Source of the DNA: Chitinophaga caeni
Lineage (GTDB): Bacteria; Bacteroidota; Bacteroidia; Chitinophagales; Chitinophagaceae
DNA: 64,000 nt
Direction: 5' to 3'
NCBI RefSeq assembly: GCF_002557795.1
Contig: NZ_CP023777.1
Coordinates: forward strand, 1,178,001-1,242,000
Shown here: positions 1 through 64,000 of the stretch, piece after piece
Layout: every line of letters begins with the position of its first letter
How positions within the stretch are numbered: position 1 is the first letter of the stretch
Translations under genes and position numbers: made by a program
Notes under the pieces: generated by a model
The model's input: the letters and a program-made list of their open reading frames with translations, nothing else
Told to the model about the DNA's origin: nothing
Database searches by the model: none

Positions 1-965
1 GGATCCCGGAAGTGTGTATTGGGCAAAAGATATATTTCCTTCTTGTCGTAATTGATCGTAAGGTTAAAGCGGCGGAGCAAGTCATTTCCCAACATACCGG
101 CCAGGAAAGGGTACGCGGTGATATTCGTTACATCGTTGAATAAGTATGTAGGGATATTCCTGAAAGTGTAAGGCCCCACTTTTATCTCCTTCATGGTTGT
201 TAAAAACATGCTCATTTTTCCGCCCAGGCCTTGCGCTTCGGTGGGAATCAGTTTTTTCTTCTTCTTCGGTAACAGCATACTATCGGTTACAAAATCCATA
301 CTCATCAATAAACACATCCCGGCGCCGGTATCGAAATAGAACCTCCCCCGGACATCCCGTTTCGAATTTCTCAGCGGGGCATATACTATCGGGATAAAGT
401 TGATGGCTGGCTTCAGTAAATAGCCGCCCCGTTCGTATTCAAATTTCCCCTTGTTAAATATCCTGATCTCCTCCTTATCATAATCAACTTCCACGATATA
501 CCGGCTCAACAGGCTGTAACCCATGATCCCGTCTACCCGTATACCGTAAACCTGGCTGATCAATTCGTAGTCATTAACATGAAAATCCAAGCTGTCTACG
601 TCTAAACCCGGCAAATGCAAGGTTTGATTCTCAGCAAACCAAACGTTCTTTGATGCCACCAGGCCCCTGACAATCTTATCAGAAGGGTGGAGGGGAACAC
701 CGAGCCTTACGGCCGTAAAGGTATCCAGCGAGATCCCTGCGCTACCGGTATCGAGGATAAATTGCAAGGTGTCATTATAATTGCTCAGCTTGGCAAATAT
801 CACGACGACCCCGCCGTAAAATTGTTTGAACTTGAACTTTGTTATCAACTGGGCATCTTGCTGTGGCGTTGAGGGCGTTTGGGATTTACATAGGTAAGGC
901 ATAAACACCAGTAAGACCAAGGCGCAGCCGGTTAGTACCAGTCGTTGTAGTTTTTTATAACGCAT
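1..965 (-). CDS. Retropepsin-like aspartyl protease, C-terminus cut by window edge
   Basis: Reading from ATG at 965 leftward, the frame stays open for 321 codons and runs off the window, so the C-terminus is missing. The product starts with a hydrophobic signal segment (residues about 8-25), so it is probably exported. Two aspartyl-protease motifs are visible, DTGSAG at residue 72 and DTGAG at residue 212, each in a hydrophobic context. Two lobes in one chain is the layout of secreted retropepsin-like proteins common in Bacteroidota (aspartyl_protease_2 type). The substrate is unknown. The gene stands alone and is divergent from mqnC across about 200 bp. The fold assignment is firm; activity is inferred from the intact DTG motifs. 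Confidence 0.8.
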   Translation of the reverse strand, partial: MRYKKLQRLVLTGCALVLLVFMPYLCKSQTPSTPQQDAQLITKFKFKQFYGGVVVIFAKLSNYNDTLQFILDTGSAGISLDTFTAVRLGVPLHPSDKIVRGLVASKNVWFAENQTLHLPGLDVDSLDFHVNDYELISQVYGIRVDGIMGYSLLSRYIVEVDYDKEEIRIFNKGKFEYERGGYLLKPAINFIPIVYAPLRNSKRDVRGRFYFDTGAGMCLLMSMDFVTDSMLLPKKKKKLIPTEAQGLGGKMSMFLTTMKEIKVGPYTFRNIPTYLFNDVTNITAYPFLAGMLGNDLLRRFNLTINYDKKEIYLLPNTHFRD

Positions 966-1117
966 AAGGAAGCACGAATTTCGTCGTGTTACATAAATTT
1001 AACATTTATGTAATAGCAAAACATCAATTTATCAAATAAAAACAGATTTGTATGTCAATTAATTTATTCTAATCGGGTTCGCTATTATCGACCCTGTACA
1101 TATTAAAAATAACTTGC

Positions 1118-1149
1118 TTGTAATTACTCCTGCTAAAACCCTACCTTTG
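1118..1149 (+). promoter_or_regulatory. Bacteroidota-type promoter of mqnC
   Basis: A -7 element TACCTTTG (1142-1149) matches the TAnnTTTG consensus of Bacteroidota, with a TTG at 1118-1120 about 21 bp upstream as the -33 element. It lies about 20 bp before the mqnC start codon, so the leader would be short. Confidence 0.55.
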
Positions 1150-1169
1150 TTGATATTAAGGTTCAAAGG

Positions 1170-2294
1170 ATGAAACTGGAAGAATTATATCGCAAGGCAC
1201 AAAACTTCGAGTTTTTGTCGGCAGAAGAAGGAATATACTTGTTTCAACATGCCCCTTTAGCGCAGTTAATGCAAGTTGCCGATGAATTGCGGAAAAAACA
1301 GGTGCCGCATGGTAAAGTAACCTGGCAAATAGACAGGAACGTAAATACTACCAACGTTTGCATTGCCAATTGTAAGTTTTGTAACTTCTACCGCATACCG
1401 GGACACCCGGAGGCTTATATTACCGGTTTAGATGAATATAAAGTCAAGATCGAGGAAACCTTGAAATACGGCGGAGATCAATTGCTGCTGCAAGGCGGCC
1501 ACCACCCGGAACTAGGTTTATCTTTCTATGTAGATACGTTCAAGCAGCTCAAACAGTTGTATCCCAATGTGAAATTGCACGCCCTCGGTCCCCCGGAAGT
1601 GGCACATATCACCAAACTGGAGAAGAGTACGCATACCGAGGTGCTGAAAGCATTGCAGGAAGCAGGTTTGGATAGTTTGCCGGGAGCGGGCGCCGAAATC
1701 CTCAACGATAGGGTAAGGCGGCTGGTGTCGAAAGGGAAATGCGGTGCACAAGAATGGTTGGACGTGATGCGTGCAGCCCATAAGTTGAATATCCCGACAA
1801 GCGCCACCATGATGTTCGGCCACGTGGAAACCCTGGAAGAACGGTTTCAACATTTCGTGGATATCCGGCAGGTTCAAAGTGAAAAACCGGAAGGTCATTA
1901 CGGCTTCACGGCATTCATCCCCTGGACTTTCCAAGATGTAGATACTTTGCTCGCCCGGATCCGCGGCGTACATAATATGACTACCGCCGAAGAATATATC
2001 CGCATGATCGCGATGAGCCGTATCATGCTGCCGAATATTAAAAATATACAGGCCAGTTGGTTAACGGTAGGTAAAGCCGTAGCACAAATTTGCTTGCATG
2101 GAGGAGCTAATGATTTCGGCTCCATCATGATTGAAGAAAACGTGGTAAGCGCTGCCGGTGCACCGCATAGATTTACATACAAATCGATGCAGGATGCCAT
2201 CCGTGAGGCCGGTTTCGAGCCACAGTTACGCACTCAACTATACACTTTCCGCGAATTACCGGAAAACATACAAGAGCAGATTATCAATTATTAA
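1170..2294 (+). CDS. mqnC: Cyclic dehypoxanthine futalosine synthase (menaquinone synthesis)
   Basis: A radical SAM enzyme of the futalosine pathway; it cyclises dehypoxanthine futalosine on the way to menaquinone. The 374-residue product has the 4Fe-4S motif CIANCKFC (C64, C68, C71), the GGHHPELG segment, and near the C-terminus a GANDFG...MIEENVV stretch typical of MqnC and its relative MqnE. The QASWLTVGK segment before it favours MqnC over MqnE. Length is normal. No other mqn gene lies nearby, so the pathway genes are dispersed. The start ATG follows a clear TAnnTTTG promoter, and a strong hairpin terminator follows the stop codon. MqnE is the main alternative, which I consider less likely. 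Confidence 0.9.
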   Translation: MKLEELYRKAQNFEFLSAEEGIYLFQHAPLAQLMQVADELRKKQVPHGKVTWQIDRNVNTTNVCIANCKFCNFYRIPGHPEAYITGLDEYKVKIEETLKYGGDQLLLQGGHHPELGLSFYVDTFKQLKQLYPNVKLHALGPPEVAHITKLEKSTHTEVLKALQEAGLDSLPGAGAEILNDRVRRLVSKGKCGAQEWLDVMRAAHKLNIPTSATMMFGHVETLEERFQHFVDIRQVQSEKPEGHYGFTAFIPWTFQDVDTLLARIRGVHNMTTAEEYIRMIAMSRIMLPNIKNIQASWLTVGKAVAQICLHGGANDFGSIMIEENVVSAAGAPHRFTYKSMQDAIREAGFEPQLRTQLYTFRELPENIQEQIINY

Positions 2295-2321
2295 GGATTT
2301 TTTCCCGATCATATTTTTCAG

Positions 2322-2360
2322 GGGTTTATAGATTTTATAATCTGTAAACCCTTTCATTTT
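2322..2360 (+). terminator. Rho-independent terminator of mqnC
   Basis: A 13-bp stem (GGGTTTATAGATT paired with AATCTGTAAACCC, one T-G wobble) with a 4-nt loop, followed by a T-rich stretch, begins 28 bp after the mqnC stop codon. Confidence 0.75.
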
Positions 2361-2369
2361 AAATTTACT

Positions 2370-2660
2370 TGGATTCCTTACCCTGTCAAGGACATAAGCG
2401 AAGGATGATCTATTCAGCCCCGCCAACAAAACCGTGGAACTACGCACTGTTGATAGCGAAGTCATACAGTAGTACAAAAGCTGGATCGAGCGATCAAATT
2501 GGCGGCCGTGATGGCCAATTTGTGCCCTTTTTTGGTGCTTTTTTGGGCAAGCAAAAAAGTACAAAGAAATGTGCAGGTGGACATTGGATCGAACTTTTGA
2601 GGCGGCGATAATTTTTTCATTGAAAATTTTAGTCGGACAATAATGTCCATTTATTCTAAA
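2370..2660. repeat. Non-coding dispersed repeat with hairpin
   Basis: About 430 bp between the mqnC terminator and the next gene hold no convincing gene. The stretch contains a hairpin (GTGCTTTTTTG at 2535-2545 pairing with CAAAAAAGTAC at 2552-2562) and a 28-bp segment at 2618-2645 whose reverse complement recurs at 63911-63937 with only two differences. Open frames exist on both strands but show poor composition and no family resemblance. This looks like a member of a dispersed repeat family or the remnant of a mobile element; which one cannot be told from this window. Confidence 0.5.
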
Positions 2661-2794
2661 TAGCGCTTTTTTCGAATACCTTAACATTTAGCCCAAATTA
2701 ATGTTAAAGCATTGATTCCCATGTTACTTTCCCTTTCCAGATTACGTCTAACCATTAAGAAATCAATTTTTGGTTCGATAAAAAAGGAGGAATT

Positions 2795-3442
2795 ATGAAG
2801 CTGACATTACGGGGTGTTTGGATGATGGCCATCAGCATGATTGTTTTATCCGCTTGTAGCAGCACCAAGATCACCTCTTCCTGGAAACAAGAAGGCGCTA
2901 CTATTCAAAAAGATCACAAAGTGATGGTACTTGCCCTGATCCCCAACAAAGAAGGCGGCCTGAGAGCCCAGATTGAAAATGAGATGGTGGCCGAATTACA
3001 AGCGAAGGGGTATAACGCCATTTCTGCATACCAGTCCTTGGGCCCCGATGCCTTTAAAAACACCGATGAAAAAAGCGCCTTGCGACAAATGGATCGCCAA
3101 GGAATTGAAAATGTGATGACCGTGGTATTGCTCGATAAGTCCAAGGAGAAAAATTATGTGCCGGGCAGGGGGTATGGCCCCGGTTTCCCGTTCTACCCAT
3201 ATTACGGTAGGTTTTGGAATTATTACGGGTTCATGTACAACCGTGTTTACGATCCGGGATATTATACCGTTGATACGAAGTATTTCTTAGAAGGCAACCT
3301 CTACGATCTACAGAACAATATGCTCTTGTACTCCGTACAAACACAATCATTCGACCCATCATCTACCGCCCGGTTTGCCGTGGTGTATAGCAAGAAAGTA
3401 GCAAAAGATATGTTCAAACAAGGCTTGATATCAAGAAAGTAG
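2795..3442 (+). CDS. DUF4136-like lipoprotein
   Basis: A 215-residue lipoprotein. A hydrophobic signal ends in the lipobox LSAC (Cys at about residue 21), followed by SSTKITSSWK, the SxW-type opening of DUF4136-like lipoproteins. The middle holds a Gly/Tyr/Pro/Phe-rich stretch (GRGYGPGFPFYPYYGRF, about residues 128-144). The C-terminal part has the strand pattern YFLEGNLYD / LLYSVQTQS seen in that family. Function is unknown; it should sit in the envelope. Unusually for this window it has a strong Shine-Dalgarno (AAAAAGGAGG just before the ATG), which fixes the start. A terminator hairpin follows. Confidence 0.75.
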   Translation: MKLTLRGVWMMAISMIVLSACSSTKITSSWKQEGATIQKDHKVMVLALIPNKEGGLRAQIENEMVAELQAKGYNAISAYQSLGPDAFKNTDEKSALRQMDRQGIENVMTVVLLDKSKEKNYVPGRGYGPGFPFYPYYGRFWNYYGFMYNRVYDPGYYTVDTKYFLEGNLYDLQNNMLLYSVQTQSFDPSSTARFAVVYSKKVAKDMFKQGLISRK

Positions 3443-3493
3443 GAGAGATGGTTTTCATAACCAAGCGATACAATTATCGATGTGAGTTTAATG

Positions 3494-3526
3494 AAAAGGG
3501 GATCGGACGGATCCCCTTTTATTTTA
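3494..3526 (+). terminator. Rho-independent terminator
   Basis: AAAAGGGGATC, a 5-nt loop, then GATCCCCTTTT and further T residues; an 11-bp perfect stem about 50 bp after the lipoprotein stop codon. Confidence 0.8.
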
Positions 3527-3563
3527 TCTTGTAAACAAATTTCTCTGTAAGTTTACCCGGACT

Positions 3564-4124
3564 ATGATTAATATTCATATCAGTGAACAATTAGAGCTCA
3601 AACAATTGGAGTTAAAAGACGCCCCGGCCTTATTTGCGTTGATTGATCGTTCACGCAAATCGCTCCGTCGTTTTTTACCTTGGGTAGATTATAATACTAA
3701 GCTCCAACATTCTGAAAATTTCATCAAAACCATGCTCCGAAAAGCCGATGAGCTCAGCGACTTCGCCTTCGGCATTTGGTACGACAAACAGCTTTGCGGG
3801 GTAATCGACCTGCACGACTGGAGTAAAATCTTACAAATTGCCGAGATCGGTTATTGGATTGACAACGAGTTCACCGGAAAGGGAATTGCCAGGGCCAGTT
3901 GTAAAGGATTGCTGGATTACGCTTTCACCGAATTAAAACTTAATAAGGTCGAGATCCGTTTCGCACTGGAGAATGTCCGTAGCGCCAAAATACCCATAAA
4001 ACTTGGCTTCCGGAGAGAAGGAACGATACGCGAGAGCGCTAAATTACACGGTACATATATTGACATCGTGGTAATGGGAATGCTTAAAAAAGATTGGCTT
4101 TTATTATATCCTCCCAAAAAATAA
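3564..4124 (+). CDS. GNAT N-acetyltransferase, RimJ/RimL type
   Basis: A 186-residue single-domain acetyltransferase. It has the RimJ/RimL-type opening (LELKQLELKDAPALFALIDRSR), a central IGYWIDNEFTGKGIA segment carrying the acetyl-CoA binding loop, and the late N-x-x-S-x-x-x-x-x-x-x-G-F motif (ENVRSAKIPIKLGFRREG), followed by a C-terminal strand. It probably acetylates the N-terminus of a ribosomal or other protein, or a small molecule; the substrate cannot be told. It is a stand-alone gene after a terminator. The ATG at 3564 is the first sensible start. Confidence 0.85.
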   Translation: MINIHISEQLELKQLELKDAPALFALIDRSRKSLRRFLPWVDYNTKLQHSENFIKTMLRKADELSDFAFGIWYDKQLCGVIDLHDWSKILQIAEIGYWIDNEFTGKGIARASCKGLLDYAFTELKLNKVEIRFALENVRSAKIPIKLGFRREGTIRESAKLHGTYIDIVVMGMLKKDWLLLYPPKK

Positions 4125-4176
4125 AGGCTGACAATAACACTTGCCAGCCCAATAAGTATTTCAACAAAAAGGTGGG

Positions 4177-5073
4177 TTATACATCACATAAATGTACGGC
4201 CTCTTCCAATGACTTCAACTTATCCTTGTGCTTAGGAATAAATTCCTGTGCCACGAAGCCTTTAAACCCTGTATCTACGATAGCTTGCATGATAGCAGGA
4301 TAATACAATTCCTGGCTGAAGTCTATCTCGTTCCTACCGGGCACACCGCCTGTATGATAATGAGAAATGTATTGATGGTGATCACGGATCGTCCTGATAA
4401 CATCGCCCTCCATAATTTGCATATGGTAAATATCGTATAGCAACTTGAATCGCTCAGAGCCGATAGCTTTCGCTAAAGCCACGCCCCATTCTGTATGATC
4501 GCATTGGTAATCGTGATGATCTACTTTACTGTTTAACAGCTCCATCACCACGGTTACGTTCTTTTGCTCGGCATAAGACATGATCTTTTTTAAGCCCTCG
4601 GCACAATTTTTCAAACCCTGTTCGTCATCCAGCCCGGCGCGGTTCCCTGAAAAGCAGATCACTTGTTTATACCCGGCTTTAGAAGTTTCATCGATCAGGT
4701 ATTTATAATATTCGATCAATGGCTCGTGGTGTTCCCTCCTGTTCCAACCCTTGGGAATGCCCCAATCTTTATTAATGCTTGCCACGATCGCCACTTCCAT
4801 ATCATTCGCTTTCATGGTAGGAAAATCCTTAACATCGATCAGGTCAATGGCATGTAAACCCATTTTCTTGGAAGCCTTGCACAGCTCATCCAAAGAAATG
4901 CCGCTATAACACCACGCACAAACCGAATGATGGATATTACCTTTCAAGGAGGTTTTGTCTTTCCTGGATTCCTTTGCAGAAGCTCCGGAAGTCAATGAAC
5001 TTAACGTGGAAGTTGCAAGTGCCATAGTCGCTACTTTTTTAATCGCATCCCTGCGGGAATTTTTTTCTTGCAT
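4177..5073 (-). CDS. Tat-exported sugar isomerase/epimerase-like TIM barrel
   Basis: A 298-residue protein of the AP endonuclease 2 / xylose isomerase-like TIM-barrel family, closest in pattern to hydroxypyruvate isomerase-type proteins. The N-terminus carries a twin-arginine signal (SRRDAIKK, then a hydrophobic Ala/Leu/Thr stretch), so it is likely exported folded. Candidate metal ligands are in VVMELLNSKVDHHDYQ, LLYDIYHMQIMEGD, HYHTGG and GFVAQEFIP. The physiological substrate is unknown; Bacteroidota carry many exported paralogues of this type. It is convergent with the GNAT gene and no operon partner is visible. Confidence 0.8.
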   Translation of the reverse strand: MQEKNSRRDAIKKVATMALATSTLSSLTSGASAKESRKDKTSLKGNIHHSVCAWCYSGISLDELCKASKKMGLHAIDLIDVKDFPTMKANDMEVAIVASINKDWGIPKGWNRREHHEPLIEYYKYLIDETSKAGYKQVICFSGNRAGLDDEQGLKNCAEGLKKIMSYAEQKNVTVVMELLNSKVDHHDYQCDHTEWGVALAKAIGSERFKLLYDIYHMQIMEGDVIRTIRDHHQYISHYHTGGVPGRNEIDFSQELYYPAIMQAIVDTGFKGFVAQEFIPKHKDKLKSLEEAVHLCDV

Positions 5074-5322
5074 GTTGACAAAGATTGTGGCTTGAATTTA
5101 ACCCAAATTAATGGTGTATGCAATACTCTTATTATAAAAACAACCTTTCCCGGTCAACAATTCGCTAGGGGTATGCTTTCCAAGGAAAGTTTTCAAATCT
5201 ACGCAAAATATTTGCAGTGTTAAAGCTTAAATGGTTAAGGATACGTGATTTACCCTTTTTGGGTGTAATTGCATCAATTTTGGTAAGCTATTTGTTATAA
5301 TAATAGTATCAAATTATTGAGT

Positions 5323-5619
5323 ATGCGTAAAAAATTTACCCCACATCTCGGTTTGTGCATTCTATTGGATCTCGTGGGTTGCGCCAGCTATATATTCCCG
5401 GTATTGGGTGAGGTTAGCGACGTAATTTGGGCTCCCATTGCTGCCATAATTTATTACAGGATGTTTAAAGGTCCCTTGGGAACATTCGGAAGTATGTTTA
5501 CGTTCATCGAGGAATTATTCCCCGGATCGGATGTATTGCCCAGCTTCACATTAGGCTGGTTGATTCAATACGCTTTCAATAGAAGCAAAGGTGTTTCAAC
5601 CGTAAATGCCTCTAAGTAA
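5323..5619 (+). CDS. Small hydrophobic membrane protein
   Basis: A 98-residue protein with hydrophobic segments at about residues 8-26 and 33-46 and a polar, basic C-terminal tail. I do not recognise a characterised family. I take ATG 5323 (MRKKFTPHLG) as start; a TTG two codons upstream would add only two residues. It ends two bases before the end of the convergent outer-membrane gene. Function unknown. Confidence 0.6.
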   Translation: MRKKFTPHLGLCILLDLVGCASYIFPVLGEVSDVIWAPIAAIIYYRMFKGPLGTFGSMFTFIEELFPGSDVLPSFTLGWLIQYAFNRSKGVSTVNASK

Positions 5620-5620
5620 G

Positions 5621-8344
5621 CTAGTAGCTCCGAATGCTAGTAGCGCCGGCCGATCGTCTTACCCTCGGGCCGCTACCGGTCATTGACTTCCCGTTAAACC
5701 TCCGTATATAATACACGAAGGAAAGCATAAAGTAACGCTTCAATACATCCGTACGAACATCCTCCAAATAGTTTTCGTTCGTGATGCGCCGTACGCTCGT
5801 GTTCTGATTAAGGATATCGTATGCCGAGAATTTCAGCTCACCTTGATTTCCTTTCAATATATTTTTATAAATATAGCCGTTCAGCAAGGTATTGTTTTGA
5901 TCAAAGCCCCTTGCTTGGCCGCTTGTAGCCATATACTTGACGCTGCTACCCAGGTGAATTTCCCAGGGCAAGGTAACATCCGCTGTGAATTGCGCCCCGT
6001 ACGACAGGTAATTTTGATTATTATCCGGTTGTAAAGAATAATTGGCTTGGTTCCAGGTCGCATTCACGCTGCCGTTTAATTCCAACTTCTCTTCTATTAA
6101 AAGATTGATGCTTAAATTTTCACCGACAGATAAGTTATTGGTAAAGTTCTTTTCACCGTTCAGGAAACTAACATTGCGGCTATAAGCGCTGTTAGTCCTG
6201 GCATTTATACGGGTCTTTAACTTTTTAAAATAGAAAGTATTGGTTACATAGCCATTCAAGTTGAAACTGCCATTGACATTTTCAGGCTTCGAGTATTGCA
6301 CCCCGGTTTCATCGAAGGTGGTCCTGTTAACGATCTTATTCATAGTCGCCGTACCCGATAGGCCGAGGAAAATCCCCGTCTGTTTGTCCAGGTTAAAGGC
6401 ATTATAACTCAAGTTCATCGCGTGGGTAAAGGAAGGTTTCAGATCCGGGTTTCCCGTTTGAATATACAAGCTGTTACTGCGATCAATTACAGGCTGCAAC
6501 TGCTCCAAGCTGGGTTGCATGGTATTACCGTTATAGGTAATGTTAAGACGGCGGTTATTACCCAGGTCAAAATTCGCCATTGCCAGCGGAGAGAAATTCA
6601 ATGTATGTTGTTGTGAAACCGTATCCTTGGTGATATTATCGCTCGACAGGTCATTGTACTGTAATTTCAAGCCCAAGGTAAAGTCCGTTTTATCCAAGCT
6701 TTTACGGATATTCAAGCCGGCACGATGCACATTTGTAAGGTTATGATAGTTATTACTCAAGCTATCAACCTTATCCGTATATCCTTCCGATTCCTTGCTC
6801 CAGTTATACGTACCCCGATCCGTTTCAGTAGCACGGGTATCGTATGAATACTGGCTTTCCAGGAAGAAATCATTTTTCAGCGGCTGCACGTAAGTGAGCC
6901 TGAGCGAGAGATTACTACTGTTGCTATTATTCTGATTCTGCTGCCGGGTAGAGTCTAATTTTACCTGGTTCGTACTATCAAGCAACAAACGGTTGTTTTC
7001 CAGCAAGCCGGTACCTTCAGTGTTATTTCCGGACCAATCTACGGAAGCTGTAAAGATTCTTCCCTGTTGACGGAACTTTTTTCTGTATAGCAAGTTGGCA
7101 GCGCCTTGGGTTGTTTTATTGTTATTAGAAGTTAAATCCGTTCCCTGGTTTCTAATGGTATTGGATATACTTGAAATCTGAAAATTGTTAATACTCCTAC
7201 CGGTACCGTCACCGAAGCTAAAAGATGGTTTGAATTTCAAGGTTTGGGTACTATCGATTTCATATTCAAAGTTCAATGAGAACCTGTGGTTGACCCTGTT
7301 ATTTTCAGAAACCCTGCTGGAAGCATTGTATTTGGTGGAGTCAACAGAAATATATTCCTTCAAGCTTTCACTTCCGTATTGATTAAAATTTTTAGAATAA
7401 GCATACCCGCCGTTTACACGCAATTTTTTTGTTAGCTGATCTGAATAGTTGACCATGTAATTGGTGTTCTTGAGGATGCCGGGGCTGGTGTTACCGAAAT
7501 TATTTGGGTTCACGTTATTGGTACCGCCGATCAAGCTGATCTGCTTATCCCCTGAAAAGAGGTTCAAGTTTGCATTTACATTATATCTTTTTTCATCGCC
7601 ACCGGCTATACCCACAGAGCCGAAAGTGCCTTTCTTCTTATCTTTCTTAATTACCAGGTTAAGCGCTTTTAACCTTTGCCCATCTTGCACGCCGGAATCC
7701 TCTGCCTGTTGTGATTTTTTATCGATCATCTGAACTTTATCGACTATTTCCGCGGGCAATATCTTGGCGAGTTCCTGGATGTCATCAGTGAAAAAAGGTT
7801 TACCGTCAACTAATATAGAAGTCAACTTCTCCCCGTTGAAAGTAAAGGTACCATCGGGATTCACTTCGAGCCCGGGCAGCTTCTTCAGAAGTTCTTCCAA
7901 AGCGGCATTAGGTGCGGTTTTGAAAGAACCGGCATTGAACTCAACCGTATCTTTTTTAACAACAATCGGTGGAATTTGCTGAACGATTTCCACCCCTCCT
8001 AACTGGATATTTTTAACGCCGAGCATAATATTTCCAAGAGCAACTTTACGGGTTGTATCGCTGATCGCTAGCGGGGTCTCGTAAACATTATACCCCATAA
8101 ACATCACCTTGATAGCCGAAGTGTCCGAGTAATTAAAGTTTAAGTTGAAATACCCGTCCTCAGATGTAAGGACATGTTGCAAAACGGAAGCGTCTTTCTT
8201 AAGCAATAATACCACTGTTGCCCCCGGCAAAGCTTCCCTGGAAGCTGAATCCAAAACGCGCCCGGAAACACGTACCTCTCTTTGTTGCGATGATGCAGAA
8301 AGGGAAACAAAAATTATTGCTAAAAAAACTACTAAACTTTTCAT
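5621..8344 (-). CDS. Outer-membrane beta-barrel protein, TonB-dependent receptor-like
   Basis: A 907-residue outer-membrane protein. It has a signal peptide (residues 1-19), then a carboxypeptidase-regulatory-like domain (about 24-110; VRVSGRVLDSASREALPGATV), a plug-like domain (about 125-230; LEELLKKLPGLEVNPDGTF, SILVDGKPFF) and a long barrel of alternating strands. This layout matches the 'outer membrane beta-barrel' family of Bacteroidota (OMP_b-brl_3), which resembles TonB-dependent transporters but usually lacks a SusD partner. None is present here, so I infer no glycan-locus role. Ligand unknown. It lies apart from other genes, with a 444-bp upstream region shared with the divergent kinase operon. 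Confidence 0.85.
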   Translation of the reverse strand: MKSLVVFLAIIFVSLSASSQQREVRVSGRVLDSASREALPGATVVLLLKKDASVLQHVLTSEDGYFNLNFNYSDTSAIKVMFMGYNVYETPLAISDTTRKVALGNIMLGVKNIQLGGVEIVQQIPPIVVKKDTVEFNAGSFKTAPNAALEELLKKLPGLEVNPDGTFTFNGEKLTSILVDGKPFFTDDIQELAKILPAEIVDKVQMIDKKSQQAEDSGVQDGQRLKALNLVIKKDKKKGTFGSVGIAGGDEKRYNVNANLNLFSGDKQISLIGGTNNVNPNNFGNTSPGILKNTNYMVNYSDQLTKKLRVNGGYAYSKNFNQYGSESLKEYISVDSTKYNASSRVSENNRVNHRFSLNFEYEIDSTQTLKFKPSFSFGDGTGRSINNFQISSISNTIRNQGTDLTSNNNKTTQGAANLLYRKKFRQQGRIFTASVDWSGNNTEGTGLLENNRLLLDSTNQVKLDSTRQQNQNNSNSSNLSLRLTYVQPLKNDFFLESQYSYDTRATETDRGTYNWSKESEGYTDKVDSLSNNYHNLTNVHRAGLNIRKSLDKTDFTLGLKLQYNDLSSDNITKDTVSQQHTLNFSPLAMANFDLGNNRRLNITYNGNTMQPSLEQLQPVIDRSNSLYIQTGNPDLKPSFTHAMNLSYNAFNLDKQTGIFLGLSGTATMNKIVNRTTFDETGVQYSKPENVNGSFNLNGYVTNTFYFKKLKTRINARTNSAYSRNVSFLNGEKNFTNNLSVGENLSINLLIEEKLELNGSVNATWNQANYSLQPDNNQNYLSYGAQFTADVTLPWEIHLGSSVKYMATSGQARGFDQNNTLLNGYIYKNILKGNQGELKFSAYDILNQNTSVRRITNENYLEDVRTDVLKRYFMLSFVYYIRRFNGKSMTGSGPRVRRSAGATSIRSY

Positions 8345-8788
8345 GAGGCGCTAAAACCGTGTCTTTAATCTAATGTTTATGCTATTTACCCGGGTTAATC
8401 AATTGAATCTTCCCATGGATTTCCAGGTTTGAAAAACCACGGGATTTGAACAGCATGAGCTAGGTATCAATATATGGAAGCCTTACGCGGCTTGAATTTC
8501 ATTGGTTAGACGATACTTAGTTGTAAGCTGGTTTTCGAAACAATTTTATCAAGTTACTGATATTCCCTGTTGTGAAATTGCAGTATATGATGACGATAAA
8601 CCAAATAATTTTGATCAAATTAACTCATGTTGGCATTTTTACATATTTACAATTGTTAATATTTTACATAGTATTTGTTAATTTTCTAGGCGGGTAGGGC
8701 GTCGGGGGATTATTTGTTAATTATTGTTAAGGATAATAGGATAGGACAGTTGTTATAAATAGATTTGTAAGAATGGTAAATTGAGATT
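8345..8788. other. Divergent intergenic region with TTGTTAAT repeats
   Basis: No gene is seen. The right half contains four copies of TTGTTAA, three of them with a following T, at 8653, 8675, 8714 and 8724, all in the same orientation and close to the histidine kinase promoter. They could be response-regulator binding sites. The rest is A+T-rich without further recognisable structure. Confidence 0.4.
8760..8767 (+). promoter_or_regulatory. -7 promoter element of the kinase/regulator operon
   Basis: TAGATTTG matches the TAnnTTTG consensus and lies 21 bp before the kinase start codon. No clear -33 TTTG is found at the usual distance, which would fit a promoter needing an activator. Confidence 0.4.
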
Positions 8789-10222
8789 ATGCGCAATCGT
8801 ATCCGGAACATCTTGGTTTTGATGGTTATTTGCATGTTGGGGATATTCCTGTTCCAGGGATATTGGGTATACCGTTCTTACAAAATTGTAATGGACCAGT
8901 TTAACAGGGATATCAATGATGCCCTGAGAACGGCCGTCTTCAATAAGCAATTTGCCGATGTAAAGCGGGTTGTCCGGTATGCCGATTCCTCTAACCTACA
9001 TAATTCAACAGAACTCCCCAGGGCAATCAAGCAGGTACTAAGCAGCTCGAAGATCAAGGATAATAAGTCCTATCAACAATTGAGGGTGTATTTTAATGAT
9101 TCGACTCAACAGAGCGATCCCAAACTGGACTCCCCGATCCAGGTGTATGCCGATACCTTGGCACGGCAGATCTCGGAGATATTAATTATCAATAATATTT
9201 ATAGTAACCGGCTGAGTTTGAAGAGATTGGATTCAGTGTATTCAGCGGAGCTAGCCAGCAGGGGCATCGTTGTTCAACACAATTTAGATACCCTCAATAT
9301 TGATTTTAACAATTTTGCCAGGGAAAGTTTTAGGGATAGCCTTCATATCGTGGAACATCTTAAAACCTTCAAAACCCCGTTTAATCCCGTGAGTAACCTG
9401 TTCGTGCAAGCAACATTCGAAACGCCGGTTCCGTACTTGCTCAAACAGATGCTTTGGTCGATTATCACATCGGCGCTGTTAACGATCCTGATTATCATCT
9501 GCCTCGTATACATGCTACGAACGATCCTAAAGCAGAAAAAGCTCAGCGAGGTGAAAAACGATTTCATCAACAATATGACGCATGAGCTGAAAACACCGAT
9601 TGCAACGGTCTTTGCAGCGGTAGAAGCCATGCAGAATTTCAACGCGTTGAACGATCAAAAGAAAACGCTAACCTACCTAGATATTTCAAAACAGCAATTA
9701 AACCGTTTGAGCGACCTAGTTGAAAAGGTATTGCATATCGCCGCGGAAGAAAAGGAAGATTTTGAATTATATGCCGAAGAATTTGATATCAACGAAGTGG
9801 TGGAAGATATCGTTTCAAACCATCAATTAAAAGCGGCAAAACCGGTACAATTCCATGTTAGTTTGCCGGAACAAGGCTTGGTGGTGGCAGACAAAACCCA
9901 TCTATCGAACGCCATTAACAACCTTGTAGATAACGCGATAAAATATTCTAAGGAAGAAGCAGATATTGATATCAAGGTAATCGTTGAGCAACAATTATTG
10001 ACGATCCATGTTAAAGATCATGGTATCGGTATACCGAAAAGCTACCATCAGAATATATTCGATAAGTTTTTCCGCGTCCCTACCGGTAACATTCACAATG
10101 TGAAAGGTTTCGGCCTCGGTTTAAGCTATGTAAAGAAAATCGTAGAAATGCACCAAGGTACGATACAGGTTCATAGCGAATCTGATAAGGGCAGCGAATT
10201 TATTATAACAATACCTTTTTAA
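8789..10222 (+). CDS. Sensor histidine kinase
   Basis: A 477-residue membrane kinase: TM1 at about 8-28, a roughly 190-residue extracytoplasmic sensor region without a recognised domain, TM2 at about 222-243, then HisKA with the phospho-acceptor in NNMTHELKTP (H265), N-box NLVDNAIKYS, G1 box DHGIGIP and G2 box GFGLGLSYVKK. All catalytic boxes are intact. It is followed 12 bp later by an OmpR-type response regulator, which is its likely partner. The stimulus is unknown. The upstream direct repeats suggest autoregulation. Confidence 0.93.
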   Translation: MRNRIRNILVLMVICMLGIFLFQGYWVYRSYKIVMDQFNRDINDALRTAVFNKQFADVKRVVRYADSSNLHNSTELPRAIKQVLSSSKIKDNKSYQQLRVYFNDSTQQSDPKLDSPIQVYADTLARQISEILIINNIYSNRLSLKRLDSVYSAELASRGIVVQHNLDTLNIDFNNFARESFRDSLHIVEHLKTFKTPFNPVSNLFVQATFETPVPYLLKQMLWSIITSALLTILIIICLVYMLRTILKQKKLSEVKNDFINNMTHELKTPIATVFAAVEAMQNFNALNDQKKTLTYLDISKQQLNRLSDLVEKVLHIAAEEKEDFELYAEEFDINEVVEDIVSNHQLKAAKPVQFHVSLPEQGLVVADKTHLSNAINNLVDNAIKYSKEEADIDIKVIVEQQLLTIHVKDHGIGIPKSYHQNIFDKFFRVPTGNIHNVKGFGLGLSYVKKIVEMHQGTIQVHSESDKGSEFIITIPF

Positions 10223-10234
10223 ACAATACACCTT

Positions 10235-10927
10235 ATGTCTAATCCTAAAGTCCTATTGGTAGAAGATGAATTTACACTGGGGCAAATTGTAAAAGATAGC
10301 CTGGAAACACGGGGCTTCGATATGTTGTATGCAAAGGATGGACAGGAAGGTATACGGATGTACCAGCAGGAAAAACCCGATATCATTGTACTGGACATCA
10401 TGATGCCCAATATGGACGGTTTTACCCTTACCACGGAAGTCCGCAAAAATGATAAAAACACGCCTATTATATTCTTGACGGCCAAATCGCAAACGGCTGA
10501 TGTTGTAAAAGGTTTTGAACTGGGTGGGAATGATTACCTGAAAAAGCCTTTCAGTATGGACGAGCTAATCGTCAGGATAAAGTCTTTATTGAACCGCTTC
10601 GGACAACAACCTGCCCCGGTAGAAAACAATGAAAATACGATCCAGATCGGGCAATACTCTTTCAACTTTACCCGGCAAACTTTGAGCCGCCATAATGTAA
10701 TAGAGTTTTTATCGCACCGCGAATCAGAAATTTTACGCAGGCTAGCCCAAAGCCCGAACGAAGTGGTTGAACGGAAACCGATATTAATCGAATTATGGGG
10801 AGACGATACTTTCTTCAATGCGCGTAGCATGGATGTATTTATTACGAAGCTGCGCAGGTATTTAAAAGAAGATCCAAGGATACAGATCGTGAACGTTCGC
10901 GGGGTTGGTTACAAATTAATCATGTAA
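10235..10927 (+). CDS. OmpR/PhoB-family response regulator
   Basis: A 230-residue regulator with an N-terminal receiver (acidic pocket E10-D11, phospho-acceptor D54 in VLDIMMP, T82 in FLTAKS, K104 in KKPF) and a C-terminal winged helix (SHRESEILRRLAQSPNEVV..., ending MDVFITKLRRYL..., VRGVGYKL). It pairs with the kinase encoded just upstream (12-bp gap, one transcript). A bidirectional terminator lies about 115 bp downstream. Target genes are not evident from the window apart from possible autoregulation. Confidence 0.93.
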   Translation: MSNPKVLLVEDEFTLGQIVKDSLETRGFDMLYAKDGQEGIRMYQQEKPDIIVLDIMMPNMDGFTLTTEVRKNDKNTPIIFLTAKSQTADVVKGFELGGNDYLKKPFSMDELIVRIKSLLNRFGQQPAPVENNENTIQIGQYSFNFTRQTLSRHNVIEFLSHRESEILRRLAQSPNEVVERKPILIELWGDDTFFNARSMDVFITKLRRYLKEDPRIQIVNVRGVGYKLIM

Positions 10928-11040
10928 TAATTTTTTTAGCTTGATAAACAACCTACAACTGTTACATTTTTGAATTGGATTTGCATTCGCCTCCAGGAAC
11001 GTTTGCAAGAGAGAATTAGTATTTAGAAGAGTTATAACAA

Positions 11041-11076
11041 AAAAGGGTTGATAGTTTTAATGTTATCAACCCTTTT
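11041..11076. terminator. Bidirectional terminator
   Basis: A perfect 13-bp stem AAAAGGGTTGATA / TATCAACCCTTTT with a 10-nt loop between two convergent genes. It has T-runs on either strand and can serve both the response regulator and the lipoprotein gene. Confidence 0.8.
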
Positions 11077-11082
11077 CCTAAT

Positions 11083-11784
11083 CTATTTCTTCACTTTTGA
11101 TACTTGCTCTACTAATACGTATTCGTACATACTGGCATCAGCAGGAGCGGGTTTGCGTACTTTCCGGTTTACTTTTAATTTATACCGGTTCCCTTTTTGA
11201 TATGTAAATCCTTCGATTGACCCTGATAATTTATCCCAGTTCCCGTCGGCAGGTTCCATAAATTTATCGCCATAGCAGACTTCATAACAAGTAATATCCT
11301 CTCCCATAGCGCCTTTGCAGGTTGTTTCACCGTTTATCCAAACCAGCAATTCTTTATCCTGTGGCACAGGGGCGTCTTTTCTTGTTAAAGTAAGGCCGTC
11401 ACTACCGTAATCCGAACCTTCATAAATCAAACTATTGCCATCACGCCTAAAGTTCAATGTATCTTTCGCAGGGTTTCCACTGCCCACGGTAACAAGGCTT
11501 AGCATAATTTTTCCACCACCATGATCCATCCAATTTCCTCTCTGCACAATTTCGGGTGTCATGTTCATGTAGTCGGTAGTCATCGTCACATCATTACCTT
11601 CTGAAAGCGTTAATCCTATGATGCGACCCGGGCTAGATGCGGCGGGCATCGATGCTTCGTAATAACCCGTTACCGGGATATTTTCGGTTACGGTTGAGTC
11701 TTTGGTAGTAGATTGTTTAGAAACATTTTGGCAAGCAATCATACCAATTAGAGCGGGCGTTAAAATCAACATTGAAATTTTCAT
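11083..11784 (-). CDS. NlpE-like / DUF4377 lipoprotein
   Basis: A lipoprotein of about 233 residues. I choose ATG at 11784 (MKISMLI...) because it gives a normal lipoprotein signal ending in IACQ (lipobox); a start ten codons upstream would put a polar tail first. The first half (GYYEASMPAASSPGRIIGLTL...YEG) resembles the NlpE N-terminal barrel of copper/envelope-stress lipoproteins. The second half (LLVWINGETTCKG..., CYEVCYGDKFMEPADGNWDKLSGSIEGFTYQKGNRYKLKV) matches DUF4377. Three cysteines cluster around GETTCKG and CYEVC. This NlpE plus DUF4377 order recurs in Bacteroidota. It is convergent with the two-component operon. Role is inferred only. Confidence 0.8.
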   Translation of the reverse strand: MKISMLILTPALIGMIACQNVSKQSTTKDSTVTENIPVTGYYEASMPAASSPGRIIGLTLSEGNDVTMTTDYMNMTPEIVQRGNWMDHGGGKIMLSLVTVGSGNPAKDTLNFRRDGNSLIYEGSDYGSDGLTLTRKDAPVPQDKELLVWINGETTCKGAMGEDITCYEVCYGDKFMEPADGNWDKLSGSIEGFTYQKGNRYKLKVNRKVRKPAPADASMYEYVLVEQVSKVKK

Positions 11785-11814
11785 ACGATTTTGTTTTGAT
11801 GCAAGGAATAACAA

Positions 11815-12234
11815 AGCATTACACCTATTGTTCCATTAAGATGATAATTAAGCAAGTTTGCAAAAATTACACCACTTTCAACAGTAGTTTAAAACACTAG
11901 TCCGCAATTAACTTACGCACCTTAACAAACGGATAACAAGCTTTATAAAAAATATAATTAATTATAAATCAAACTAATACAAAGAAATTATTGATATAAT
12001 AATTATTTTTCTTAATTTTTAGTCGATTTTGGATTTGTAAAATAAGTGTATACAAGTACCTTTGCTCAACCAAATATATTTGCCAACTAACATCCATTGG
12101 ATATTATATATTTTATTTAATATCTGTTATTTAAAACCCATCTGAAGTATTGCATTGTAATCAGCATCCATAGCTTTTTATTTCGACCCATACGGATTAC
12201 TTATTTATTGCCAACGATTAAACTGTTTTAGATC
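11815..12234. other. A+T-rich intergenic region holding divergent promoters
   Basis: 420 bp with no gene. It is very A+T-rich between about 11935 and 12060 and contains the promoter at 12034-12064 for the first CAP lipoprotein, implying a 5' leader of roughly 160 nt. I see no recognisable riboswitch in that leader. Confidence 0.5.
12034..12064 (+). promoter_or_regulatory. Bacteroidota promoter of the first CAP lipoprotein
   Basis: TTTG (12034-12037), a 19-bp spacer, then TACCTTTG (12057-12064); this matches the -33/-7 consensus. Confidence 0.65.
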
Positions 12235-12789
12235 ATGAAAAGGCTATTGCCAATCATGGTGTTGATAGGCATGGGATTGCTGTGCTTCCTCGGTAGTTGT
12301 ACCAAGGGAGAACTAACCGAATATACACCCCCAACTATCAACCCAACAGATACGGTTGTACTGGATATGAACAATACCGTCAACCAATCAAAAATATTGC
12401 AACTTGTCAACGAAGCTAGAGCTAAAGGTTGCAATTGCGGAACGACTTACATGCCGCCGGTGGGACCGGTTACATGGAATACCAGCCTCGAAAAGGCCGC
12501 TTGGATTCATAGCAAGGAAATGCTTGATAGCAATTATTTCAGCCACCAGGGATTGGATGGTGAAAGGGCAGGAGCCAGGATTAAAAGCATGGGATATAAA
12601 TGGTACACATACGGTGAAAACCTTGCCGTCGGTGTATTTAATGAAGAACAAGTGGTGGCGGGATGGTTAAAAAGTCCTTCGCATTGTATGACGTTAATGG
12701 GCCCCGATTATAAAGAAATGGGGGTAGCCCAGGCCGATTATTTCTGGACACAGATTATGGCGACCCAACAGTCGCAAATTGCCAACTAA
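12235..12789 (+). CDS. CAP-domain (SCP/PR1-like) lipoprotein, copy 1
   Basis: A 184-residue secreted protein. The signal ends in a lipobox with Cys at residue 22 (FLGSC). The CAP fold is visible in LVNEARAKGCNCG, WNTSLEKAAWIHSKEM, YFSHQGLDGERAGARIKSMGY, YGENLA and VVAGWLKSPSHCMTLMGPDYKEMGV. Two conserved His and one Glu of the CAP cavity (SH at about 101-102, the GEN motif, SPSH) are present. Function of bacterial CAP lipoproteins is unsettled; binding of lipids or peptidoglycan-related roles have been proposed for the family. A closely related copy follows 236 bp downstream, indicating tandem duplication. Confidence 0.88.
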   Translation: MKRLLPIMVLIGMGLLCFLGSCTKGELTEYTPPTINPTDTVVLDMNNTVNQSKILQLVNEARAKGCNCGTTYMPPVGPVTWNTSLEKAAWIHSKEMLDSNYFSHQGLDGERAGARIKSMGYKWYTYGENLAVGVFNEEQVVAGWLKSPSHCMTLMGPDYKEMGVAQADYFWTQIMATQQSQIAN

Positions 12790-12806
12790 TCACATGAGTG
12801 ATTTTC

Positions 12807-12853
12807 GCAAAGTGTTACGAACTCTTTTATAAAGACGTTTTGTAGCACTTTGC
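12807..12853 (+). terminator. Imperfect hairpin, probable terminator of CAP copy 1
   Basis: GCAAAGTG at 12807 pairs with CACTTTGC at 12846-12853, and the stem continues inward with G-T wobbles to about 15 bp. No T-run follows at once; a T6 lies about 10 bp on. It may be a terminator or RNA processing site. Confidence 0.4.
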
Positions 12854-13025
12854 TCATTAACAGATTTTTTACAATTTATTTTTTTTATTATTGCGTTAAG
12901 CCCCCTAAATTTACAGGACTTACCACACTATTTAACCCCGTCCTACAGAAAAAATCACCAGTAATTTTATCGTACCTATTTAAAACCCAGTACCAAATTG
13001 TTTTACATTTTTAACTGGGATTAAA

Positions 13026-13589
13026 ATGTTCCGTTTCCTGTCACTGGCAGTAATAGTTGTTTGTATAATTCTATTCGCTTCATGCGAAAAGATAGATCTC
13101 ATTCCTGCCCCGATTACGCATCCGCAACCTGTAACGCAAGATACAAGCAGCGCTCCCCCGACGGCTGTAATAATCAATAACAACATTAATGCTGATACCT
13201 TGTTGTTATTAGTTAACGAAGTCCGGGCCAAAGGCTGCCATTGCGGGGATACCTATATGCCTCCCGTGGCGCCATTGAGTTGGAATAATTTGTTGGAATT
13301 TGCCGCCGTATCGCATAGCAAAGACATGTACACGAAAAACTATTTCGATCATATTGGCAAGGATGGAAAAAATCCTGGTCAAAGGCTCGATGCAGTAGGA
13401 TATGATTGGAGGTATTACGGGGAAAATATCGCGAAAGGCCCCGGCACGGAAGCGGTTGTTATTGCCGGATGGCTTAATAGTCCCGGCCATTGTAAAAATA
13501 TCATGAACGCTAACTTTACAGAGATGGGGGTAGGCAAGTACGGTAGCTATTGGACACAAACTTTCGGGCAGCCGTTTAGTTCTAATTAA
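13026..13589 (+). CDS. CAP-domain (SCP/PR1-like) lipoprotein, copy 2
   Basis: A 187-residue paralogue of the upstream gene. The lipobox Cys is at residue 20 (LFASCEK). It shares the LVNEVRAKGCHCGDTYMPPV segment, the YFDHIGKDGKNPGQRLDAVGY and YGENIA motifs and GWLNSPGHCKNIMNANFTEMGV. Both copies keep the unusual C-x-C pair after the first helix (GCNCG / GCHCG) and a third Cys after the SPxH motif, which suggests a disulfide in the exported protein. The signal regions and linkers have diverged more than the CAP domain. Its stop codon overlaps the end of the convergent small gene. Confidence 0.88.
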   Translation: MFRFLSLAVIVVCIILFASCEKIDLIPAPITHPQPVTQDTSSAPPTAVIINNNINADTLLLLVNEVRAKGCHCGDTYMPPVAPLSWNNLLEFAAVSHSKDMYTKNYFDHIGKDGKNPGQRLDAVGYDWRYYGENIAKGPGTEAVVIAGWLNSPGHCKNIMNANFTEMGVGKYGSYWTQTFGQPFSSN

Positions 13590-13873
13590 GAAGAAATATG
13601 TTCTTTATGATGCTTGCGCCACATCTTGAAAACAAAAAACAGGTAAGCTAAAAACACGATACCGTAGACAACGTAGAAGATGGTCATCAACTTGGGTGTT
13701 GAATACTTGGGATCACCGTACCCCAGGTACAAACCGAAGAATATGCCTGCCATCATCACGAAAAAGCCATAAAAGATCGTTTTTATAATATTCGCGAAAT
13801 AATGGAAAGTCTTCATATCAAATGGAGGCCTTCTCTCTTCTTGTTCAAACGGGTTATGATGATTCTCTTCCAA
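13586..13873 (-). CDS. Small two-TM membrane protein
   Basis: A 95-residue protein with an acidic/polar N-terminus (MEENHHNPFEQEERRPPF), two hydrophobic helices (about 29-50 and 61-82) and a basic His/Lys tail. No family is recognised. It lies 21 bp after the GH25 gene on the same strand, so the two are probably co-transcribed. Function unknown. Confidence 0.65.
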   Translation of the reverse strand: MEENHHNPFEQEERRPPFDMKTFHYFANIIKTIFYGFFVMMAGIFFGLYLGYGDPKYSTPKLMTIFYVVYGIVFLAYLFFVFKMWRKHHKEHISS

Positions 13874-13894
13874 TGACCAGGTGATTTATCACTA

Positions 13895-14662
13895 TTAAGG
13901 TAAGCATAATTCTATTAACGAGCTGCTGTCGCTCCTAAATACATTAAAATCAACTTCCCCGCGGATGCCGTTCACATGACCGATATCGCTGTGTTGCCAA
14001 AACAGCCATTTCCTGTGAATACGGGGCTTCTCCTTTTGGTAATAATGCGCTACCCACAAAGGATATTCATCGAAATCCTTCCCGAGATAAGTATCGTAAA
14101 AGCGGATATTGGTATAAATAATCGGCTTGACACCGTAAATATTTTCCATCTCTTCCAACCAAATTTTAGCCATACTACGTATTACGGCCGGGCTTTGATT
14201 ATTATGTACCTCGATATCCAGCACCGGGGGCAGGTCTCCTTTCTCCAACGAAACGGTATTTCTAAAATTCCTAGCCTGCTGTATAGGATCACGGGTAGCA
14301 TAGAAGAAATGGTAAGCGCCCCGAACCATGCCGGCCTTTTTGGATAGGCGCCAGTTTCGTTTAAACTTACGATCTTGGCGTGTAATGCCTTCTGTAGCTT
14401 TTATAAATGCAAATGAAAAATTAATCTTATCAACTTGCATTTGCCTAACGGCTTCCCAATTAATATTGCCTTGAAATTTGGACACATCTATGCCATGTAA
14501 GTCATAATTCACCGGCATATCGATTCCGAACTCCTCGTATCTTACATAAGTTACTTCATTCTCCATCTGCAACCACCAATATACACCGGCTGCGGCCATG
14601 ACTATTAATAAAAATAGGATAATGACACTCTTAATACGTGTTTTTCTCTTTTTTTGTTTCAA
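13895..14662 (-). CDS. GH25 family muramidase (membrane-anchored)
   Basis: A 255-residue glycoside hydrolase family 25 protein with one N-terminal TM anchor (about 13-31). The GH25 motifs are in place: GIDVSKFQG (D59), FAFIKATEG, GAYHFF, the catalytic pair LDIEV (D149, E151), PIIYTN, LWVAHY and GEVDFNVF near the C-terminus. These enzymes cut the N-acetylmuramic acid-beta-1,4-N-acetylglucosamine bond of peptidoglycan. With no phage genes around, a role in cell-wall remodelling or attack on other bacteria in the periplasm or outside is inferred. Probably in one transcript with the small membrane protein downstream. Confidence 0.9.
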   Translation of the reverse strand: MKQKKRKTRIKSVIILFLLIVMAAAGVYWWLQMENEVTYVRYEEFGIDMPVNYDLHGIDVSKFQGNINWEAVRQMQVDKINFSFAFIKATEGITRQDRKFKRNWRLSKKAGMVRGAYHFFYATRDPIQQARNFRNTVSLEKGDLPPVLDIEVHNNQSPAVIRSMAKIWLEEMENIYGVKPIIYTNIRFYDTYLGKDFDEYPLWVAHYYQKEKPRIHRKWLFWQHSDIGHVNGIRGEVDFNVFRSDSSSLIELCLP

Positions 14663-14785
14663 CTTTGGGACTCGTTAAATGGTTTTCTCGTCAATATAAA
14701 TCAGGGCAAGTATAGCGTAATATTTTTATTGACAGCAATAAAGCCGCATTGAATTCTTAAATTTGTTGAATAAACCTTTTCCTAG

Positions 14786-15811
14786 ATGCCCGATTTTAAC
14801 TGGAACGACACTACGAATTTCGTATCTAAATTAACCTTCAAACGGATTGCTAATGCTTTCAAAGTGTTGGGAAGTTTTTATTGGAGTAAAATGCGAAAAC
14901 GCCCCGTGCAATGGGGTTTGCCCATATCATTATCGTTTGAGCCTACTACTTCGTGTAACTTACGTTGCCCAGAATGCCCCAGCGGCTTAAGGGCTTTTAC
15001 CAGGCCAACGGGGATGCTACAAGCAGATTTTTTCCGTGATACTATAGATGAAATATCCAAAGAACTGTTATACTTGATATTTTATTTCCAAGGAGAGCCG
15101 TATTTAAATCCTGCCTTCCTCGATATGGTAAAATATGCTAATGAAAAAGGCATTTATACGGCCACTTCCACTAATGCGCATTACCTGAACGATGCTAATG
15201 CGAAACGCACGGTTGAAAGTGGTTTGGACCGGTTGATCATTTCCATCGACGGAACAACGCAAGATGTGTATACCCAATACAGGATCGGCGGGCAGTTACA
15301 CAAAGTGATTGAAGGAGCCAAAAACATTGTAAAATGGAAACGGGAGCTGAAATCCAAAACGCCGTTCGTGTTTTTCCAATTCTTAGTAGTGAAACCTAAC
15401 GAGCATCAAATAGAGGATATTAAAAGGTTGGCCGAAGAAATAGGGGTAGACCAGGTGCGGTTTAAAACAGCGCAGGTTTATGATTACGAAGAAGGCAACC
15501 GCCTCATTCCCACGATTGACAAATATTCCCGGTACCACAAAAATGAGGATGGTACCTATACCATTAAAAATAAATTGGCCAATCAATGTTGGAGGTTATG
15601 GCATAGCCCGGTAATTACTTGGGATGGCTTAGTGGTTCCATGTTGTTTTGATAAAGACGCCCAACACCGCTTGGGCGATCTAAAGAAAAGCTCATTTAAA
15701 ACATTATGGCATAATGATGAATACCACAACTTTAGGTCTCAATTAATGAAAGGAAGGAAGAACATAGATATCTGTGCCAACTGTAGCGAAGGAGCCAGCG
15801 TTTGGAAATAG
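14786..15811 (+). CDS. Radical SAM/SPASM-domain protein
   Basis: A 341-residue radical SAM protein. The cluster motif is CNLRCPEC (C57, C61, C64) after SFEPTTSC. The C-terminal part has the SPASM-type cysteines C268, C286-C287 and C330/C333 (CANC), so one or two auxiliary Fe-S clusters are likely. This architecture occurs in peptide- and enzyme-maturing enzymes and in many uncharacterised Bacteroidota proteins. No small precursor peptide, transporter or other maturation partner is visible next to it, so no natural-product role can be claimed. The upstream gene is divergent. Substrate unknown. Confidence 0.88.
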   Translation: MPDFNWNDTTNFVSKLTFKRIANAFKVLGSFYWSKMRKRPVQWGLPISLSFEPTTSCNLRCPECPSGLRAFTRPTGMLQADFFRDTIDEISKELLYLIFYFQGEPYLNPAFLDMVKYANEKGIYTATSTNAHYLNDANAKRTVESGLDRLIISIDGTTQDVYTQYRIGGQLHKVIEGAKNIVKWKRELKSKTPFVFFQFLVVKPNEHQIEDIKRLAEEIGVDQVRFKTAQVYDYEEGNRLIPTIDKYSRYHKNEDGTYTIKNKLANQCWRLWHSPVITWDGLVVPCCFDKDAQHRLGDLKKSSFKTLWHNDEYHNFRSQLMKGRKNIDICANCSEGASVWK

Positions 15812-15903
15812 GGCCGGCTATTTAGATATAGAAGTTTAAAATCAGGTTGATTAGCCCCTGGCAGCCGGGCATTGATTTATAATTAAATAATGACACTGAT
15901 TAT

Positions 15904-16281
15904 TTAACCTTCGCTATCGACGTTGGCCTTGGCCGTTTTTTTCTTTTTCTTCTTTTGGGAAACTTTATTGGCCAGCTTCACTCCAAATCTCACGGCGATA
16001 AATTCCGCCGCAGTTATTAAAATATTCGTGAGGGTGGATTTCGCGGTTCCGCTGTTCCAAGCGGCCTTACCCACTTTACCTAAAATGCCTAAAACCCCGC
16101 TATTGGCCACGCCTGGGACTACGCTGTTGATTGCCATTCCCTTAAAATTGCTTTTTAAATAAGCGCCTCTTTCAAGCAGTTCGATTTCCATTGACTTGGA
16201 TTGCAATTTTAATCTTGCAATTTCCAACTCCAGGGTATCGAGATCTTTAACTTTGATTTTTTTATATGTTGGGTACTGCAT
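15904..16281 (-). CDS. Uncharacterised protein of the YtxH/holin-like operon
   Basis: A 125-residue protein with a charged, helical N-terminus (about 10-45), a Gly/Ala-rich amphipathic middle, and a hydrophobic stretch (TLTNILITAAEFIAVRFGVKLA) followed by a Lys-rich tail (SQKKKKKKTAK). No family is recognised. It is the last gene of a three-gene minus-strand run, 23 bp after the holin-like gene. Such YtxH / phage-holin-family / small protein runs are common in Bacteroidota and are probably envelope or stress related. Confidence 0.6.
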   Translation of the reverse strand: MQYPTYKKIKVKDLDTLELEIARLKLQSKSMEIELLERGAYLKSNFKGMAINSVVPGVANSGVLGILGKVGKAAWNSGTAKSTLTNILITAAEFIAVRFGVKLANKVSQKKKKKKTAKANVDSEG

Positions 16282-16304
16282 ATAGATATCTTTACGGTAA
16301 TAGG

Positions 16305-16718
16305 CTAAATATTAGGCTTCCGGGTCTCCATGTTTTCGATGTCATGTTCATCGTCTTCATCGTCATCTTGAATTTCATCAACCAATTCCGACACTAATAA
16401 ATTCGCCAAAGGGCGCTGAATCAACTTTTTCCTGAATATCAATAAAACGACGAACAGCACGATAAATACTGCTGCCGCGCAAGCAAAGCCAATGGTAAAG
16501 CTGCCCGTCATTTCACCGATCCAAAAGCCGAGTACCATGCCAAGGAATACAATGACGAAAAAGAACAGCAAGAAAGCCATCATCAACGAGAAAAATAATC
16601 CCAATGCTTTTGATAGCTTTCCTGCTGTTTGCAGCTTCAATAAATCTAGCCTGGTTTCCACGTAATCGCGGGCTACCTTGCCAGTTTCAGAAAAATAGTT
16701 GCTGAAATTATCTTCCAT
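16305..16718 (-). CDS. Phage holin family / actinobacterial holin-X-like membrane protein
   Basis: A 137-residue protein with an amphipathic N-terminal helix (YFSETGKVARDYVETRLDLLK), two TM segments (about 38-64 and 74-98) and a very acidic tail (DEIQDDDEDDEHD). This is the Phage_holin_3_6 family pattern. Despite the family name there is no prophage here, and these are housekeeping membrane proteins in many Bacteroidota. It sits between the YtxH gene and the small protein gene, with a 30-bp gap upstream. Confidence 0.75.
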   Translation of the reverse strand: MEDNFSNYFSETGKVARDYVETRLDLLKLQTAGKLSKALGLFFSLMMAFLLFFFVIVFLGMVLGFWIGEMTGSFTIGFACAAAVFIVLFVVLLIFRKKLIQRPLANLLVSELVDEIQDDDEDDEHDIENMETRKPNI

Positions 16719-16748
16719 GCAAATAGGTTATTAGAGCGAATTTTTATA

Positions 16749-16943
16749 TTAAGTTAATTCATTTTCCACTGCATCTTCAAATTGTTCTTTTTTCCGCCTA
16801 AACTTTTCTTTCAACTTATCCGCTTCATACCTTAATTTACTTACCATATCGTCCTTTGCATCGGAGTTTAAGAAATAACCAACTGCTACACCAACAGCAG
16901 CGCCAACGATAAATGAAACAACGGCTTTGGAGTTCTTGCTCAT
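16749..16943 (-). CDS. YtxH domain-containing protein
   Basis: A 64-residue protein: a hydrophobic Gly/Ala/Val helix (AVVSFIVGAAVGVAVGYFLNSD) followed by a charged helix (LRYEADKLKEKFRRKKEQFEDAVENE). This is the YtxH layout, a small membrane-anchored stress protein of unknown mechanism. It is first gene of the three-gene operon. Confidence 0.8.
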   Translation of the reverse strand: MSKNSKAVVSFIVGAAVGVAVGYFLNSDAKDDMVSKLRYEADKLKEKFRRKKEQFEDAVENELT

Positions 16944-17132
16944 ATTATTAATTTTTTAGGGTGAAGAATTTGGGTTTCTTTCAGGGGCAACCTTTCACAA
17001 TGAATTGTTTCTGTTGCATAAAGGTTACAAACATTATTCCAATATTGTTCATTCTGGTAAAATAAATGTTAAATAGTTAATATACCTAACGGTATTCATC
17101 TTCAATAGCGCCTTTAGAAGATTGGGACGATT

Positions 17133-17163
17133 TTTGCCATTCCCTTAAAAATCATTAGGTTTG
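17133..17163 (+). promoter_or_regulatory. Bacteroidota promoter of the AI-2E-type permease
   Basis: TTTG (17133-17136), 19-bp spacer, TAGGTTTG (17156-17163), 19 bp before the start codon. Confidence 0.65.
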
Positions 17164-17182
17164 ATAAATACGAAAATTCTAT

Positions 17183-18232
17183 ATGAGTTATTTGGACAAT
17201 GACCGTTTAAAACAGATCGGTTTTCTAGTTATTATCCTATCACTAGGAGTTATTTTATTTAAAGAACTGTATAGTTTTTTCCCCGGATTCTTGGGCGCCG
17301 TCACTTTTTACGTGATTTTCCGCAGGATGATGGAAGAATTGGTAGAAGTACGAAAATGGAAACGAAACTTAGCGGCAGCTGTAATTTTGATACTTTCCTT
17401 CCTGATCATCTTGCTACCCCTGGGTATATTGATTAACATGTTAACGGCCAAAGTTGCTTATGCAGTAAACCATTCCTCCGAACTGATTGCCGGCATTGAA
17501 ACCGTTACCCGTAAAATTAGCGAAGCGACCGGTTTTGATATGTTATCGGAAGCGAGGTTACAGAAATTCCAGGAAAATCTCACCAATATTCTGCCCGGTT
17601 TCGTTGGGGCTACCTTCAATACTTTAACGGCCATTGCTGTCATGTATTTCATGCTATATTTCATGCTAATAAATAGCAAGGAGCTGGAAGCCGGATTATA
17701 TGAATATATCCCGCTTAAGGATGAAAATGTGACGCTTTTAAGTAAAGAGTTCCGCAACCTGGTTTTCTCCAACGCTGTAGGTATTCCGCTGATCGCTTTG
17801 ATTCAGGGAGTAATTGCCTTGGTAGGATACCTGGTTTTCGGTGTGCCACAACCCGTATTTTGGTTCGTGGTAACCTGCTTCACGGCCATGTTGCCCATAG
17901 TGGGCGCTGCAGCGGTGTACGTGCCGATGGGAATTTTTATGATCGCTACTGATCAGACTTGGCAAGGGATAGGCGTAATTATTTACGGGTTTGTTGTTGT
18001 AGGGTTATCCGATAATGTTTTCCGGTTTATCCTTGCAAAGCGTATCGGTGATGTTCACCCTTTGATTACGATCTTCGGCGTTATCATCGGGGTCAACCTT
18101 TTTGGATTTATCGGGCTGATTTTCGGTCCGTTGTTGATATCAATGTTTATCCTGCTGTTGAGGATTTATTCAAATGAATATTTTATTAAGAAAAGGGATG
18201 TTAAGGTTGTGAAAAGGGTAAAGGTGCGATAA
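17183..18232 (+). CDS. AI-2E family transporter-like permease
   Basis: A 349-residue polytopic membrane protein with about seven or eight hydrophobic segments and a large loop between the third and fourth (about 95-145). It has the family's late segments, such as GDVHPLITIFGVIIGVNLFGFIGLIFGPLLIS near the C-terminus. Members have been linked to autoinducer-2 export, Na+/H+ exchange or other small-molecule efflux, so the substrate here is open. No neighbouring quorum-sensing gene is present. A GC-rich inverted repeat follows the stop codon. Confidence 0.85.
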   Translation: MSYLDNDRLKQIGFLVIILSLGVILFKELYSFFPGFLGAVTFYVIFRRMMEELVEVRKWKRNLAAAVILILSFLIILLPLGILINMLTAKVAYAVNHSSELIAGIETVTRKISEATGFDMLSEARLQKFQENLTNILPGFVGATFNTLTAIAVMYFMLYFMLINSKELEAGLYEYIPLKDENVTLLSKEFRNLVFSNAVGIPLIALIQGVIALVGYLVFGVPQPVFWFVVTCFTAMLPIVGAAAVYVPMGIFMIATDQTWQGIGVIIYGFVVVGLSDNVFRFILAKRIGDVHPLITIFGVIIGVNLFGFIGLIFGPLLISMFILLLRIYSNEYFIKKRDVKVVKRVKVR

Positions 18233-18237
18233 TCCGC

Positions 18238-18370
18238 GGTTCGGCTACGCTCACCGCTAGCTGTAGGGAGAGGGACGTGTTCTTTATCATTCCCATTACC
18301 TTAATTTAATCCTCCCATCCACTACACGTCCTCCCCAGTACGGCGAGCGCAGCCGAGCCGAACTGGGGAC
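18238..18370. repeat. 137-bp-scale imperfect inverted repeat (REP/MITE-like)
   Basis: The left arm (18238-18280, starting GGTTCGGCTACGCTCACCG) and the right arm (18324-18370, ending CGAGCCGAACTGGGGAC) are largely complementary. Shared blocks include GTTCGGCT, GCGCTC/ACGCTC, GGAG and GACGTGT. A loop of about 43 bp separates them. The arms are clearly richer in G+C than the flanks. It fills the gap between two convergent genes and could form a long hairpin in RNA or DNA. Confidence 0.6.
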
Positions 18371-18380
18371 AGGAACAACT

Positions 18381-18950
18381 TCAACGATAATAACCGTTTT
18401 CTTCAATATATTGCTGTACATCTTCCGTTACTAAATAGCGGATGCTTTTGCCTTCTTGTATCAATTTCCTAATAGCGCTACTGGAAATATCTAGCATCGG
18501 CGCATCTACTATCCTAATATTTGCACCCTGGCTTTCTTTCACCGGGTGCCCGGGACGGGTATAAATGTAAATTGGGTAATGCTTTATTAACTGTTCATAA
18601 TTTTTCCAACGCGTAATATTTTCAAAACTATCGCTCCCCATGATGACAACAAATTCCTGCGTGGGAAATTTCTCTGCCATATAGGTTAGCGTATCGATAG
18701 TATATGATGGCCTGGGAAGGGAAAACTCGATGTTGCTCGCCTTTAGTCGATCAGCATCCTTTATGGCCAGCTCAACTAAGTGAAAACGGTGGTGTTCATT
18801 GAGCAGGGTAGAAGATACTTTCAATGGGTTTTGGGGCGAAACCACGAACCACACCTTATCTAAATCTGTATTATATGCTATATAATTTGCTATAATTAGA
18901 TGTCCAATATGTACCGGGTTGAATGATCCAAAGTATAAGCCTATCTTCAT
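18381..18950 (-). CDS. nadD: Nicotinate-nucleotide adenylyltransferase
   Basis: A 189-residue enzyme that makes nicotinic acid adenine dinucleotide from nicotinate mononucleotide and ATP. It has the nucleotidyltransferase opening GLYFGSFNPVHIGH (HxGH at 14-17), VVSPQNPLK, the GSDSFENITRWKNYEQL segment and the C-terminal ISSSAIRKLI signature. Length is normal. It lies 75 bp after paaD on the same strand and could receive read-through. NAD synthesis is also represented by nadA elsewhere in this window. Confidence 0.93.
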   Translation of the reverse strand: MKIGLYFGSFNPVHIGHLIIANYIAYNTDLDKVWFVVSPQNPLKVSSTLLNEHHRFHLVELAIKDADRLKASNIEFSLPRPSYTIDTLTYMAEKFPTQEFVVIMGSDSFENITRWKNYEQLIKHYPIYIYTRPGHPVKESQGANIRIVDAPMLDISSSAIRKLIQEGKSIRYLVTEDVQQYIEENGYYR

Positions 18951-19025
18951 GAGCGATCCATTAAAGTTTAAATGCTATTGCGCGGCAAGTTAATGAATTA
19001 GGCTTGTTTATCATGAAAACACCCC

Positions 19026-19517
19026 TTATTCTAAGGGTTTAAACTGTTCAAATGCGGAGCCGCATGTTTTACAAAAATGTATCGCGCGGCACAATGTTGA
19101 ACCGAAAGGGGATCGCAAGTACGTATCTGTGCTACCGCAATGAGGGCAAGGTGTTGCCAGCAATAACTCCCGGTAACCTTCGCCTTGGAGTTTCCTTGGC
19201 GCCGCGATACCGAATGCTTGCAACTTTTGCTTCGCAGCCTCGCTCATCCGGTTGCTTGACCAATTTACAGTAGGGTCAATCTTCACCTCAACAGGCATAT
19301 CCAATGCTAGCTGCAATTGCTCCCGGATATTGTTTTGAATATATTGAACAGCGGGGCAGGCTGCGAACGTAGGGATCATTTTAACGCAGATCACACCTCC
19401 AGACACTTCCACCCCGGTTATCATGCCCAGCTCTACCACGTTCAATACCGGTATTTCGGGATCCATCACCTGCTCTAGTGCTAGGTAAACATCTTCTGTA
19501 TGTACGCTTACTTTCAT
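19026..19517 (-). CDS. paaD: Phenylacetate-CoA epoxidase operon protein PaaD
   Basis: A 163-residue protein with an N-terminal MIP18/DUF59 domain (VMDPEIPVLNVVELGMITGVEV...) and a C-terminal zinc-ribbon-like segment (CPHCGSTDTYLRSPFGSTLCRAIHFCKTCGSAFEQFKP). This is the PaaD (PaaJ) pattern. PaaD is thought to help assemble Fe-S or the metal centre of the PaaABCE epoxidase. It is the last visible gene of paaABCD; the reductase gene paaE does not follow, since nadD comes next. Confidence 0.9.
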   Translation of the reverse strand: MKVSVHTEDVYLALEQVMDPEIPVLNVVELGMITGVEVSGGVICVKMIPTFAACPAVQYIQNNIREQLQLALDMPVEVKIDPTVNWSSNRMSEAAKQKLQAFGIAAPRKLQGEGYRELLLATPCPHCGSTDTYLRSPFGSTLCRAIHFCKTCGSAFEQFKPLE

Positions 19518-19541
19518 GATCCGATTTCACTATTTACTTGG

Positions 19542-20309
19542 TTACCAACTAGCCGATGGATCCAATTTGAATACGCTGGACATTTCGTCTAATAAAATGG
19601 ATAAATGTTGCGTATGGAAACCGAACCTTCCACCCATACCTGCTTTGGCTTGCTCCCCGCGGGGTACCACTAGTGAAGCCTGGGTGAAGATCGGCTGGAT
19701 TCTCTCTAGCCACTTTTCCTTTATGGCGCTTTCACCGGGATAAACCTTGGCATCAATTAACACCGATTCTAATTCCCCGGCTTCTTCGAACATTCCCAAG
19801 GCATCTGCCCAACAATCATCTAATGCTTGTTGCATGCGGGTGTGGCTTTCGCTGGTACCATTCCCCAACTGTGTCAACCAGGCATCCGCATGCATCAGGT
19901 GGTATTTTATCTCGCCTTTAAACTTTTGAGCAATAGCTCGTACAGGCTCAAAACTGCTGTTTTCTAGGCTCGCGTACCGCACTGCTTCGGCATGGTCAAA
20001 TAAAAAATGTCGCATTAAACTATAGTCATATGACGAGTTCGGCATTTCAACGAAATGGCAACATTTCCACCCGGATTCTTCCCTCAGGAAAGCAAAACGA
20101 TCAGGATCTTCTCCTTCAAAATATTCTTCGAGTAAACGGTACAAGGCTAAAGCGTGGCCAATCTTGTCTTGAGCCATAGAGGAAAATGCAATATCTTCTT
20201 CCATGATCGGTCCCAACCCTGTCCATTCAGAGTTACGATGTCCCATTATGAGCGCATCATCGCCCATCTTGGTTAATAAATTTATGATGGCTAATTGTTG
20301 TTGATCCAT
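19542..20309 (-). CDS. paaC: Phenylacetyl-CoA 1,2-epoxidase, structural subunit PaaC
   Basis: A 255-residue ferritin-like helical protein, the non-catalytic partner of PaaA in the multicomponent epoxidase that activates phenylacetyl-CoA. It has the PaaC landmarks MGDDALIMGHRNSEWTGLGP, EEDIAFSSMAQDKIGHA, LMRHFLFDHAEAVRY, IKYHLMHADAWL and GGRFGFHTQHLS. Its start codon is the end of an (AAT)n tract in the 29-bp gap after paaB. Confidence 0.92.
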   Translation of the reverse strand: MDQQQLAIINLLTKMGDDALIMGHRNSEWTGLGPIMEEDIAFSSMAQDKIGHALALYRLLEEYFEGEDPDRFAFLREESGWKCCHFVEMPNSSYDYSLMRHFLFDHAEAVRYASLENSSFEPVRAIAQKFKGEIKYHLMHADAWLTQLGNGTSESHTRMQQALDDCWADALGMFEEAGELESVLIDAKVYPGESAIKEKWLERIQPIFTQASLVVPRGEQAKAGMGGRFGFHTQHLSILLDEMSSVFKLDPSASW

Positions 20310-20325
20310 TATTATTATTATTATT
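20308..20325. repeat. Trinucleotide tract (AAT)6 at the paaC start codon
   Basis: Six perfect ATT units on the plus strand (AAT on the coding strand), followed by one more A. The last AAT unit forms part of the ATG of paaC, so the tract occupies the ribosome-binding region of that gene. Changes in unit number would alter spacing of any upstream translation signal without shifting the reading frame. Confidence 0.7.
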
Positions 20326-20338
20326 ACTATTTCTTGTA

Positions 20339-20707
20339 TTATTTCTTGCCTTTAAACTTGTTGATTTTTTCCATGACTTTAAAGCCGCTAGCATCGCGGT
20401 AAGTTTTATCGGCATTATTGGCAAACATATCTTCATCTTCCACATCCAAAGCTAGTATGTCAGCGCTGCGTACGACCCAAAGATTTACACATTTTTTGCG
20501 GCGCCCGAATTGTTCCTTGGCAAATACTAATGCTAATTGTGCGCTGGGCGCATGAACCGACCCAACATGCTCATGATGCGCACCCCGTTTTTCCTGGTGA
20601 AACACTTCAAATACATTCCAATTTTCGCCTTCCTGGATAGTAACAAGTTTTCCATCGGCGTCAAGCTTTAGCCGTTTTACGCGCGGGTCTAATGATTGGT
20701 TATCCAT
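20339..20707 (-). CDS. paaB: Phenylacetyl-CoA 1,2-epoxidase subunit PaaB
   Basis: A 122-residue PaaB-type protein. It has the family segment WNVFEVFHQEKRGAHHEHVGSVHAPSAQLALVFAKEQFGRR and the NLWVVRSADI strand. The N-terminal extension (residues 1-27) is charged, as is the C-terminal tail. PaaB bridges PaaAC heterodimers in the epoxidase complex. It lies 14 bp after paaA and 29 bp before paaC. Confidence 0.92.
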   Translation of the reverse strand: MDNQSLDPRVKRLKLDADGKLVTIQEGENWNVFEVFHQEKRGAHHEHVGSVHAPSAQLALVFAKEQFGRRKKCVNLWVVRSADILALDVEDEDMFANNADKTYRDASGFKVMEKINKFKGKK

Positions 20708-20721
20708 TGTTATAAATTAAA

Positions 20722-21738
20722 TTATGCTACGGGGAATGATTTTTTTTGGTTATTATCCATTAAGGCCTTCCTTACCCAGCGACCATTTTCTTCTGCCCAT
20801 TTCCTAACGCCAAGTCTTTCGCTATTGCAGGGGCCGCCGCCGTTAATGACTTTCATAAATAAGTCCCAATCGGGATCCGAGAATAACCATTTACCCGTTT
20901 CCGGGTCTTTGCGCAAGCCTGGATCCGGTAAGGTCAAGCCTAATTCCAGTATCTTGGGAACGTATGAGTCCAGGAATTGATTTCTCATATCATCGTTGCT
21001 GGCCATCTTTACTTTCCAACGCATTAATTTCTCGCTATGTACAGAGGTTTTGTCCGGTGGGCCAAAGAAATGCATAATAGGCTGCCACCATCTGTTCAGC
21101 GCATCTTGTACCATGCTTCTCTGTAAAGCCGTGCCCGTGGCCAACTCAATAAAAGCGTCATGCCCTTGCTTAAGGTGAAAGCTTTCCTCGTAACAAATAC
21201 GCTCTAAAGCCCTGCAATAAGGGCCATAAGAACCTTTCGAATTAGCTACCTGGTTCACGATGGCCGCGGCATCAATCAAGAATCCGATTACCGTCACATC
21301 CGCCCAAGTTTCGGCGGGATAATTAAAAACATTCGAATACTTAGATTTACCATTCAGCAGGTCGTTTATCATCATTTCCCGGCTTTTGCCGAGCGTTTCA
21401 GCTGCATTGTACAGTAATTGACCGTGCCCGATCTCGTCTTGCACCTTGGCAATTAATGCTAACTTCCTTTTAAATCCTGGGGCGCGGGTAATCCAGGTAC
21501 CTTCCGGTAAGGCGCCAATAATTTCAGAGTGGGCGTGTTGCTCGATGAGTCTGATAAGTTGTTTTCTATAATCAACGGGCATCCAATCACCGGGTTCAAT
21601 CTTTTCCCCGGCAGCGATACGGCGTTCAAAATCTGCCAGTTTCACCGGGTCGTCCTCCAATTGTGTTTGTAAAGGCCGCTTGCTTTGTTCGTCGAATATA
21701 TATCCTCCGCCGTACATAATGCGATTGTTTTGGTTCAA
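20722..21738 (-). CDS. paaA: Phenylacetyl-CoA 1,2-epoxidase catalytic subunit PaaA
   Basis: A 338-residue diiron oxygenase subunit that, with PaaC, epoxidises the ring of phenylacetyl-CoA. Ferritin-like iron ligands are seen as the two E/D-E-x-x-H patterns [15 protein letters not shown] and [15 protein letters not shown]. It also has the [23 protein letters not shown] segment typical of PaaA. Length is close to the usual size. First gene of paaABCD; a perfect 14-bp palindrome lies 124 bp upstream and may be its operator. Confidence 0.95.
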
Positions 21739-22049
21739 TGTAAATTACTGAATTTTTGATTGTTAACCTTAAGATTCTATCAGTCAAGGCGAAATTTTAA
21801 CAAGGTATTTATTGAATAAATTCAATTGGTTATCAATAATTTACATTACAGGTACAATTATAAGAACCGGTTCTTTACCAGGAAGAAAACTATCTATAAA
21901 ATTTGCTATTTGAAAGATTATATCCCCGTAGATCATGAAAATTTCGTAATATTAATAAAGAATTTTAGGATCTAGTCAAGCGTATCAACTTTCGGACAGA
22001 ACGGCGTTACGACCTAATTTTAGATAAAGACCAATTTGCATAATCGCAG
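21739..22049. other. Divergent regulatory region of the paa operon
   Basis: 311 bp with no gene between paaA (minus) and the DUF922 gene (plus). It contains the palindrome at 21862-21875 and A+T-rich stretches. I find no close match to the TTTG/TAnnTTTG promoter for either gene. Confidence 0.4.
21862..21875. promoter_or_regulatory. Perfect 14-bp palindrome, candidate operator
   Basis: AAGAACCGGTTCTT is exactly self-complementary and lies between the divergent paaA and DUF922 genes. It is a plausible site for a dimeric repressor such as a TetR-family PaaR-type regulator; no regulator gene is next to it. Confidence 0.45.
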
Positions 22050-22679
22050 ATGTTACATAACGGTTGCCTGCTCATTCAATTTTTGTTGTTACCTGCGCTC
22101 CAGCATTTCCCTGGAGACACGATCAGCAAAACCATCGTAACGGTGGGATTTTATCAGCCGCACAATGTGAACAGCGTAGATACCGTTTATTATTTACCGG
22201 GCAAAGTATTGCAATGGCAAGATTTTACCGGTCGTATACCATCCAATGCGAAAAGTGCCGCGGTAAGTTTTACAAGTTTTGCTTATGAAGGTACGGCCAC
22301 CCAGGTAAAAGACACCCTGGAAATTCATCTCGACTTACAAGTATTTTTTGTGAAGGATGATTCATGGGCACAAAGCTTCATCCGGGATGATAAAGACGCC
22401 CTAGCGCATGAGCAAATACATTTTGACATAACTTATCTAACGGCTTTATTATTCAAGAATAAACTGGCTTCTATTGATTTTAATGAAGAAAAGGATTACG
22501 ATGCTATCAACAGTGTTATCCAATATCAATACCTTGAATATTTCCGCTTGATGAATACTTTACAAACACAATATGACAAAGAAACCAGGAATGGTACTTT
22601 CATAAATAAACAAAAGGAATGGCAGTCCAATATTGCGAAGGCAATCCAGTTGGGAGGACAATGGCCATTACCCTCATAG
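22050..22679 (+). CDS. DUF922-family secreted protein (putative zinc protease)
   Basis: A 209-residue exported protein. A short hydrophobic N-terminus is followed by a domain with WQDFTGRIPSNAKSAAVSFTSF and, at about residue 131, AHEQIHFDITYL, an HExxH-like HEQIH metal motif. This is the DUF922 (predicted Zn-dependent protease) pattern. The S41 protease gene begins 22 bp after its stop, so the two are likely co-transcribed exported proteases. Activity is inferred from the metal motif only. Confidence 0.75.
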   Translation: MLHNGCLLIQFLLLPALQHFPGDTISKTIVTVGFYQPHNVNSVDTVYYLPGKVLQWQDFTGRIPSNAKSAAVSFTSFAYEGTATQVKDTLEIHLDLQVFFVKDDSWAQSFIRDDKDALAHEQIHFDITYLTALLFKNKLASIDFNEEKDYDAINSVIQYQYLEYFRLMNTLQTQYDKETRNGTFINKQKEWQSNIAKAIQLGGQWPLPS

Positions 22680-22701
22680 AAAAAAAATAAACCGGACGTA
22701 T

Positions 22702-24231
22702 ATGTTAAACATGCGTGTATTCTTTTCCCGTGCATTACTGGCAAGTGCCTTGGCCAGTGTTATGTTGTTCAGTTGTAAAAAAGATAAAAGTAGTTCCGGT
22801 GATCCCGATCCGGGCCCGGATCCGGTGGATTCCGTGGCAACCCTTACTCCATTGCAAAAATCCCTGGATACGATGTACCACATCTTTACGGATGTTTACT
22901 TGTGGACAAACGCCGTTCCTGATTCGGCTACTTTAAAGCCGCTTTCCTTTAACTCTCCAGAAGCTTTATTTGATAAAATGATCACGTATCAAAAAGATGA
23001 TCAAGGAAATAATTTAGATCATTATAGCTTTCTTGATGATGGTACGGTAAGTGGTGAAATCGGTGAGGGTAAAATCGGGGATATGGGATTTTTTATCAAA
23101 TATTATTACAGGGATTTGCCCAGTGTGAACTACTGTTACCCCGGATCTCCAGCTTATATTAAAGGCGTAAGAAGGGGATGGCTTATTGCAAAAATAAATG
23201 GCAGGGAAGCATTGGATTATGATTACGCTCCTTATGGAAACGGAGATAATGTCAACTTTATCGTAAATGCTTTAAATGGCAGTTCTGCCAACTTTACATT
23301 TATTAGGGACTATAGCAATCCCAACGATACCGTTAGCATGACGATAAGCAGCCAGGAGTATTCGATTAAACCCGTATTAAGTGATACAGTATACAACTTC
23401 TCCGGTCGAAAAATAGGCTATTTCTGTTTTAACAGCTTCATTAATGCCGATTTAGCAACACCATACCTGGATCCTATTTTCACCAAATTCTCTTCAGAAG
23501 GTGTAAAACAAGTTGTTGTAGATTTGAGGTATAATGGCGGTGGTGCTGTAACTACAGCAGAATACCTAAGCAATATGCTGGCGCCTGCTTCTGTAACTGG
23601 AGCTAATTCCGTGATGTATAAAGAAACTTACGGACCCAAGGTTAATAACAAAACAATGAGCGCTTATAGCAATAGCATTAAGTTCCAAACCAATATCGGC
23701 GTCATTACGTTACCCGACTTGCTCTATAACTGGGCATTTTATAATACGACTAATTATAGCAAGACTAACGGCCTTGACCTCGATAATATCATCTTTATAG
23801 TTACCGGTTCAACAGCTTCTGCAAGTGAATTAGTTATTAACAACCTGAAGCCTTATTTTAATGATCGTTTGAAATTGGTAGGTGATACTACTTACGGCAA
23901 ACCTGTTGGATTTATGGCTTTACCTGTAAGCGGGTACGACATGTACGCGGTATCTGTACAAAATGTAAATGCATCTAATCAAGGTGAATACTTCCATGGA
24001 TTTAACCCCGATATCACAGCCTTTGATGATGTCCGCTTTAATTTTGCAGATACCCGTGAAGAATCCATCGCTAAGGCTTTAATCCAATTAGGCGTTAGCC
24101 AAGCAGAGCTGGGTAGAAAAGCAAATATCGAAAGGCGAACTACCAGGTTAATGCCTACTAAAATTGATCGCCTGGGTGAGCATGGCTTCAAAGGGTTACT
24201 ATTAAACCCTAATGACTTAAGAAAACAATAA
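22702..24231 (+). CDS. S41 family C-terminal processing-type peptidase (lipoprotein)
   Basis: A 509-residue protein. I choose ATG 22702 (MLNMRVFF...), because the open frame further upstream overlaps the preceding gene and gives a polar leader; 22711 is an alternative. The signal ends in a lipobox (MLFSC), then an Asp/Pro/Gly-rich linker (DPDPGPDP), an N-terminal helical domain, a PDZ-like region (YPGSPAYIKGVRRGWLIAKINGREA) and the S41 core. Catalytic residues are visible as Ser in GSTASASELV and Lys in GDTTYGKPVG. It probably trims envelope proteins or imported peptides. A terminator follows. Confidence 0.9.
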   Translation: MLNMRVFFSRALLASALASVMLFSCKKDKSSSGDPDPGPDPVDSVATLTPLQKSLDTMYHIFTDVYLWTNAVPDSATLKPLSFNSPEALFDKMITYQKDDQGNNLDHYSFLDDGTVSGEIGEGKIGDMGFFIKYYYRDLPSVNYCYPGSPAYIKGVRRGWLIAKINGREALDYDYAPYGNGDNVNFIVNALNGSSANFTFIRDYSNPNDTVSMTISSQEYSIKPVLSDTVYNFSGRKIGYFCFNSFINADLATPYLDPIFTKFSSEGVKQVVVDLRYNGGGAVTTAEYLSNMLAPASVTGANSVMYKETYGPKVNNKTMSAYSNSIKFQTNIGVITLPDLLYNWAFYNTTNYSKTNGLDLDNIIFIVTGSTASASELVINNLKPYFNDRLKLVGDTTYGKPVGFMALPVSGYDMYAVSVQNVNASNQGEYFHGFNPDITAFDDVRFNFADTREESIAKALIQLGVSQAELGRKANIERRTTRLMPTKIDRLGEHGFKGLLLNPNDLRKQ

Positions 24232-24257
24232 TGTAGGATCATCCTTCTACCTTACAT

Positions 24258-24296
24258 AAAAAAGCGCTCCCATAAAATACATGGGGGCGCTTTTTA
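24258..24296. terminator. Bidirectional terminator between S41 protease and GH76 genes
   Basis: GCGCTCCCAT pairs with ATGGGGGCGC (one wobble), flanked by A6 on the left and T5 on the right, so it can end transcripts from both convergent genes. Confidence 0.8.
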
Positions 24297-24346
24297 AATT
24301 AATAGGATTCCAGCAAAAAAATATCTGCAAAAAGGCCGGAAACCAT

Positions 24347-25459
24347 TTATTCTCCGGGTGGGCAAACTTGCATTAACATTACCGTACTGCTCGATTCGTA
24401 TGACTGCACGATACCGGTAGGGCAGGTTACATTATAATTACGGTAAGTAATTCCCCTGGCCGCATCGCGGTTACCCCAGGCCAAGTTGATATTCTTCCTT
24501 AGCCAAGGTAAATACTGGTCCTGCTTACCTTCATTCACCAAGTTCATTATATAATGACCAAATATGGCTTTCAAAATACCTTGTTCATTCCAGTCTCCTT
24601 CCGGCGGCATGATCCCGTTGCCATCACACATACTCATCTTAGTATAATCGGCTGCTTTAACTGCATAACCCAAATACTTAGAATCCCCGGTGATTTTATA
24701 TAACAATGTAGCGGCACCAATAAATGTGCCCTGGTTGTATGTATAATCCGACCAACCTTTGTTGCCGTTAACATTATTGTCTGCCACGCGACCTTTAGTG
24801 CTATCATATAAATTGTTGGCGCCCCATTCAAAAATGCTTTTCGCTTTGGTCAAATACATTTCGTCTTTCGTTATATTGTATAAAGTTGCTGCTGCAATTA
24901 CAGTCGGGAAGTTGATACAGGCATTTTTACCTGACTTCTTAAAGTCCCACCACATCCCACCATCGACAGCGTCGTAAGATTCATTCCATACCCTCTCAAA
25001 TCCGCTTTTAGAATAATTAAGATACTCTTCTGTACCGGTGATTTGATAGGCCCTGGCTAGGGAAATGATCCACCACATCATATCGTCATGGATAAACCAT
25101 ACCTGGCGGTTTTCCCAATTAAAATGATCGTAATGTTGATAATTACCTTCAAACACATCGTGGATCATAATTTTCCATTGATCATCACCTGTTCTTAAAT
25201 AAGCATTCATGATCATATCCCAATAAATAGCTTGCGTCCAGATAGCGGCTACCCCATTTTTTTCGGTAGTAGGGAAGTACAGCTTCTTTGCCGGATCATA
25301 ATACGCTTTATTGAAATAATTCAAAGCGTTTGTTGCATCTTTTGCCGTAAACGAAACCTCTTTCGGCGGAGTAATAGGCACATCTTTATGTTCATCTTTA
25401 CCACAAGCCAAGTGAATTCCGGCAAGCGCAACCATCGAAATCAATATCCAACTTTTCAT
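24347..25459 (-). CDS. GH76 family alpha-1,6-mannanase-like lipoprotein
   Basis: A 370-residue surface or periplasmic lipoprotein (lipobox LAC, Cys 19). The (alpha/alpha)6 GH76 fold is recognised by YWDMIMNAYLRTGD, the catalytic Asp pair in WFIHDDMMWWIISLARAY (D125-D126), GGMWWDF and NQGTFIGAATLLYK. Family members cleave alpha-1,6-mannan backbones of yeast or fungal cell walls. It is the only enzyme of the SusC/SusD locus and lies 55 bp after susD with a hairpin between them. Fungal mannan as substrate is inferred from the family. Confidence 0.9.
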   Translation of the reverse strand: MKSWILISMVALAGIHLACGKDEHKDVPITPPKEVSFTAKDATNALNYFNKAYYDPAKKLYFPTTEKNGVAAIWTQAIYWDMIMNAYLRTGDDQWKIMIHDVFEGNYQHYDHFNWENRQVWFIHDDMMWWIISLARAYQITGTEEYLNYSKSGFERVWNESYDAVDGGMWWDFKKSGKNACINFPTVIAAATLYNITKDEMYLTKAKSIFEWGANNLYDSTKGRVADNNVNGNKGWSDYTYNQGTFIGAATLLYKITGDSKYLGYAVKAADYTKMSMCDGNGIMPPEGDWNEQGILKAIFGHYIMNLVNEGKQDQYLPWLRKNINLAWGNRDAARGITYRNYNVTCPTGIVQSYESSSTVMLMQVCPPGE

Positions 25460-25475
25460 ACCAAAATTTTTTAAA

Positions 25476-25505
25476 GGAGAAGCGTATCATGAAACACGCT
25501 TCTCC
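25476..25505 (-). terminator. Intra-operon hairpin between susD-like and GH76 genes
   Basis: GGAGAAGCGT (25476-25485) pairs perfectly with ACGCTTCTCC (25496-25505) and, on the coding strand, is followed by TTTAAAAAATTTT. It may partly end transcription after susD, or stabilise the upstream mRNA, so that GH76 is made at a lower level. Confidence 0.6.
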
Positions 25506-25514
25506 ATGAATATT

Positions 25515-27311
25515 TTACCAACCCGGGTTTTGAACCAACTGCTTATCGTTATTGATATCATCTGATGGTATCGGGAATAAATAATGCCTTTTATTGAATA
25601 CCCTGGTTTCAAAAGGCACTACGTTCAAGAAACCTGGCATATCACTATAGATATTTAACCCGTATATGGGGCCATCTTCCGTTTGTTCTGCTATTTTCCA
25701 ACGCCTTACATCGAAGAAACGGTTATTTTCGAAAGCCAGCTCTACACGTCTCTCTTTACGTATAGCGTCACGCATAGCATCTTGACCGTTAGGAGCCGGT
25801 AATTCAGCGGAGCCATAAGTTGGTATACCCGCTCTTTCACGAATTAAATTCAAGTACTTCAGTATATCCGGATTCCCAGGTTCAGATTCATTCAAACATT
25901 CTGCATAGCTCAAATAAATTTCTGCTAACCTTACCAAGATGAGCGTACGGTCATTTACATCCCATTTACCAAGCCCCATTGCTTTCCTGACCACGTACCC
26001 AGTAGTTGTATAATCGCCACCCCCGGTTTGTTTTCCCGAATTCCCAGTATTGTTAAACCTGGTAATGATCTCACCGTATGACTTATTCAACCATAAACTA
26101 CCATCAAAAGTAATATTGACATAAAACCTTGGCTCGCGGTGCGCCCATTGATTATAAATACTCCTTTCTTGCGTGTCATACGGTGTTTTAAAATCCGAGA
26201 AACCTGTTTCTTGGTAACCGGATAATGGATCATCGATGCTTCTACCATTTTCGGTGAAGAAAGCATCCACCATATTTTGGGTAGCGCCTAAGCCGCCGCT
26301 CCCCTTTACATCGCGGGATGCAGCGCCATTATGATAGGGCGTTAGTTCATATTGACGGGGACCGAGAGAGTTGCCTACGCGTGCAAATATTACCTCTGGA
26401 TTCCAGTCGGTTAGGATAGCATCGCGGCAAGAAAGATAGGGATCAAATTGACCTTCAGCATTATTCTTCTTAAATAATGAATAGGTGCCGGGCACGAATT
26501 GGTCAATAAATGATTTGTAAGCATTTGCTGCTTCTTTCCATTTATTGACATCAAAAGTTTGATTAATTAATTGTTTGCCGTCAGGGTTTTTCAGATCGGC
26601 ATAATCAGTATTACCATTAAATAAAGGACTGGCTCCATACATAAATGCATTTGCCCTGAAAGCAAGGGCAGCTCCTTTCGTTACACGGCCGTAATCTTGA
26701 TCATTATTGGGAAATACGGGTAGATTCCCCGATGCGGTTTGCAACTCGCTAGTGATAAAATTTACACATTCCTCGATAGAATTTCTAGGCATTTGCAATG
26801 TTGTATCTACCGGGGCTGCGTTTTCGGGCAGGATAACCACCGGGCCGTAAATACGCAACAGGTAAAAATAATACATTGCCCTAAGCGCTCTCGCTTCTGC
26901 TTTATATTGAGTAATAAGTGCAGGGGAAAGATCCGTGATTTTATCGGCATTCTGCATAAAAACACTTGCAGCACGGATGCCTTTATAAAAATTTCTCCAA
27001 TAATCTCCAACAAAACCGGAGTTAGCATCCCAATTACCGATATTGACTTCATTGGACTGTACGAAAGACCAAACATAATCCGCTTCATCACTTCCCCCGG
27101 TCCATAAACCGGCATTATTATTACCCCCGGGGTTTCTTTGTCCAAACTCATCAGGTACCCTACGGTAAACGTCTGCTAAAAACTTACGGGCCGTTTCCCA
27201 TGTTCTAAATGTTTCTTCGATTGTTAGCCTGTCATCCGGCACTTGATCCAAGAACTTAGAACATGAAGTAAATATGGCCATTGCTAAAAGAATGTATATT
27301 AACTTTTTCAT
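25515..27311 (-). CDS. SusD/RagB-family glycan-binding lipoprotein
   Basis: A 598-residue outer-membrane lipoprotein. I choose ATG 27311 (MKKLIYILLAM..., lipobox FTSC, Cys 17) rather than the first possible ATG 16 codons upstream, which would add a polar basic leader. The SusD pattern is clear: an N-terminal TPR-type helical part (WRNFYKGIRAASVFMQNADKI, AEARALRAMYYFYLLRIYGPVVI) and a C-terminal part with LVRLAEIYLSYAECLNE, LNLIRERAGIP, IRKERRVELAFENNRFFDVRRW and YLFPIP. It covers the SusC pore and binds the glycan. It is the partner of the SusC gene 64 bp upstream. Confidence 0.95.
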   Translation of the reverse strand: MKKLIYILLAMAIFTSCSKFLDQVPDDRLTIEETFRTWETARKFLADVYRRVPDEFGQRNPGGNNNAGLWTGGSDEADYVWSFVQSNEVNIGNWDANSGFVGDYWRNFYKGIRAASVFMQNADKITDLSPALITQYKAEARALRAMYYFYLLRIYGPVVILPENAAPVDTTLQMPRNSIEECVNFITSELQTASGNLPVFPNNDQDYGRVTKGAALAFRANAFMYGASPLFNGNTDYADLKNPDGKQLINQTFDVNKWKEAANAYKSFIDQFVPGTYSLFKKNNAEGQFDPYLSCRDAILTDWNPEVIFARVGNSLGPRQYELTPYHNGAASRDVKGSGGLGATQNMVDAFFTENGRSIDDPLSGYQETGFSDFKTPYDTQERSIYNQWAHREPRFYVNITFDGSLWLNKSYGEIITRFNNTGNSGKQTGGGDYTTTGYVVRKAMGLGKWDVNDRTLILVRLAEIYLSYAECLNESEPGNPDILKYLNLIRERAGIPTYGSAELPAPNGQDAMRDAIRKERRVELAFENNRFFDVRRWKIAEQTEDGPIYGLNIYSDMPGFLNVVPFETRVFNKRHYLFPIPSDDINNDKQLVQNPGW

Positions 27312-27375
27312 CCTAATATTTTTATAATGCTTGCCTCTTGAGGCAGTAAAGTTTTTCAATCAATAAATTTTCCCC

Positions 27376-30300
27376 TTAGAACCTGAGGTTAATACCTAGG
27401 GAAACGGTTCTAACATTCGGATACGAGGTACCATTGCTGGTATTCAATTCAGGATCCCACAATTTGAATTTGCTGATAGTAAATAGATTGATCCCTTGCA
27501 AATAAATCGAAGAATTATGTATACCGAATTTCTTTAGCTTTTCAGAAGGCAAATTATATGCTAACATGGCTGATTTTAACCTCATAAAGCTCATGTCTTT
27601 CACCCACCAATCGCTTGGTTGCGTATTATTCTTGTTGGGCGCTTCCCCGTATGCCAAGCGGGGATAGAAAACATCTTGGCTAGGATTATCAACTGTCCAA
27701 CGATCCGTTGCAATGGCATAAGCGTTCGTTAAGCCACCACCGCTATTAAACGGAATAATTGCAGAACCGCTCAGCATCCTATCTGCATCGGCTGTTCCCT
27801 GGAACAATACTCCGAATACAAAACCTTTATAGCTTAAATCGAAACCGAAACCATAAACGGTAGATGGCACATCGCCTCTCCCAATTCTAGTCATATCATT
27901 GGAATTAATCAATCCATCACCATTCAGATCTTTATACTTAATATCTCCCGGCCTTACCTGGGATTTATCACCTGGCACAGCACTTTTTTGAATTTCATCA
28001 TCAGAAGTAAACAAGCCATCGGATAAATAGCCATACAATGCAAGCACATTGTTGCCCCTGTGCTCCATCCAAGGATATTGCTGTGGAGGCATATCATTCT
28101 CTACCAAGATATCTTTGTTATAAGTAATATTACCCCTCAAGGTTAAACCTACTTGCCCCAATTGCATTCTATACTCGATGTTGGCATCAATCCCCTTGTT
28201 ATCAACAATTCCGAGATTCGCGTATTGTTCATTTTCCAAGCCCATAAAATCTACGTTCGATGCACGTTTTAAGAATATGCCCGTGCGGTGCTCCTTGAAG
28301 AAGTCAACATTCATATTCAACCTATCTTCAAACATCCGTATCTCGATTCCTAAATCCTGCTTATTGGAAACGGACCACTTAACATTTGTTGCGTAGCGAC
28401 TAATATTTATACCATCAACATTATCGAAACTTTTCCCGTATTTATAGGCGCCGCCATAAGTATTTAGGTTGGTGATGTATAAGAATCTTTCAGCGGCAGA
28501 GCCTAGACCGGTATTACCATTTGAATAACGCAGTTTCAGGAAGGAAATAGTCGGTTTTAAAGCACCGAAGAATGACTCGTTCGAAATGACCCAAGCCAAA
28601 CCCATTGCCGGAAAGAAACCGAAACGATTTCCCGGGGCAAATAATTCGGAACCATTATATCCAAAATTAAACTCGGCAAAATATCTTTCGTCGTAAGAGT
28701 AAGTAACCCTTCCTGCTAACCCCAGAGAACGTTCAGGAATTGAACTTATAAAATCGCCCGCCAAAGTATTTGAATAATCGCTTGAATAGAAAAGCGCAAG
28801 GCCCCCAACGCGATGTTTCTTAAAAGCACGATCATAATTCAATGCTGCTTCCGTATAAAATTTGCGGGTCGTCCTCCTTTCTCCATCATTCCTGTCAAAA
28901 CCTAAATATTGATTCCCCGTATACGTTTTAACAAGATTTAAGCTGCCATCTGGTTTGTAAGGTTCATTTTGATCGGGGAAATACGTGTCTTCCCTTTTGC
29001 TACGGGTAATATAATTTTGATTGTATGTATCAAAAGCAAACATCGCGGTAGCGCTTAACCCTTCCGTTATCATGCTCAAATCTTGCGTAGCCCGGATATT
29101 CGAAAACAGTTGATTCCTAAACTCGTTCCTATAACCACGACGGGTAAGATCAGCATAGGGATTCCTGAACCCGCCGTTAGATGATTGACCGGGCACTAAG
29201 CCCCCAGGGTACAAGATTGGGTAGGCGACCGGCGCCGCATCCATCGCGCTCTGAAATATGTCGTGCGTATTGATCCCCGGATAATTGCCATTGGAAAAAT
29301 AGCCTTGAATACCTACATCTAATTTGGTGGTTTTAGTTACGTTCAGGTTAACGTTTGTCGTAAAATTATACCTGTTAAACTTGAGGGATGAATTATACTT
29401 TGCCAAATCATCGGTCTTCAGGAAACCGGTTTCGTTAAAATACCCGAGTGAAATATAATATTGTGCGTTTTCAACACCTCCACTAGCATTAAGATTGGCG
29501 CTCCTGGTATGACCGTATTTATTAAAAACGGCATCCATCCAATCTACATTGGGATAGAGGTAAGGGTCAACTTGATTACGGGTATTTTCAATGTACTCCT
29601 GGGAATATTTCGGATTTTGATCGCGGGTAGTTAAAGCTTCGTTGGCAAGGTTCATATACGTGATGCCATCCAACATTTCAGGGCGCTTTGTAAAGGTATT
29701 TACACCTTCGTTATAGTCGAGGTATATTTGTGGTTTGCCCACTTTCCCCCTTTTCGTTTTAATAATAATAACCCCGTTGGCGCCACGTACGCCATAAACC
29801 GCGGTACCTGCCGCATCTTTCAATACAGTAAAGGACTCTATATCTTCTGGTGAAATATTATTGATCGGCCTTTCTACACCGTCTACCAAGATCAAAGGGT
29901 TCGCGCTATTACCGCCACCGAATGTTGCGATACCTCGAATCCATATATCTGCGGCGCCCTTACCTGGCTCCCCGGTGCGTTGTACACCAACCAGCCCAGC
30001 AACCCTTCCTGCTAATAAAGCGGTAATATCTGATGCAGGTTGTTTTAACTCCGCGGGCTTAATTGTAGATTGTGCGCCTACCAAACTTACTTTACGTTGC
30101 GTACCGAAACCGATAACTGCAAATTCGTCTAATGATTGACTGGAAAGTTTCATCCGGATATTCAAATTCGTTGACTTATCTACAGCAACGATCAACCTTT
30201 CGTATCCAATGTAGCTGAATGCCAGTTTTGCTGCATTACCGGGTACGAGTATTTTGAACTCCCCCTTGACATCCGTGGTAGTCATAGTCGTGCTGCCTTG

Positions 30301-30756
30301 TACAGCAACGCTTACGCCGGGCAGGGGAATACCTTTTTCATCAACCACCTTACCGCTGATGGTCATATCCTGCGCAGCAAGGGTATTCCCGGCACCAAGG
30401 GCATTACCGGGTTTCGGTTTATTAATTACAACAATATTATTCACTTCCTCGAAAGCCAATGCATGTTGTGTTAAAAGCGCGGCTAGCACCTTATCTAACC
30501 GTTGTTTTTTGAAAGAGATCTTTTCAACGCGGTAAGATCTTAGCAATTGCTTATCGTAAGCAAAAGTTACTTTTGTGTTCGCGTGGATTTTCTCAATAGC
30601 AGACTCTAGGGTTCCATCCCGTAGCGAAATCGTAACATTGGTTTTCGTAAGGACTTGCCCATGCCCAGCGTAGGCGGGGAAAAATGTGGCACATCCTGCT
30701 AAGAAAAACGCGATAGCAACAACGCGATTCCTGAGCGTTTGAATCAATTTTTTCAT
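27376..30756 (-). CDS. SusC/RagA-family TonB-linked outer-membrane transporter with STN domain
   Basis: A protein of about 1126 residues. After a signal peptide it has an STN (secretin/TonB N-terminal) domain (about 40-110), a carboxypeptidase-regulatory domain (about 125-205; ISGKVVDEKGIPLPGVSVAVQGS), the plug with the SusC signature (PLILVDGVERPINNISPEDIESFTVLKDAAGTAVYGVRGANGVIIIKTK) and the long barrel ending LGINLRF. The STN domain fits signalling to the FecR anti-sigma factor encoded just upstream. With SusD it should import mannan oligosaccharides through the outer membrane. ATG 30771 is an alternative start five codons earlier. Confidence 0.95.
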   Translation of the reverse strand: MKKLIQTLRNRVVAIAFFLAGCATFFPAYAGHGQVLTKTNVTISLRDGTLESAIEKIHANTKVTFAYDKQLLRSYRVEKISFKKQRLDKVLAALLTQHALAFEEVNNIVVINKPKPGNALGAGNTLAAQDMTISGKVVDEKGIPLPGVSVAVQGSTTMTTTDVKGEFKILVPGNAAKLAFSYIGYERLIVAVDKSTNLNIRMKLSSQSLDEFAVIGFGTQRKVSLVGAQSTIKPAELKQPASDITALLAGRVAGLVGVQRTGEPGKGAADIWIRGIATFGGGNSANPLILVDGVERPINNISPEDIESFTVLKDAAGTAVYGVRGANGVIIIKTKRGKVGKPQIYLDYNEGVNTFTKRPEMLDGITYMNLANEALTTRDQNPKYSQEYIENTRNQVDPYLYPNVDWMDAVFNKYGHTRSANLNASGGVENAQYYISLGYFNETGFLKTDDLAKYNSSLKFNRYNFTTNVNLNVTKTTKLDVGIQGYFSNGNYPGINTHDIFQSAMDAAPVAYPILYPGGLVPGQSSNGGFRNPYADLTRRGYRNEFRNQLFSNIRATQDLSMITEGLSATAMFAFDTYNQNYITRSKREDTYFPDQNEPYKPDGSLNLVKTYTGNQYLGFDRNDGERRTTRKFYTEAALNYDRAFKKHRVGGLALFYSSDYSNTLAGDFISSIPERSLGLAGRVTYSYDERYFAEFNFGYNGSELFAPGNRFGFFPAMGLAWVISNESFFGALKPTISFLKLRYSNGNTGLGSAAERFLYITNLNTYGGAYKYGKSFDNVDGINISRYATNVKWSVSNKQDLGIEIRMFEDRLNMNVDFFKEHRTGIFLKRASNVDFMGLENEQYANLGIVDNKGIDANIEYRMQLGQVGLTLRGNITYNKDILVENDMPPQQYPWMEHRGNNVLALYGYLSDGLFTSDDEIQKSAVPGDKSQVRPGDIKYKDLNGDGLINSNDMTRIGRGDVPSTVYGFGFDLSYKGFVFGVLFQGTADADRMLSGSAIIPFNSGGGLTNAYAIATDRWTVDNPSQDVFYPRLAYGEAPNKNNTQPSDWWVKDMSFMRLKSAMLAYNLPSEKLKKFGIHNSSIYLQGINLFTISKFKLWDPELNTSNGTSYPNVRTVSLGINLRF

Positions 30757-30813
30757 ACGTAGTTTAGGCATTTAATGTTATGGCGATCAGTCGTGGACCA
30801 GCGCACAATTCAG

Positions 30814-31740
30814 TTAATACATCGTGATTTGGTTCTCGTGAATAGAAATTTTTAGTCTGTGAATAGCCGCGAGCACTTCCGCGGCTTTTATAGGATCCAT
30901 GGAGGTAGAGAGCTCGGTTGTATAACGTGTCATTTTCACTTTCTCGGAGGTAGTGATTATTTTGATACCGAATTGCTTTTCTACCAGGTAAATCATCTCT
31001 TCGAAACTGGCATCGTTCAATATCAATTTTCCAGATTTCCAACCCAAAGTGGCAGGGTCAAATCTTTCTACAGTTACCGTGGAAATATCTTTATGTAATA
31101 CAAATGATTGATCTTTATTTAAAATAGTTGCCCCATGTTCTGGCATCTCCACTTTAACCTTACCCGAAACAACACCCACCGTCATTTTTGACAATCCTTC
31201 GTAGGCAGTAATGTTAAAGGCCGTGCCGAGTACGGTGGTTTTAATCGACCCGTTTTCCACGGTAAAACGATGCTGCTCATCGCGGGCCGCCTCAACATAA
31301 ATCTCACCATCCAAGAGTTCTACCTGGCGATTTTTAACAAAATTCCGGGGTATTCTTACCCTGGTGCCTGCATTTACAACTAATTGGGAGCCGTCTTCCA
31401 ACAAAATATTCTTGTATTCCCCGTTATTGGTAATAATCTCTGTATATGGCTGATGGCGAAGGAAGAAAAATGTACAAACTGCTACCAGGAGCGCTGCCGC
31501 TGCTGCCGACCATTTAAAAGAAGCGCTCAAGTAAAAGGATTTAGCAACTTTAATTTGCGGAGAAATGGTATTCCATATTTCAAGGCGGATCTTTTCTTCT
31601 TCCTGCCTATCTTTAAAAACCGCTACCGGTGGGTCTTGATCGAAGGAATCGTACCATTGATCAACAATTACGTTTTCCTGTTCGGGCGTTTTCCCGAGCA
31701 AGTAATTGCTGAATAGTTTTTTGATTTTAGAGACTTCCAA
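30814..31740 (-). CDS. FecR-family anti-sigma factor
   Basis: A 308-residue inner-membrane protein: a cytoplasmic N-terminal domain (about 1-80), one TM (about 84-102) and a periplasmic FecR domain (EIITNNGEYKNILLEDGSQLVVNAGTRVRIP..., DGEIYVEAARDEQHRFTVENGSIKTTVLGTAFNI). A C-terminal STN-like region (LILNDASFEEMIYLVEKQFGIKI) resembles the DUF4974 domain. It should hold the ECF sigma factor encoded upstream until the STN domain of the SusC protein reports substrate. Confidence 0.92.
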   Translation of the reverse strand: MEVSKIKKLFSNYLLGKTPEQENVIVDQWYDSFDQDPPVAVFKDRQEEEKIRLEIWNTISPQIKVAKSFYLSASFKWSAAAAALLVAVCTFFFLRHQPYTEIITNNGEYKNILLEDGSQLVVNAGTRVRIPRNFVKNRQVELLDGEIYVEAARDEQHRFTVENGSIKTTVLGTAFNITAYEGLSKMTVGVVSGKVKVEMPEHGATILNKDQSFVLHKDISTVTVERFDPATLGWKSGKLILNDASFEEMIYLVEKQFGIKIITTSEKVKMTRYTTELSTSMDPIKAAEVLAAIHRLKISIHENQITMY

Positions 31741-31811
31741 TATGCACGTTTTAGTACCTTATCTAGAAAATGAAGGTTTAGTACTAGACGAAGGATAAAT
31801 TTTTCAAAAAA

Positions 31812-32405
31812 TTATTGGATAGGTAGGAAAAGGAGGACTAGCAACCAAGCCCATTCCCCGGCATCATTGGCATGCAATGCCGACCGTAACCGTTTTAAAG
31901 CTTCGGTAAGTTGGTTTTTTACGGTTTGCTCGGATAAGTTTAATTGCTTGGCAATATCGGCTATAGATAAATCTTCTTCCCTGCTCATGCGGAAAACTTG
32001 CTGCATCCGGGTAGGCAGTCTTGATATGGCAGCTTCTATCGAAGCTTTTAACTCCTTGGTTTCGACAGTTTCATGGTTAAGTTCGCCCGAAAGCACTTCC
32101 AGGTAATCTATCTTCTTTATTTCTTTTGCTTGGAATGCATAATGACTAATAACCCTGTACTTGACCGCTGTATATAAATACTTTGCAATATCTCCTTCTT
32201 CTTTAATTTCAACTTTATGCCTCCTGTTCCAAAAGCTGATCATCACCTCTTGAATAATGTCTTTCGCCTCGTCCTGATCCACCCTTTGGCAAGCCTTTAT
32301 ATAAAGTGTTTTCCAGTATTTATCGTACAACAGTTCGAAAGCTGCTGTATCGTCTTCTTTTAAAGACTGAATTAATGCACCGTCACTGTTCCGTTTTTCA
32401 TACAT
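31812..32405 (-). CDS. ECF RNA polymerase sigma-70 factor (Bacteroidota type)
   Basis: A 197-residue ECF sigma factor. Region 2 is seen in FELLYDKYWKTLYIKACQRV and EAKDIIQEVMISFWNRR; region 4 in RLPTRMQQVFRMSREEDLSIADIAKQLNLSEQTVKNQLTEALKRLR. A short hydrophobic tail (WAWLLVLLFLPI) is at the C-terminus. It heads the sigma/FecR/SusC/SusD/GH76 run and most likely drives the transport genes when mannan-type substrate is sensed. Confidence 0.93.
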   Translation of the reverse strand: MYEKRNSDGALIQSLKEDDTAAFELLYDKYWKTLYIKACQRVDQDEAKDIIQEVMISFWNRRHKVEIKEEGDIAKYLYTAVKYRVISHYAFQAKEIKKIDYLEVLSGELNHETVETKELKASIEAAISRLPTRMQQVFRMSREEDLSIADIAKQLNLSEQTVKNQLTEALKRLRSALHANDAGEWAWLLVLLFLPIQ

Positions 32406-32547
32406 TTTCCGAAAATTAGCTGGGACGATTTCCGTCGTGAAAAAACGTTATAATTTCTATACCGGGATCAAATATATACTTTCAATACAGATTATCGTAA
32501 GCTTTTTCCCCGTTCTCAAAGGATTGATCGCCATATGAAACCTGCTT

Positions 32548-33495
32548 TTACCGGTTTTCGTATATTTTTAATTCTTTCCCCGCTTGTTTATAAGTTTCTG
32601 CTTCATAAGCATTTACAACCTCTATGATACTTTGAACGGCATGATAATAAAATCCCGGGGTAATGTGTTCAAATTCATCACTTGCCCTATGGTAATCAGG
32701 GTGATCTTCAACTCCAAAATATAAAAATGGAATGCCGATTTGATGAAATTCATAATGATCGCTTTGGTTAGTCCAATCATCATGCCCGCTACCGGGTAGG
32801 TCATGACCGCACAGTAATTTCACCGGGCTTTTTACGGCCGCCGCTTGCACTATTGAGCGTAATGCCGGGTAATGTTGCGTTCCACAAACATATAATTCAT
32901 TTTTGTCATTATGGCTTACCATGTCCATATTGATATTCAGGACAATCCTGTTTTTGGATACCGGCAATTGCCTGGTAAAGGCTGCGGCGCCTTGTAGACC
33001 CATTTCTTCGGCATCAAGCGCTGCGAAGATCATGGAGTAGAGCGGGGGATTTTGCTTGAAATATGCAGCCATCGCTAACATGGCCCCAACCCCGGAGGCA
33101 TTATCATCAGCGCCATTATAAATACTATCTGCTTCCGGGGAACCCTTCCGAATGCCCAGGTGATCGTAATGGGCAGAAATTACTATCACGCTGTCCAACT
33201 TGCCTTTAATATATCCGTACAAGTTTGTACCCATCAACTTTTCATCCCTTCTTTGGAAATAGAAAGCCTGTTCGTATGTATTATGAAATTGGGAAAGCCC
33301 GATCTGCTTGAAGCGATCCAGTATATAAAATTGTGCGAGCCGGTTACCCCTGGTGCCCGTTCTGCGGCCTTCATACTTATCGGAAGAAAGCGTCGCAATA
33401 TCTTTCATCAACAATGATGAATCAATATCGGGCAAAGATTGCGCAAAAAGAGAGGTGCCCAATAGCAGGAAGTAAACCAGGTATATGTATCTCAT
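32548..33495 (-). CDS. M28 family zinc aminopeptidase
   Basis: A 315-residue exported peptidase (signal peptide 1-18, cleaved after LFA). Metal ligands and catalytic residues of the M28 family are visible: SAHYDHLG (H109, D111), GADDNASG (D130/D131), the Glu pair in DAEEMGLQG and MDMVS. The distal His is probably in HRASDEF. It resembles single-domain M28 peptidases that act on peptides in the periplasm. It lies 80 bp after feoB on the same strand; there is no clear functional link. Confidence 0.9.
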   Translation of the reverse strand: MRYIYLVYFLLLGTSLFAQSLPDIDSSLLMKDIATLSSDKYEGRRTGTRGNRLAQFYILDRFKQIGLSQFHNTYEQAFYFQRRDEKLMGTNLYGYIKGKLDSVIVISAHYDHLGIRKGSPEADSIYNGADDNASGVGAMLAMAAYFKQNPPLYSMIFAALDAEEMGLQGAAAFTRQLPVSKNRIVLNINMDMVSHNDKNELYVCGTQHYPALRSIVQAAAVKSPVKLLCGHDLPGSGHDDWTNQSDHYEFHQIGIPFLYFGVEDHPDYHRASDEFEHITPGFYYHAVQSIIEVVNAYEAETYKQAGKELKIYENR

Positions 33496-33575
33496 ATGAT
33501 CGCGAATTTACACGGCATAAAAGATACGTAGATTATACCAAAAAGAAATTAAACCGAAGCCAGGTCGTATACCCC

Positions 33576-35705
33576 TTATTTGAACAATTGAAAAATTATC
33601 AAACTGGAAACGTAAGCCAATACGGTCATATACACAAATTGAATTACCGGGAATTTCCAGGACTTGGTCTCTCTTTTTACAATTGCCAAGGTACTCATAC
33701 ACTGCATGGCGAATGCATAGAAAAGCATTAAGGATAGACCCGCGCCGAGAGTGTATACCGGCCTGCCGTCTTTCCAAGTAGCAGCTTCCATCTTCTCGCG
33801 CAAGGTGGCATCGTTTTCATCCGCATCTTCTCCAACACTGTATAAAGTGGCCATTGTTCCTACGAAAACTTCGCGTGCGGCAAATGAGGTAATTAGCGCG
33901 ATACCGATTTTCCAATCAAATCCCAATGGCCTGATGGCGGGTTCTATTGCATGCCCCAGGATACCGGCATATGAATTGGCTAATTTTTCGGATTGGAACG
34001 ATTTCTCTATCTCGGCTCTTATCGAATCAGTGCTGGCTTGTTCTATTAAAGGTTCAAATTTGGCATGCACCGCGTCCATCTTTTTAGATGGCCCATAAGA
34101 AGCTAAGAACCATAATATTATAGAAATTACCATGATAACCTTCCCGGCATCTGTAATAAATATCTTCGCCTTTTCTACCATGGTTGTACCCACATTTTTC
34201 CAACGTGGCGCCCTATAGTCGGGCAGCTCCATGATGAAATAACTCTTTTCCTTGATCCGGATAAGCCATTTAAGCACCGCGGCAATCATGATAGCCATGA
34301 TGAAGCCTAATAAATATAGCCCCATCATTACCAAACCTTGTAAACTCAGGAAGCCCAAGATCGTTTTAGAAGGAATCACTAAAGCGATCATGATGGTATA
34401 AATCGGCAAGCGCGCGGAGCAGCTCATCAAAGGCGTAACCAAGATCGTGATCAGCCTTTCCTTGCGGTTTTCTATATTCCGCGTAGCCATAATCGCGGGC
34501 ACGGCACAAGCCACGCCACTTATTAACGGCATAACTGATTTACCATTCAAACCAACCTGCCTCATCAGGCGATCGGTCAAAAAGCTGATCCTCGCCATGT
34601 AGCCCGTGTCCTCCAAAATGGTGATCAAACCGAATAATATCATGATTTGGGGTATAAAGACCGCGATCCCTCCAAGACCGGCTATTACACCATTGATTAA
34701 CAAATCACTAAAATTATTGCTTGGTAATATGTCGGTCAACCATCCACCCAATGAGCCAAAACCGGCTTCAATTACATCCATGGGGTAGGAGGCGAACCAG
34801 AAGATACTTTGGAAAAGTAAAAACATGACTACCAATAATATCACATAACCCCAGGTGCGATGTAATAGTATGTTATCGATCCTTTCTGTTTGAAGCTGTT
34901 TTTGAAACGGCGCCGTTTCTACTACCGCGGCCTTCATTACATGCTTGATTCTCGCGAAACGTTGCATGATTTCTTCAGCCTGCACCTTGGTTTTATTGAA
35001 TTGGTTATTTTTTATGGAGTCCCCGATTACTTTTTTTTGCGAACCGGATAAAAATGTTAACTCTTCGTAGTTAACCGCAACATGTAAAGCTGCATAATCA
35101 CTTGAAGTTGGGAAAACTTCCTTAACATCATGGATAACATTTGATGCAAGAGATTGATTATCAATAAAATCTCTCGCCGGCGCTCCAAATTTTTCACTAG
35201 CCAGCAATTCAATATTCTTTCTTAATTCCGCCATCCCCTTATTTTTCCGGGGATTAATGGCCACCACCGGAACACCCAATTCCCTCTCCAGCCCCGGCAA
35301 ATCGATTTCCACGCCTTTGGATTTGGCCAAATCCATCATGGTGAGCGCTATAATAATGGGAATTTTAAGGTCAATAATTTGGGAGCAGAACAGGAGGTTT
35401 CTTTTAAGGTTGGAAGCATCGGCTATAACCAGGATCATATCTGGTTTGTCCCTGTTTTGCGGATTAATCAATACATCATAAGTCACGAACTCATCGGCAC
35501 TCTTTGGGTATAAGCTATATGTACCGGGTAAATCGATAATGTTCGCAGTTAGATTTGGAGAAATCTTCGCGGAGCCTGTTTTCTTATCAACCGTAACGCC
35601 AGGAAAATTACTAACTTTTTGATTTAAACCCGTTAATACGTTAAACAGAGAGCTTTTACCACTGTTAGGGTTACCTACCAGTGCAATATTTAATGGTGCC
35701 TGCAT
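33576..35705 (-). CDS. feoB: Ferrous iron transport protein B
   Basis: A 709-residue Fe(II) transporter of the inner membrane. The N-terminal G domain has G1 GNPNSGKSS (11-19), G3 DLPGTYSL, G4-like TMMDLAKS and a helical GDI-like region (to about 270). The membrane part has the Gate motifs (GLGGIAVFIPQIMILFGLITILEDTGYMAR; SGVACAVPAIMATR; SCSARLPIYT). Length is typical. No feoA adjoins it; a feoA gene is found about 22 kb away in this window. Confidence 0.95.
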   Translation of the reverse strand: MQAPLNIALVGNPNSGKSSLFNVLTGLNQKVSNFPGVTVDKKTGSAKISPNLTANIIDLPGTYSLYPKSADEFVTYDVLINPQNRDKPDMILVIADASNLKRNLLFCSQIIDLKIPIIIALTMMDLAKSKGVEIDLPGLERELGVPVVAINPRKNKGMAELRKNIELLASEKFGAPARDFIDNQSLASNVIHDVKEVFPTSSDYAALHVAVNYEELTFLSGSQKKVIGDSIKNNQFNKTKVQAEEIMQRFARIKHVMKAAVVETAPFQKQLQTERIDNILLHRTWGYVILLVVMFLLFQSIFWFASYPMDVIEAGFGSLGGWLTDILPSNNFSDLLINGVIAGLGGIAVFIPQIMILFGLITILEDTGYMARISFLTDRLMRQVGLNGKSVMPLISGVACAVPAIMATRNIENRKERLITILVTPLMSCSARLPIYTIMIALVIPSKTILGFLSLQGLVMMGLYLLGFIMAIMIAAVLKWLIRIKEKSYFIMELPDYRAPRWKNVGTTMVEKAKIFITDAGKVIMVISIILWFLASYGPSKKMDAVHAKFEPLIEQASTDSIRAEIEKSFQSEKLANSYAGILGHAIEPAIRPLGFDWKIGIALITSFAAREVFVGTMATLYSVGEDADENDATLREKMEAATWKDGRPVYTLGAGLSLMLFYAFAMQCMSTLAIVKRETKSWKFPVIQFVYMTVLAYVSSLIIFQLFK

Positions 35706-35831
35706 TCCTTTCCTAGTTCTCTAAATTTTTTGAATACCGCAAATTTACTGATTAATTGTCCTGGCAGATGCTCAAATCGGGAAAAAAGGATTTGCGGACC
35801 TGTTTTTAACAGTATTTTTTGCCCAAAAAAG

Positions 35832-35855
35832 AAAAAACCGCAGTAGAAACTGCGG
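35832..35855 (-). terminator. Rho-independent terminator of the padR-pspC operon
   Basis: CCGCAGT, AGAA loop, ACTGCGG with A6 on the left, giving a U-run on the minus-strand transcript 34 bp after the PspC gene. Confidence 0.8.
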
Positions 35856-35888
35856 CTGGCTGAGCTATTTTTCTAAACTTATTGTGAA

Positions 35889-37730
35889 TTATGATTGTCT
35901 GATTTTATCGTAAGGAGCGAAGAGGAAGTTGAATTTCTCTACCTGGGCAATGGATTTCTTCATCGCGTTGGCAGTATCATTTTCCTGTTTCTTCTCCTTT
36001 TTGGGTTGAACAGCAGGGCCGGATGGCGGGGCAAGGCTAGTATCTTGTTGATACCTGTAATGTTGCCTCACGGAATCTCTCTTGTTTTTGGCGGAAGGAG
36101 CGGCATCCTGCCCTGGGCTATTATCTAAATTTTTATCATCATTTCTATCCCAACTATCGTACACTTTTTCCAACCCGTTTTTACCTGATTTTATCTCTAC
36201 ACGACCGTCGTAATAATCATTATCCCAGTAATTATCATGATTTCCAAGGAAACGGTAATTCCAGTAAGCGCTGCGGTCAACTTCCACTGTTTTACCTTTG
36301 GGCACCTTGATATAAATGGCCACCCTTTGCCCGCGGTACTTTAATTTTGTTGGGATGCTGAAACCTGAAGGCAAGTAAATCACGGAATCTTTTTGCACCA
36401 ATGGGATGCGGATGGACTCGGCATAGGATCTTGCCTGTGAATAAGTTCTCCCCCGGGAGAAACGATCGATTTGCATTTCGAACCTATCGGAATTACTTTG
36501 GATAATTCTCAACGAGATAGCGTCCACGATCGCGGTATCTTCCAAAACACGGAACCTGCTGTCAAAGAAATCGATATTATCCATTACTAGGGCATCATCC
36601 GACTTCTTGATATAAAGTTTATCACCTTTTACATCTTCCAACGCAACGGTTTGCATCGTTTTGGCCCCGGCCCTGAAAGATTTGGCCAATGAAATACCCA
36701 GCAGGATACTGGAAACTAAACCTATGACCCAAAAAGTTCCGAAGGCGTAGCCTACATATTTATTATTGTACTTACTACCCGTCATCTTGCGTACGAGGAA
36801 CATGATCAATGACAAGATCGGTATTCCTAATAGCAAGGTGCTAGACAACCAGAAAAGTATTGATTGGTTGGTTGTAAAGATCGTATTAAGTATTGGGAAC
36901 CAGGCCGCGGTAAAGGAAGTTGTAATCAATACCCCTATTAATACAAATAAGAGGATCACCGCGAAAATATAGAAGAAGCTTTTAGCTATAAATACGACAA
37001 ACTTGCCGAATCCACGCGCTAACCTATCCACGGCGCCACCTATTTCACTTCCCATTTGTTTACCACGGCCGGCTGAAAAATTTTTGAAATCAGTTCCGAC
37101 GTTAGACATCCTGCTTTTAAACTCCTTCATCTCTTCCTGGACGGTTGTCTTAATGTTATTAAGATCAACTTTTTCGCCCCTCATCTCTAATTTTTCAGCG
37201 GTTGATTGTGCTTCAGGCGTAGCGAACCACAATACCAGGTATATGATAAAGCCGGTACCGTACAATACGGCGAATACTACGAATAGCACCCTGAAAACAA
37301 CGGGGTCAATATTAAAATAAGCGCCTAAGCCCCCGCAAACGCCACCGATCAGCTTATGATCGGGGTCGCGGTAAAAGCGCTTGGTAGGGCGGATGTATTG
37401 TTCAAAATCAAAAGCTGTTTTTTTCTCGGCCTGTTCTGCCCCCATACCTTGAGAGCCGGCATTGGTTTCATCTTCCAACTGTGAAGGTGTTCCCATGGAA
37501 GCCTTGATATCCTCGATATCCTGATCGGTGATACAATGGGCTCCTTTTTTGAGTTTATCTTGAAATACTTCCGCGATGCGGCCTTCAATGTCACTCATGA
37601 TTTCATCAGCACCATCTTCTTGCGCGAAGTACTTCTTGAGGCTATCAAGGTAGAGCCTCAGCGTATCGTAAGCGGAATCCTCTATGGGGATGAGGCGGCT
37701 CGATAAATTTATGTTGATAATCTTTTTCAT
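35889..37730 (-). CDS. PspC-domain envelope-stress-type membrane protein
   Basis: A 613-residue protein. The N-terminal 90 residues form a helical regulatory part (LYLDSLKKYFAQEDGADEIMSDIEGRIAEVFQ...). The PspC domain follows at about 113-172 (FYRDPDHKLIGGVCGGLGAYFNIDPVVFRVLFVVFAV). Then come a group of TM helices (about 240-345) and a large extracytoplasmic region with a beta pattern like bactofilin/DUF4097 adhesin-type domains, ending in a charged, low-complexity tail. This multi-domain layout is common in Bacteroidota next to a PadR regulator, as here (42-bp gap). A role in membrane stress is inferred. Confidence 0.85.
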   Translation of the reverse strand: MKKIININLSSRLIPIEDSAYDTLRLYLDSLKKYFAQEDGADEIMSDIEGRIAEVFQDKLKKGAHCITDQDIEDIKASMGTPSQLEDETNAGSQGMGAEQAEKKTAFDFEQYIRPTKRFYRDPDHKLIGGVCGGLGAYFNIDPVVFRVLFVVFAVLYGTGFIIYLVLWFATPEAQSTAEKLEMRGEKVDLNNIKTTVQEEMKEFKSRMSNVGTDFKNFSAGRGKQMGSEIGGAVDRLARGFGKFVVFIAKSFFYIFAVILLFVLIGVLITTSFTAAWFPILNTIFTTNQSILFWLSSTLLLGIPILSLIMFLVRKMTGSKYNNKYVGYAFGTFWVIGLVSSILLGISLAKSFRAGAKTMQTVALEDVKGDKLYIKKSDDALVMDNIDFFDSRFRVLEDTAIVDAISLRIIQSNSDRFEMQIDRFSRGRTYSQARSYAESIRIPLVQKDSVIYLPSGFSIPTKLKYRGQRVAIYIKVPKGKTVEVDRSAYWNYRFLGNHDNYWDNDYYDGRVEIKSGKNGLEKVYDSWDRNDDKNLDNSPGQDAAPSAKNKRDSVRQHYRYQQDTSLAPPSGPAVQPKKEKKQENDTANAMKKSIAQVEKFNFLFAPYDKIRQS

Positions 37731-37772
37731 CGCTTAGTGAAGGTTTTAGGTTTTTAGGTATCTAAAAGGATT

Positions 37773-38108
37773 TTAAAGGGTACTATGATCTGTTAATTGA
37801 TGTACGGCATTTGCCAACTCGTTCCAGGTGTTTTCCAATACCTTGTAAAAGTTTTCACCTTTCTCGGTCATGGAAAAATATTTCCTCGGCGGACCGGAGC
37901 TACTTTCTACCCAGCGGTAGGTGAGTAATTCCGCATTCTTCAACCTGGTCAATAAAGGATACAGCGTTCCTTCCAGTATATCGAGTTTCGCCTCTTTCAT
38001 CTTCTCGATAATATCCGAAGGATAAGCTTCGCCTTGCTTAATGATCGAAAGGATACAAAATTCCAGTACCCCTTTTCTCATTTGTGATTGTGTGTTATCT
38101 ATATTCAT
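37773..38108 (-). CDS. PadR-family transcriptional regulator
   Basis: A 111-residue winged-helix protein: MRKGVLEFCILSIIKQGEAYPSDIIEKMKEAKLDILEGTLYPLLTRLKNAELLTYRW is the PadR DNA-binding domain, with the dimer helix at the C-terminus. It lacks the longer C-terminal domain of classical PadR. It is upstream of the PspC gene and probably represses this two-gene operon. Confidence 0.92.
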   Translation of the reverse strand: MNIDNTQSQMRKGVLEFCILSIIKQGEAYPSDIIEKMKEAKLDILEGTLYPLLTRLKNAELLTYRWVESSSGPPRKYFSMTEKGENFYKVLENTWNELANAVHQLTDHSTL

Positions 38109-38445
38109 GGCAAGAGAGCTTTAATGATTCTCTGTAATCGATATCTTCCGATTACAATACAAAGGTAATGCTTTTATACTACTATGCAATACATAATACT
38201 ATCTTAAGCAAAATAACTTGCTATCAATATTAGCTTACATTTATTATAATCTATAGAAAATCAAATATTTACATTTAGCACTCGGCATTTTTGCCCCAGT
38301 TATATATTTATAAACGGTCAAAACAAATGATAATCGGTATTTAATCTTCCAAAGATTAATTTTTTTCGCATTTAACATTTTTTTTACGCTTACTAGGCTT
38401 TATTTTAATGTTCGCAGTGTATTTTTGTAGCAGTTGTAATTATAC
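38109..38445. other. A+T-rich intergenic region between padR and a small exported protein gene
   Basis: 337 bp with no gene. A -7 element TATTTTTG (38420-38427) lies 18 bp before the rightward gene. Nothing else stands out. Confidence 0.4.
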
Positions 38446-38748
38446 ATGAGAAAGTTTCTCGCCATATTATTATTTGGACTGATGTGCGTCCAATTACTTC
38501 CCATCAAGGAAGTAGGGAAACTATTGTTTAACAACCAGATTGTTGAAGAACATATTGACGGCGGCTGCTCTTCTAAAAGCCCTGTAAAGCTCGTGAAAGA
38601 TTTTCACTTGAATTACACGGAGCAGGGCAGTTTGTATGACCCGCGCTTCACACTCATAAGTGGTGGGCATCAATATTTCGAACATCTACCTCCTAATCCT
38701 ATCCAGGAAATTCAAACACCTCCTCCTAACTTTTTAGCTATTGCCTAA
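38446..38748 (+). CDS. Small exported protein upstream of the SulP gene
   Basis: A 100-residue protein with an N-terminal hydrophobic signal (RKFLAILLFGLMCVQLLPI) and a polar, Pro-rich remainder ending PPNPIQEIQTPPPNFLAIA. It has one pair of Gly and one Cys (GGCSSK). No family is recognised. The ATG directly follows a TAnnTTTG promoter. The SulP gene starts 277 bp further on in the same direction, so the two may be functionally linked. Confidence 0.55.
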   Translation: MRKFLAILLFGLMCVQLLPIKEVGKLLFNNQIVEEHIDGGCSSKSPVKLVKDFHLNYTEQGSLYDPRFTLISGGHQYFEHLPPNPIQEIQTPPPNFLAIA

Positions 38749-39025
38749 GTAATTAGGTATCCCATTCTTAACGCTATTATATCGATAGACGTACGAATGC
38801 GTATGAACGGTTCAGCCGTACCCGTATTCTTGTCTTAACCCGGGTATAATAGTTATTCACACTTGCTATTCATTTCTAGACGAGGTACAGGCGCCTATGC
38901 CGGTACCGATCTTATTGACTCATTCCACGGGATCTGCGGAAACTGCGGATTTGGACTGTTTCAATTATATCGGGCTAGTTGGGCTGCTGTATGGTTGTCT
39001 GTCAACTATAATAAATGCAAAAAAG

Positions 39026-40660
39026 ATGAGCGTTAAAACATCTCCATTATCTAATATCAAAGGTGACCTTTCGGCGGGCCTAGTCGTATTTTTGATTGCA
39101 GTTCCCTTATGCCTCGGTATCGCGCTGGCCTCAGGCGCCCCGTTGTTTTCCGGGATGATTGCCGGTATTGTCGGCGGTATCGTGGTTGGCTCCTTAAGTG
39201 GTTCGAACCTTAGCGTGAGCGGACCCGCGGCGGGTCTCACGGCCATTGTACTTTCCGCTATCACCAGTCTCGGGGCATTCGATATTTTCCTGGCTTCAGT
39301 AGTGATAGCAGGTATGATTCAATTGGCATTGGGCTTTGCCCGCGCCGGCGTTATTGCAAACTATTTCCCATCTAATGTAATTACCGGGATGTTAACTGCT
39401 ATAGGTATCATCATTATCCTGAAGCAAATCCCGCATGCTTTCGGTTACGATGCCGATGCAGAAGGGGATATGAATTTCATCCAGGTAGATGGTGAAAACA
39501 CGATCACGGCCTTGTTATCCACCTTGAACCATATTCATTTGGGCGCTACATTAATTTGTGCGATATCCATTTTAATCATCGTTTACTGGAATAAAATTCC
39601 GAAGCTGAAGGCTGTACCCGCACCCTTAGTAGCTGTAATGGCAGGGGTAGGAATTAACGAATTATTTGTAGCAACCGGATCTTCTTTAGCAATTTCCGCT
39701 TCACACTTGGTATCTTTGCCTGTAGCTGATAGCTTTTCTGATTTCATCGGGCAATTTACAACCCCGAATTTCAGTGCGTTTGCAAGGGGAGATGTTTGGG
39801 TGACAGCGGCCACTATCGCCGTAGTTGCATCCATCGAAACCCTTTTAAACCTGGAGGCTACGGACAAGCTCGATCCACTAAAAAGATATTCCTCGCCCAA
39901 CCGCGAATTAAGGGCGCAAGGCGTAGGTAACATCATAAGTGGTTTTATCGGTGGCTTGCCGGTAACATCGGTAATTGTTCGTTCTTCAGCGAACATTAAT
40001 TCCGGGGGCCGTACAAAAGTGTCTGCCGTATGGCATGGCATCTTGTTATTATCTTGTACAGCGCTGATCCCGGTAGTATTAAATAAGATTCCATTGGCAA
40101 CCCTTGCCGCGGTTCTTTTAGTTACTGGATATAAACTTTGCAAAATATCTATCTTTAAGAAGATGTTTGCCAAAGGTAAATATCAATGGGTTCCTTTCGT
40201 GGTAACCGTGTTGGCCGTTGTATTTACAGACTTATTGCTAGGCGTTGCCCTAGGTTTGGCTGTTAGCGTTATCGGCATTTTACGCGGAAACCTGAAAAGC
40301 CCGTACTTCTTCTCCAAGGAAAAATACCGCACCGGGGACCTGATCCGCATCGAGTTGGCTCAGGAAGTTTCATTTTTAAATAAGGCTAATATTCTTTTGA
40401 CATTGGACCACATGCCTAAAGACAGCACCGTGGTTATCGATGCCAGCACTACCGTCTACATCGATAACGATGTACTGGAAATCCTACGGGAATTTACCCA
40501 GATCAAGGCGCCTCAAAAGAATATTAAAGTAGTACTCACGGGGTTTAAAGACGTGTACAACATCCGTAATACGGAACACATTTTTATAGAACAGCCCGGG
40601 GAAGGACAAAAAACTAATGGGAATCACACGCAACTCATTAAAGAATTGACATTAAACTAA
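39026..40660 (+). CDS. SulP-family anion transporter (probable bicarbonate)
   Basis: A 544-residue transporter. I choose ATG 39026 (MSVKTSPLSNIKGDL...), since this gives the normal SulP N-terminus; longer frames upstream add unrelated residues. It has the SulP core of about 10-12 TM helices (DLSAGLVVFLIAVPLCLGIALASGAPLFSGM; SGPAAGLT; ASIETLLNLEATDKLD) and a C-terminal STAS-like domain (about 440-540; VVIDASTTVYIDNDVLEIL). The carbonic anhydrase gene 21 bp downstream suggests bicarbonate uptake rather than sulfate. Confidence 0.9.
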   Translation: MSVKTSPLSNIKGDLSAGLVVFLIAVPLCLGIALASGAPLFSGMIAGIVGGIVVGSLSGSNLSVSGPAAGLTAIVLSAITSLGAFDIFLASVVIAGMIQLALGFARAGVIANYFPSNVITGMLTAIGIIIILKQIPHAFGYDADAEGDMNFIQVDGENTITALLSTLNHIHLGATLICAISILIIVYWNKIPKLKAVPAPLVAVMAGVGINELFVATGSSLAISASHLVSLPVADSFSDFIGQFTTPNFSAFARGDVWVTAATIAVVASIETLLNLEATDKLDPLKRYSSPNRELRAQGVGNIISGFIGGLPVTSVIVRSSANINSGGRTKVSAVWHGILLLSCTALIPVVLNKIPLATLAAVLLVTGYKLCKISIFKKMFAKGKYQWVPFVVTVLAVVFTDLLLGVALGLAVSVIGILRGNLKSPYFFSKEKYRTGDLIRIELAQEVSFLNKANILLTLDHMPKDSTVVIDASTTVYIDNDVLEILREFTQIKAPQKNIKVVLTGFKDVYNIRNTEHIFIEQPGEGQKTNGNHTQLIKELTLN

Positions 40661-40681
40661 TAATAAAACAAATAACTGAAT

Positions 40682-41350
40682 ATGAACGCATATAACAAAA
40701 TCACCCAGGAAAGCTTGTCACCGGCAGATGTGTTGAAGATCTTACGCGATGGAAATGCCCGTTTTGTAAACAATTTGCGTATCAACCGCAACCTTTTACA
40801 ACAAATGAACGACACCCGCGATGGACAGTGGCCAATCGCGGCAATCGTAAGTTGCATGGATTCACGTACTTCAGCAGAATTGATTTTTGACCTCGGCTTG
40901 GGAGACATCTTCAGCATCCGCTTGGCAGGTAACGTGATCAGCGAATTTGTATTAGGCAGCCTGGAATATGCTTGTGCCGTGGCCGGATCAAAATTTATCG
41001 TGGTGCTTGGCCATACTAAATGCGGTGCGATCAAAGGCGCCTGTGACGGCGTAAAAATGGGTAACCTTACCCCTTTATTAAGCGAGATTCAACCGTCTAT
41101 TGATGCTGAAACAACCATCACCGACAACAGAACTGCATCCAACCCCGACTTCGTTTCGGCGGTGACCAATATACATGTGGAACATTCCGTGAAAATCATC
41201 ATGGAAAGAAGCCCGATTTTGCGTGAATTGATTGAAGAGGGGAAAGTTGGAATTATCGGGGCCGTTTACGATGTAGAAAATGGAGCTGTAACTTTTTGTG
41301 ATCACACCATGATCATCAATCATCCAAAAGCTGCACCAGTTGCAGGATAG
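40682..41350 (+). CDS. Beta-class carbonic anhydrase
   Basis: A 222-residue enzyme interconverting CO2 and bicarbonate. Zinc ligands and catalytic residues are C58 and D60/R62 (SCMDSRTS), and H111 and C114 (GHTKCGAIKGAC). Length is typical. It is co-transcribed with the SulP transporter (21-bp gap), forming an inorganic-carbon supply unit. A perfect hairpin terminator follows. Confidence 0.94.
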   Translation: MNAYNKITQESLSPADVLKILRDGNARFVNNLRINRNLLQQMNDTRDGQWPIAAIVSCMDSRTSAELIFDLGLGDIFSIRLAGNVISEFVLGSLEYACAVAGSKFIVVLGHTKCGAIKGACDGVKMGNLTPLLSEIQPSIDAETTITDNRTASNPDFVSAVTNIHVEHSVKIIMERSPILRELIEEGKVGIIGAVYDVENGAVTFCDHTMIINHPKAAPVAG

Positions 41351-41366
41351 TAAGTGTTAAGAAGAA

Positions 41367-41398
41367 GGGGCGATCATCTCTTGATCGCCCCATTTTTA
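41367..41398 (+). terminator. Rho-independent terminator
   Basis: GGGGCGATCA, 5-nt loop, TGATCGCCCC, then a T-rich stretch; 17 bp after the carbonic anhydrase gene. Confidence 0.85.
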
Positions 41399-41407
41399 TA
41401 CATTATC

Positions 41408-42490
41408 TTATAGGTATTTATCGCCTTTATGCCTTTTCACTTCGGCAACATATTCCTTGATCTGTTGCTCGTTTTGTCTTTTACAAATCAGCAATACGTC
41501 GCTAGTATCAACCACGATGAAGTCATCCAGCCCTTGCAATACTACTAACTTATCATGCGGCGCCCTCACCATGTTGTTCGTTGCATCGATCACCATCACA
41601 TTTTTTCCTTGAACAGCATTTTCCAAGTAGTCTTTCTCAAGATTTTCATATGCAGAAGCCCAGGTACCCAGGTCACTCCAACCAAAATTAGCAGGGATTA
41701 CGTAAACGTTATCCGCCTTTTCCATGATACCGTAATCGATTGATATATTGGTACACTGCGAATAAATTCTTTCCATCACTTCTTTCTCCGCGGGGGTATT
41801 GAAAGCCTCCAGGTTCGCCTCAAACATTTCCTCGATCTCGGCCAGGTATTTTTTAAATGCGGCGATGATTGTTTTGGAGTTCCAGACGAAAATCCCGGCA
41901 TTCCAAAGGAAATCCCCACTGGCAATAAACGTCTTGGCCAACTCAAGGTCGGGTTTTTCAGTGAATGTTTTTACAGGGTAAACGTTATCGGCAGCCTGTA
42001 AAGTTTCATATTGGATGTAGCCATAGCCAGTATCAGGGCGGGTAGGCTTGATCCCCAAAGTCAGTAAGGCAGAATGTTTCTGAACGAACAACAGCGCGTT
42101 CAGGCAAACACTGATAAACGAGGTACTATCCATGATCAGGTGATCCGCAGGGGCACAAATCATGCAAGCCTTGGGATCTTTCTGATGAATTTTATGCGAG
42201 ATGTAAGCGATGCAGGGCGCTGTATTCTTCCGGGAAGGCTCCTTGACGATATTGTCCTTCGCCAGCTCCGGTAGTTGTTTGGCAACCATATCAGCGTACT
42301 GGTGGTGCGTTACCACGTAAATATTTTCCGGGGGAATGAACTGTACGAAACGTTCATAGGTCCACTGCAACAATGATTTTCCTGTATTTAAAATATCCAG
42401 GAACTGCTTGGGGTAGTCTGTACGACTATATGGCCAGAACCGGCTTCCTATTCCGCCGGCCATAATGGCTACATAGAAGTGATTGTTCAT
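41408..42490 (-). CDS. manC: Mannose-1-phosphate guanylyltransferase
   Basis: A 360-residue enzyme making GDP-mannose from mannose-1-phosphate and GTP. It has the nucleotidyltransferase opening AIMAGGIGSRFWPYSRTDYPKQFLDI, EPSRKNTAPC, the FTEKP motif and FGWSDLGTW. The start at 42490 (MNNHFYVAIM) is preferred; 42499 is three codons earlier. It lacks the C-terminal isomerase domain of the bifunctional type. It lies close after kdsD, and both feed cell-surface polysaccharide precursors. Confidence 0.93.
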   Translation of the reverse strand: MNNHFYVAIMAGGIGSRFWPYSRTDYPKQFLDILNTGKSLLQWTYERFVQFIPPENIYVVTHHQYADMVAKQLPELAKDNIVKEPSRKNTAPCIAYISHKIHQKDPKACMICAPADHLIMDSTSFISVCLNALLFVQKHSALLTLGIKPTRPDTGYGYIQYETLQAADNVYPVKTFTEKPDLELAKTFIASGDFLWNAGIFVWNSKTIIAAFKKYLAEIEEMFEANLEAFNTPAEKEVMERIYSQCTNISIDYGIMEKADNVYVIPANFGWSDLGTWASAYENLEKDYLENAVQGKNVMVIDATNNMVRAPHDKLVVLQGLDDFIVVDTSDVLLICKRQNEQQIKEYVAEVKRHKGDKYL

Positions 42491-42504
42491 TGAAGTCATT
42501 GCTC

Positions 42505-43479
42505 TTAAATAATTCCTTCCCTTATAAGGTCATGTAAATGAATAATTCCTGCGTAACCCGGGCCGTCCATTACCAATAACTGCGTAATGTTGTTTTGGCG
42601 CATCAATTCTAAAGCATTGACGGCCAATTCACTTTGCTGAATCGTTTTCGGTTGGGTGGACATGATGTCTTTTGCGGTGAGATGTTGAGTTGCCTCGTTT
42701 TTCTCTAGCATTCTCCTAAGGTCACCATCAGTGATGATCCCGGCTAAATGTTGCTTTTCATCTAAAACAGCTGTTACACCCAACATTTTGGATGAAATTT
42801 CCACGATTACTTCCCGTAAGGAACTCTGTAAAGATACTTTAGGCTTGGCATTTAATCTACTTAAATCACCTACTTTCAGGTATAATCTTTTACCAAGGGT
42901 TCCACCGGGATGATATTTGGCAAAATCCGCGGCTGTAAACCCCTTGAGTTCCATTAAGCAAACGGCGAGGGTATCTCCCATAACCATTTGCGCGGTAGTA
43001 CTGGTAGTTGGCGCCAGGTTATTAGGACAGGCTTCCTGGCTCACGGTAGTATCTAACAGGTAGTCAGCCGATTGCGCTAGGTAGGAGTCCTTTTTTCCAG
43101 CGATGGCAATAATTATATTACCAAAACCTTTTACTAATGGAACTAAAACTTTAATTTCAGGAGATTCGCCACTTTTGGAAATGATGATAACCACGTCTTG
43201 CGGTCCGATCATTCCCAAGTCGCCATGGATAGCATCCGCAGCATGCATAAAGAGTGCCGGGGAGCCGGTGGAATTGAGCGTGGCAACAATTTTTTGGGCA
43301 ACGATGGCGCTTTTGCCGATACCGGTAATCACAATTCTACCGGTGCAATTGGCCAACAATTTCACACATTGCTCAAATTCTTCGTTGATATACCCTTGCA
43401 GGTTGTCGATGGCAGCTGCCTCTAACGCGATGGTTTTTAAGGCAATCGACGAAATATTTTCATTCATCGTTTGTTTCAT
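42505..43479 (-). CDS. kdsD: Arabinose-5-phosphate isomerase (KpsF/GutQ/KdsD type)
   Basis: A 324-residue enzyme converting ribulose-5-phosphate to arabinose-5-phosphate for Kdo and lipopolysaccharide synthesis. The N-terminal SIS domain (VITGIGKSAIVAQKIVATLNSTG; HGDLGMI; IIISKSGESPE) is followed by two CBS domains (about 205-320). Length is normal. It is first of a two-gene operon with manC. A TAnnTTTG promoter is not obvious upstream. Confidence 0.94.
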   Translation of the reverse strand: MKQTMNENISSIALKTIALEAAAIDNLQGYINEEFEQCVKLLANCTGRIVITGIGKSAIVAQKIVATLNSTGSPALFMHAADAIHGDLGMIGPQDVVIIISKSGESPEIKVLVPLVKGFGNIIIAIAGKKDSYLAQSADYLLDTTVSQEACPNNLAPTTSTTAQMVMGDTLAVCLMELKGFTAADFAKYHPGGTLGKRLYLKVGDLSRLNAKPKVSLQSSLREVIVEISSKMLGVTAVLDEKQHLAGIITDGDLRRMLEKNEATQHLTAKDIMSTQPKTIQQSELAVNALELMRQNNITQLLVMDGPGYAGIIHLHDLIREGII

Positions 43480-43652
43480 GCGGTAGGCACAAATTTATAT
43501 TTTTTAGTGCAGATCATCGATCATATAATTTATATTGAAGTAAGCTGTTTTTTAGTTAATTTCGTGTCCCCAAAAAAAACGATAATCCATTTATAGCCGT
43601 TTTATCCATCCATTTTGTTGATTTCGTCTGATTTTAGTTTTAAACTATTTAT

Positions 43653-45857
43653 GTGATGGCCGATGCTAAGGTAAGTTTGTTGGATGCTTTACAGGAACAT
43701 TTCGGGTTTGAATCCTTTAAAGGGAACCAGGAGCCTATTATCAACAGTATCCTTGCCAACAAGGACACTTTTGTAATTATGCCTACCGGGGGAGGGAAAT
43801 CGCTATGCTATCAATTGCCGGCCCTGATGAGCCCCGGATGCGCTTTAATTGTATCCCCGCTCATCGCGCTCATGAAAAACCAGGTAGACCTGGTTCGTTC
43901 ATATAGCAGCAAAGATAATGTTGCCCACTTTTTGAACTCTACGCTCACGAAAGCGCAGATAAAGAAAGTTAGGACAGATCTGCTTTCAGGTAAAACAAAA
44001 ATGTTATACGTAGCTCCAGAAACTTTAACAAAACAAGAAAATATCGACTTTTTCAAAGATCTGGAGATCTCCTTCATCGCGGTAGATGAAGCGCACTGTA
44101 TATCCGAATGGGGGCACGATTTCCGCCCGGAATACCGCCGTTTAAAGGAAATGATCGAGCAGATCAATGATGATTTACCTATTATTGCCCTCACGGCTAC
44201 CGCCACGCCGAAAGTGCAAAGTGATATTGTTAAAAACCTGGGATTGCGTGAGCCGGAAATATTTATTTCTTCCTTTAACCGTCCCAACCTTTATTACGAA
44301 ATCCGCCAAAAGCGTAAAAAAGATCAAACGATCAAGGATATCGTCAAGTTTATCCATCTACATAAAGGGAAAAGCGGGATCATTTATACCCTCAACCGTA
44401 AAACCACGGAGGAATTGGCCAGCATGCTTTCAGCTAATGGCATCAAGGCCGTGGCTTACCATGCCGGTTTAGACGCCGGTACCCGGGCCCAGAGGCAGGA
44501 TATGTTCCTGCATGAAGAAGTTGAAGTTATCGTGGCCACCATTGCCTTCGGTATGGGTATCGATAAACCGGATGTTCGATTCGTAATCCATTATAACATT
44601 CCCAAAAGCTTGGAAAACTATTACCAGGAAACCGGGCGTGCCGGGAGGGACGGATTGGAAGGTATCTGCGTTTGTTTCTATTCCCATAAAGATGTACAAA
44701 AGCTGGAACACCTCATGCGCGATAAGCCGCTGAGCGAACGCGAGATGGGTGCGCAGTTAATCAACGAAACCGTGGCCTACGCGGAAAGCGCTGTTTGCCG
44801 CCGCAAGGTGATTTTACACTACTTCGGGGAGCCATTAGAGGAAGAGAACTGTGGAAACTGCGATAATTGTAGGAACCCGAAAGAGAAAATCGAGGTGAAA
44901 AACCGGGTGGTGATCGTTCTGAAAGCGCTCAAGGAACTAGGCGAAAGATTTGGTTCTGAATATGTTGTAAACGTGATTATGGGTAACATTAACCCGCAAA
45001 TCACTACGTACAAACATGATAAATTAGCTGTTTTCGGCTCCGGTAAGGAGTTCGATGCGCACTTCTGGAATTCCCTTATCCGCCAGATGATGTTGGAAGG
45101 TTTGATCGAAAAGGATATCGAGGAATACGGCTTATTGAAAATCAAGGATAAAGGTCGTTCGTTCCTTAAAAAGCCTTATTCTATCATGGTGGCGCTCAAT
45201 CATCAGTTTGATGAAGAAGCTGCTGAAGATGATGAAGAAATAGCAGCCGGGGCGCAAGCTTCCGCGGATTCAGTGTTATTCGAAATGCTGAAAGATCTCA
45301 GGAAGACAGTGGCCAAGGAAAAAAACCTGCCCCCATTCGTTATTTTCCTGGAAACTTCCCTGGAAGATATGGCTACCCATTACCCTACAACGACCCAGGA
45401 GCTCGAAAAGATCCAAGGTGTAAGCAAGGGCAAAGCTATCCGCTACGGCAAACAATTCCTGGAAGTAATTACTAAATACGTTGAAGAAAATGATATCGTC
45501 AAGCCGGATGACTTCGTCATGAAAAGCGTTGTCAACAAGAGCGGCCTGAAGGTATTTATCATTCAAAATATCGATAAAAAAATCCCGCTGGAAACCATCG
45601 CCAAAAACAAGGAGCTTAGTATGAGCAAGCTGTTAGACGAGATGGAAACCATCGTGGCCAGTGGCACCAAGTTGAACCTGGATTACTGCCTCGATGAAGA
45701 GTTGGATGATTATGCGCAGGATGAAATACTGGAGTATTTTAAAAACTGTGAAACATCCAGCCTGGCCCTGGCCCGCGAGGAATTAATTGATAGCAATTAC
45801 ACGCTGGAACAATTGAAATTGATGCGTATCAAGTTCTTGGTTGTGTACGGAAACTAA
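43653..45857 (+). CDS. recQ: ATP-dependent DNA helicase RecQ
   Basis: A 734-residue 3'-5' DNA helicase. Walker A is MPTGGGKS (K49), the DEAH box DEAHCISEW (145-153), motif [12 protein letters not shown]. The zinc-binding RQC region has [25 protein letters not shown]. An HRDC domain (about 545-620) and a C-terminal helix-turn-helix ([15 protein letters not shown]) follow. This long form is typical of Bacteroidota RecQ. A run [10 protein letters not shown] separates the RQC and HRDC parts. The codon after the first ATG is also ATG-like in use, so the start could be one residue later. Confidence 0.95.
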
Positions 45858-45870
45858 TGCAGTTCTGATA

Positions 45871-46644
45871 ATGGAAATAGGAAAAATTCAGGAAGCCATT
45901 GCCCCGGTGAGGGAGAAGATAATACACCATCCATTATATGCTTCGTTGGAGTCTTTTGAAGATATTCAACTGTTCATGGAGCATCATATTTTTGCCGTTT
46001 GGGATTTCATGTCCTTGCTGAAAGGGCTCCAGCAATCCTTAACCTGTGTAAAGGTGCCTTGGGTTCCCGTAGGCAGTCCTAATACCCGCTATTTTATCAA
46101 TGAAATAGTAACGGGGGAGGAGAGTGATGTAGATGCGGCGGGCAACCGTTGCAGCCATTACGAGCTCTATTTGCAGGCTATGCAACAAGCGGGCGCCAAT
46201 ACGGAGGCTATCCTTTCCCTGGTAGCAGCAGCGCAAGCCGGTATTCCTATTCAAACGGCTATTTCCGAAGCCAATTTACCAGCAGATATTAAAGGTTTTT
46301 TAAAGTTTACTTTTGATACGATCGAAAGTAATCAGCCCCATTTAATGGCTGCCGTGTTTACATTCGGCAGGGAAGATCTCATCCCGGGAATGTTCCACGA
46401 ACTGGTAAAGGATATGCATCAGAAATTCCCAGGGAAGCTGGATATTTTCCAGTATTACCTAGAGCGTCATATCGAGGTAGATGGCGATCATCATAGCATA
46501 TTATCCATGCAAATGGTGGCTGAATTATGCGGCGATGATGCAAGGCTTTGGAAGGAAGCGGAAGCCGCTGCAATTACAGCCTTGGAATGGCGCTATCGCT
46601 TATGGACAGCGGTTTTAGAAGAAAAATCTAAAATTTTATCCTAA
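45871..46644 (+). CDS. DUF3050 family protein (heme-oxygenase-like fold)
   Basis: A 257-residue helical protein of DUF3050. I choose ATG 45871 (MEIGKIQ...), 13 bp after recQ; an earlier in-frame start would overlap recQ. Conserved features are HHPLYASLESFEDIQLFMEHHIFAVWDFMSLLKGLQ and, near the end, YYLERHIEVDGDHHS, giving paired His and Glu residues as in heme-oxygenase-like diiron folds. Function is unknown; metal binding is inferred. Confidence 0.85.
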   Translation: MEIGKIQEAIAPVREKIIHHPLYASLESFEDIQLFMEHHIFAVWDFMSLLKGLQQSLTCVKVPWVPVGSPNTRYFINEIVTGEESDVDAAGNRCSHYELYLQAMQQAGANTEAILSLVAAAQAGIPIQTAISEANLPADIKGFLKFTFDTIESNQPHLMAAVFTFGREDLIPGMFHELVKDMHQKFPGKLDIFQYYLERHIEVDGDHHSILSMQMVAELCGDDARLWKEAEAAAITALEWRYRLWTAVLEEKSKILS

Positions 46645-46649
46645 AAAAT

Positions 46650-46679
46650 TTTGTTTATTCAAACTATTGCATACCTTTG
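46650..46679 (+). promoter_or_regulatory. Promoter of tRNA-Phe
   Basis: TTTG at 46650-46653 and TACCTTTG at 46672-46679, spacer 18 bp, about 30 bp before the tRNA. Confidence 0.65.
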
Positions 46680-46708
46680 CAATCCCTTACAACACAAGGG
46701 AATACGTT

Positions 46709-46781
46709 GGTGGGATAGCTCAGTTGGTAGAGCAAAGGACTGAAAATCCTTGTGTCGCCGGTTCGATCCCGGCTCCTACCA
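46709..46781 (+). tRNA. tRNA-Phe (anticodon GAA)
   Basis: A 73-nt cloverleaf: acceptor stem GGTGGGA / TCCTACC, D-arm GCTC...GAGC, anticodon stem AAGGA / TCCTT with loop CTGAAAA and anticodon GAA at 46742-46744, T-arm GCCGG TTCGATC CCGGC, discriminator A. The 3' CCA is not encoded. It has its own promoter and terminator. Confidence 0.97.
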
Positions 46782-46787
46782 CAAAAG

Positions 46788-46825
46788 CGGGAATAGTACA
46801 GTCAAATGTATTGTTCCCGTTTTTA
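46788..46825 (+). terminator. Terminator of tRNA-Phe
   Basis: CGGGAATAGTAC pairs with GTATTGTTCCCG (two wobbles), followed by TTTTTATTTT, directly after the tRNA. Confidence 0.75.
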
Positions 46826-46855
46826 TTTTCTGCTACCCCCAAAATTTTTACTTGA

Positions 46856-47040
46856 TCCATGGTTTTTCACCAAATCATTTAATGCTTCAAAATCCTCCAA
46901 AAACTTAGAAATCTCCCCAAAATCGGGGTGAAAAAAATTATGATACCATTTTTTCACCAAATCATTTAATACTTCAAAATCCTCCAAAAACTTAGACATC
47001 TCCACCAAATCGGGTGAAAAAAATTATGATACCATTTTTT
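46856..47040. repeat. Tandem repeat of about 87 bp, two copies plus part
   Basis: Two copies of an 86-87-bp unit (containing TTCACCAAATCATTTAAT and TTCAAAATCCTCCAAAAACT) follow each other with few changes, and short pieces of the unit end flank both sides. Each unit boundary carries GGTGAAAAAA and TTTTTTCACC as an inverted repeat. A minus-strand frame across it repeats the peptide SKFLEDFE(V/A)LNDLVK, but it needs a TTG start and the copies differ by one base near the boundary, so I do not call a gene. The 344 bp between tRNA-Phe and the DinB gene hold nothing else. Confidence 0.75.
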
Positions 47041-47125
47041 CCTGCTAAAATAATTTCCCAAATCCCTACTGACATACTGCTGTCAAAACCCGGTTGTTTC
47101 TTTGTAATAACAAAACGTTACTACT

Positions 47126-47644
47126 ATGATTTTAACAACCAGCAAACCGATTTCAAATACGCTTTCCGTTGTAATGAAAAACTTTGCCCTCTATAATGCC
47201 TGGGCAAATAAAACCATGATATATTGGTTACAATCCCATCCAGAAAAACTAATGGATAAGGAAACCATTTCCAGCTTTCCGACGATCCGTTTAACCTTAT
47301 TGCATATCCTCAGTTGCCAGGATTTTTGGTTGAGCGTACTCGAAGAAAGCCCACAACATACCCCGAACTACGAATTACTGTCAACAAGGGCTTGTTTTGA
47401 TATGCTCTTAGAACAATCAGAGCAGATGACAGCATATATCCTATCACTTTCAGATGCTGAATTGAGCCAGGAAGTTGTCTTCACATCTCCTTGGGTACAA
47501 GGAAAAGAATCCAGGTTTGAATATATCCACCATGTATTTAATCATAGCACTTATCACCGTGGACAAATTGTAACAATGGGCAGGAATTTAGGCATTACGG
47601 ATGCTCCTATGACGGATTACGGGTATTATTTGACTGTTAGATAA
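47126..47644 (+). CDS. DinB/DUF664-like four-helix protein
   Basis: A 172-residue DinB-superfamily protein. The three metal-binding His are likely in LTLLHILSCQDFWL and HHVFNHSTYHRGQI. The rest is four helices. Proteins of this family act as thiol-dependent or metal-dependent enzymes or have no known role; substrate unknown. The first 16 residues are polar and could be untranslated if the ATG at 47174 is used. Convergent with rpiA, 3 bp apart. Confidence 0.85.
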   Translation: MILTTSKPISNTLSVVMKNFALYNAWANKTMIYWLQSHPEKLMDKETISSFPTIRLTLLHILSCQDFWLSVLEESPQHTPNYELLSTRACFDMLLEQSEQMTAYILSLSDAELSQEVVFTSPWVQGKESRFEYIHHVFNHSTYHRGQIVTMGRNLGITDAPMTDYGYYLTVR

Positions 47645-47647
47645 TAT

Positions 47648-48319
47648 TTATAATTCTACGACCTTACCATCGGTTTCTCCTACAATTACTTTACTTGCCA
47701 TACCGATAAACAAGCCTGTAACTGCAACCCCAGGTATCTCCCGGAGTTGCAGCTCCAATTGTTTTGGACTAATAATCGATTTAATTGGCATATCAACTAT
47801 ATAATTGTTATTATCCGTTACAAAAATTTCTGCTCCTTTCGTCCTTAAATATGCTGTTCGGCACAGTGCTTTAATATGCTTTAATGTCACTTCCCAGCCA
47901 AAAGGAATCACTTCAACAGGCAATGGAAATTTACCTAAATAATCCACCTTTTTTGAAGCATCCACCACTACAATAAACTCCCTGCTCGCCGCCGCAACGA
48001 TCTTCTCCCTCATCAAAGCGCCACCGCCACCTTTTATTAAATTCCATTTCCCATCCACTTCATCAGCCCCATCTATTGTCAAGTCAAGTTCCTGGGTAGC
48101 AGAAAAGTCAACTATTGGAATGCCGCATTCCTTGGCCAGTTTTTCCGTTGCAAGAGAAGTCGCTATTGCTTTTAACTTCATCCCAGATTTTACTTGTTCA
48201 CCAAGTTTTAAAATAGTATAATAGACGGTACTACCGGTACCCAAGCCTATATTCATTCCGCTTTCTACATATTCAGCAGCCTTTTCGCCCGCTGCTTTTT
48301 TCGCGAGATTGATTTCCAT
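47648..48319 (-). CDS. rpiA: Ribose-5-phosphate isomerase A
   Basis: A 223-residue pentose phosphate pathway enzyme interconverting ribose- and ribulose-5-phosphate. Motifs are NIGLGTGSTVYY, the catalytic Asp region LTIDGADEVD, and LIKGGGGALMREKIVA with the catalytic Glu. Length is typical. Stand-alone gene. Confidence 0.95.
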   Translation of the reverse strand: MEINLAKKAAGEKAAEYVESGMNIGLGTGSTVYYTILKLGEQVKSGMKLKAIATSLATEKLAKECGIPIVDFSATQELDLTIDGADEVDGKWNLIKGGGGALMREKIVAAASREFIVVVDASKKVDYLGKFPLPVEVIPFGWEVTLKHIKALCRTAYLRTKGAEIFVTDNNNYIVDMPIKSIISPKQLELQLREIPGVAVTGLFIGMASKVIVGETDGKVVEL

Positions 48320-48431
48320 GTCAGCATGTTTTACAGGATGAAGTTCGCCATTTTTTCCTACTCCGTCAATCGAAGGTTTTTATAAAGAAATTTTAATCAT
48401 TATTTTAATTACTATCATTTATTTTCACGTT

Positions 48432-49730
48432 ATGTCACCAGGAAAAAATCAACACGGTAGCGCTATGTGGAGATATAAAGCCATTCTCTCCGGAACCATC
48501 GGAAACCTTGTAGAGTGGTATGATTGGTATGTATACACGACATTCGCTTTGTATTTCGCACCGGTCTTCTTTCCCGGCGATAATAAAACGGTGCAACTAC
48601 TGAATACGGCAGCTATATTCGCCGTTGGCTTCTTAATGCGTCCTTTAGGCGGTTGGATCTTCGGAAAAATGGCCGATCAAAAAGGAAGGAAAACTTCGAT
48701 GACGCTTTCCGTATTGTTGATGTCTTTCGGTTCTATGCTGATTGCTTTTACTCCCGGATATCATTCCATCGGTATCATGGCGCCGGTTTTACTTTTAGTT
48801 GCCAGGTTATTACAAGGCTTATCCGTAGGAGGTGAATATGGTTCTTCTGCAACTTATTTAAGTGAAATTGCCCCCGCGAGCAGGAGGGGCTTCTTTTCCA
48901 GTTTTCAATATGTTACATTGATCGGGGGACAATTACTTGCGCTTAGCATACAGGTTTTATTACAAAAAGTAATTTTAACCCACGAACAACTCGCCAGTTG
49001 GGGTTGGAGAATCCCATTCGTAATTGGGGCATTATTAGCCATCGTTGCTTTGTATATGAGGAAAAACATGGAAGAATCATTGCATCTCTCTCCGAAAGTG
49101 CAAGAAAAAGGCTCTCTAAAACTCCTACTCAAACAACATCCCAAAGCGGTTTTCACAGTCGTGGGCCTTACCTTGGGAGGAACACTTGCATTTTATACTT
49201 ACACGACGTATATGCAAAAATTTCTCGTCAACACGGTACATCTTAGTATTGAAAGGTCCAGCATGTTAACGTTTTACTTAATGTTGATATACGCAGCTAT
49301 TCAACCTTTATTCGGGTTACTGTCGGATAAGATTGGCAGGAAACCACTCTTGATGGGTTTTGGAATACTCGGTACGATATTTACCGTGCCTATTTTAGCA
49401 ACTTTAAGTCATGTAACTGAAGAATGGCAAGCATTTTTATTGATTCTTGCTGCCTTGATTATCGTAAGTGGATATACTTCGATAAATGCCGTCGTGAAAG
49501 CAGAACTATTTCCTGCTCAAATTAGAGCCTTAGGTGTGGGCTTGCCATATGCACTTACGGTAGCTATTTTCGGCGGTACCGCTGAAACGGTGGCGCTATA
49601 TTGTAAAAAAATCGGGCATGAACAGTATTTCTATTTTTATGTAGCAACTTGCATTTTTATCTCGCTAATTGTTTATACACTCGTAAAAGATACAAAGACT
49701 ACTTCTTATATAGATCACGAAAAACACTAG
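48432..49730 (+). CDS. MFS transporter, metabolite:H+ symporter (MHS) type
   Basis: A 432-residue 12-TM major facilitator. The opening GTIGNLVEWYDWYVYTTFALYFAPVFFPG and the loop 2-3 motif GKMADQKGRK are those of the MHS subfamily (alpha-ketoglutarate, proline/betaine, citrate or shikimate carriers). LLQGLSVGGEYGSSATYLSEIAP further supports it. Likely imports an organic acid or betaine with protons; the substrate cannot be told. No catabolic genes adjoin it. Confidence 0.9.
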   Translation: MSPGKNQHGSAMWRYKAILSGTIGNLVEWYDWYVYTTFALYFAPVFFPGDNKTVQLLNTAAIFAVGFLMRPLGGWIFGKMADQKGRKTSMTLSVLLMSFGSMLIAFTPGYHSIGIMAPVLLLVARLLQGLSVGGEYGSSATYLSEIAPASRRGFFSSFQYVTLIGGQLLALSIQVLLQKVILTHEQLASWGWRIPFVIGALLAIVALYMRKNMEESLHLSPKVQEKGSLKLLLKQHPKAVFTVVGLTLGGTLAFYTYTTYMQKFLVNTVHLSIERSSMLTFYLMLIYAAIQPLFGLLSDKIGRKPLLMGFGILGTIFTVPILATLSHVTEEWQAFLLILAALIIVSGYTSINAVVKAELFPAQIRALGVGLPYALTVAIFGGTAETVALYCKKIGHEQYFYFYVATCIFISLIVYTLVKDTKTTSYIDHEKH

Positions 49731-49738
49731 TAAAAAAC

Positions 49739-51292
49739 TTACAATCTTACTGTAAATTTCGTGCCTTTACCCAAAGCACTTTCAACTGTAATCTCGCTAT
49801 TCATTGCATCCAGTTGATTCTTCAATATATAAAGACCAAAGCCATGGCTATTTTTAGTTTTATGAAAATTCTTATTAGCTTTATATAATTGGTCACCAAA
49901 CCTATCTAAATCTATTCCCATCCCATTATCGGCAACATCTAAATAACATGCGCCGTCTTTTTTATAAGTTGATATCAAGATAATAGGGGCGGTATCCCTT
50001 TTTGCATATTTAATCGCATTACTCAGTAGATTATAAATAATACTATCTAAATAAGCTTTGTTATACTTAACATGCAAAACCTGTAGATCCATCCGGATCA
50101 TTGCTTTCGAGGAATGAATTTCTTGATATAATTGATATATACATTGATCAATACTTTTATTGATGTTCAGCATTTCTTGATTAACCGGTTCATTATTTAA
50201 TCTTACATGTAACAGTTTTATCAAGTTATTCAATATATCCATCAAGGCCTTACTGGATTGTTCCAAGTATGGAAAGTACATCATGCGTTCTTGTTCATCA
50301 CGACTATCTTTCATTAACCCCAATAATGAAATAATATTTCCAGCGGCGCCCCTTAAATTATGTGCAACTATTTGATTGAATTCACTGAGTTGGTTCACTC
50401 TCCTTTGTAATTCCCCGGATGTTCTCCCCAGGATGATGTTATTGCTGTTTAAGTCATCTATCAACTTTTTATGTTCTGATATATTGACTATCTGCGATAT
50501 AAACATTGGTGAATATGGATCCCGTACCATCGATACTGATAATAAGACCCATATAATACTTCCATTCTTATGGTAATACCGCTTTTCCATTTGGTAAGTA
50601 TCCAATTCATTGTTTAGCATTTTCCGAACAAAGTCTAAATCGATCTCTAGATCGCCGGGGTGCGTTAATGATTGAAAATTTAAGCTCAACAATTCTTCTT
50701 TAGAATAACCCAGCATCTGGCACAGTGAATTATTTACATCAACAAATAATCCTGTATCCGTAACTAGGGCAATCCCGATGCTCGCATAATGGAATGCATT
50801 TGTAAATTTCTGATCAATTAATAGTTGTTTATCTTTTTCTATTAATTGATTTGTCAACATTTGCAAAGAGCGCCTGGCTCTTATCGGTTCAGAAATATCA
50901 TAGAAAGAAGCAAGGATAAATCGTTCGTTTTTTATTTCAAGGATGTGCGTATTTACATTGATCCATATGCTAACCTTATCCACCTTTAAACCCATGACAA
51001 AATTCTTTACAGGGGATCCGCTTTTTATCGAGGTGGCTATCGGGAATTGTTCGGAAGAAATCGGCATCAATTCTTCTGTAGTAGCTATCCACATCTCATC
51101 CTTATATGATTTACCGAGAACTTGGTCTGACGATAATTTTATTATTTCTAATGCTTGTCGATTACAACCCTTGATAATCCCTTCATTACTAACCAGTAGG
51201 ATTCCTTCGTCTATGGTATTTAAGATGGCTTCGGTTATGCCATTATCGATTTGATGGTCTATTTGATGTATAAACATGAACTTTCTCTGCAA
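49739..51292 (-). CDS. PAS-domain sensor histidine kinase
   Basis: A 517-residue kinase without TM segments. It has a first PAS region (about 20-130), a second PAS/PAC (about 150-275; FHYASIGIALVTDTGLFVDVNNSLCQMLGYSKEELLSLNF), a coiled linker, a HisKA-like segment with FNQIVAHNLRGAAGNIISLLGLM (His in HNLRG), and an HATPase with N-box LLSNAIKYA, ADNGMGID and HGFGLYILKNQLDAM. The HNLR form is common in Bacteroidota light- or redox-type kinases. No response regulator is next to it, so it is an orphan. The start could be five codons later. Confidence 0.9.
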   Translation of the reverse strand: MQRKFMFIHQIDHQIDNGITEAILNTIDEGILLVSNEGIIKGCNRQALEIIKLSSDQVLGKSYKDEMWIATTEELMPISSEQFPIATSIKSGSPVKNFVMGLKVDKVSIWINVNTHILEIKNERFILASFYDISEPIRARRSLQMLTNQLIEKDKQLLIDQKFTNAFHYASIGIALVTDTGLFVDVNNSLCQMLGYSKEELLSLNFQSLTHPGDLEIDLDFVRKMLNNELDTYQMEKRYYHKNGSIIWVLLSVSMVRDPYSPMFISQIVNISEHKKLIDDLNSNNIILGRTSGELQRRVNQLSEFNQIVAHNLRGAAGNIISLLGLMKDSRDEQERMMYFPYLEQSSKALMDILNNLIKLLHVRLNNEPVNQEMLNINKSIDQCIYQLYQEIHSSKAMIRMDLQVLHVKYNKAYLDSIIYNLLSNAIKYAKRDTAPIILISTYKKDGACYLDVADNGMGIDLDRFGDQLYKANKNFHKTKNSHGFGLYILKNQLDAMNSEITVESALGKGTKFTVRL

Positions 51293-51501
51293 AAAATGCG
51301 GCTTCTAGGTTATGGATAAACAGGTATCGCCAACTCTAATAAATTTTTGATCAGCAGGTATGAAACTGGCAATACTATTTTTAAATTCAATCTATTGAAT
51401 CACAGTTTTTTAGCGTGATTATAGAAGTGTAATGTATTTATTTTCATCAACATGAAAGTAATAAATCTCTAAAATTTTACACTTTTAATCTTCCATAATT
51501 A

Positions 51502-51530
51502 TTGGAGCTTCTATCGGGCTAATATGTTTG
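51502..51530 (+). promoter_or_regulatory. Orphan Bacteroidota-type promoter
   Basis: TTG (51502-51504), 18-bp spacer, TATGTTTG (51523-51530). No coding gene follows on this strand before the terminator. Confidence 0.4.
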
Positions 51531-51536
51531 CGCTTA

Positions 51537-51684
51537 ATAAGAAATCAACGACGCTCACGAACAATATTAAAGCATTCACCTAATAAATATTATTCTAATT
51601 AACAATAATAATATATTTATAATAGGTTTTCATAGGATATATGGTTAAAACATTACAAGGTGGTATTCTTACTACCTTTTTTTA
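51537..51684 (+). ncRNA. Candidate small RNA of about 147 nt
   Basis: Start inferred seven bases after the TATGTTTG element, end at the hairpin GGTGGTA-TTCT-TACTACC followed by TTTTTTT. The stretch has no convincing frame. Its 3' end touches the end of the glyoxalase-fold gene on the opposite strand. Purely a prediction from signals. Confidence 0.3.
51659..51684 (+). terminator. Orphan intrinsic terminator
   Basis: A 7-bp stem GGTGGTA / TACTACC (one wobble), loop TTCT, followed by T7. No plus-strand protein gene lies upstream within the intergenic region. Confidence 0.55.
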
Positions 51685-51686
51685 TT

Positions 51687-52049
51687 TTATTTCCACCTCT
51701 CCAACAATTCAATCCTATTCTCAAATGGATCCCAAATAGAAAAACGGGTTTGACCGGGGATAGGAATCTCATCTTTTACCTTTATCCCCTTCGAAATACA
51801 ATATGCCCTGGTAAATTCGATATCTTTTACTTCGAAGGCAGGATGCCGCTTTGATAAACTGCTTTCTTCAAGCCCTATATGTAGTTCTATATTTCCCATC
51901 TTAAACCACATACCGGGCCTATCTTGCAATGACAACGGGCGTTCTATTTCTTGCAAGCCTAATATTGTTCCATAAAATTCCCTGGCTTGATCTTCCGCAT
52001 CAATAGGAATACATAATTGTACATGGTGAATCCGCTCGAACTGAATCAT
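51687..52049 (-). CDS. VOC/glyoxalase-fold protein
   Basis: A 120-residue vicinal-oxygen-chelate protein (FERIHHVQLCIPIDAEDQAREFYGTILGLQEIERP; MWFKMGNIELHIGLEE; TRFSIWDPFENRIELLE). Metal-binding candidates are the His after RI, the His in ELHIG and the late Glu in RIELLE. It probably binds or turns over a small molecule; substrate unknown. Confidence 0.88.
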   Translation of the reverse strand: MIQFERIHHVQLCIPIDAEDQAREFYGTILGLQEIERPLSLQDRPGMWFKMGNIELHIGLEESSLSKRHPAFEVKDIEFTRAYCISKGIKVKDEIPIPGQTRFSIWDPFENRIELLERWK

Positions 52050-52147
52050 ATCAATTAAATTTCACCGCGAAAGTAAGTACTTGCTAAAATTTAGCAAATT
52101 TTGTTTTAACAGCTTGACAATTACATTATAATATAACAAACCTACTT

Positions 52148-53050
52148 TTATGATATATCAATATTATTATTCCAATCAGGACTTAAGGAATAAATCATTT
52201 GCTGGAACGTTAATAGGTACTCATCCAGCAATTTTTCCCTCCTGAATACTCCTTGCAGCTCTTCCTGTTGCCTTAAATTTTCTTCCAGTAATTTGGTGCG
52301 TAAATTTTCTAAATCATGGAAAGCAACCTGGTAAGACAGCTGCTGCTTTTTACTCAGGCAATCTTCAAAATTCCATCTTAGGCTGCCGGGAAATTGATCT
52401 CTTGGCTGTAGTTCCATACTAATCATCAAGGCCCTGTTAGAAATGTTTATATGCCTTTGGTACAAACTTGAATGCAAAATATTTGTTGATAGGGGAGCGC
52501 CGATCGCAATTTCCATGAAATCTATCAACATATGCGTAAAAGAATATTGTTCGCATTGCACGATATACTTAGAAAATACAGGGCAAACGGTGGATTGCTT
52601 AATATCGGTCATCCAGCGGATACCTTTCAAATAATCATTGAAATGAAATATAAAACGGTACCAACAAGAGGTACTGGCAAACTTCCGCACTTCCGCACCT
52701 AGAGTTTGTATGAGCATGCATAATTCATCATCGCATGCAGCATTAGGTTTACCTTCGAAGGCTAATAGGTAACATTGATGTATCGGTTTCAATTGCTTGG
52801 AGGAATAAAAACTGTATACATCCTTGCAAAGAAGCATCCACAATAATAATCTCGATATTGTTTGCAATCTTTCAAATTGCGCATCGGGGTATAAATTAGC
52901 GGCTATTATACCGATATTCATTGACTTGTAATGTTCTATTTCTTCCTTGCTTAAAAATTGAAAAGTGTCTAGTAAATTATTTAATTCTTGTTGTAGCGCC
53001 TTTCCGTACAAGATGCAGAGTTGGTTGAGTTGTGTATTCATGGCGGACAA
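52148..53050 (-). CDS. Terpene-synthase-like helical protein with degenerate metal motifs
   Basis: A 300-residue all-helical protein. Its pattern follows bacterial class I terpene cyclases: ISRLLLWMLLCKDVYSF (from residue 66) sits where W-x4-DDxxD is expected, but reads KDVYS at 76-80. YIVQCEQYSFTHMLIDFMEIAIGAPLS resembles the helix before the NSE motif. NRALMISME (205-213) sits at the NSE position but keeps only the Asn and Glu, followed by RWNFEDCL and a C-terminal coiled helix. I infer a diverged terpene synthase fold, possibly inactive or with another role. It may instead be an unrelated helical family. It stands alone. A distant similarity judged by eye only. Confidence 0.5.
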   Translation of the reverse strand: MSAMNTQLNQLCILYGKALQQELNNLLDTFQFLSKEEIEHYKSMNIGIIAANLYPDAQFERLQTISRLLLWMLLCKDVYSFYSSKQLKPIHQCYLLAFEGKPNAACDDELCMLIQTLGAEVRKFASTSCWYRFIFHFNDYLKGIRWMTDIKQSTVCPVFSKYIVQCEQYSFTHMLIDFMEIAIGAPLSTNILHSSLYQRHINISNRALMISMELQPRDQFPGSLRWNFEDCLSKKQQLSYQVAFHDLENLRTKLLEENLRQQEELQGVFRREKLLDEYLLTFQQMIYSLSPDWNNNIDIS

Positions 53051-53279
53051 TTTTGTAATTCATACTACCACAGCTTATATAATTTGTGATGTAGAATAGG
53101 GGTTAAAAGATCAGGGGTATTCCCTTGTAAATTACTTGAATTACCTGTATTCGGTTTGCAGTTAATTCAAATTATATATTTCAAAATAGATGCCATTTTT
53201 TATTAAATAAGTTGTAGAAATGTTTTGTCCCAGTGGTGTAAAAAGCAAACTTAGATTCGAAAGTAAACAATCGATACTG

Positions 53280-53287
53280 TACTTTTG
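53280..53287 (+). promoter_or_regulatory. -7 promoter element of hemJ
   Basis: TACTTTTG matches TAnnTTTG, 20 bp before the start codon. The -33 element is weak. Confidence 0.4.
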
Positions 53288-53307
53288 TTGGCAAGTCAAT
53301 CGTTCCC

Positions 53308-53844
53308 ATGCATTATTTATCGATCAAAGCATTACATATCATTTTCATTGTGACCTGGTTTGCCGGTATGTTTTATATAGTAAGGCTATTTGTTTATAAT
53401 ACTGAAGCGCAAACCGAAGTAGAGCCGAAGAAAAGCATCTTACAGGAACAGTTCACCATCATGATTAAGCGTTTATGGTACGGGATTACTTGGCCCTCTG
53501 CAATTATCACGTTAATTTTAGGCCCATATTTATTATATCAATACGGTACTATACAACCCTGGATGTGGGTTAAATTAGGGTTTGTACTTGCTTTATATTT
53601 ATATCATCTTTCTTTACATAAACTTGTAAAGGAGCAGCAAAATGGTATTTTTAGATATTCTTCCACGCAGTTAAGAATTTGGAATGAAGTAGCCACCGTG
53701 CTATTAGTGGCTATTGTATTCTTAGTCGTATTAAAAAGCCTTGCAGGTTTAGCATGGGGGATTAGTGGCTTGATGGCCTTCACTTTATTGCTTTTACTTG
53801 CTATCAGGATTTATAAAAAGATACGGGATCGTAAATCTAAATAG
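53308..53844 (+). CDS. hemJ: Protoporphyrinogen oxidase HemJ-like membrane protein
   Basis: A 178-residue membrane protein with four or five TM helices. The pattern ALHIIFIVTWFAGMFYIVRLFVY, LWYGITWPSAIITLILG, MWVKLGFVLALYLYHL and LRIWNEVATVLLVAIVFLVVLK is that of HemJ (UPF0093), with His in the first and third helices as heme ligand candidates. HemJ oxidises protoporphyrinogen IX to protoporphyrin IX. Its end overlaps the convergent hemN by 8 bp, so two heme-synthesis genes meet here. Confidence 0.88.
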   Translation: MHYLSIKALHIIFIVTWFAGMFYIVRLFVYNTEAQTEVEPKKSILQEQFTIMIKRLWYGITWPSAIITLILGPYLLYQYGTIQPWMWVKLGFVLALYLYHLSLHKLVKEQQNGIFRYSSTQLRIWNEVATVLLVAIVFLVVLKSLAGLAWGISGLMAFTLLLLLAIRIYKKIRDRKSK

Positions 53845-55198
53845 CTTTACTAAACTGGTTTTGAATCTTTTCCTGTTGACCCGATGCATATAAATCAAAT
53901 GCATGGCAAACGATTCTCGTGAGCTGTTGACCAATTGCTGTTAAAAAAACGGTCTTTCCCCGGATCTCAACCAAACCATCAGCTTCCAATTCTTTCAACC
54001 TAGGTAATACAATTTTATTTACTTCAACAGGAAATTCTTGATCTAATGTTGTAGTACCATTACAGGCAATGTTCAAAATATGCTGCCTGAAATACTCATC
54101 TTTTTTATCAAGCAGGAGTCCTTTTGCTATTGGTAATTCTCCTGCCGCTATACTTTCATAATAAGTTTTCAACTCCTTTTCATTTTGGGCATATGCTTTA
54201 CTGGCATCGCTGATACTTGATACCCCGAGGCCAAGTAACAAGGAGGTATTGGTTTGGGTATACCCCATAAAATTGCGGTGTAAATTTTTTAAATATTTGG
54301 CTTTCACCAAGCTATCATGGGCCAAAGCGAAATGATCCATCCCGATATCAACATACCCGTAATCCATGAAAATTTCTTTACCTAGGGTATACAGTTTTAT
54401 TTTGTCTTGAGCCAGGGGTAAGTCCTGTTCACTATAAAGCCTTTGAGATTTAGACTTCCAGGGAATATGCGCATAGTTATAAAATGCGATTCTATCAGGC
54501 CTTAGCGACAATACTTCATGCAAAGTTTTCTCTAAACCGCTAGTATTTTGGAAGGGGAGCCCGTAGATTAAATCATAATTTACAGATGTGTACCCCGTGT
54601 CACGAGCCCAACCGGTTACTGATTTTACATTCTCCAAAGGTTGAATCCTGTTAATCGCTTTCTGAACAACCGGGTCATTATCCTGCACCCCGAAGCTTAC
54701 CCTTCTAAATCCAAGTTGGTATAAAGCTTCCAGGTGTTCCCTCGTGGTATTATTCGGATGCCCTTCAAAACTAAATTCATACTGTGGATGTATGATAGCA
54801 TCGTTGAAAATAGTAGTCAATAAACGCACAAGATTTTCCGGGGAAAAGAAGGTAGGGGTACCTCCACCAAGATGAATCTCCCTAATAATAGGCGCCTGGT
54901 TCATTAAATTTAGATACATCTTCCATTCTTTCAAGACGGCTTCAACATAGGGCAATTCAACATGATGTTGTAAAGAAATCTTTTTATTACAACCACAATA
55001 GGTACATAGGGATTCGCAAAAAGGTAAATGTATATAAAGGGCCAAACCTTCTTTCAAATTATGAATTTTGAATTGCTCATAAAACATCTCTTTCCAACTT
55101 AAAGTGTTCATCGATTCATTCCAATAAGGCACTGTTGGATAACTGGTATATCTCGGGGCAGGAATATTGTATTTCAATAGTAAATCTTGCTGATCCAT
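53837..55198 (-). CDS. hemN: Oxygen-independent coproporphyrinogen III dehydrogenase
   Basis: A 453-residue radical SAM enzyme converting coproporphyrinogen III to protoporphyrinogen IX. The cluster motif is CESLCTYCGC (C61, C65, C68, with C70 as in true HemN), preceded by YIHLPF. GGGTPTF and a C-terminal HemN domain (VEIRGKTVFLTAIGQQLTRIVCHAFD) are present. The YPTVPYW N-terminus also favours HemN over the HemW type. Its product is the substrate of HemJ next door. Confidence 0.94.
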   Translation of the reverse strand: MDQQDLLLKYNIPAPRYTSYPTVPYWNESMNTLSWKEMFYEQFKIHNLKEGLALYIHLPFCESLCTYCGCNKKISLQHHVELPYVEAVLKEWKMYLNLMNQAPIIREIHLGGGTPTFFSPENLVRLLTTIFNDAIIHPQYEFSFEGHPNNTTREHLEALYQLGFRRVSFGVQDNDPVVQKAINRIQPLENVKSVTGWARDTGYTSVNYDLIYGLPFQNTSGLEKTLHEVLSLRPDRIAFYNYAHIPWKSKSQRLYSEQDLPLAQDKIKLYTLGKEIFMDYGYVDIGMDHFALAHDSLVKAKYLKNLHRNFMGYTQTNTSLLLGLGVSSISDASKAYAQNEKELKTYYESIAAGELPIAKGLLLDKKDEYFRQHILNIACNGTTTLDQEFPVEVNKIVLPRLKELEADGLVEIRGKTVFLTAIGQQLTRIVCHAFDLYASGQQEKIQNQFSKAI

Positions 55199-55303
55199 CT
55201 TCTAAAATTTTATATAGCTAAGATATCCCCAGTTATTTCAAGACTTGCTTAGATGGATCAGAAGGATAAATGATTATGGTCAATTTTTCCGATGATATAA
55301 AGG

Positions 55304-55319
55304 TGTTCCACGTGGAACA
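55304..55319. other. parS-like 16-bp palindrome, site 1
   Basis: TGTTCCACGTGGAACA is a perfect palindrome differing from the widely conserved parS TGTTTCACGTGAAACA at only one symmetric pair. Such sites bind ParB and cluster around the chromosome origin. Confidence 0.7.
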
Positions 55320-55513
55320 ATAATATTTACTATTAATGAGCATTCTTAAAATACACCAATCTAAATAAAAGGTAATTTTAGCCCTTTTAAGACAATCTCC
55401 CTTCTTTTGGATATAAGGTCTCACCTACTTAGAGATCGTTCATTATACAGCAGATATAAAGCTCACTTTTTTCCGATTATTTACATTTTTTTTCATCTTC
55501 AACTACGATGCAT

Positions 55514-55537
55514 AAAAAAACCGGGTAAATTACCCGG
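55514..55537 (-). terminator. Rho-independent terminator of mnmG
   Basis: CCGGGTAA-A-TTACCCGG, with A7 on its left side forming the U-run on the minus-strand transcript. Confidence 0.85.
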
Positions 55538-55562
55538 CTTAAAACGAAATATTTTCAAGTCA

Positions 55563-57431
55563 TTATCTTCCCATATAAACCATCAGAATTTGGACATCGC
55601 TAGGATTAACCCCACTAATTCTACTTGCTTGTCCAAGTGTCCTAGGTTTTATCTTCATGAATTTTTGCTTGGCTTCCGCAGATAGAGATACCAACTTAGA
55701 ATAGTCAAAAGAATCCGGTATTACCAAATCTTCAAGTTGGCTCATCTTTTTTACAAGCTCATTTTCCTTCTCTATATATACTTCGTACTTAATTTGGATC
55801 TCTGCCTGCTGCAAGGTATCGATATCAAAACCTTCCAACGCTTGTTTCAATTTCAGTACTTGCTCTTTCATCGAAAAAATATCAATATTAGGACGTAATA
55901 ATACTTGCAACGCCCTTTGTTTTTGAGTTAGGGGAGAAGAGTTATTTGCCTCTAAATACCCGTTGATATCTGAAGGATCTAAAGAAAGCTCTTTCAGAAT
56001 TTTCTTAATCTTTTCAACCCCTTCACGTTTTACATTCACCTTTTCCATCCTTTCTTCCTTTGCTAAACCCATCAAATGACTCCTTTCCGTTAACCTCAAA
56101 TCAGCATTATCTTGCCTAAGCAAAGTCCTAAATTCGGCACGGGATGTAAACATCCGGTACGGTTCATCAGTACCTTTATTGATTAAATCGTCTATCAACA
56201 CACCGATATAGGCTTCGCTTCTTTTTAGGATAAAAGGATCTTGTCCCTTCGTCTTCAAATGTGCATTCATACCAGCCATTAAACCTTGACAAGCAGCTTC
56301 TTCATACCCGGTAGTTCCATTGATTTGGCCGGCAAAAAACAGGTTCCCGATCAATTTAGTTTCTAACGAAAACTTCAATTGTGTCGGTGGAAAATAATCA
56401 TATTCTATCGCGTAGCCGGGACGGAACATTTTACAATTCTCAAATCCGGGAACTGATTGAAGGGCTTTATATTGAACATCTTCCGGTAGGGAAGTAGAGA
56501 ATCCGTTGACATAAATTTCCACGGTATCGAAACCTTCAGGCTCCACGAATAATTGATGTCGATCCCTTTCCGCAAACCGGTTAATCTTATCTTCGATTGA
56601 CGGACAATACCTAGGTCCAACACCTTGAATCCGCCCTTGAAACATGGGAGAACGGTCAAAACCCGTCTTCAATAGCTCATGAACCTTTGAATTAGTATAA
56701 GTAATATGGCAACTTCTTTGTTCTGACGGCTGTATCTTTTTCACGTCCAAGTATGAAAAACCGATGATTTCCTCATCTCCCTTTTGCTCTTCCATCTTGG
56801 AATAATCGAGGCTTCGCCCATCAATCCTGGGTGGAGTTCCCGTTTTAAGGCGATCACTTTCCAAACCAAGTTCTATTAATTGTTCGGTAATACCTGTGGC
56901 AGCCCTTTCCGCTACACGGCCTCCACCAAAAGTTTTATCACCAATATGGATTACCCCGTTCAAAAAGGTGCCGTTAGTTAGTACTACAGCCTTAGCCTTG
57001 ATTTCGTGGCCAAGACCAGTAACTACTCCATAGCAAGTATTATTCTTCACCAGGAGGCCTTTTACCATATCCTGGTAGAAATCTATATTAGAAGTGTTCT
57101 CCAATGCTTCCCGCCATTTAGCAGCAAAAAGCATCCGGTCATTTTGTGTTCTCGGGCTCCACATAGCGGGACCTTTCGACCTATTCAACATTCTAAATTG
57201 TATCATGGACTGATCGGTAACAATACCGGAATAACCACCTAAAGCATCGATTTCACGCACAATTTGCCCCTTAGCAATTCCACCCATAGCAGGATTGCAG
57301 CTCATTTGAGCAATTGTTTGCATGTTCATTGTCACCAATAACACCTTAGAACCCATATTTGCAGCGGCGGCAGCAGCTTCACAGCCTGCATGACCAGCAC
57401 CAACCACTATAACATCGTAACTTGGAAACAT
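55563..57431 (-). CDS. mnmG: tRNA uridine-5-carboxymethylaminomethyl modification enzyme MnmG
   Basis: A 622-residue FAD enzyme (GidA) that with MnmE modifies U34 of some tRNAs. The FAD site is VIVVGAGHAGCEAAAAAANMG, conserved QMSCNPAMGGIAKG with the catalytic Cys, TNGTFLNGVIH, and GTPPRIDGRSLD. The start at 57431 (MFPSYDV) gives the usual N-terminus; an ATG seven codons upstream is less likely. In many bacteria gidA lies by oriC, which fits the parS-like sites on both sides of it here. Confidence 0.96.
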   Translation of the reverse strand: MFPSYDVIVVGAGHAGCEAAAAAANMGSKVLLVTMNMQTIAQMSCNPAMGGIAKGQIVREIDALGGYSGIVTDQSMIQFRMLNRSKGPAMWSPRTQNDRMLFAAKWREALENTSNIDFYQDMVKGLLVKNNTCYGVVTGLGHEIKAKAVVLTNGTFLNGVIHIGDKTFGGGRVAERAATGITEQLIELGLESDRLKTGTPPRIDGRSLDYSKMEEQKGDEEIIGFSYLDVKKIQPSEQRSCHITYTNSKVHELLKTGFDRSPMFQGRIQGVGPRYCPSIEDKINRFAERDRHQLFVEPEGFDTVEIYVNGFSTSLPEDVQYKALQSVPGFENCKMFRPGYAIEYDYFPPTQLKFSLETKLIGNLFFAGQINGTTGYEEAACQGLMAGMNAHLKTKGQDPFILKRSEAYIGVLIDDLINKGTDEPYRMFTSRAEFRTLLRQDNADLRLTERSHLMGLAKEERMEKVNVKREGVEKIKKILKELSLDPSDINGYLEANNSSPLTQKQRALQVLLRPNIDIFSMKEQVLKLKQALEGFDIDTLQQAEIQIKYEVYIEKENELVKKMSQLEDLVIPDSFDYSKLVSLSAEAKQKFMKIKPRTLGQASRISGVNPSDVQILMVYMGR

Positions 57432-57512
57432 TACATTGAATTTGAGTTGCAAAATTACAGATTACATAATAGAAAACCGTCAATATTTATAAGGTATATA
57501 TAACCGGGTAAA

Positions 57513-57528
57513 TGTTCCACGTGAAACA
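57513..57528. other. parS-like palindrome, site 2
   Basis: TGTTCCACGTGAAACA differs from the parS consensus TGTTTCACGTGAAACA at a single base. Confidence 0.75.
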
Positions 57529-57538
57529 TTGCCACAAT

Positions 57539-57568
57539 AAAAAAGAGTGTTCCACGTGGAACACTCTT
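57539..57568 (-). terminator. 26-bp palindrome: parS-like site 3 and ybeY terminator
   Basis: The core TGTTCCACGTGGAACA (57548-57563) is identical to site 1 and extends to a 26-bp perfect palindrome (57543-57568). A6 on its left side makes it, on the minus strand, an intrinsic terminator 21 bp after ybeY. One sequence may therefore serve both ParB binding and transcription end. Confidence 0.7.
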
Positions 57569-57589
57569 CAGAAATAATAAATTATAATC

Positions 57590-58015
57590 TCAAGCAAAAT
57601 ATAAGCTTAGATATTCGTCTTCTTTTTGTCGCATTAATTTCTCCTCAGTATCTGATTTATCTCTATATCCACATAAATGTAGCGCTCCGTGAAAAATAAC
57701 ACGGTGCAATTCCCTATTAAAACTTTCCTCAAAAGCCGTAGCATTTTCCTGAACTCTTTCAACGCTTATGTAAATTTCTCCTTCCGTAATATCCGGATTG
57801 GGAGACAATTCAAAAGTAATGATATCTGTATAAGTATCATGATCCAAAAACTGCTGATTAATTTCGAGCAGGTAAGCATCGGTACAGAAAACATATTGCA
57901 AATCTTGCAAACCCTGCGATTCCCTTTTAAAGAGTTCCGCTATAAACTTTTTTAACCTGGTTTTATCCTCTAAAACCAATTTTACATCAAGATTGGAAAA
58001 TCGAACTGCCATCAC
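57590..58015 (-). CDS. ybeY: Endoribonuclease YbeY
   Basis: A 141-residue rRNA maturation RNase. The zinc motif reads HGALHLCGYRDKSD: two His of the canonical H-x3-H-x5-H are present, but the third position is Asp. From memory this is a common variant in Bacteroidota. It also has the upstream DIITFEL strand. The second Met may be the true start. Upstream of mnmG on the same strand, separated by a terminator-like palindrome. Confidence 0.9.
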   Translation of the reverse strand: MMAVRFSNLDVKLVLEDKTRLKKFIAELFKRESQGLQDLQYVFCTDAYLLEINQQFLDHDTYTDIITFELSPNPDITEGEIYISVERVQENATAFEESFNRELHRVIFHGALHLCGYRDKSDTEEKLMRQKEDEYLSLYFA

Positions 58016-58071
58016 ATTGTATTTACATTTGTAAAAATATGGTGAAAATTCTGATTTACAGTCAATTCATT

Positions 58072-58102
58072 TTTGCATATTCAACGGACTAAGGTACTTT
58101 TG
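58072..58102 (+). promoter_or_regulatory. Bacteroidota promoter of feoA
   Basis: TTTG (58072-58075), 19-bp spacer, TACTTTTG (58095-58102). The leader to the chosen start is about 60 nt. Confidence 0.65.
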
Positions 58103-58170
58103 CATCGTAATTGCTTGTTGGCATTTATATGGGAATAGTTCCATTTATCTGGTTCCTTAATTCATATGAC

Positions 58171-58419
58171 ATGGTAAAATTGTCTTCACTAAGTATCGGG
58201 AAAAGTGCTGTAATCCGTGAGTTCGAAAAAGATGATATTCACATCAAATTAATGGAAATGGGCTGCGTTCCCGGTGAAGTAGTAAAAATTGAGAAAATAG
58301 CTCCACTAGGAGATCCGATTTCAATAACCGTTGCCGGCTATAATTTGTCACTCAGGAAAACTGAAGCCGATTTCATTTGGGTTGAAGAAGTTCAGGGCTT
58401 AGTAGGCTTAGAAGATTAA
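58171..58419 (+). CDS. feoA: Ferrous iron transport protein A
   Basis: An 82-residue SH3-like FeoA protein (KLSSLSIGKSAVIREF..., LMEMGCVPGEVVKIEKIAPLGDPISITVAGYNLSLRKTEADFIWV). I choose ATG 58171, as it gives the usual FeoA N-terminus; upstream in-frame ATGs would add a 20-residue hydrophobic leader. FeoA supports FeoB in Fe(II) uptake. Here it is a stand-alone gene about 22 kb from feoB. A strong terminator follows. Confidence 0.88.
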   Translation: MVKLSSLSIGKSAVIREFEKDDIHIKLMEMGCVPGEVVKIEKIAPLGDPISITVAGYNLSLRKTEADFIWVEEVQGLVGLED

Positions 58420-58429
58420 TAAAACTTAC

Positions 58430-59278
58430 TTAACTTGATATTTAAAATACTGCTAAGTCTAGCAGTATTTTTTTTTGCATAATAAAAAAATTTACTCTTT
58501 TATCCACACAGCACACAACGCGGAAAACGTAAAAGTAAGGCCCTTACATTTCAAAATATCAAACTATTGCGTGGTAACCACGGGTTAAACCAGATCATAG
58601 AATCCTAAGAGCCTTCGCTTAACAGGCTTCCTACATTCGCTCCAAAACGCGGAACCCATACTTATTCCTCTCACATAAAATTCTCAGATTCCTTAAAATG
58701 CAAGCCTCCCAAAAGCTCCTCGAAAGAAAATCCCCGGGGTCCATATTATATATTTAATTCTCAGCTCACTATAAAATAAATGCTCTCAAAATTGCATGGT
58801 TATCCACAGCATTGGGTAGCCACGAATAATAATTAATAGATTAATTCTCAAGGCATTAAAAAATCAACGCCATAAGAATTGCACATTAATTTCACACCTG
58901 TACCTATACTTACGCACATAAATCTCAGGCGCTTCCAAAATGAATCCATTGAGATTTGCATTGAAAACCTTTACCCGTGGTTACCACAGCACATGTGAAT
59001 AAAATAAAATCTCGCGGGCTTTAAAAGGAGCGTAGTAGTAAAAACGAAGGGCTTGACAATTGAATATTTCACATTATATCGCACTATTATACACAATAAT
59101 TCATTCTTAAAGCCTTAAATATGCATAATACCCAGGTATTATCCACAGTAATTCATTATAGATTCACATAAGATAATAAAGAACCAGGTATTTTTAATAC
59201 TGATAATCAATAAGTTATACAATTTAATAAAGAAATTACCCAGGTTTTATGTTATTCACAGGGTCAAAATAATAGCAC
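58430..59278. other. Left part of candidate chromosomal origin (DnaA-box region)
   Basis: About 850 bp without a gene. Perfect DnaA boxes TTATCCACA lie at 58500-58508, 58800-58808 and 59139-59147 (plus). TTATTCACA lies at 58994-59002 (minus) and 59252-59260 (plus). Three CCAGG sites (59132, 59184, 59239) sit with the right-hand boxes. A perfect 15-bp inverted repeat pair, GTGGTAACCACGGGT at 58571 and its complement at 58973-58987, frames the middle. Confidence 0.6.
58445..58476 (+). terminator. Rho-independent terminator of feoA
   Basis: AAATACTGCT, 6-nt loop, AGCAGTATTT and further T residues, 25 bp after feoA. Confidence 0.85.
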
Positions 59279-59310
59279 AAAAAAACCCGCATGAAATGAA
59301 CCATGCGGGT
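59279..59310 (-). terminator. Rho-independent terminator of nadA
   Basis: ACCCGCATG pairs with CATGCGGGT; the A-run on the left gives a U-run on the minus-strand transcript, 20 bp after nadA. Confidence 0.85.
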
Positions 59311-59330
59311 GAACTGGGATTTTAAATAGA

Positions 59331-60338
59331 TTATAATCCTGCGGCAGCGCTTATTTCGAGCATCCGATCGATTGGTTTCTTAGCCGCTAAGCGAAGATTT
59401 TCTTCCATCGTGATTTCCGGTTGTTCGTACTCCATGCACAAGTATAATTTTTCTAGTGTATTCAGCTTCATATGCGGACAATCGTTACAAGCACATGCAT
59501 TATTCGGAGGAGCAGGAATAAATGTTTTATTAGGGTTTTCCTTTTGCATCTGGTGCAAAATACCGGTTTCCGTCACAACGATGAATTCCTGGGCCGGATC
59601 CTTATGACTAAATTTCAGTAAACCCGTGGTAGACCCGATGAAATCGGCCACTTCCAAGATAGGCGCTTCACATTCAGGGTGTGCGATTACTTTTGCGCCC
59701 GGATGTTTTGCTTTAAGGTTCAATATTTTTTCCAGGGAGAAAATCTCGTGTACCATGCAGGCACCGTTCCACAACACCATATCCCTCCCCGTTTTCTTCT
59801 GTAGGTAAGCACCAAGATTCCTGTCCGGGGCAAATATGATCGGTTGATCTTTGGGAACACTTTCAATTATTTTCTCAGCATTTGATGAAGTGCAGATAAT
59901 ATCGCTCAACGCTTTGATACCGGCTGAACAGTTGATATAAGAAATCACGATATGATCAGGATACTTGGCTTTGAACTTTTCAAATAGGGCAGGGGGAGCG
60001 CTATCGGCCAGGGAACAACCCGCTTTCAAATCAGGTAGCAGTACCTTTTTACCAGGATTTAAGATTTTGGCGGTTTCGGCCATGAAGTGCACACCTGCAA
60101 AAACGATCATGTCAGCATCTGTTTTAGCTGCGGCTTGTGCAAGCCCCAAGCTATCGCCAATATAATCTGCAACATCTTGTATATCCGGCTCCTGGTAATA
60201 GTGAGCCAACACAACGGCTTTCTTTTCTTTTTTCAACCGGGCAATCTCGGCAAAAAGATCCAGGCGCACATCAACGGGTATATCTAGAAAACCATTTTTT
60301 TGCAAATTTTTTTCTGCCTCCTTAAAAGCCGTAATCAT
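59331..60338 (-). CDS. nadA: Quinolinate synthase A
   Basis: A 335-residue 4Fe-4S enzyme that makes quinolinate from iminoaspartate and dihydroxyacetone phosphate. Cluster cysteines are probably C108 (AGCSLAD), C194 (NGACMVHE) and C287 (CNDCPHM). [27 protein letters not shown] is the family opening. I choose ATG 60338 ([10 protein letters not shown]); a longer frame from 60434 would begin before or at the predicted transcription start. It lies between two DnaA-box-rich stretches. nadB does not adjoin it. Confidence 0.95.
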
Positions 60339-60402
60339 AACTATAATTTCTTTTTTAATTTTTAAAAAAAATAAAGACCCATTACTATTAGGGGTGTGAG
60401 TT

Positions 60403-60960
60403 TGTGGATAGTGAAAAATCAAACACCGGTACAAAGGTACTTGTTATTATATTTTCGACAGCTATCCACATCAAATTAACAGGCTGTTTCCAGGCTGCTA
60501 TTGGAAAGTTCCAGGCTTATTCACAGCTGTGTATTTCTCTCCAGGTGGAAAAGTGTTAACCTGGTTAAGCCAGGTAAAAGTGTGAGTTTCGTTGGACAAT
60601 TATTCAGCCCCAAATACCAGGCAAATCCTGGGGAGAATAACAAATTATTTTTTACCTGCCTGGGAAGGGTGATTTTCCCACCGTTTTTTGACTTACCCAG
60701 GGGGTTACCAACAGCTTTTGTGGAAAAATTAACATCGAAATCCAAAAAGCTCCTTTTAGCCTTAAAACCGCTTATTTTAATAAAATATTTATCAATTTTC
60801 CACAAAATACTGTGGATTATTGATCAACAATTTATATTTTGTGGATAAGCCAGGGAGCAATGATATTCATGGAAATACACTACTCGTAAGGCAAACAGCA
60901 ACAAAAATAAACCTAATTTTATAACCCTCTTGAAATGTCAACATGTGAATAAGATGTGAA
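60403..60960. other. Right part of candidate chromosomal origin (DnaA boxes, CCWGG cluster)
   Basis: Non-coding stretch between nadA and ppiD. DnaA-box matches: TTATTCACA at 60517-60525 (plus), TTATCCACA at 60840-60848 (minus), TTATTCACA at 60944-60952 (minus), plus one-mismatch forms at 60403-60411, 60462-60470 and 60811-60819. Ten CCAGG/CCTGG sites fall between 60490 and 60854. A very A+T-rich stretch follows (about 61000-61095), as expected for an unwinding element. Open frames here have no family likeness. Confidence 0.6.
60432..60439 (-). promoter_or_regulatory. -7 promoter element of nadA
   Basis: On the minus strand TACCTTTG matches TAnnTTTG, about 95 bp before the nadA start. A DnaA-box-like site (60462-60470) lies in the -33 region, so DnaA could affect this promoter. 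Confidence 0.5.
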
Positions 60961-61035
60961 AGAACTCCCGACCTCATGAAAGGCTCATATGCTTAAATCC
61001 TTTACTGCATTGGATTTACAACATTTAAAAGCTAT

Positions 61036-61066
61036 TTTGCTTTACAGTAATTTTATTTTATTTTTG
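61036..61066 (+). promoter_or_regulatory. Bacteroidota promoter of the PpiD-like gene
   Basis: TTTG (61036-61039), 19-bp spacer, TATTTTTG (61059-61066), about 30 bp before the start codon. Confidence 0.65.
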
Positions 61067-61096
61067 CTTTCCTTTAAAATTTAGACTATATAATAT

Positions 61097-63178
61097 ATGT
61101 CACTTATTCAGAAAATCAGGGACAAGTATGCTACGATGACCGTGGTAGTTATTTGCTTGGCGATTGTAGGTTTCTTATTACAAGACGCTTTCTTCGGAAA
61201 AGGTTCCTTAATGGGCTCTAGTACTTCCGTTGGTGAAGTGAATGGTAAAGAGTTAGATATTGCCCAGTACAATAATATGATCGACATAGCCGAAAGGAAT
61301 CAAGCGGCTCAATACCAGTTGGACATGGATGAGTCTATGCGCCAAAGCATTCGTGAGCAAGTATGGCAACAGTTCATCAACCAGCAGATCTTATCTGAAG
61401 AGTATGAAAAGTTGGGTATCGTTGTCACCGATGAAGAGGTAACCGATCAGTTTTTAGGAAACAATCCTAACCCGCAGATCGTTCAGATGTTTACCGATCC
61501 TAAAACCGGTGTGTTCAACCGCGAGATGATGATCCAAGCAATTCAATCGGGCCAGTACAGCCAAGATTTCTTGAATTTGGAGCAAGGTATTAAACAACAA
61601 CAGTATACTACTAAGTATTTGGCGTTGGTTACTAAAGCTATCAATTATCCTAAATGGATGCAGGAATTGCAAGTTAAAGATGGTGAGAAAGCTGCTAATA
61701 TATCTTATATACAAGTTCCATATGCTTCTATAGCAGATAGCACCATTAAATTGACTGATGCCGAGTTGAATGATTATATTCAGAAACATAAAGATTTATT
61801 CCCAGCTGAAGAGAGCCGCAGGGTAGAATTTATTTCTTTCGATGCGATTCCTTCCGCGAAAGATACTACCGCGGTATTAGAATCGTTAGCTAACTTGAAA
61901 TCAGCCATGGACAGTTTATCTAATGATGATATCCCTACTTTTATCAATGCTAACTCTGATAATAAATATTTTGATGCTTATGTTCCTTTGAGCATTATCC
62001 GTGTTCCCGAAATTGATTCTATCAAAGCATTGAGTATCGGGCAAACATACGGTCCTTACTTTGATGGCGGTTTAATAACATATGCTAAAATGGTGGATCG
62101 CAAAACATTGCCGGATACCGTTGAAGTAAGGTATATTGCTATGAGTAGCCAACCCGCTATTGATTCGGCAGTAAAAGCCAGAATTGATAGCATAAGCACC
62201 GTAATTAAAAATGGCGGTGACTTTGCGGCCTTGGCCAGCGAGTTCTCTGAAGATAATTCTACCGCTCAAAACGGAGGAAAGTTCACAGTTACTCCCGCAG
62301 GTAATTTCTTTGAAGAAGGAAAGGATTTTGCATTGAATGGAAAGAAAAACGAATTAAAAGTTATCAAAACTAATTTTGGTTACTTGTTAATGCAGATAAT
62401 GGAACAAAAGAATTTCGGAACTGCATTAAAAGTGGCTTACCTGTCTAAAAAAGTTGAACCAAGTCAAGAAACTTCAAGGGCGGCATATGCTAAAGCAAGC
62501 GACTTTGCAAGTAAAAACAGGGATCGTAAAACTTTTGATAATACTATCCGTGAGGAAGGTCTCAATAAAGGAATTTCTGAAGACATCCGCCCAATGGATT
62601 TCGTAATCCCTGGTGTAGGATCTGCGCGTGACCTTGTACGTTGGGCTTACAGCGCCAATATCGGTGATGTTAGCGGCGTATTTACAGTTGATTACAAAAA
62701 TGTAGTAGCTGTATTAACAAATGTAACCGATAAAGGTACCTTAAGCTTGAATGAAGTACGTCCTAGGGTTGAAGCGGAAGTTAGGAAAATTAAAAAGGCA
62801 GACCAGATCATCAGCAAGTTAAAAAATCCTGCTACTATTGAAGCTGCCGCGGAAGCGACTTCACAGCCAATTCAAAAAACAGAAGGGGTAACCTTTACAA
62901 TGCCGTCTATTGCTTCTATTGGTTATGAACCACGTATTGCCGGCGCCGCGTTCAATAAAAACTGGGGTGTTGGTAAAGTAAGCGCTGCCATTGAAGGTAA
63001 CACCGGCGTATTCGTAATCAAGGTTGATGAATATGTAGGTAGCGAGCAACCAAAACCAGAATACGAAAATCAACGTAAGATTTACGAACAATCTTTAAGC
63101 AACTTCTGGATGAATCAATTGTCGGAAGTATTCCGTAAGAAAGCGGATGTTGAAGATAACCGTGCGAAATTCTTCTAA
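61097..63178 (+). CDS. PpiD/SurA-like peptidyl-prolyl isomerase foldase
   Basis: A 693-residue periplasmic foldase anchored by one N-terminal TM (about 14-33; VVVICLAIVGFLL). The SurA_N-type domain spans about 40-190 (VGEVNGKELDIAQYNNMIDIAERN; IREQVWQQFINQQILSEEYEKLGIVVTDEEV), and a parvulin-type PPIase domain lies near 345-440 (VEVRYIAMSSQPAIDSAVKARIDSISTVIKNGGDFAALASEFSEDNSTAQNGG). A second, less clear parvulin-like region follows. It assists folding of envelope proteins. Length is in the range of PpiD-like proteins. A perfect terminator follows. Confidence 0.9.
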   Translation: MSLIQKIRDKYATMTVVVICLAIVGFLLQDAFFGKGSLMGSSTSVGEVNGKELDIAQYNNMIDIAERNQAAQYQLDMDESMRQSIREQVWQQFINQQILSEEYEKLGIVVTDEEVTDQFLGNNPNPQIVQMFTDPKTGVFNREMMIQAIQSGQYSQDFLNLEQGIKQQQYTTKYLALVTKAINYPKWMQELQVKDGEKAANISYIQVPYASIADSTIKLTDAELNDYIQKHKDLFPAEESRRVEFISFDAIPSAKDTTAVLESLANLKSAMDSLSNDDIPTFINANSDNKYFDAYVPLSIIRVPEIDSIKALSIGQTYGPYFDGGLITYAKMVDRKTLPDTVEVRYIAMSSQPAIDSAVKARIDSISTVIKNGGDFAALASEFSEDNSTAQNGGKFTVTPAGNFFEEGKDFALNGKKNELKVIKTNFGYLLMQIMEQKNFGTALKVAYLSKKVEPSQETSRAAYAKASDFASKNRDRKTFDNTIREEGLNKGISEDIRPMDFVIPGVGSARDLVRWAYSANIGDVSGVFTVDYKNVVAVLTNVTDKGTLSLNEVRPRVEAEVRKIKKADQIISKLKNPATIEAAAEATSQPIQKTEGVTFTMPSIASIGYEPRIAGAAFNKNWGVGKVSAAIEGNTGVFVIKVDEYVGSEQPKPEYENQRKIYEQSLSNFWMNQLSEVFRKKADVEDNRAKFF

Positions 63179-63204
63179 TAGCAATAAAACTATATTTTAT
63201 ATAT

Positions 63205-63234
63205 AAAACCCTGATCATCTTGATCAGGGTTTTT
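63205..63234 (+). terminator. Rho-independent terminator
   Basis: AAAACCCTGATCA, TCT loop, TGATCAGGGTTTTT; a 13-bp perfect stem 26 bp after the PpiD-like gene. Confidence 0.88.
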
Positions 63235-63325
63235 CTTTTTAAGCAGGCTCTTTTATAAAATGTTAAAAGATCTGGCCGGGAGGTGTATGGAACAGCTATC
63301 GGGAAAGGCGTCCCTGAATATTTCG

Positions 63326-63333
63326 TAAATTTG
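63326..63333 (+). promoter_or_regulatory. -7 promoter element of the DUF2480 gene
   Basis: TAAATTTG matches TAnnTTTG, 18 bp before the start codon; -33 element not clear. Confidence 0.4.
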
Positions 63334-63351
63334 TAAGAATAATTAATCACC

Positions 63352-63855
63352 ATGGACGAAATTGTAAATAAAGTAGCACAAAGCGGACTGATTACCTTGG
63401 ACCTGGAACAATTTTATCCCAAGCAAGCGCCGGCAGTTTTTGATCTAAAGGATTTCCTTTTCATGGAATTAATCCTGAAGGAGAAAGATTTTAGGACGGC
63501 ATTGCAACAGGTAGACTGGGAACAATACCGCGACAAAAACGTTGCAATTATATGTTCCGCCGATGCCATTATTCCCGTTTGGGCATATATGTTAGTAATG
63601 ACCTATTTAGAGCCTGTAGCAAATTTTGCTATGTTTGGAAATGAAGAATCCGTATTGCAAACGGCGTACCTGGAAAATATAAGATCGATCGATATTAATG
63701 AATATATTGATAAACGTATTGTAATTAAAGGATGTGCTGATAAATCTATCCCTGAAGCGGCGTATGTAGAAATCACCAGGTTATTGAGACCCGTAGTAAA
63801 AAGTATCATGTACGGGGAGCCTTGTTCAACAGTTCCGGTATATAAAAAGAAATAA
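63352..63855 (+). CDS. DUF2480 family protein
   Basis: A 167-residue protein matching DUF2480, a family confined largely to Bacteroidota (IVNKVAQSGLITLDLEQFYP, FDLKDFLFMELILKEKDFRTAL, NVAIICSADAIIPVWAYMLVMTYLEP, VIKGCADKSIPEAAYVEIT..LRPVVKSIMYGEPCSTVPVYK). Cysteines in ICSAD, KGCAD and EPCSTVP are conserved in kind and could bind metal. Function unknown. Confidence 0.88.
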   Translation: MDEIVNKVAQSGLITLDLEQFYPKQAPAVFDLKDFLFMELILKEKDFRTALQQVDWEQYRDKNVAIICSADAIIPVWAYMLVMTYLEPVANFAMFGNEESVLQTAYLENIRSIDINEYIDKRIVIKGCADKSIPEAAYVEITRLLRPVVKSIMYGEPCSTVPVYKKK

Positions 63856-63910
63856 GGATACTTTTTCCTTCGGAAGTCAAACAAATTGAAAGAAAATTTA
63901 TGATATAAAA

Positions 63911-63937
63911 TCATTGTTGTCCGACTAAATTTTCAAT
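63911..63937. repeat. Second copy of the dispersed repeat segment
   Basis: CATTGTTGTCCGACTAAA followed by TTTTCAATG is nearly identical to the reverse complement of 2618-2645 (one substitution and one missing A). Beyond it, 63938-64000 runs to the window edge with no recognisable gene; it may belong to a larger element outside. Confidence 0.5.
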
Positions 63938-64000
63938 GTGGAAGAACAACGATCTCCGTTAAAGGCTCGACTCAATGCCCATCTGCCCGTTTCTTGTTCT

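What the first reader, a model, noticed from the sequence alone, without database searches (positions are those of the whole stretch)
58430..61096. Candidate bipartite replication origin with nadA between its two halves
Two non-coding stretches flanking nadA carry eight matches to TTATCCACA/TTATTCACA and three one-mismatch forms, on both strands, plus an A+T-rich stretch before ppiD. parS-like sites lie 1-3 kb away around mnmG. Genes to the left are mostly leftward and to the right mostly rightward, as around an origin. Bipartite origins split by a gene are known (dnaA in Bacillus and Helicobacter); a split by nadA would be new to me. Seen directly: boxes and gene directions. Inferred: origin function.
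Basis: partly seen in the sequence, partly recalled or inferred. Interest (0 to 1): 0.8.

Follow-up and report, generated by a model that had tools for sequence, protein, structure and literature searches.

The report
Chromosome origin beside nadA, lopsided halves
This is very probably the place where a Chitinophaga-like bacterium starts copying its chromosome; the working core looks to lie on one side of the gene nadA, while the other side is a fast-changing stretch with extra initiator-binding sites and remnants of an unexplained repeated motif.

Summary
The boxes are real: 8 TTATYCACA and 3 further TTWTNCACA sites in 2.67 kb. Origin location is well supported. In the 5.28-Mb, one-contig genome the local cumulative GC-skew minimum is at window 61109, and the only three perfect parS sites lie 0.9-3.1 kb left of the interval. 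dnaA is 763 kb away. The halves are unequal. The right half (nadA-ppiD, 60339-61096) keeps its length (751-768 bp in 25 genomes), phased DnaA boxes and, at its nadA end, a box-pair/CCCC/DnaA-trio/A+T element seen in 31 of 31 genus rows. It looks like a complete origin core. The left half (nadA-feoA) is 0.3-2.7 kb and has no TTWTNCACA box in 10 of 25 genomes. The A+T stretch before ppiD fits a promoter better than the unwinding site. So the origin is supported; an obligate bipartite origin is not. Unexpected: in relatives the left region carries a 31-bp dyad, ATTSTCA-N17-TGASAAT, nearly exclusive to it (37 of 39 hits in 25 genomes), and in two sister genomes a DnaA-box array of about 62-bp period. 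This genome has degenerate dyad traces. No experiment was available.

The parts
60339..61096 (.). oriC core (right half): nadA-ppiD intergenic region
   Evidence: 758 bp here, 751-768 bp in 25 genomes, box-enriched in 25 of 25; skew minimum at 61109
60378..60411 (-). BUS-like module: box CTATCCACA (60403-60411), degenerate box AAACTCACA (60395-60403), CCCC (60391-60394), DnaA-trio run TAATAGTAATGGG (60378-60390)
   Evidence: sequence; trio motif in 31 of 31 genus rows; among the most conserved columns; only match with fewer than 2 mismatches in this genome; 12 bp from the better box to the trios, published peak 10-13 bp
60339..60377 (.). A+T-rich stretch beside the BUS, up to the nadA start codon: most likely unwinding element
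   Evidence: 92% A+T; first 45 bp of the region average 80% A+T, minimum 71%, over 27 rows
60462..60470 (+). DnaA box CTATCCACA
   Evidence: box with at most 1 mismatch to TTATNCACA at this column in 20 of 27 rows
60517..60525 (+). DnaA box TTATTCACA
   Evidence: 26 of 27 rows, same rule
60719..60727 (-). DnaA box TTTTCCACA
   Evidence: 26 of 27 rows
60796..60804 (+). DnaA box TTTTCCACA
   Evidence: 24 of 27 rows
60840..60848 (-). DnaA box TTATCCACA
   Evidence: 27 of 27 rows
60944..60952 (-). DnaA box TTATTCACA
   Evidence: 27 of 27 rows
60432..60439 (-). probable -7 element of the nadA promoter, TACCTTTG; the transcript would run through the BUS
   Evidence: sequence, conserved block in the alignment; consensus TAnnTTTG recalled
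   Evidence: sequence, conserved block; consensus recalled
58420..59330 (.). left flank (nadA-feoA): accessory region with DnaA boxes 58500+, 58800+, 58994-, 59087+, 59139+, 59252+
   Evidence: not conserved in length or boxes
59072..59260 (+). degenerate repeats about 52-56 bp apart; DnaA boxes at 59087, 59139, 59252; includes the least stable 50 bp of the interval (59189-59238)
   Evidence: repeat families D2-D4, stability scan
58677..58960 (+). four degenerate repeat copies 77-87 bp apart, related to the dyad family of the relatives
   Evidence: repeat family D1, 60-74% identity; half-site scores at 58754 and 58841, and a third at 59050 outside the repeats, 3 against 0.039 expected
55304..55319 (.). 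parS TGTTCCACGTGGAACA, between hemN and mnmG
   Evidence: ORFs
57513..57528 (.). parS TGTTCCACGTGAAACA, between mnmG and ybeY
   Evidence: ORFs
57548..57563 (.). parS TGTTCCACGTGGAACA, between mnmG and ybeY
   Evidence: ORFs
59331..60338 (-). nadA, between the two flanks
61097..63178 (+). ppiD, right border of the core
   Evidence: ORF, synteny; name not checked by a family scan

Best explanation
The locus is the chromosomal replication origin of this Chitinophaga-like bacterium. Its core is the nadA-ppiD intergenic region. DnaA binds the phased boxes there, passes from the box pair at 60395-60411 onto the DnaA-trios at 60378-60390, and opens the A+T-rich DNA at the nadA start; forks then leave both ways. 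ParB on the three parS sites toward mnmG handles segregation of the new origins. The nadA-feoA flank is an accessory, fast-evolving region that holds extra DnaA, and in relatives probably a second dimeric protein, tuning initiation or local origin structure; it is not a conserved, obligate second half. Shown: positions, conservation, skew, parS, rarity of the BUS motif. Inferred: DnaA binding, unwinding, the role of the left flank.
For: Skew: minimum at 61109 in 302 kb of contiguous sequence; of 60 sampled stretches, 25 of 27 on the right arm are positive and 32 of 33 on the left arm negative; opposite turn near 3.757 Mb, 2.52 Mb away. parS: every perfect site lies within 6 kb of nadA in 5 of 5 one-contig genus genomes. 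G013: skew minimum inside nadA over 54 kb. Right half: box columns in 20-27 of 27 rows; trio motif in 31 of 31 genus rows; a BUS-like motif upstream of nadA in 24 of 26 named loci holding ppiD, 4 of 47 without it, 2 hits elsewhere in the 26. A perfect or one-mismatch match sits at nadA and nowhere else in 5 of 5 genomes. Box-pair and spacer anatomy agree with the published BUS (passages of PMC8287927). Own DnaA ends in an ordinary-looking region with RDHTTV (meaning recalled).
Against: No binding, unwinding or marker-frequency data. In G006 the minimum over 54 kb is at 4854886, about 21 kb from nadA. Three of 60 samples here have the wrong sign (660001, 2112001, 3564001). Right-hand genes are not mostly rightward. 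The left flank holds a perfect box near the least stable 50 bp of the interval, so an unwinding site there is not excluded. The BUS regular expression was written after seeing the genus motif, and at 2 mismatches the motif is at chance level (reversed-pattern control 1-5 hits per genome).
Confidence: 0.82

Rival explanations
1. True bipartite origin: both flanks of nadA are needed. DnaA bound on the left boxes loops over nadA and helps load DnaA at the right-hand unwinding site, as proposed for split origins.
For: This genome fits the anatomical definition: 6 and 5 boxes flank nadA, each above 200 of 200 shuffles; the left flank has its own very unstable stretch. In 13 of 25 genomes the left flank is box-enriched, 89 boxes in all against 5.5 expected, so DnaA boxes are present there more than chance would give.
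Against: 10 of 25 genus genomes have no TTWTNCACA box on the left, and length and box positions are not conserved. Left-flank similarity of this genome to other species is limited to short pieces of up to 38 bp, while right-half matches (which include 30 bp of ppiD) reach 120-170 bp.
Confidence: 0.15
2. The left flank is a DnaA control cluster rather than part of the origin: an array that holds or resets DnaA (in the manner of datA, DARS or other titration clusters), kept beside oriC and expanded by tandem duplication in some species.
For: 21 boxes at steps of 61-64 bp in G015 and 14 in a similar array in G021; repeats of about 52-56 bp with boxes in this genome; variable between species.
Against: No IHF or other partner site was tested; nothing shows ATP-DnaA hydrolysis, exchange or titration; no boxes in 10 of 25 genomes. 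What I say of the E. coli clusters is from search listings only.
Confidence: 0.3
3. Not the origin: the boxes are DnaA-controlled promoter sites of nadA and ppiD, and skew and parS point to an origin elsewhere nearby.
For: Probable promoters of both genes lie inside the right half; DnaA can act as a transcription factor (PMC8203912, search listing).
Against: Skew minimum 13 bp outside the interval, every perfect parS beside nadA in 5 of 5 genomes, BUS motif found at fewer than 2 mismatches only here, richest box stretch among 321 sampled intergenic stretches.
Confidence: 0.03
4. The left-flank dyads of the relatives are not protein sites but RNA or DNA hairpins, or relics of a mobile palindrome (REP or MITE type).
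For: Single elements fold well, e.g. -32.8 kcal/mol for one in G010; the left flank evolves fast.
Against: No covariation between arms in 37 elements: inner pairs 83 of 185 against 84.9 by column shuffle and 84.7 by arm swap. Not dispersed: 37 of 39 genome-wide matches lie in this one interval. No Rfam match above a gathering score.
Confidence: 0.12

Closest known systems
Bipartite oriC of Bacillus subtilis and Helicobacter pylori
   Same: Two DnaA-box clusters flank a gene, and one side carries the unwinding element (definition from passages of PMC4285127).
   Different: Spacer gene is nadA, dnaA is 763 kb away, and the second cluster is not conserved within the genus.
Basal unwinding system (BUS): DnaA-box pair plus DnaA-trios
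   Same: Better box upstream, degenerate box next to it, short GC spacer, trios reading TAA/TAG, 12 bp from better box to trios; passages of PMC8287927 and PMC6669920.
   Different: No difference in kind seen; activity untested. It lies in the probable nadA leader, so nadA transcription would cross it (inferred).
Predicted Bacteroidota origins distant from dnaA, e.g. Elizabethkingia meningoseptica
   Same: DnaA-box cluster and A+T-rich DNA far from dnaA (passages of PMC8994065).
   Different: That paper predicts by program, for a species of another family; the gene neighbourhood there was not compared.
datA, DARS and other DnaA-box clusters outside oriC
   Same: Box clusters that could hold DnaA (search listings only).
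   Different: Here the cluster adjoins oriC, is variable, and in two genomes is a tandem array; partner sites untested.

Membership tests
DnaA-dependent chromosomal origin (oriC) | GC-skew minimum at the locus | tested here: met
   61109 in 302 contiguous kb (10 kb of it masked), sign pattern in 60 samples
DnaA-dependent chromosomal origin (oriC) | DnaA-box cluster denser than elsewhere in the genome | tested here: met
   1.264 Mb sampled, shuffles
DnaA-dependent chromosomal origin (oriC) | A+T-rich or unstable stretch next to boxes | tested here: met
   60339-60377, 92% A+T; 60341-60390 in the least stable 0.2% of the window
DnaA-dependent chromosomal origin (oriC) | parS sites nearby | tested here: met
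   all three perfect sites of the genome
DnaA-dependent chromosomal origin (oriC) | DnaA binding, strand opening, marker-frequency peak, autonomous replication | not testable with these tools
   needs experiment or read coverage
Basal unwinding system (BUS) | Box within 16 bp of at least three DnaA-trios | tested here: met
   TAA TAG TAA, 12 bp from CTATCCACA (rule)
Basal unwinding system (BUS) | DnaA-dependent unwinding | not testable with these tools
   needs assay
Bipartite oriC | Two DnaA-box subregions split by a gene, one with the DUE | tested here: met
   by sequence, in this genome (definition)
Bipartite oriC | Both subregions kept among close relatives | tested here: not met
   left flank without boxes in 10 of 25 genomes
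Bipartite oriC | Both subregions needed for initiation | not testable with these tools
   needs deletion or plasmid test
datA/DARS-type DnaA control cluster | Box cluster plus partner-protein site and effect on DnaA nucleotide state | not tested
   only the boxes were counted
Structured RNA or hairpin array (left-flank dyad) | Covariation between arms | tested here: not met
   37 elements, no excess over shuffles
REP or MITE repeat (left-flank dyad) | Dispersed genome-wide copies | tested here: not met
   37 of 39 matches in one interval

The most novel reading that the evidence does not exclude
The nadA-feoA flank is a dedicated origin-side control region of Chitinophaga. An unidentified dimeric DNA-binding protein reads an array of 31-bp dyads (ATTCTCAGCGC-N9-GCGCTGAGAAT type, half-sites 23 bp apart, often repeating at about 82 bp) placed between the oriC core and parS, and works with a variable DnaA-box array to set initiation or origin compaction. 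This genome keeps a degenerate form.
Probability: 0.35. Interest if true: 0.75.

Novelty: new variant of a known kind. Interest (0 to 1): 0.5.

Why it matters
It gives a concrete, conserved origin core and unwinding site, far from dnaA, for a group where the searches made listed no paper that I recognised as describing it. The two-flank comparison separates what is kept (box phasing, BUS) from what drifts. The dyad array and the DnaA-box array suggest an origin-side regulatory region that grows and decays within one genus, which is directly testable by deletion and footprinting.

Tried and rejected
1) Obligate bipartite origin: not kept among relatives. 2) A+T stretch before ppiD as the unwinding site: reads as a promoter; not excluded as a secondary site. 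3) Gene orientation as evidence: fails outside the window. 4) RNA: no Rfam match above gathering score in 58000-61400 or in three relatives' loci (two weak matches below gathering in L197, outside the nadA-feoA interval by my coordinates). 5) Dyads as hairpins: no covariation. 6) CCWGG (Dcm-like) sites: 10 in the right half here against 2.03 expected, but 0-3 in the relatives and up to 12 in another sampled window, so dropped. 7) My first dyad pattern had 16 instead of 17 unspecified bases. It serves as a spacing control: 6 dyads in 4 of 25 genus genomes, none beside nadA, and matches in 37 of 298 order genomes, not located against nadA. The correct spacing was then searched in the 25 genus genomes only, not in the order. 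8) Tree of NadA plus PpiD: dyad-bearing genomes mostly fall together; L104 was placed on NadA alone and is unreliable; no test of label changes was made.

Rows dropped: searches used 27 of 31 rows (L099, L102, L103 left out as near-duplicates of G002, G012, G021; L104 because its ppiD match was partial). One search used 25: L099, L102, L103, L104 left out, and G002 and G005, whose fetched loci end before feoA. L101 and G023 are close relatives, so not independent. One search used 74 of the 80 loci (a capped list, 591 relatives; L173-L178 left out); L123 had too little upstream sequence and is not in the 26 + 47.

Full report
What was checked. The window is C1:1178001-1242000 of a one-contig genome of 5,279,921 bases. 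Genomes with the label 'same genus' include contigs whose lengths and match places equal named Chitinophaga records (G002 and L099; G021 and L103), so I call it Chitinophaga-like. The 8 + 3 DnaA boxes are at the stated places and far exceed what the rest of the genome sample and shuffles give.

Is it the origin? Sixty 20-kb stretches were taken from the genome. Over 302 contiguous kb (10 kb of it masked) the cumulative GC skew has its minimum at window 61109. On the right arm 25 of 27 stretches are positive, on the left arm 32 of 33 negative, and the opposite turn lies near 3.757 Mb. The only three perfect parS sites are beside the locus, and in 5 of 5 one-contig genus genomes every perfect parS site lies within 6 kb of nadA. 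dnaA is 763 kb away. In relative G013 the 54-kb skew minimum is inside nadA; in G006 it is about 21 kb off, although wider samples change sign across the locus. Together this makes the origin assignment strong but not experimental.

Which part works? The right half is 751-768 bp long in 25 genomes and enriched in boxes in 25 of 25. Six box columns are kept in 20 to 27 of 27 aligned rows. At its nadA end, on the minus strand, lies CTATCCACA AACTCACA CCCC TAATAGTAATGGG followed by 39 bp of 92% A+T up to the nadA start. The trio motif is present in 31 of 31 genus rows. Outside the genus, 19 of 20 named loci that hold ppiD also have a BUS-like motif upstream of nadA, inside it 5 of 6, and loci without ppiD have it in 4 of 47. 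The regular expression was written after seeing the genus motif, so these are not blind tests; the low rate elsewhere in the same loci (2 hits in the 26) is the control. In five whole genomes a match with at most one mismatch occurs only at nadA. The spacer of 12 bp from the better box to the trios agrees with the published peak of 10-13 bp. I therefore place the unwinding site at the nadA end, not before ppiD, where the sequence reads as a promoter (consensus recalled).

What is the left half? It runs from 337 to 2730 bp. Ten of 25 genomes have no box, 13 are enriched, and the sum is 89 boxes against 5.5 expected. In G015, 21 boxes follow each other at 61-64 bp, and G021 has 14 in a similar array. 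In this genome repeats of about 52-56 bp carry three of the boxes. A word count over the 25 left regions (39,570 bp) turned up another motif: ATTCTCAG occurs 103 times against 2.2 expected, in 16 of 25 genomes. It pairs as an inverted repeat with a fixed distance of 23 bp between half-site starts in 37 cases; one further case has 28. Searched with that spacing in 25 whole genomes, ATTSTCA-N17-TGASAAT has 39 matches in 12 genomes; 37 of them, in 11 genomes, lie in the nadA-feoA interval. With one base less spacing there are 6 matches, none there. Successive dyads often repeat at about 82 bp (23 + 59), sometimes 74. Arms do not covary, which favours a dimer-binding DNA site over a hairpin; elements were chosen by perfect outer half-sites, so only the inner positions are informative. 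This genome has no perfect dyad but three half-sites in the left flank against 0.039 expected, and four degenerate repeat copies 77-87 bp apart.

Reading. The locus is oriC with a conserved monopartite core on the right and a fast-evolving accessory flank on the left. The bipartite reading is allowed by the anatomy of this one genome but not supported by its relatives. The role of the left flank (DnaA reservoir, initiation control, origin architecture) is inferred.

Literature. I saw passages of PMC8287927, PMC6669920, PMC4285127, PMC6323995, PMC8994065 and PMC10225481 and otherwise search listings. Searches for nadA with origin terms, Chitinophaga with oriC and DnaA, oriC with Bacteroidetes and DoriC, and DnaA-trio with Bacteroidetes listed no paper that I recognised as describing this origin. 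The library holds only openly licensed papers, and origin databases themselves could not be searched, so an automatic prediction of this origin may well exist.

Noticed in passing
nadA-feoA interval of L185, L186, L188, L190, L191, L192, L193, L194, L195, L197, L200: 31-bp dyad ATTSTCA-N17-TGASAAT, often repeating at about 82 bp, 37 of 39 genome-wide matches in this interval; binding protein unknown.
   Followed up: partly
L197 about 9000-10150 and the nadA-feoA interval of L200: Tandem array of DnaA boxes with about 62-bp period beside the origin, 21 boxes in G015 and 14 in G021.
   Followed up: partly
window 60490-60854: Ten CCWGG sites in the right half against 2.03 expected, not shared by relatives.
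   Followed up: yes
L132-L164, upstream of nadA: In Pedobacter, Sphingobacterium and related loci nadA lies about 5.3-5.9 kb from mnmG with parS just beyond in many of them, and an A+T-rich CTAATAAACAA-type stretch precedes nadA in several; the origin may sit near nadA there too, not tested.
   Followed up: no
L201 and L202 (G006:C1:1-20000 and 800001-820000): Unusually strong positive GC skew, 0.239 and 0.132.
   Followed up: no
G000:C1:2112001-2132000 (L047): Skew of the wrong sign for its arm, -0.059; an inversion or insertion is possible.
   Followed up: no
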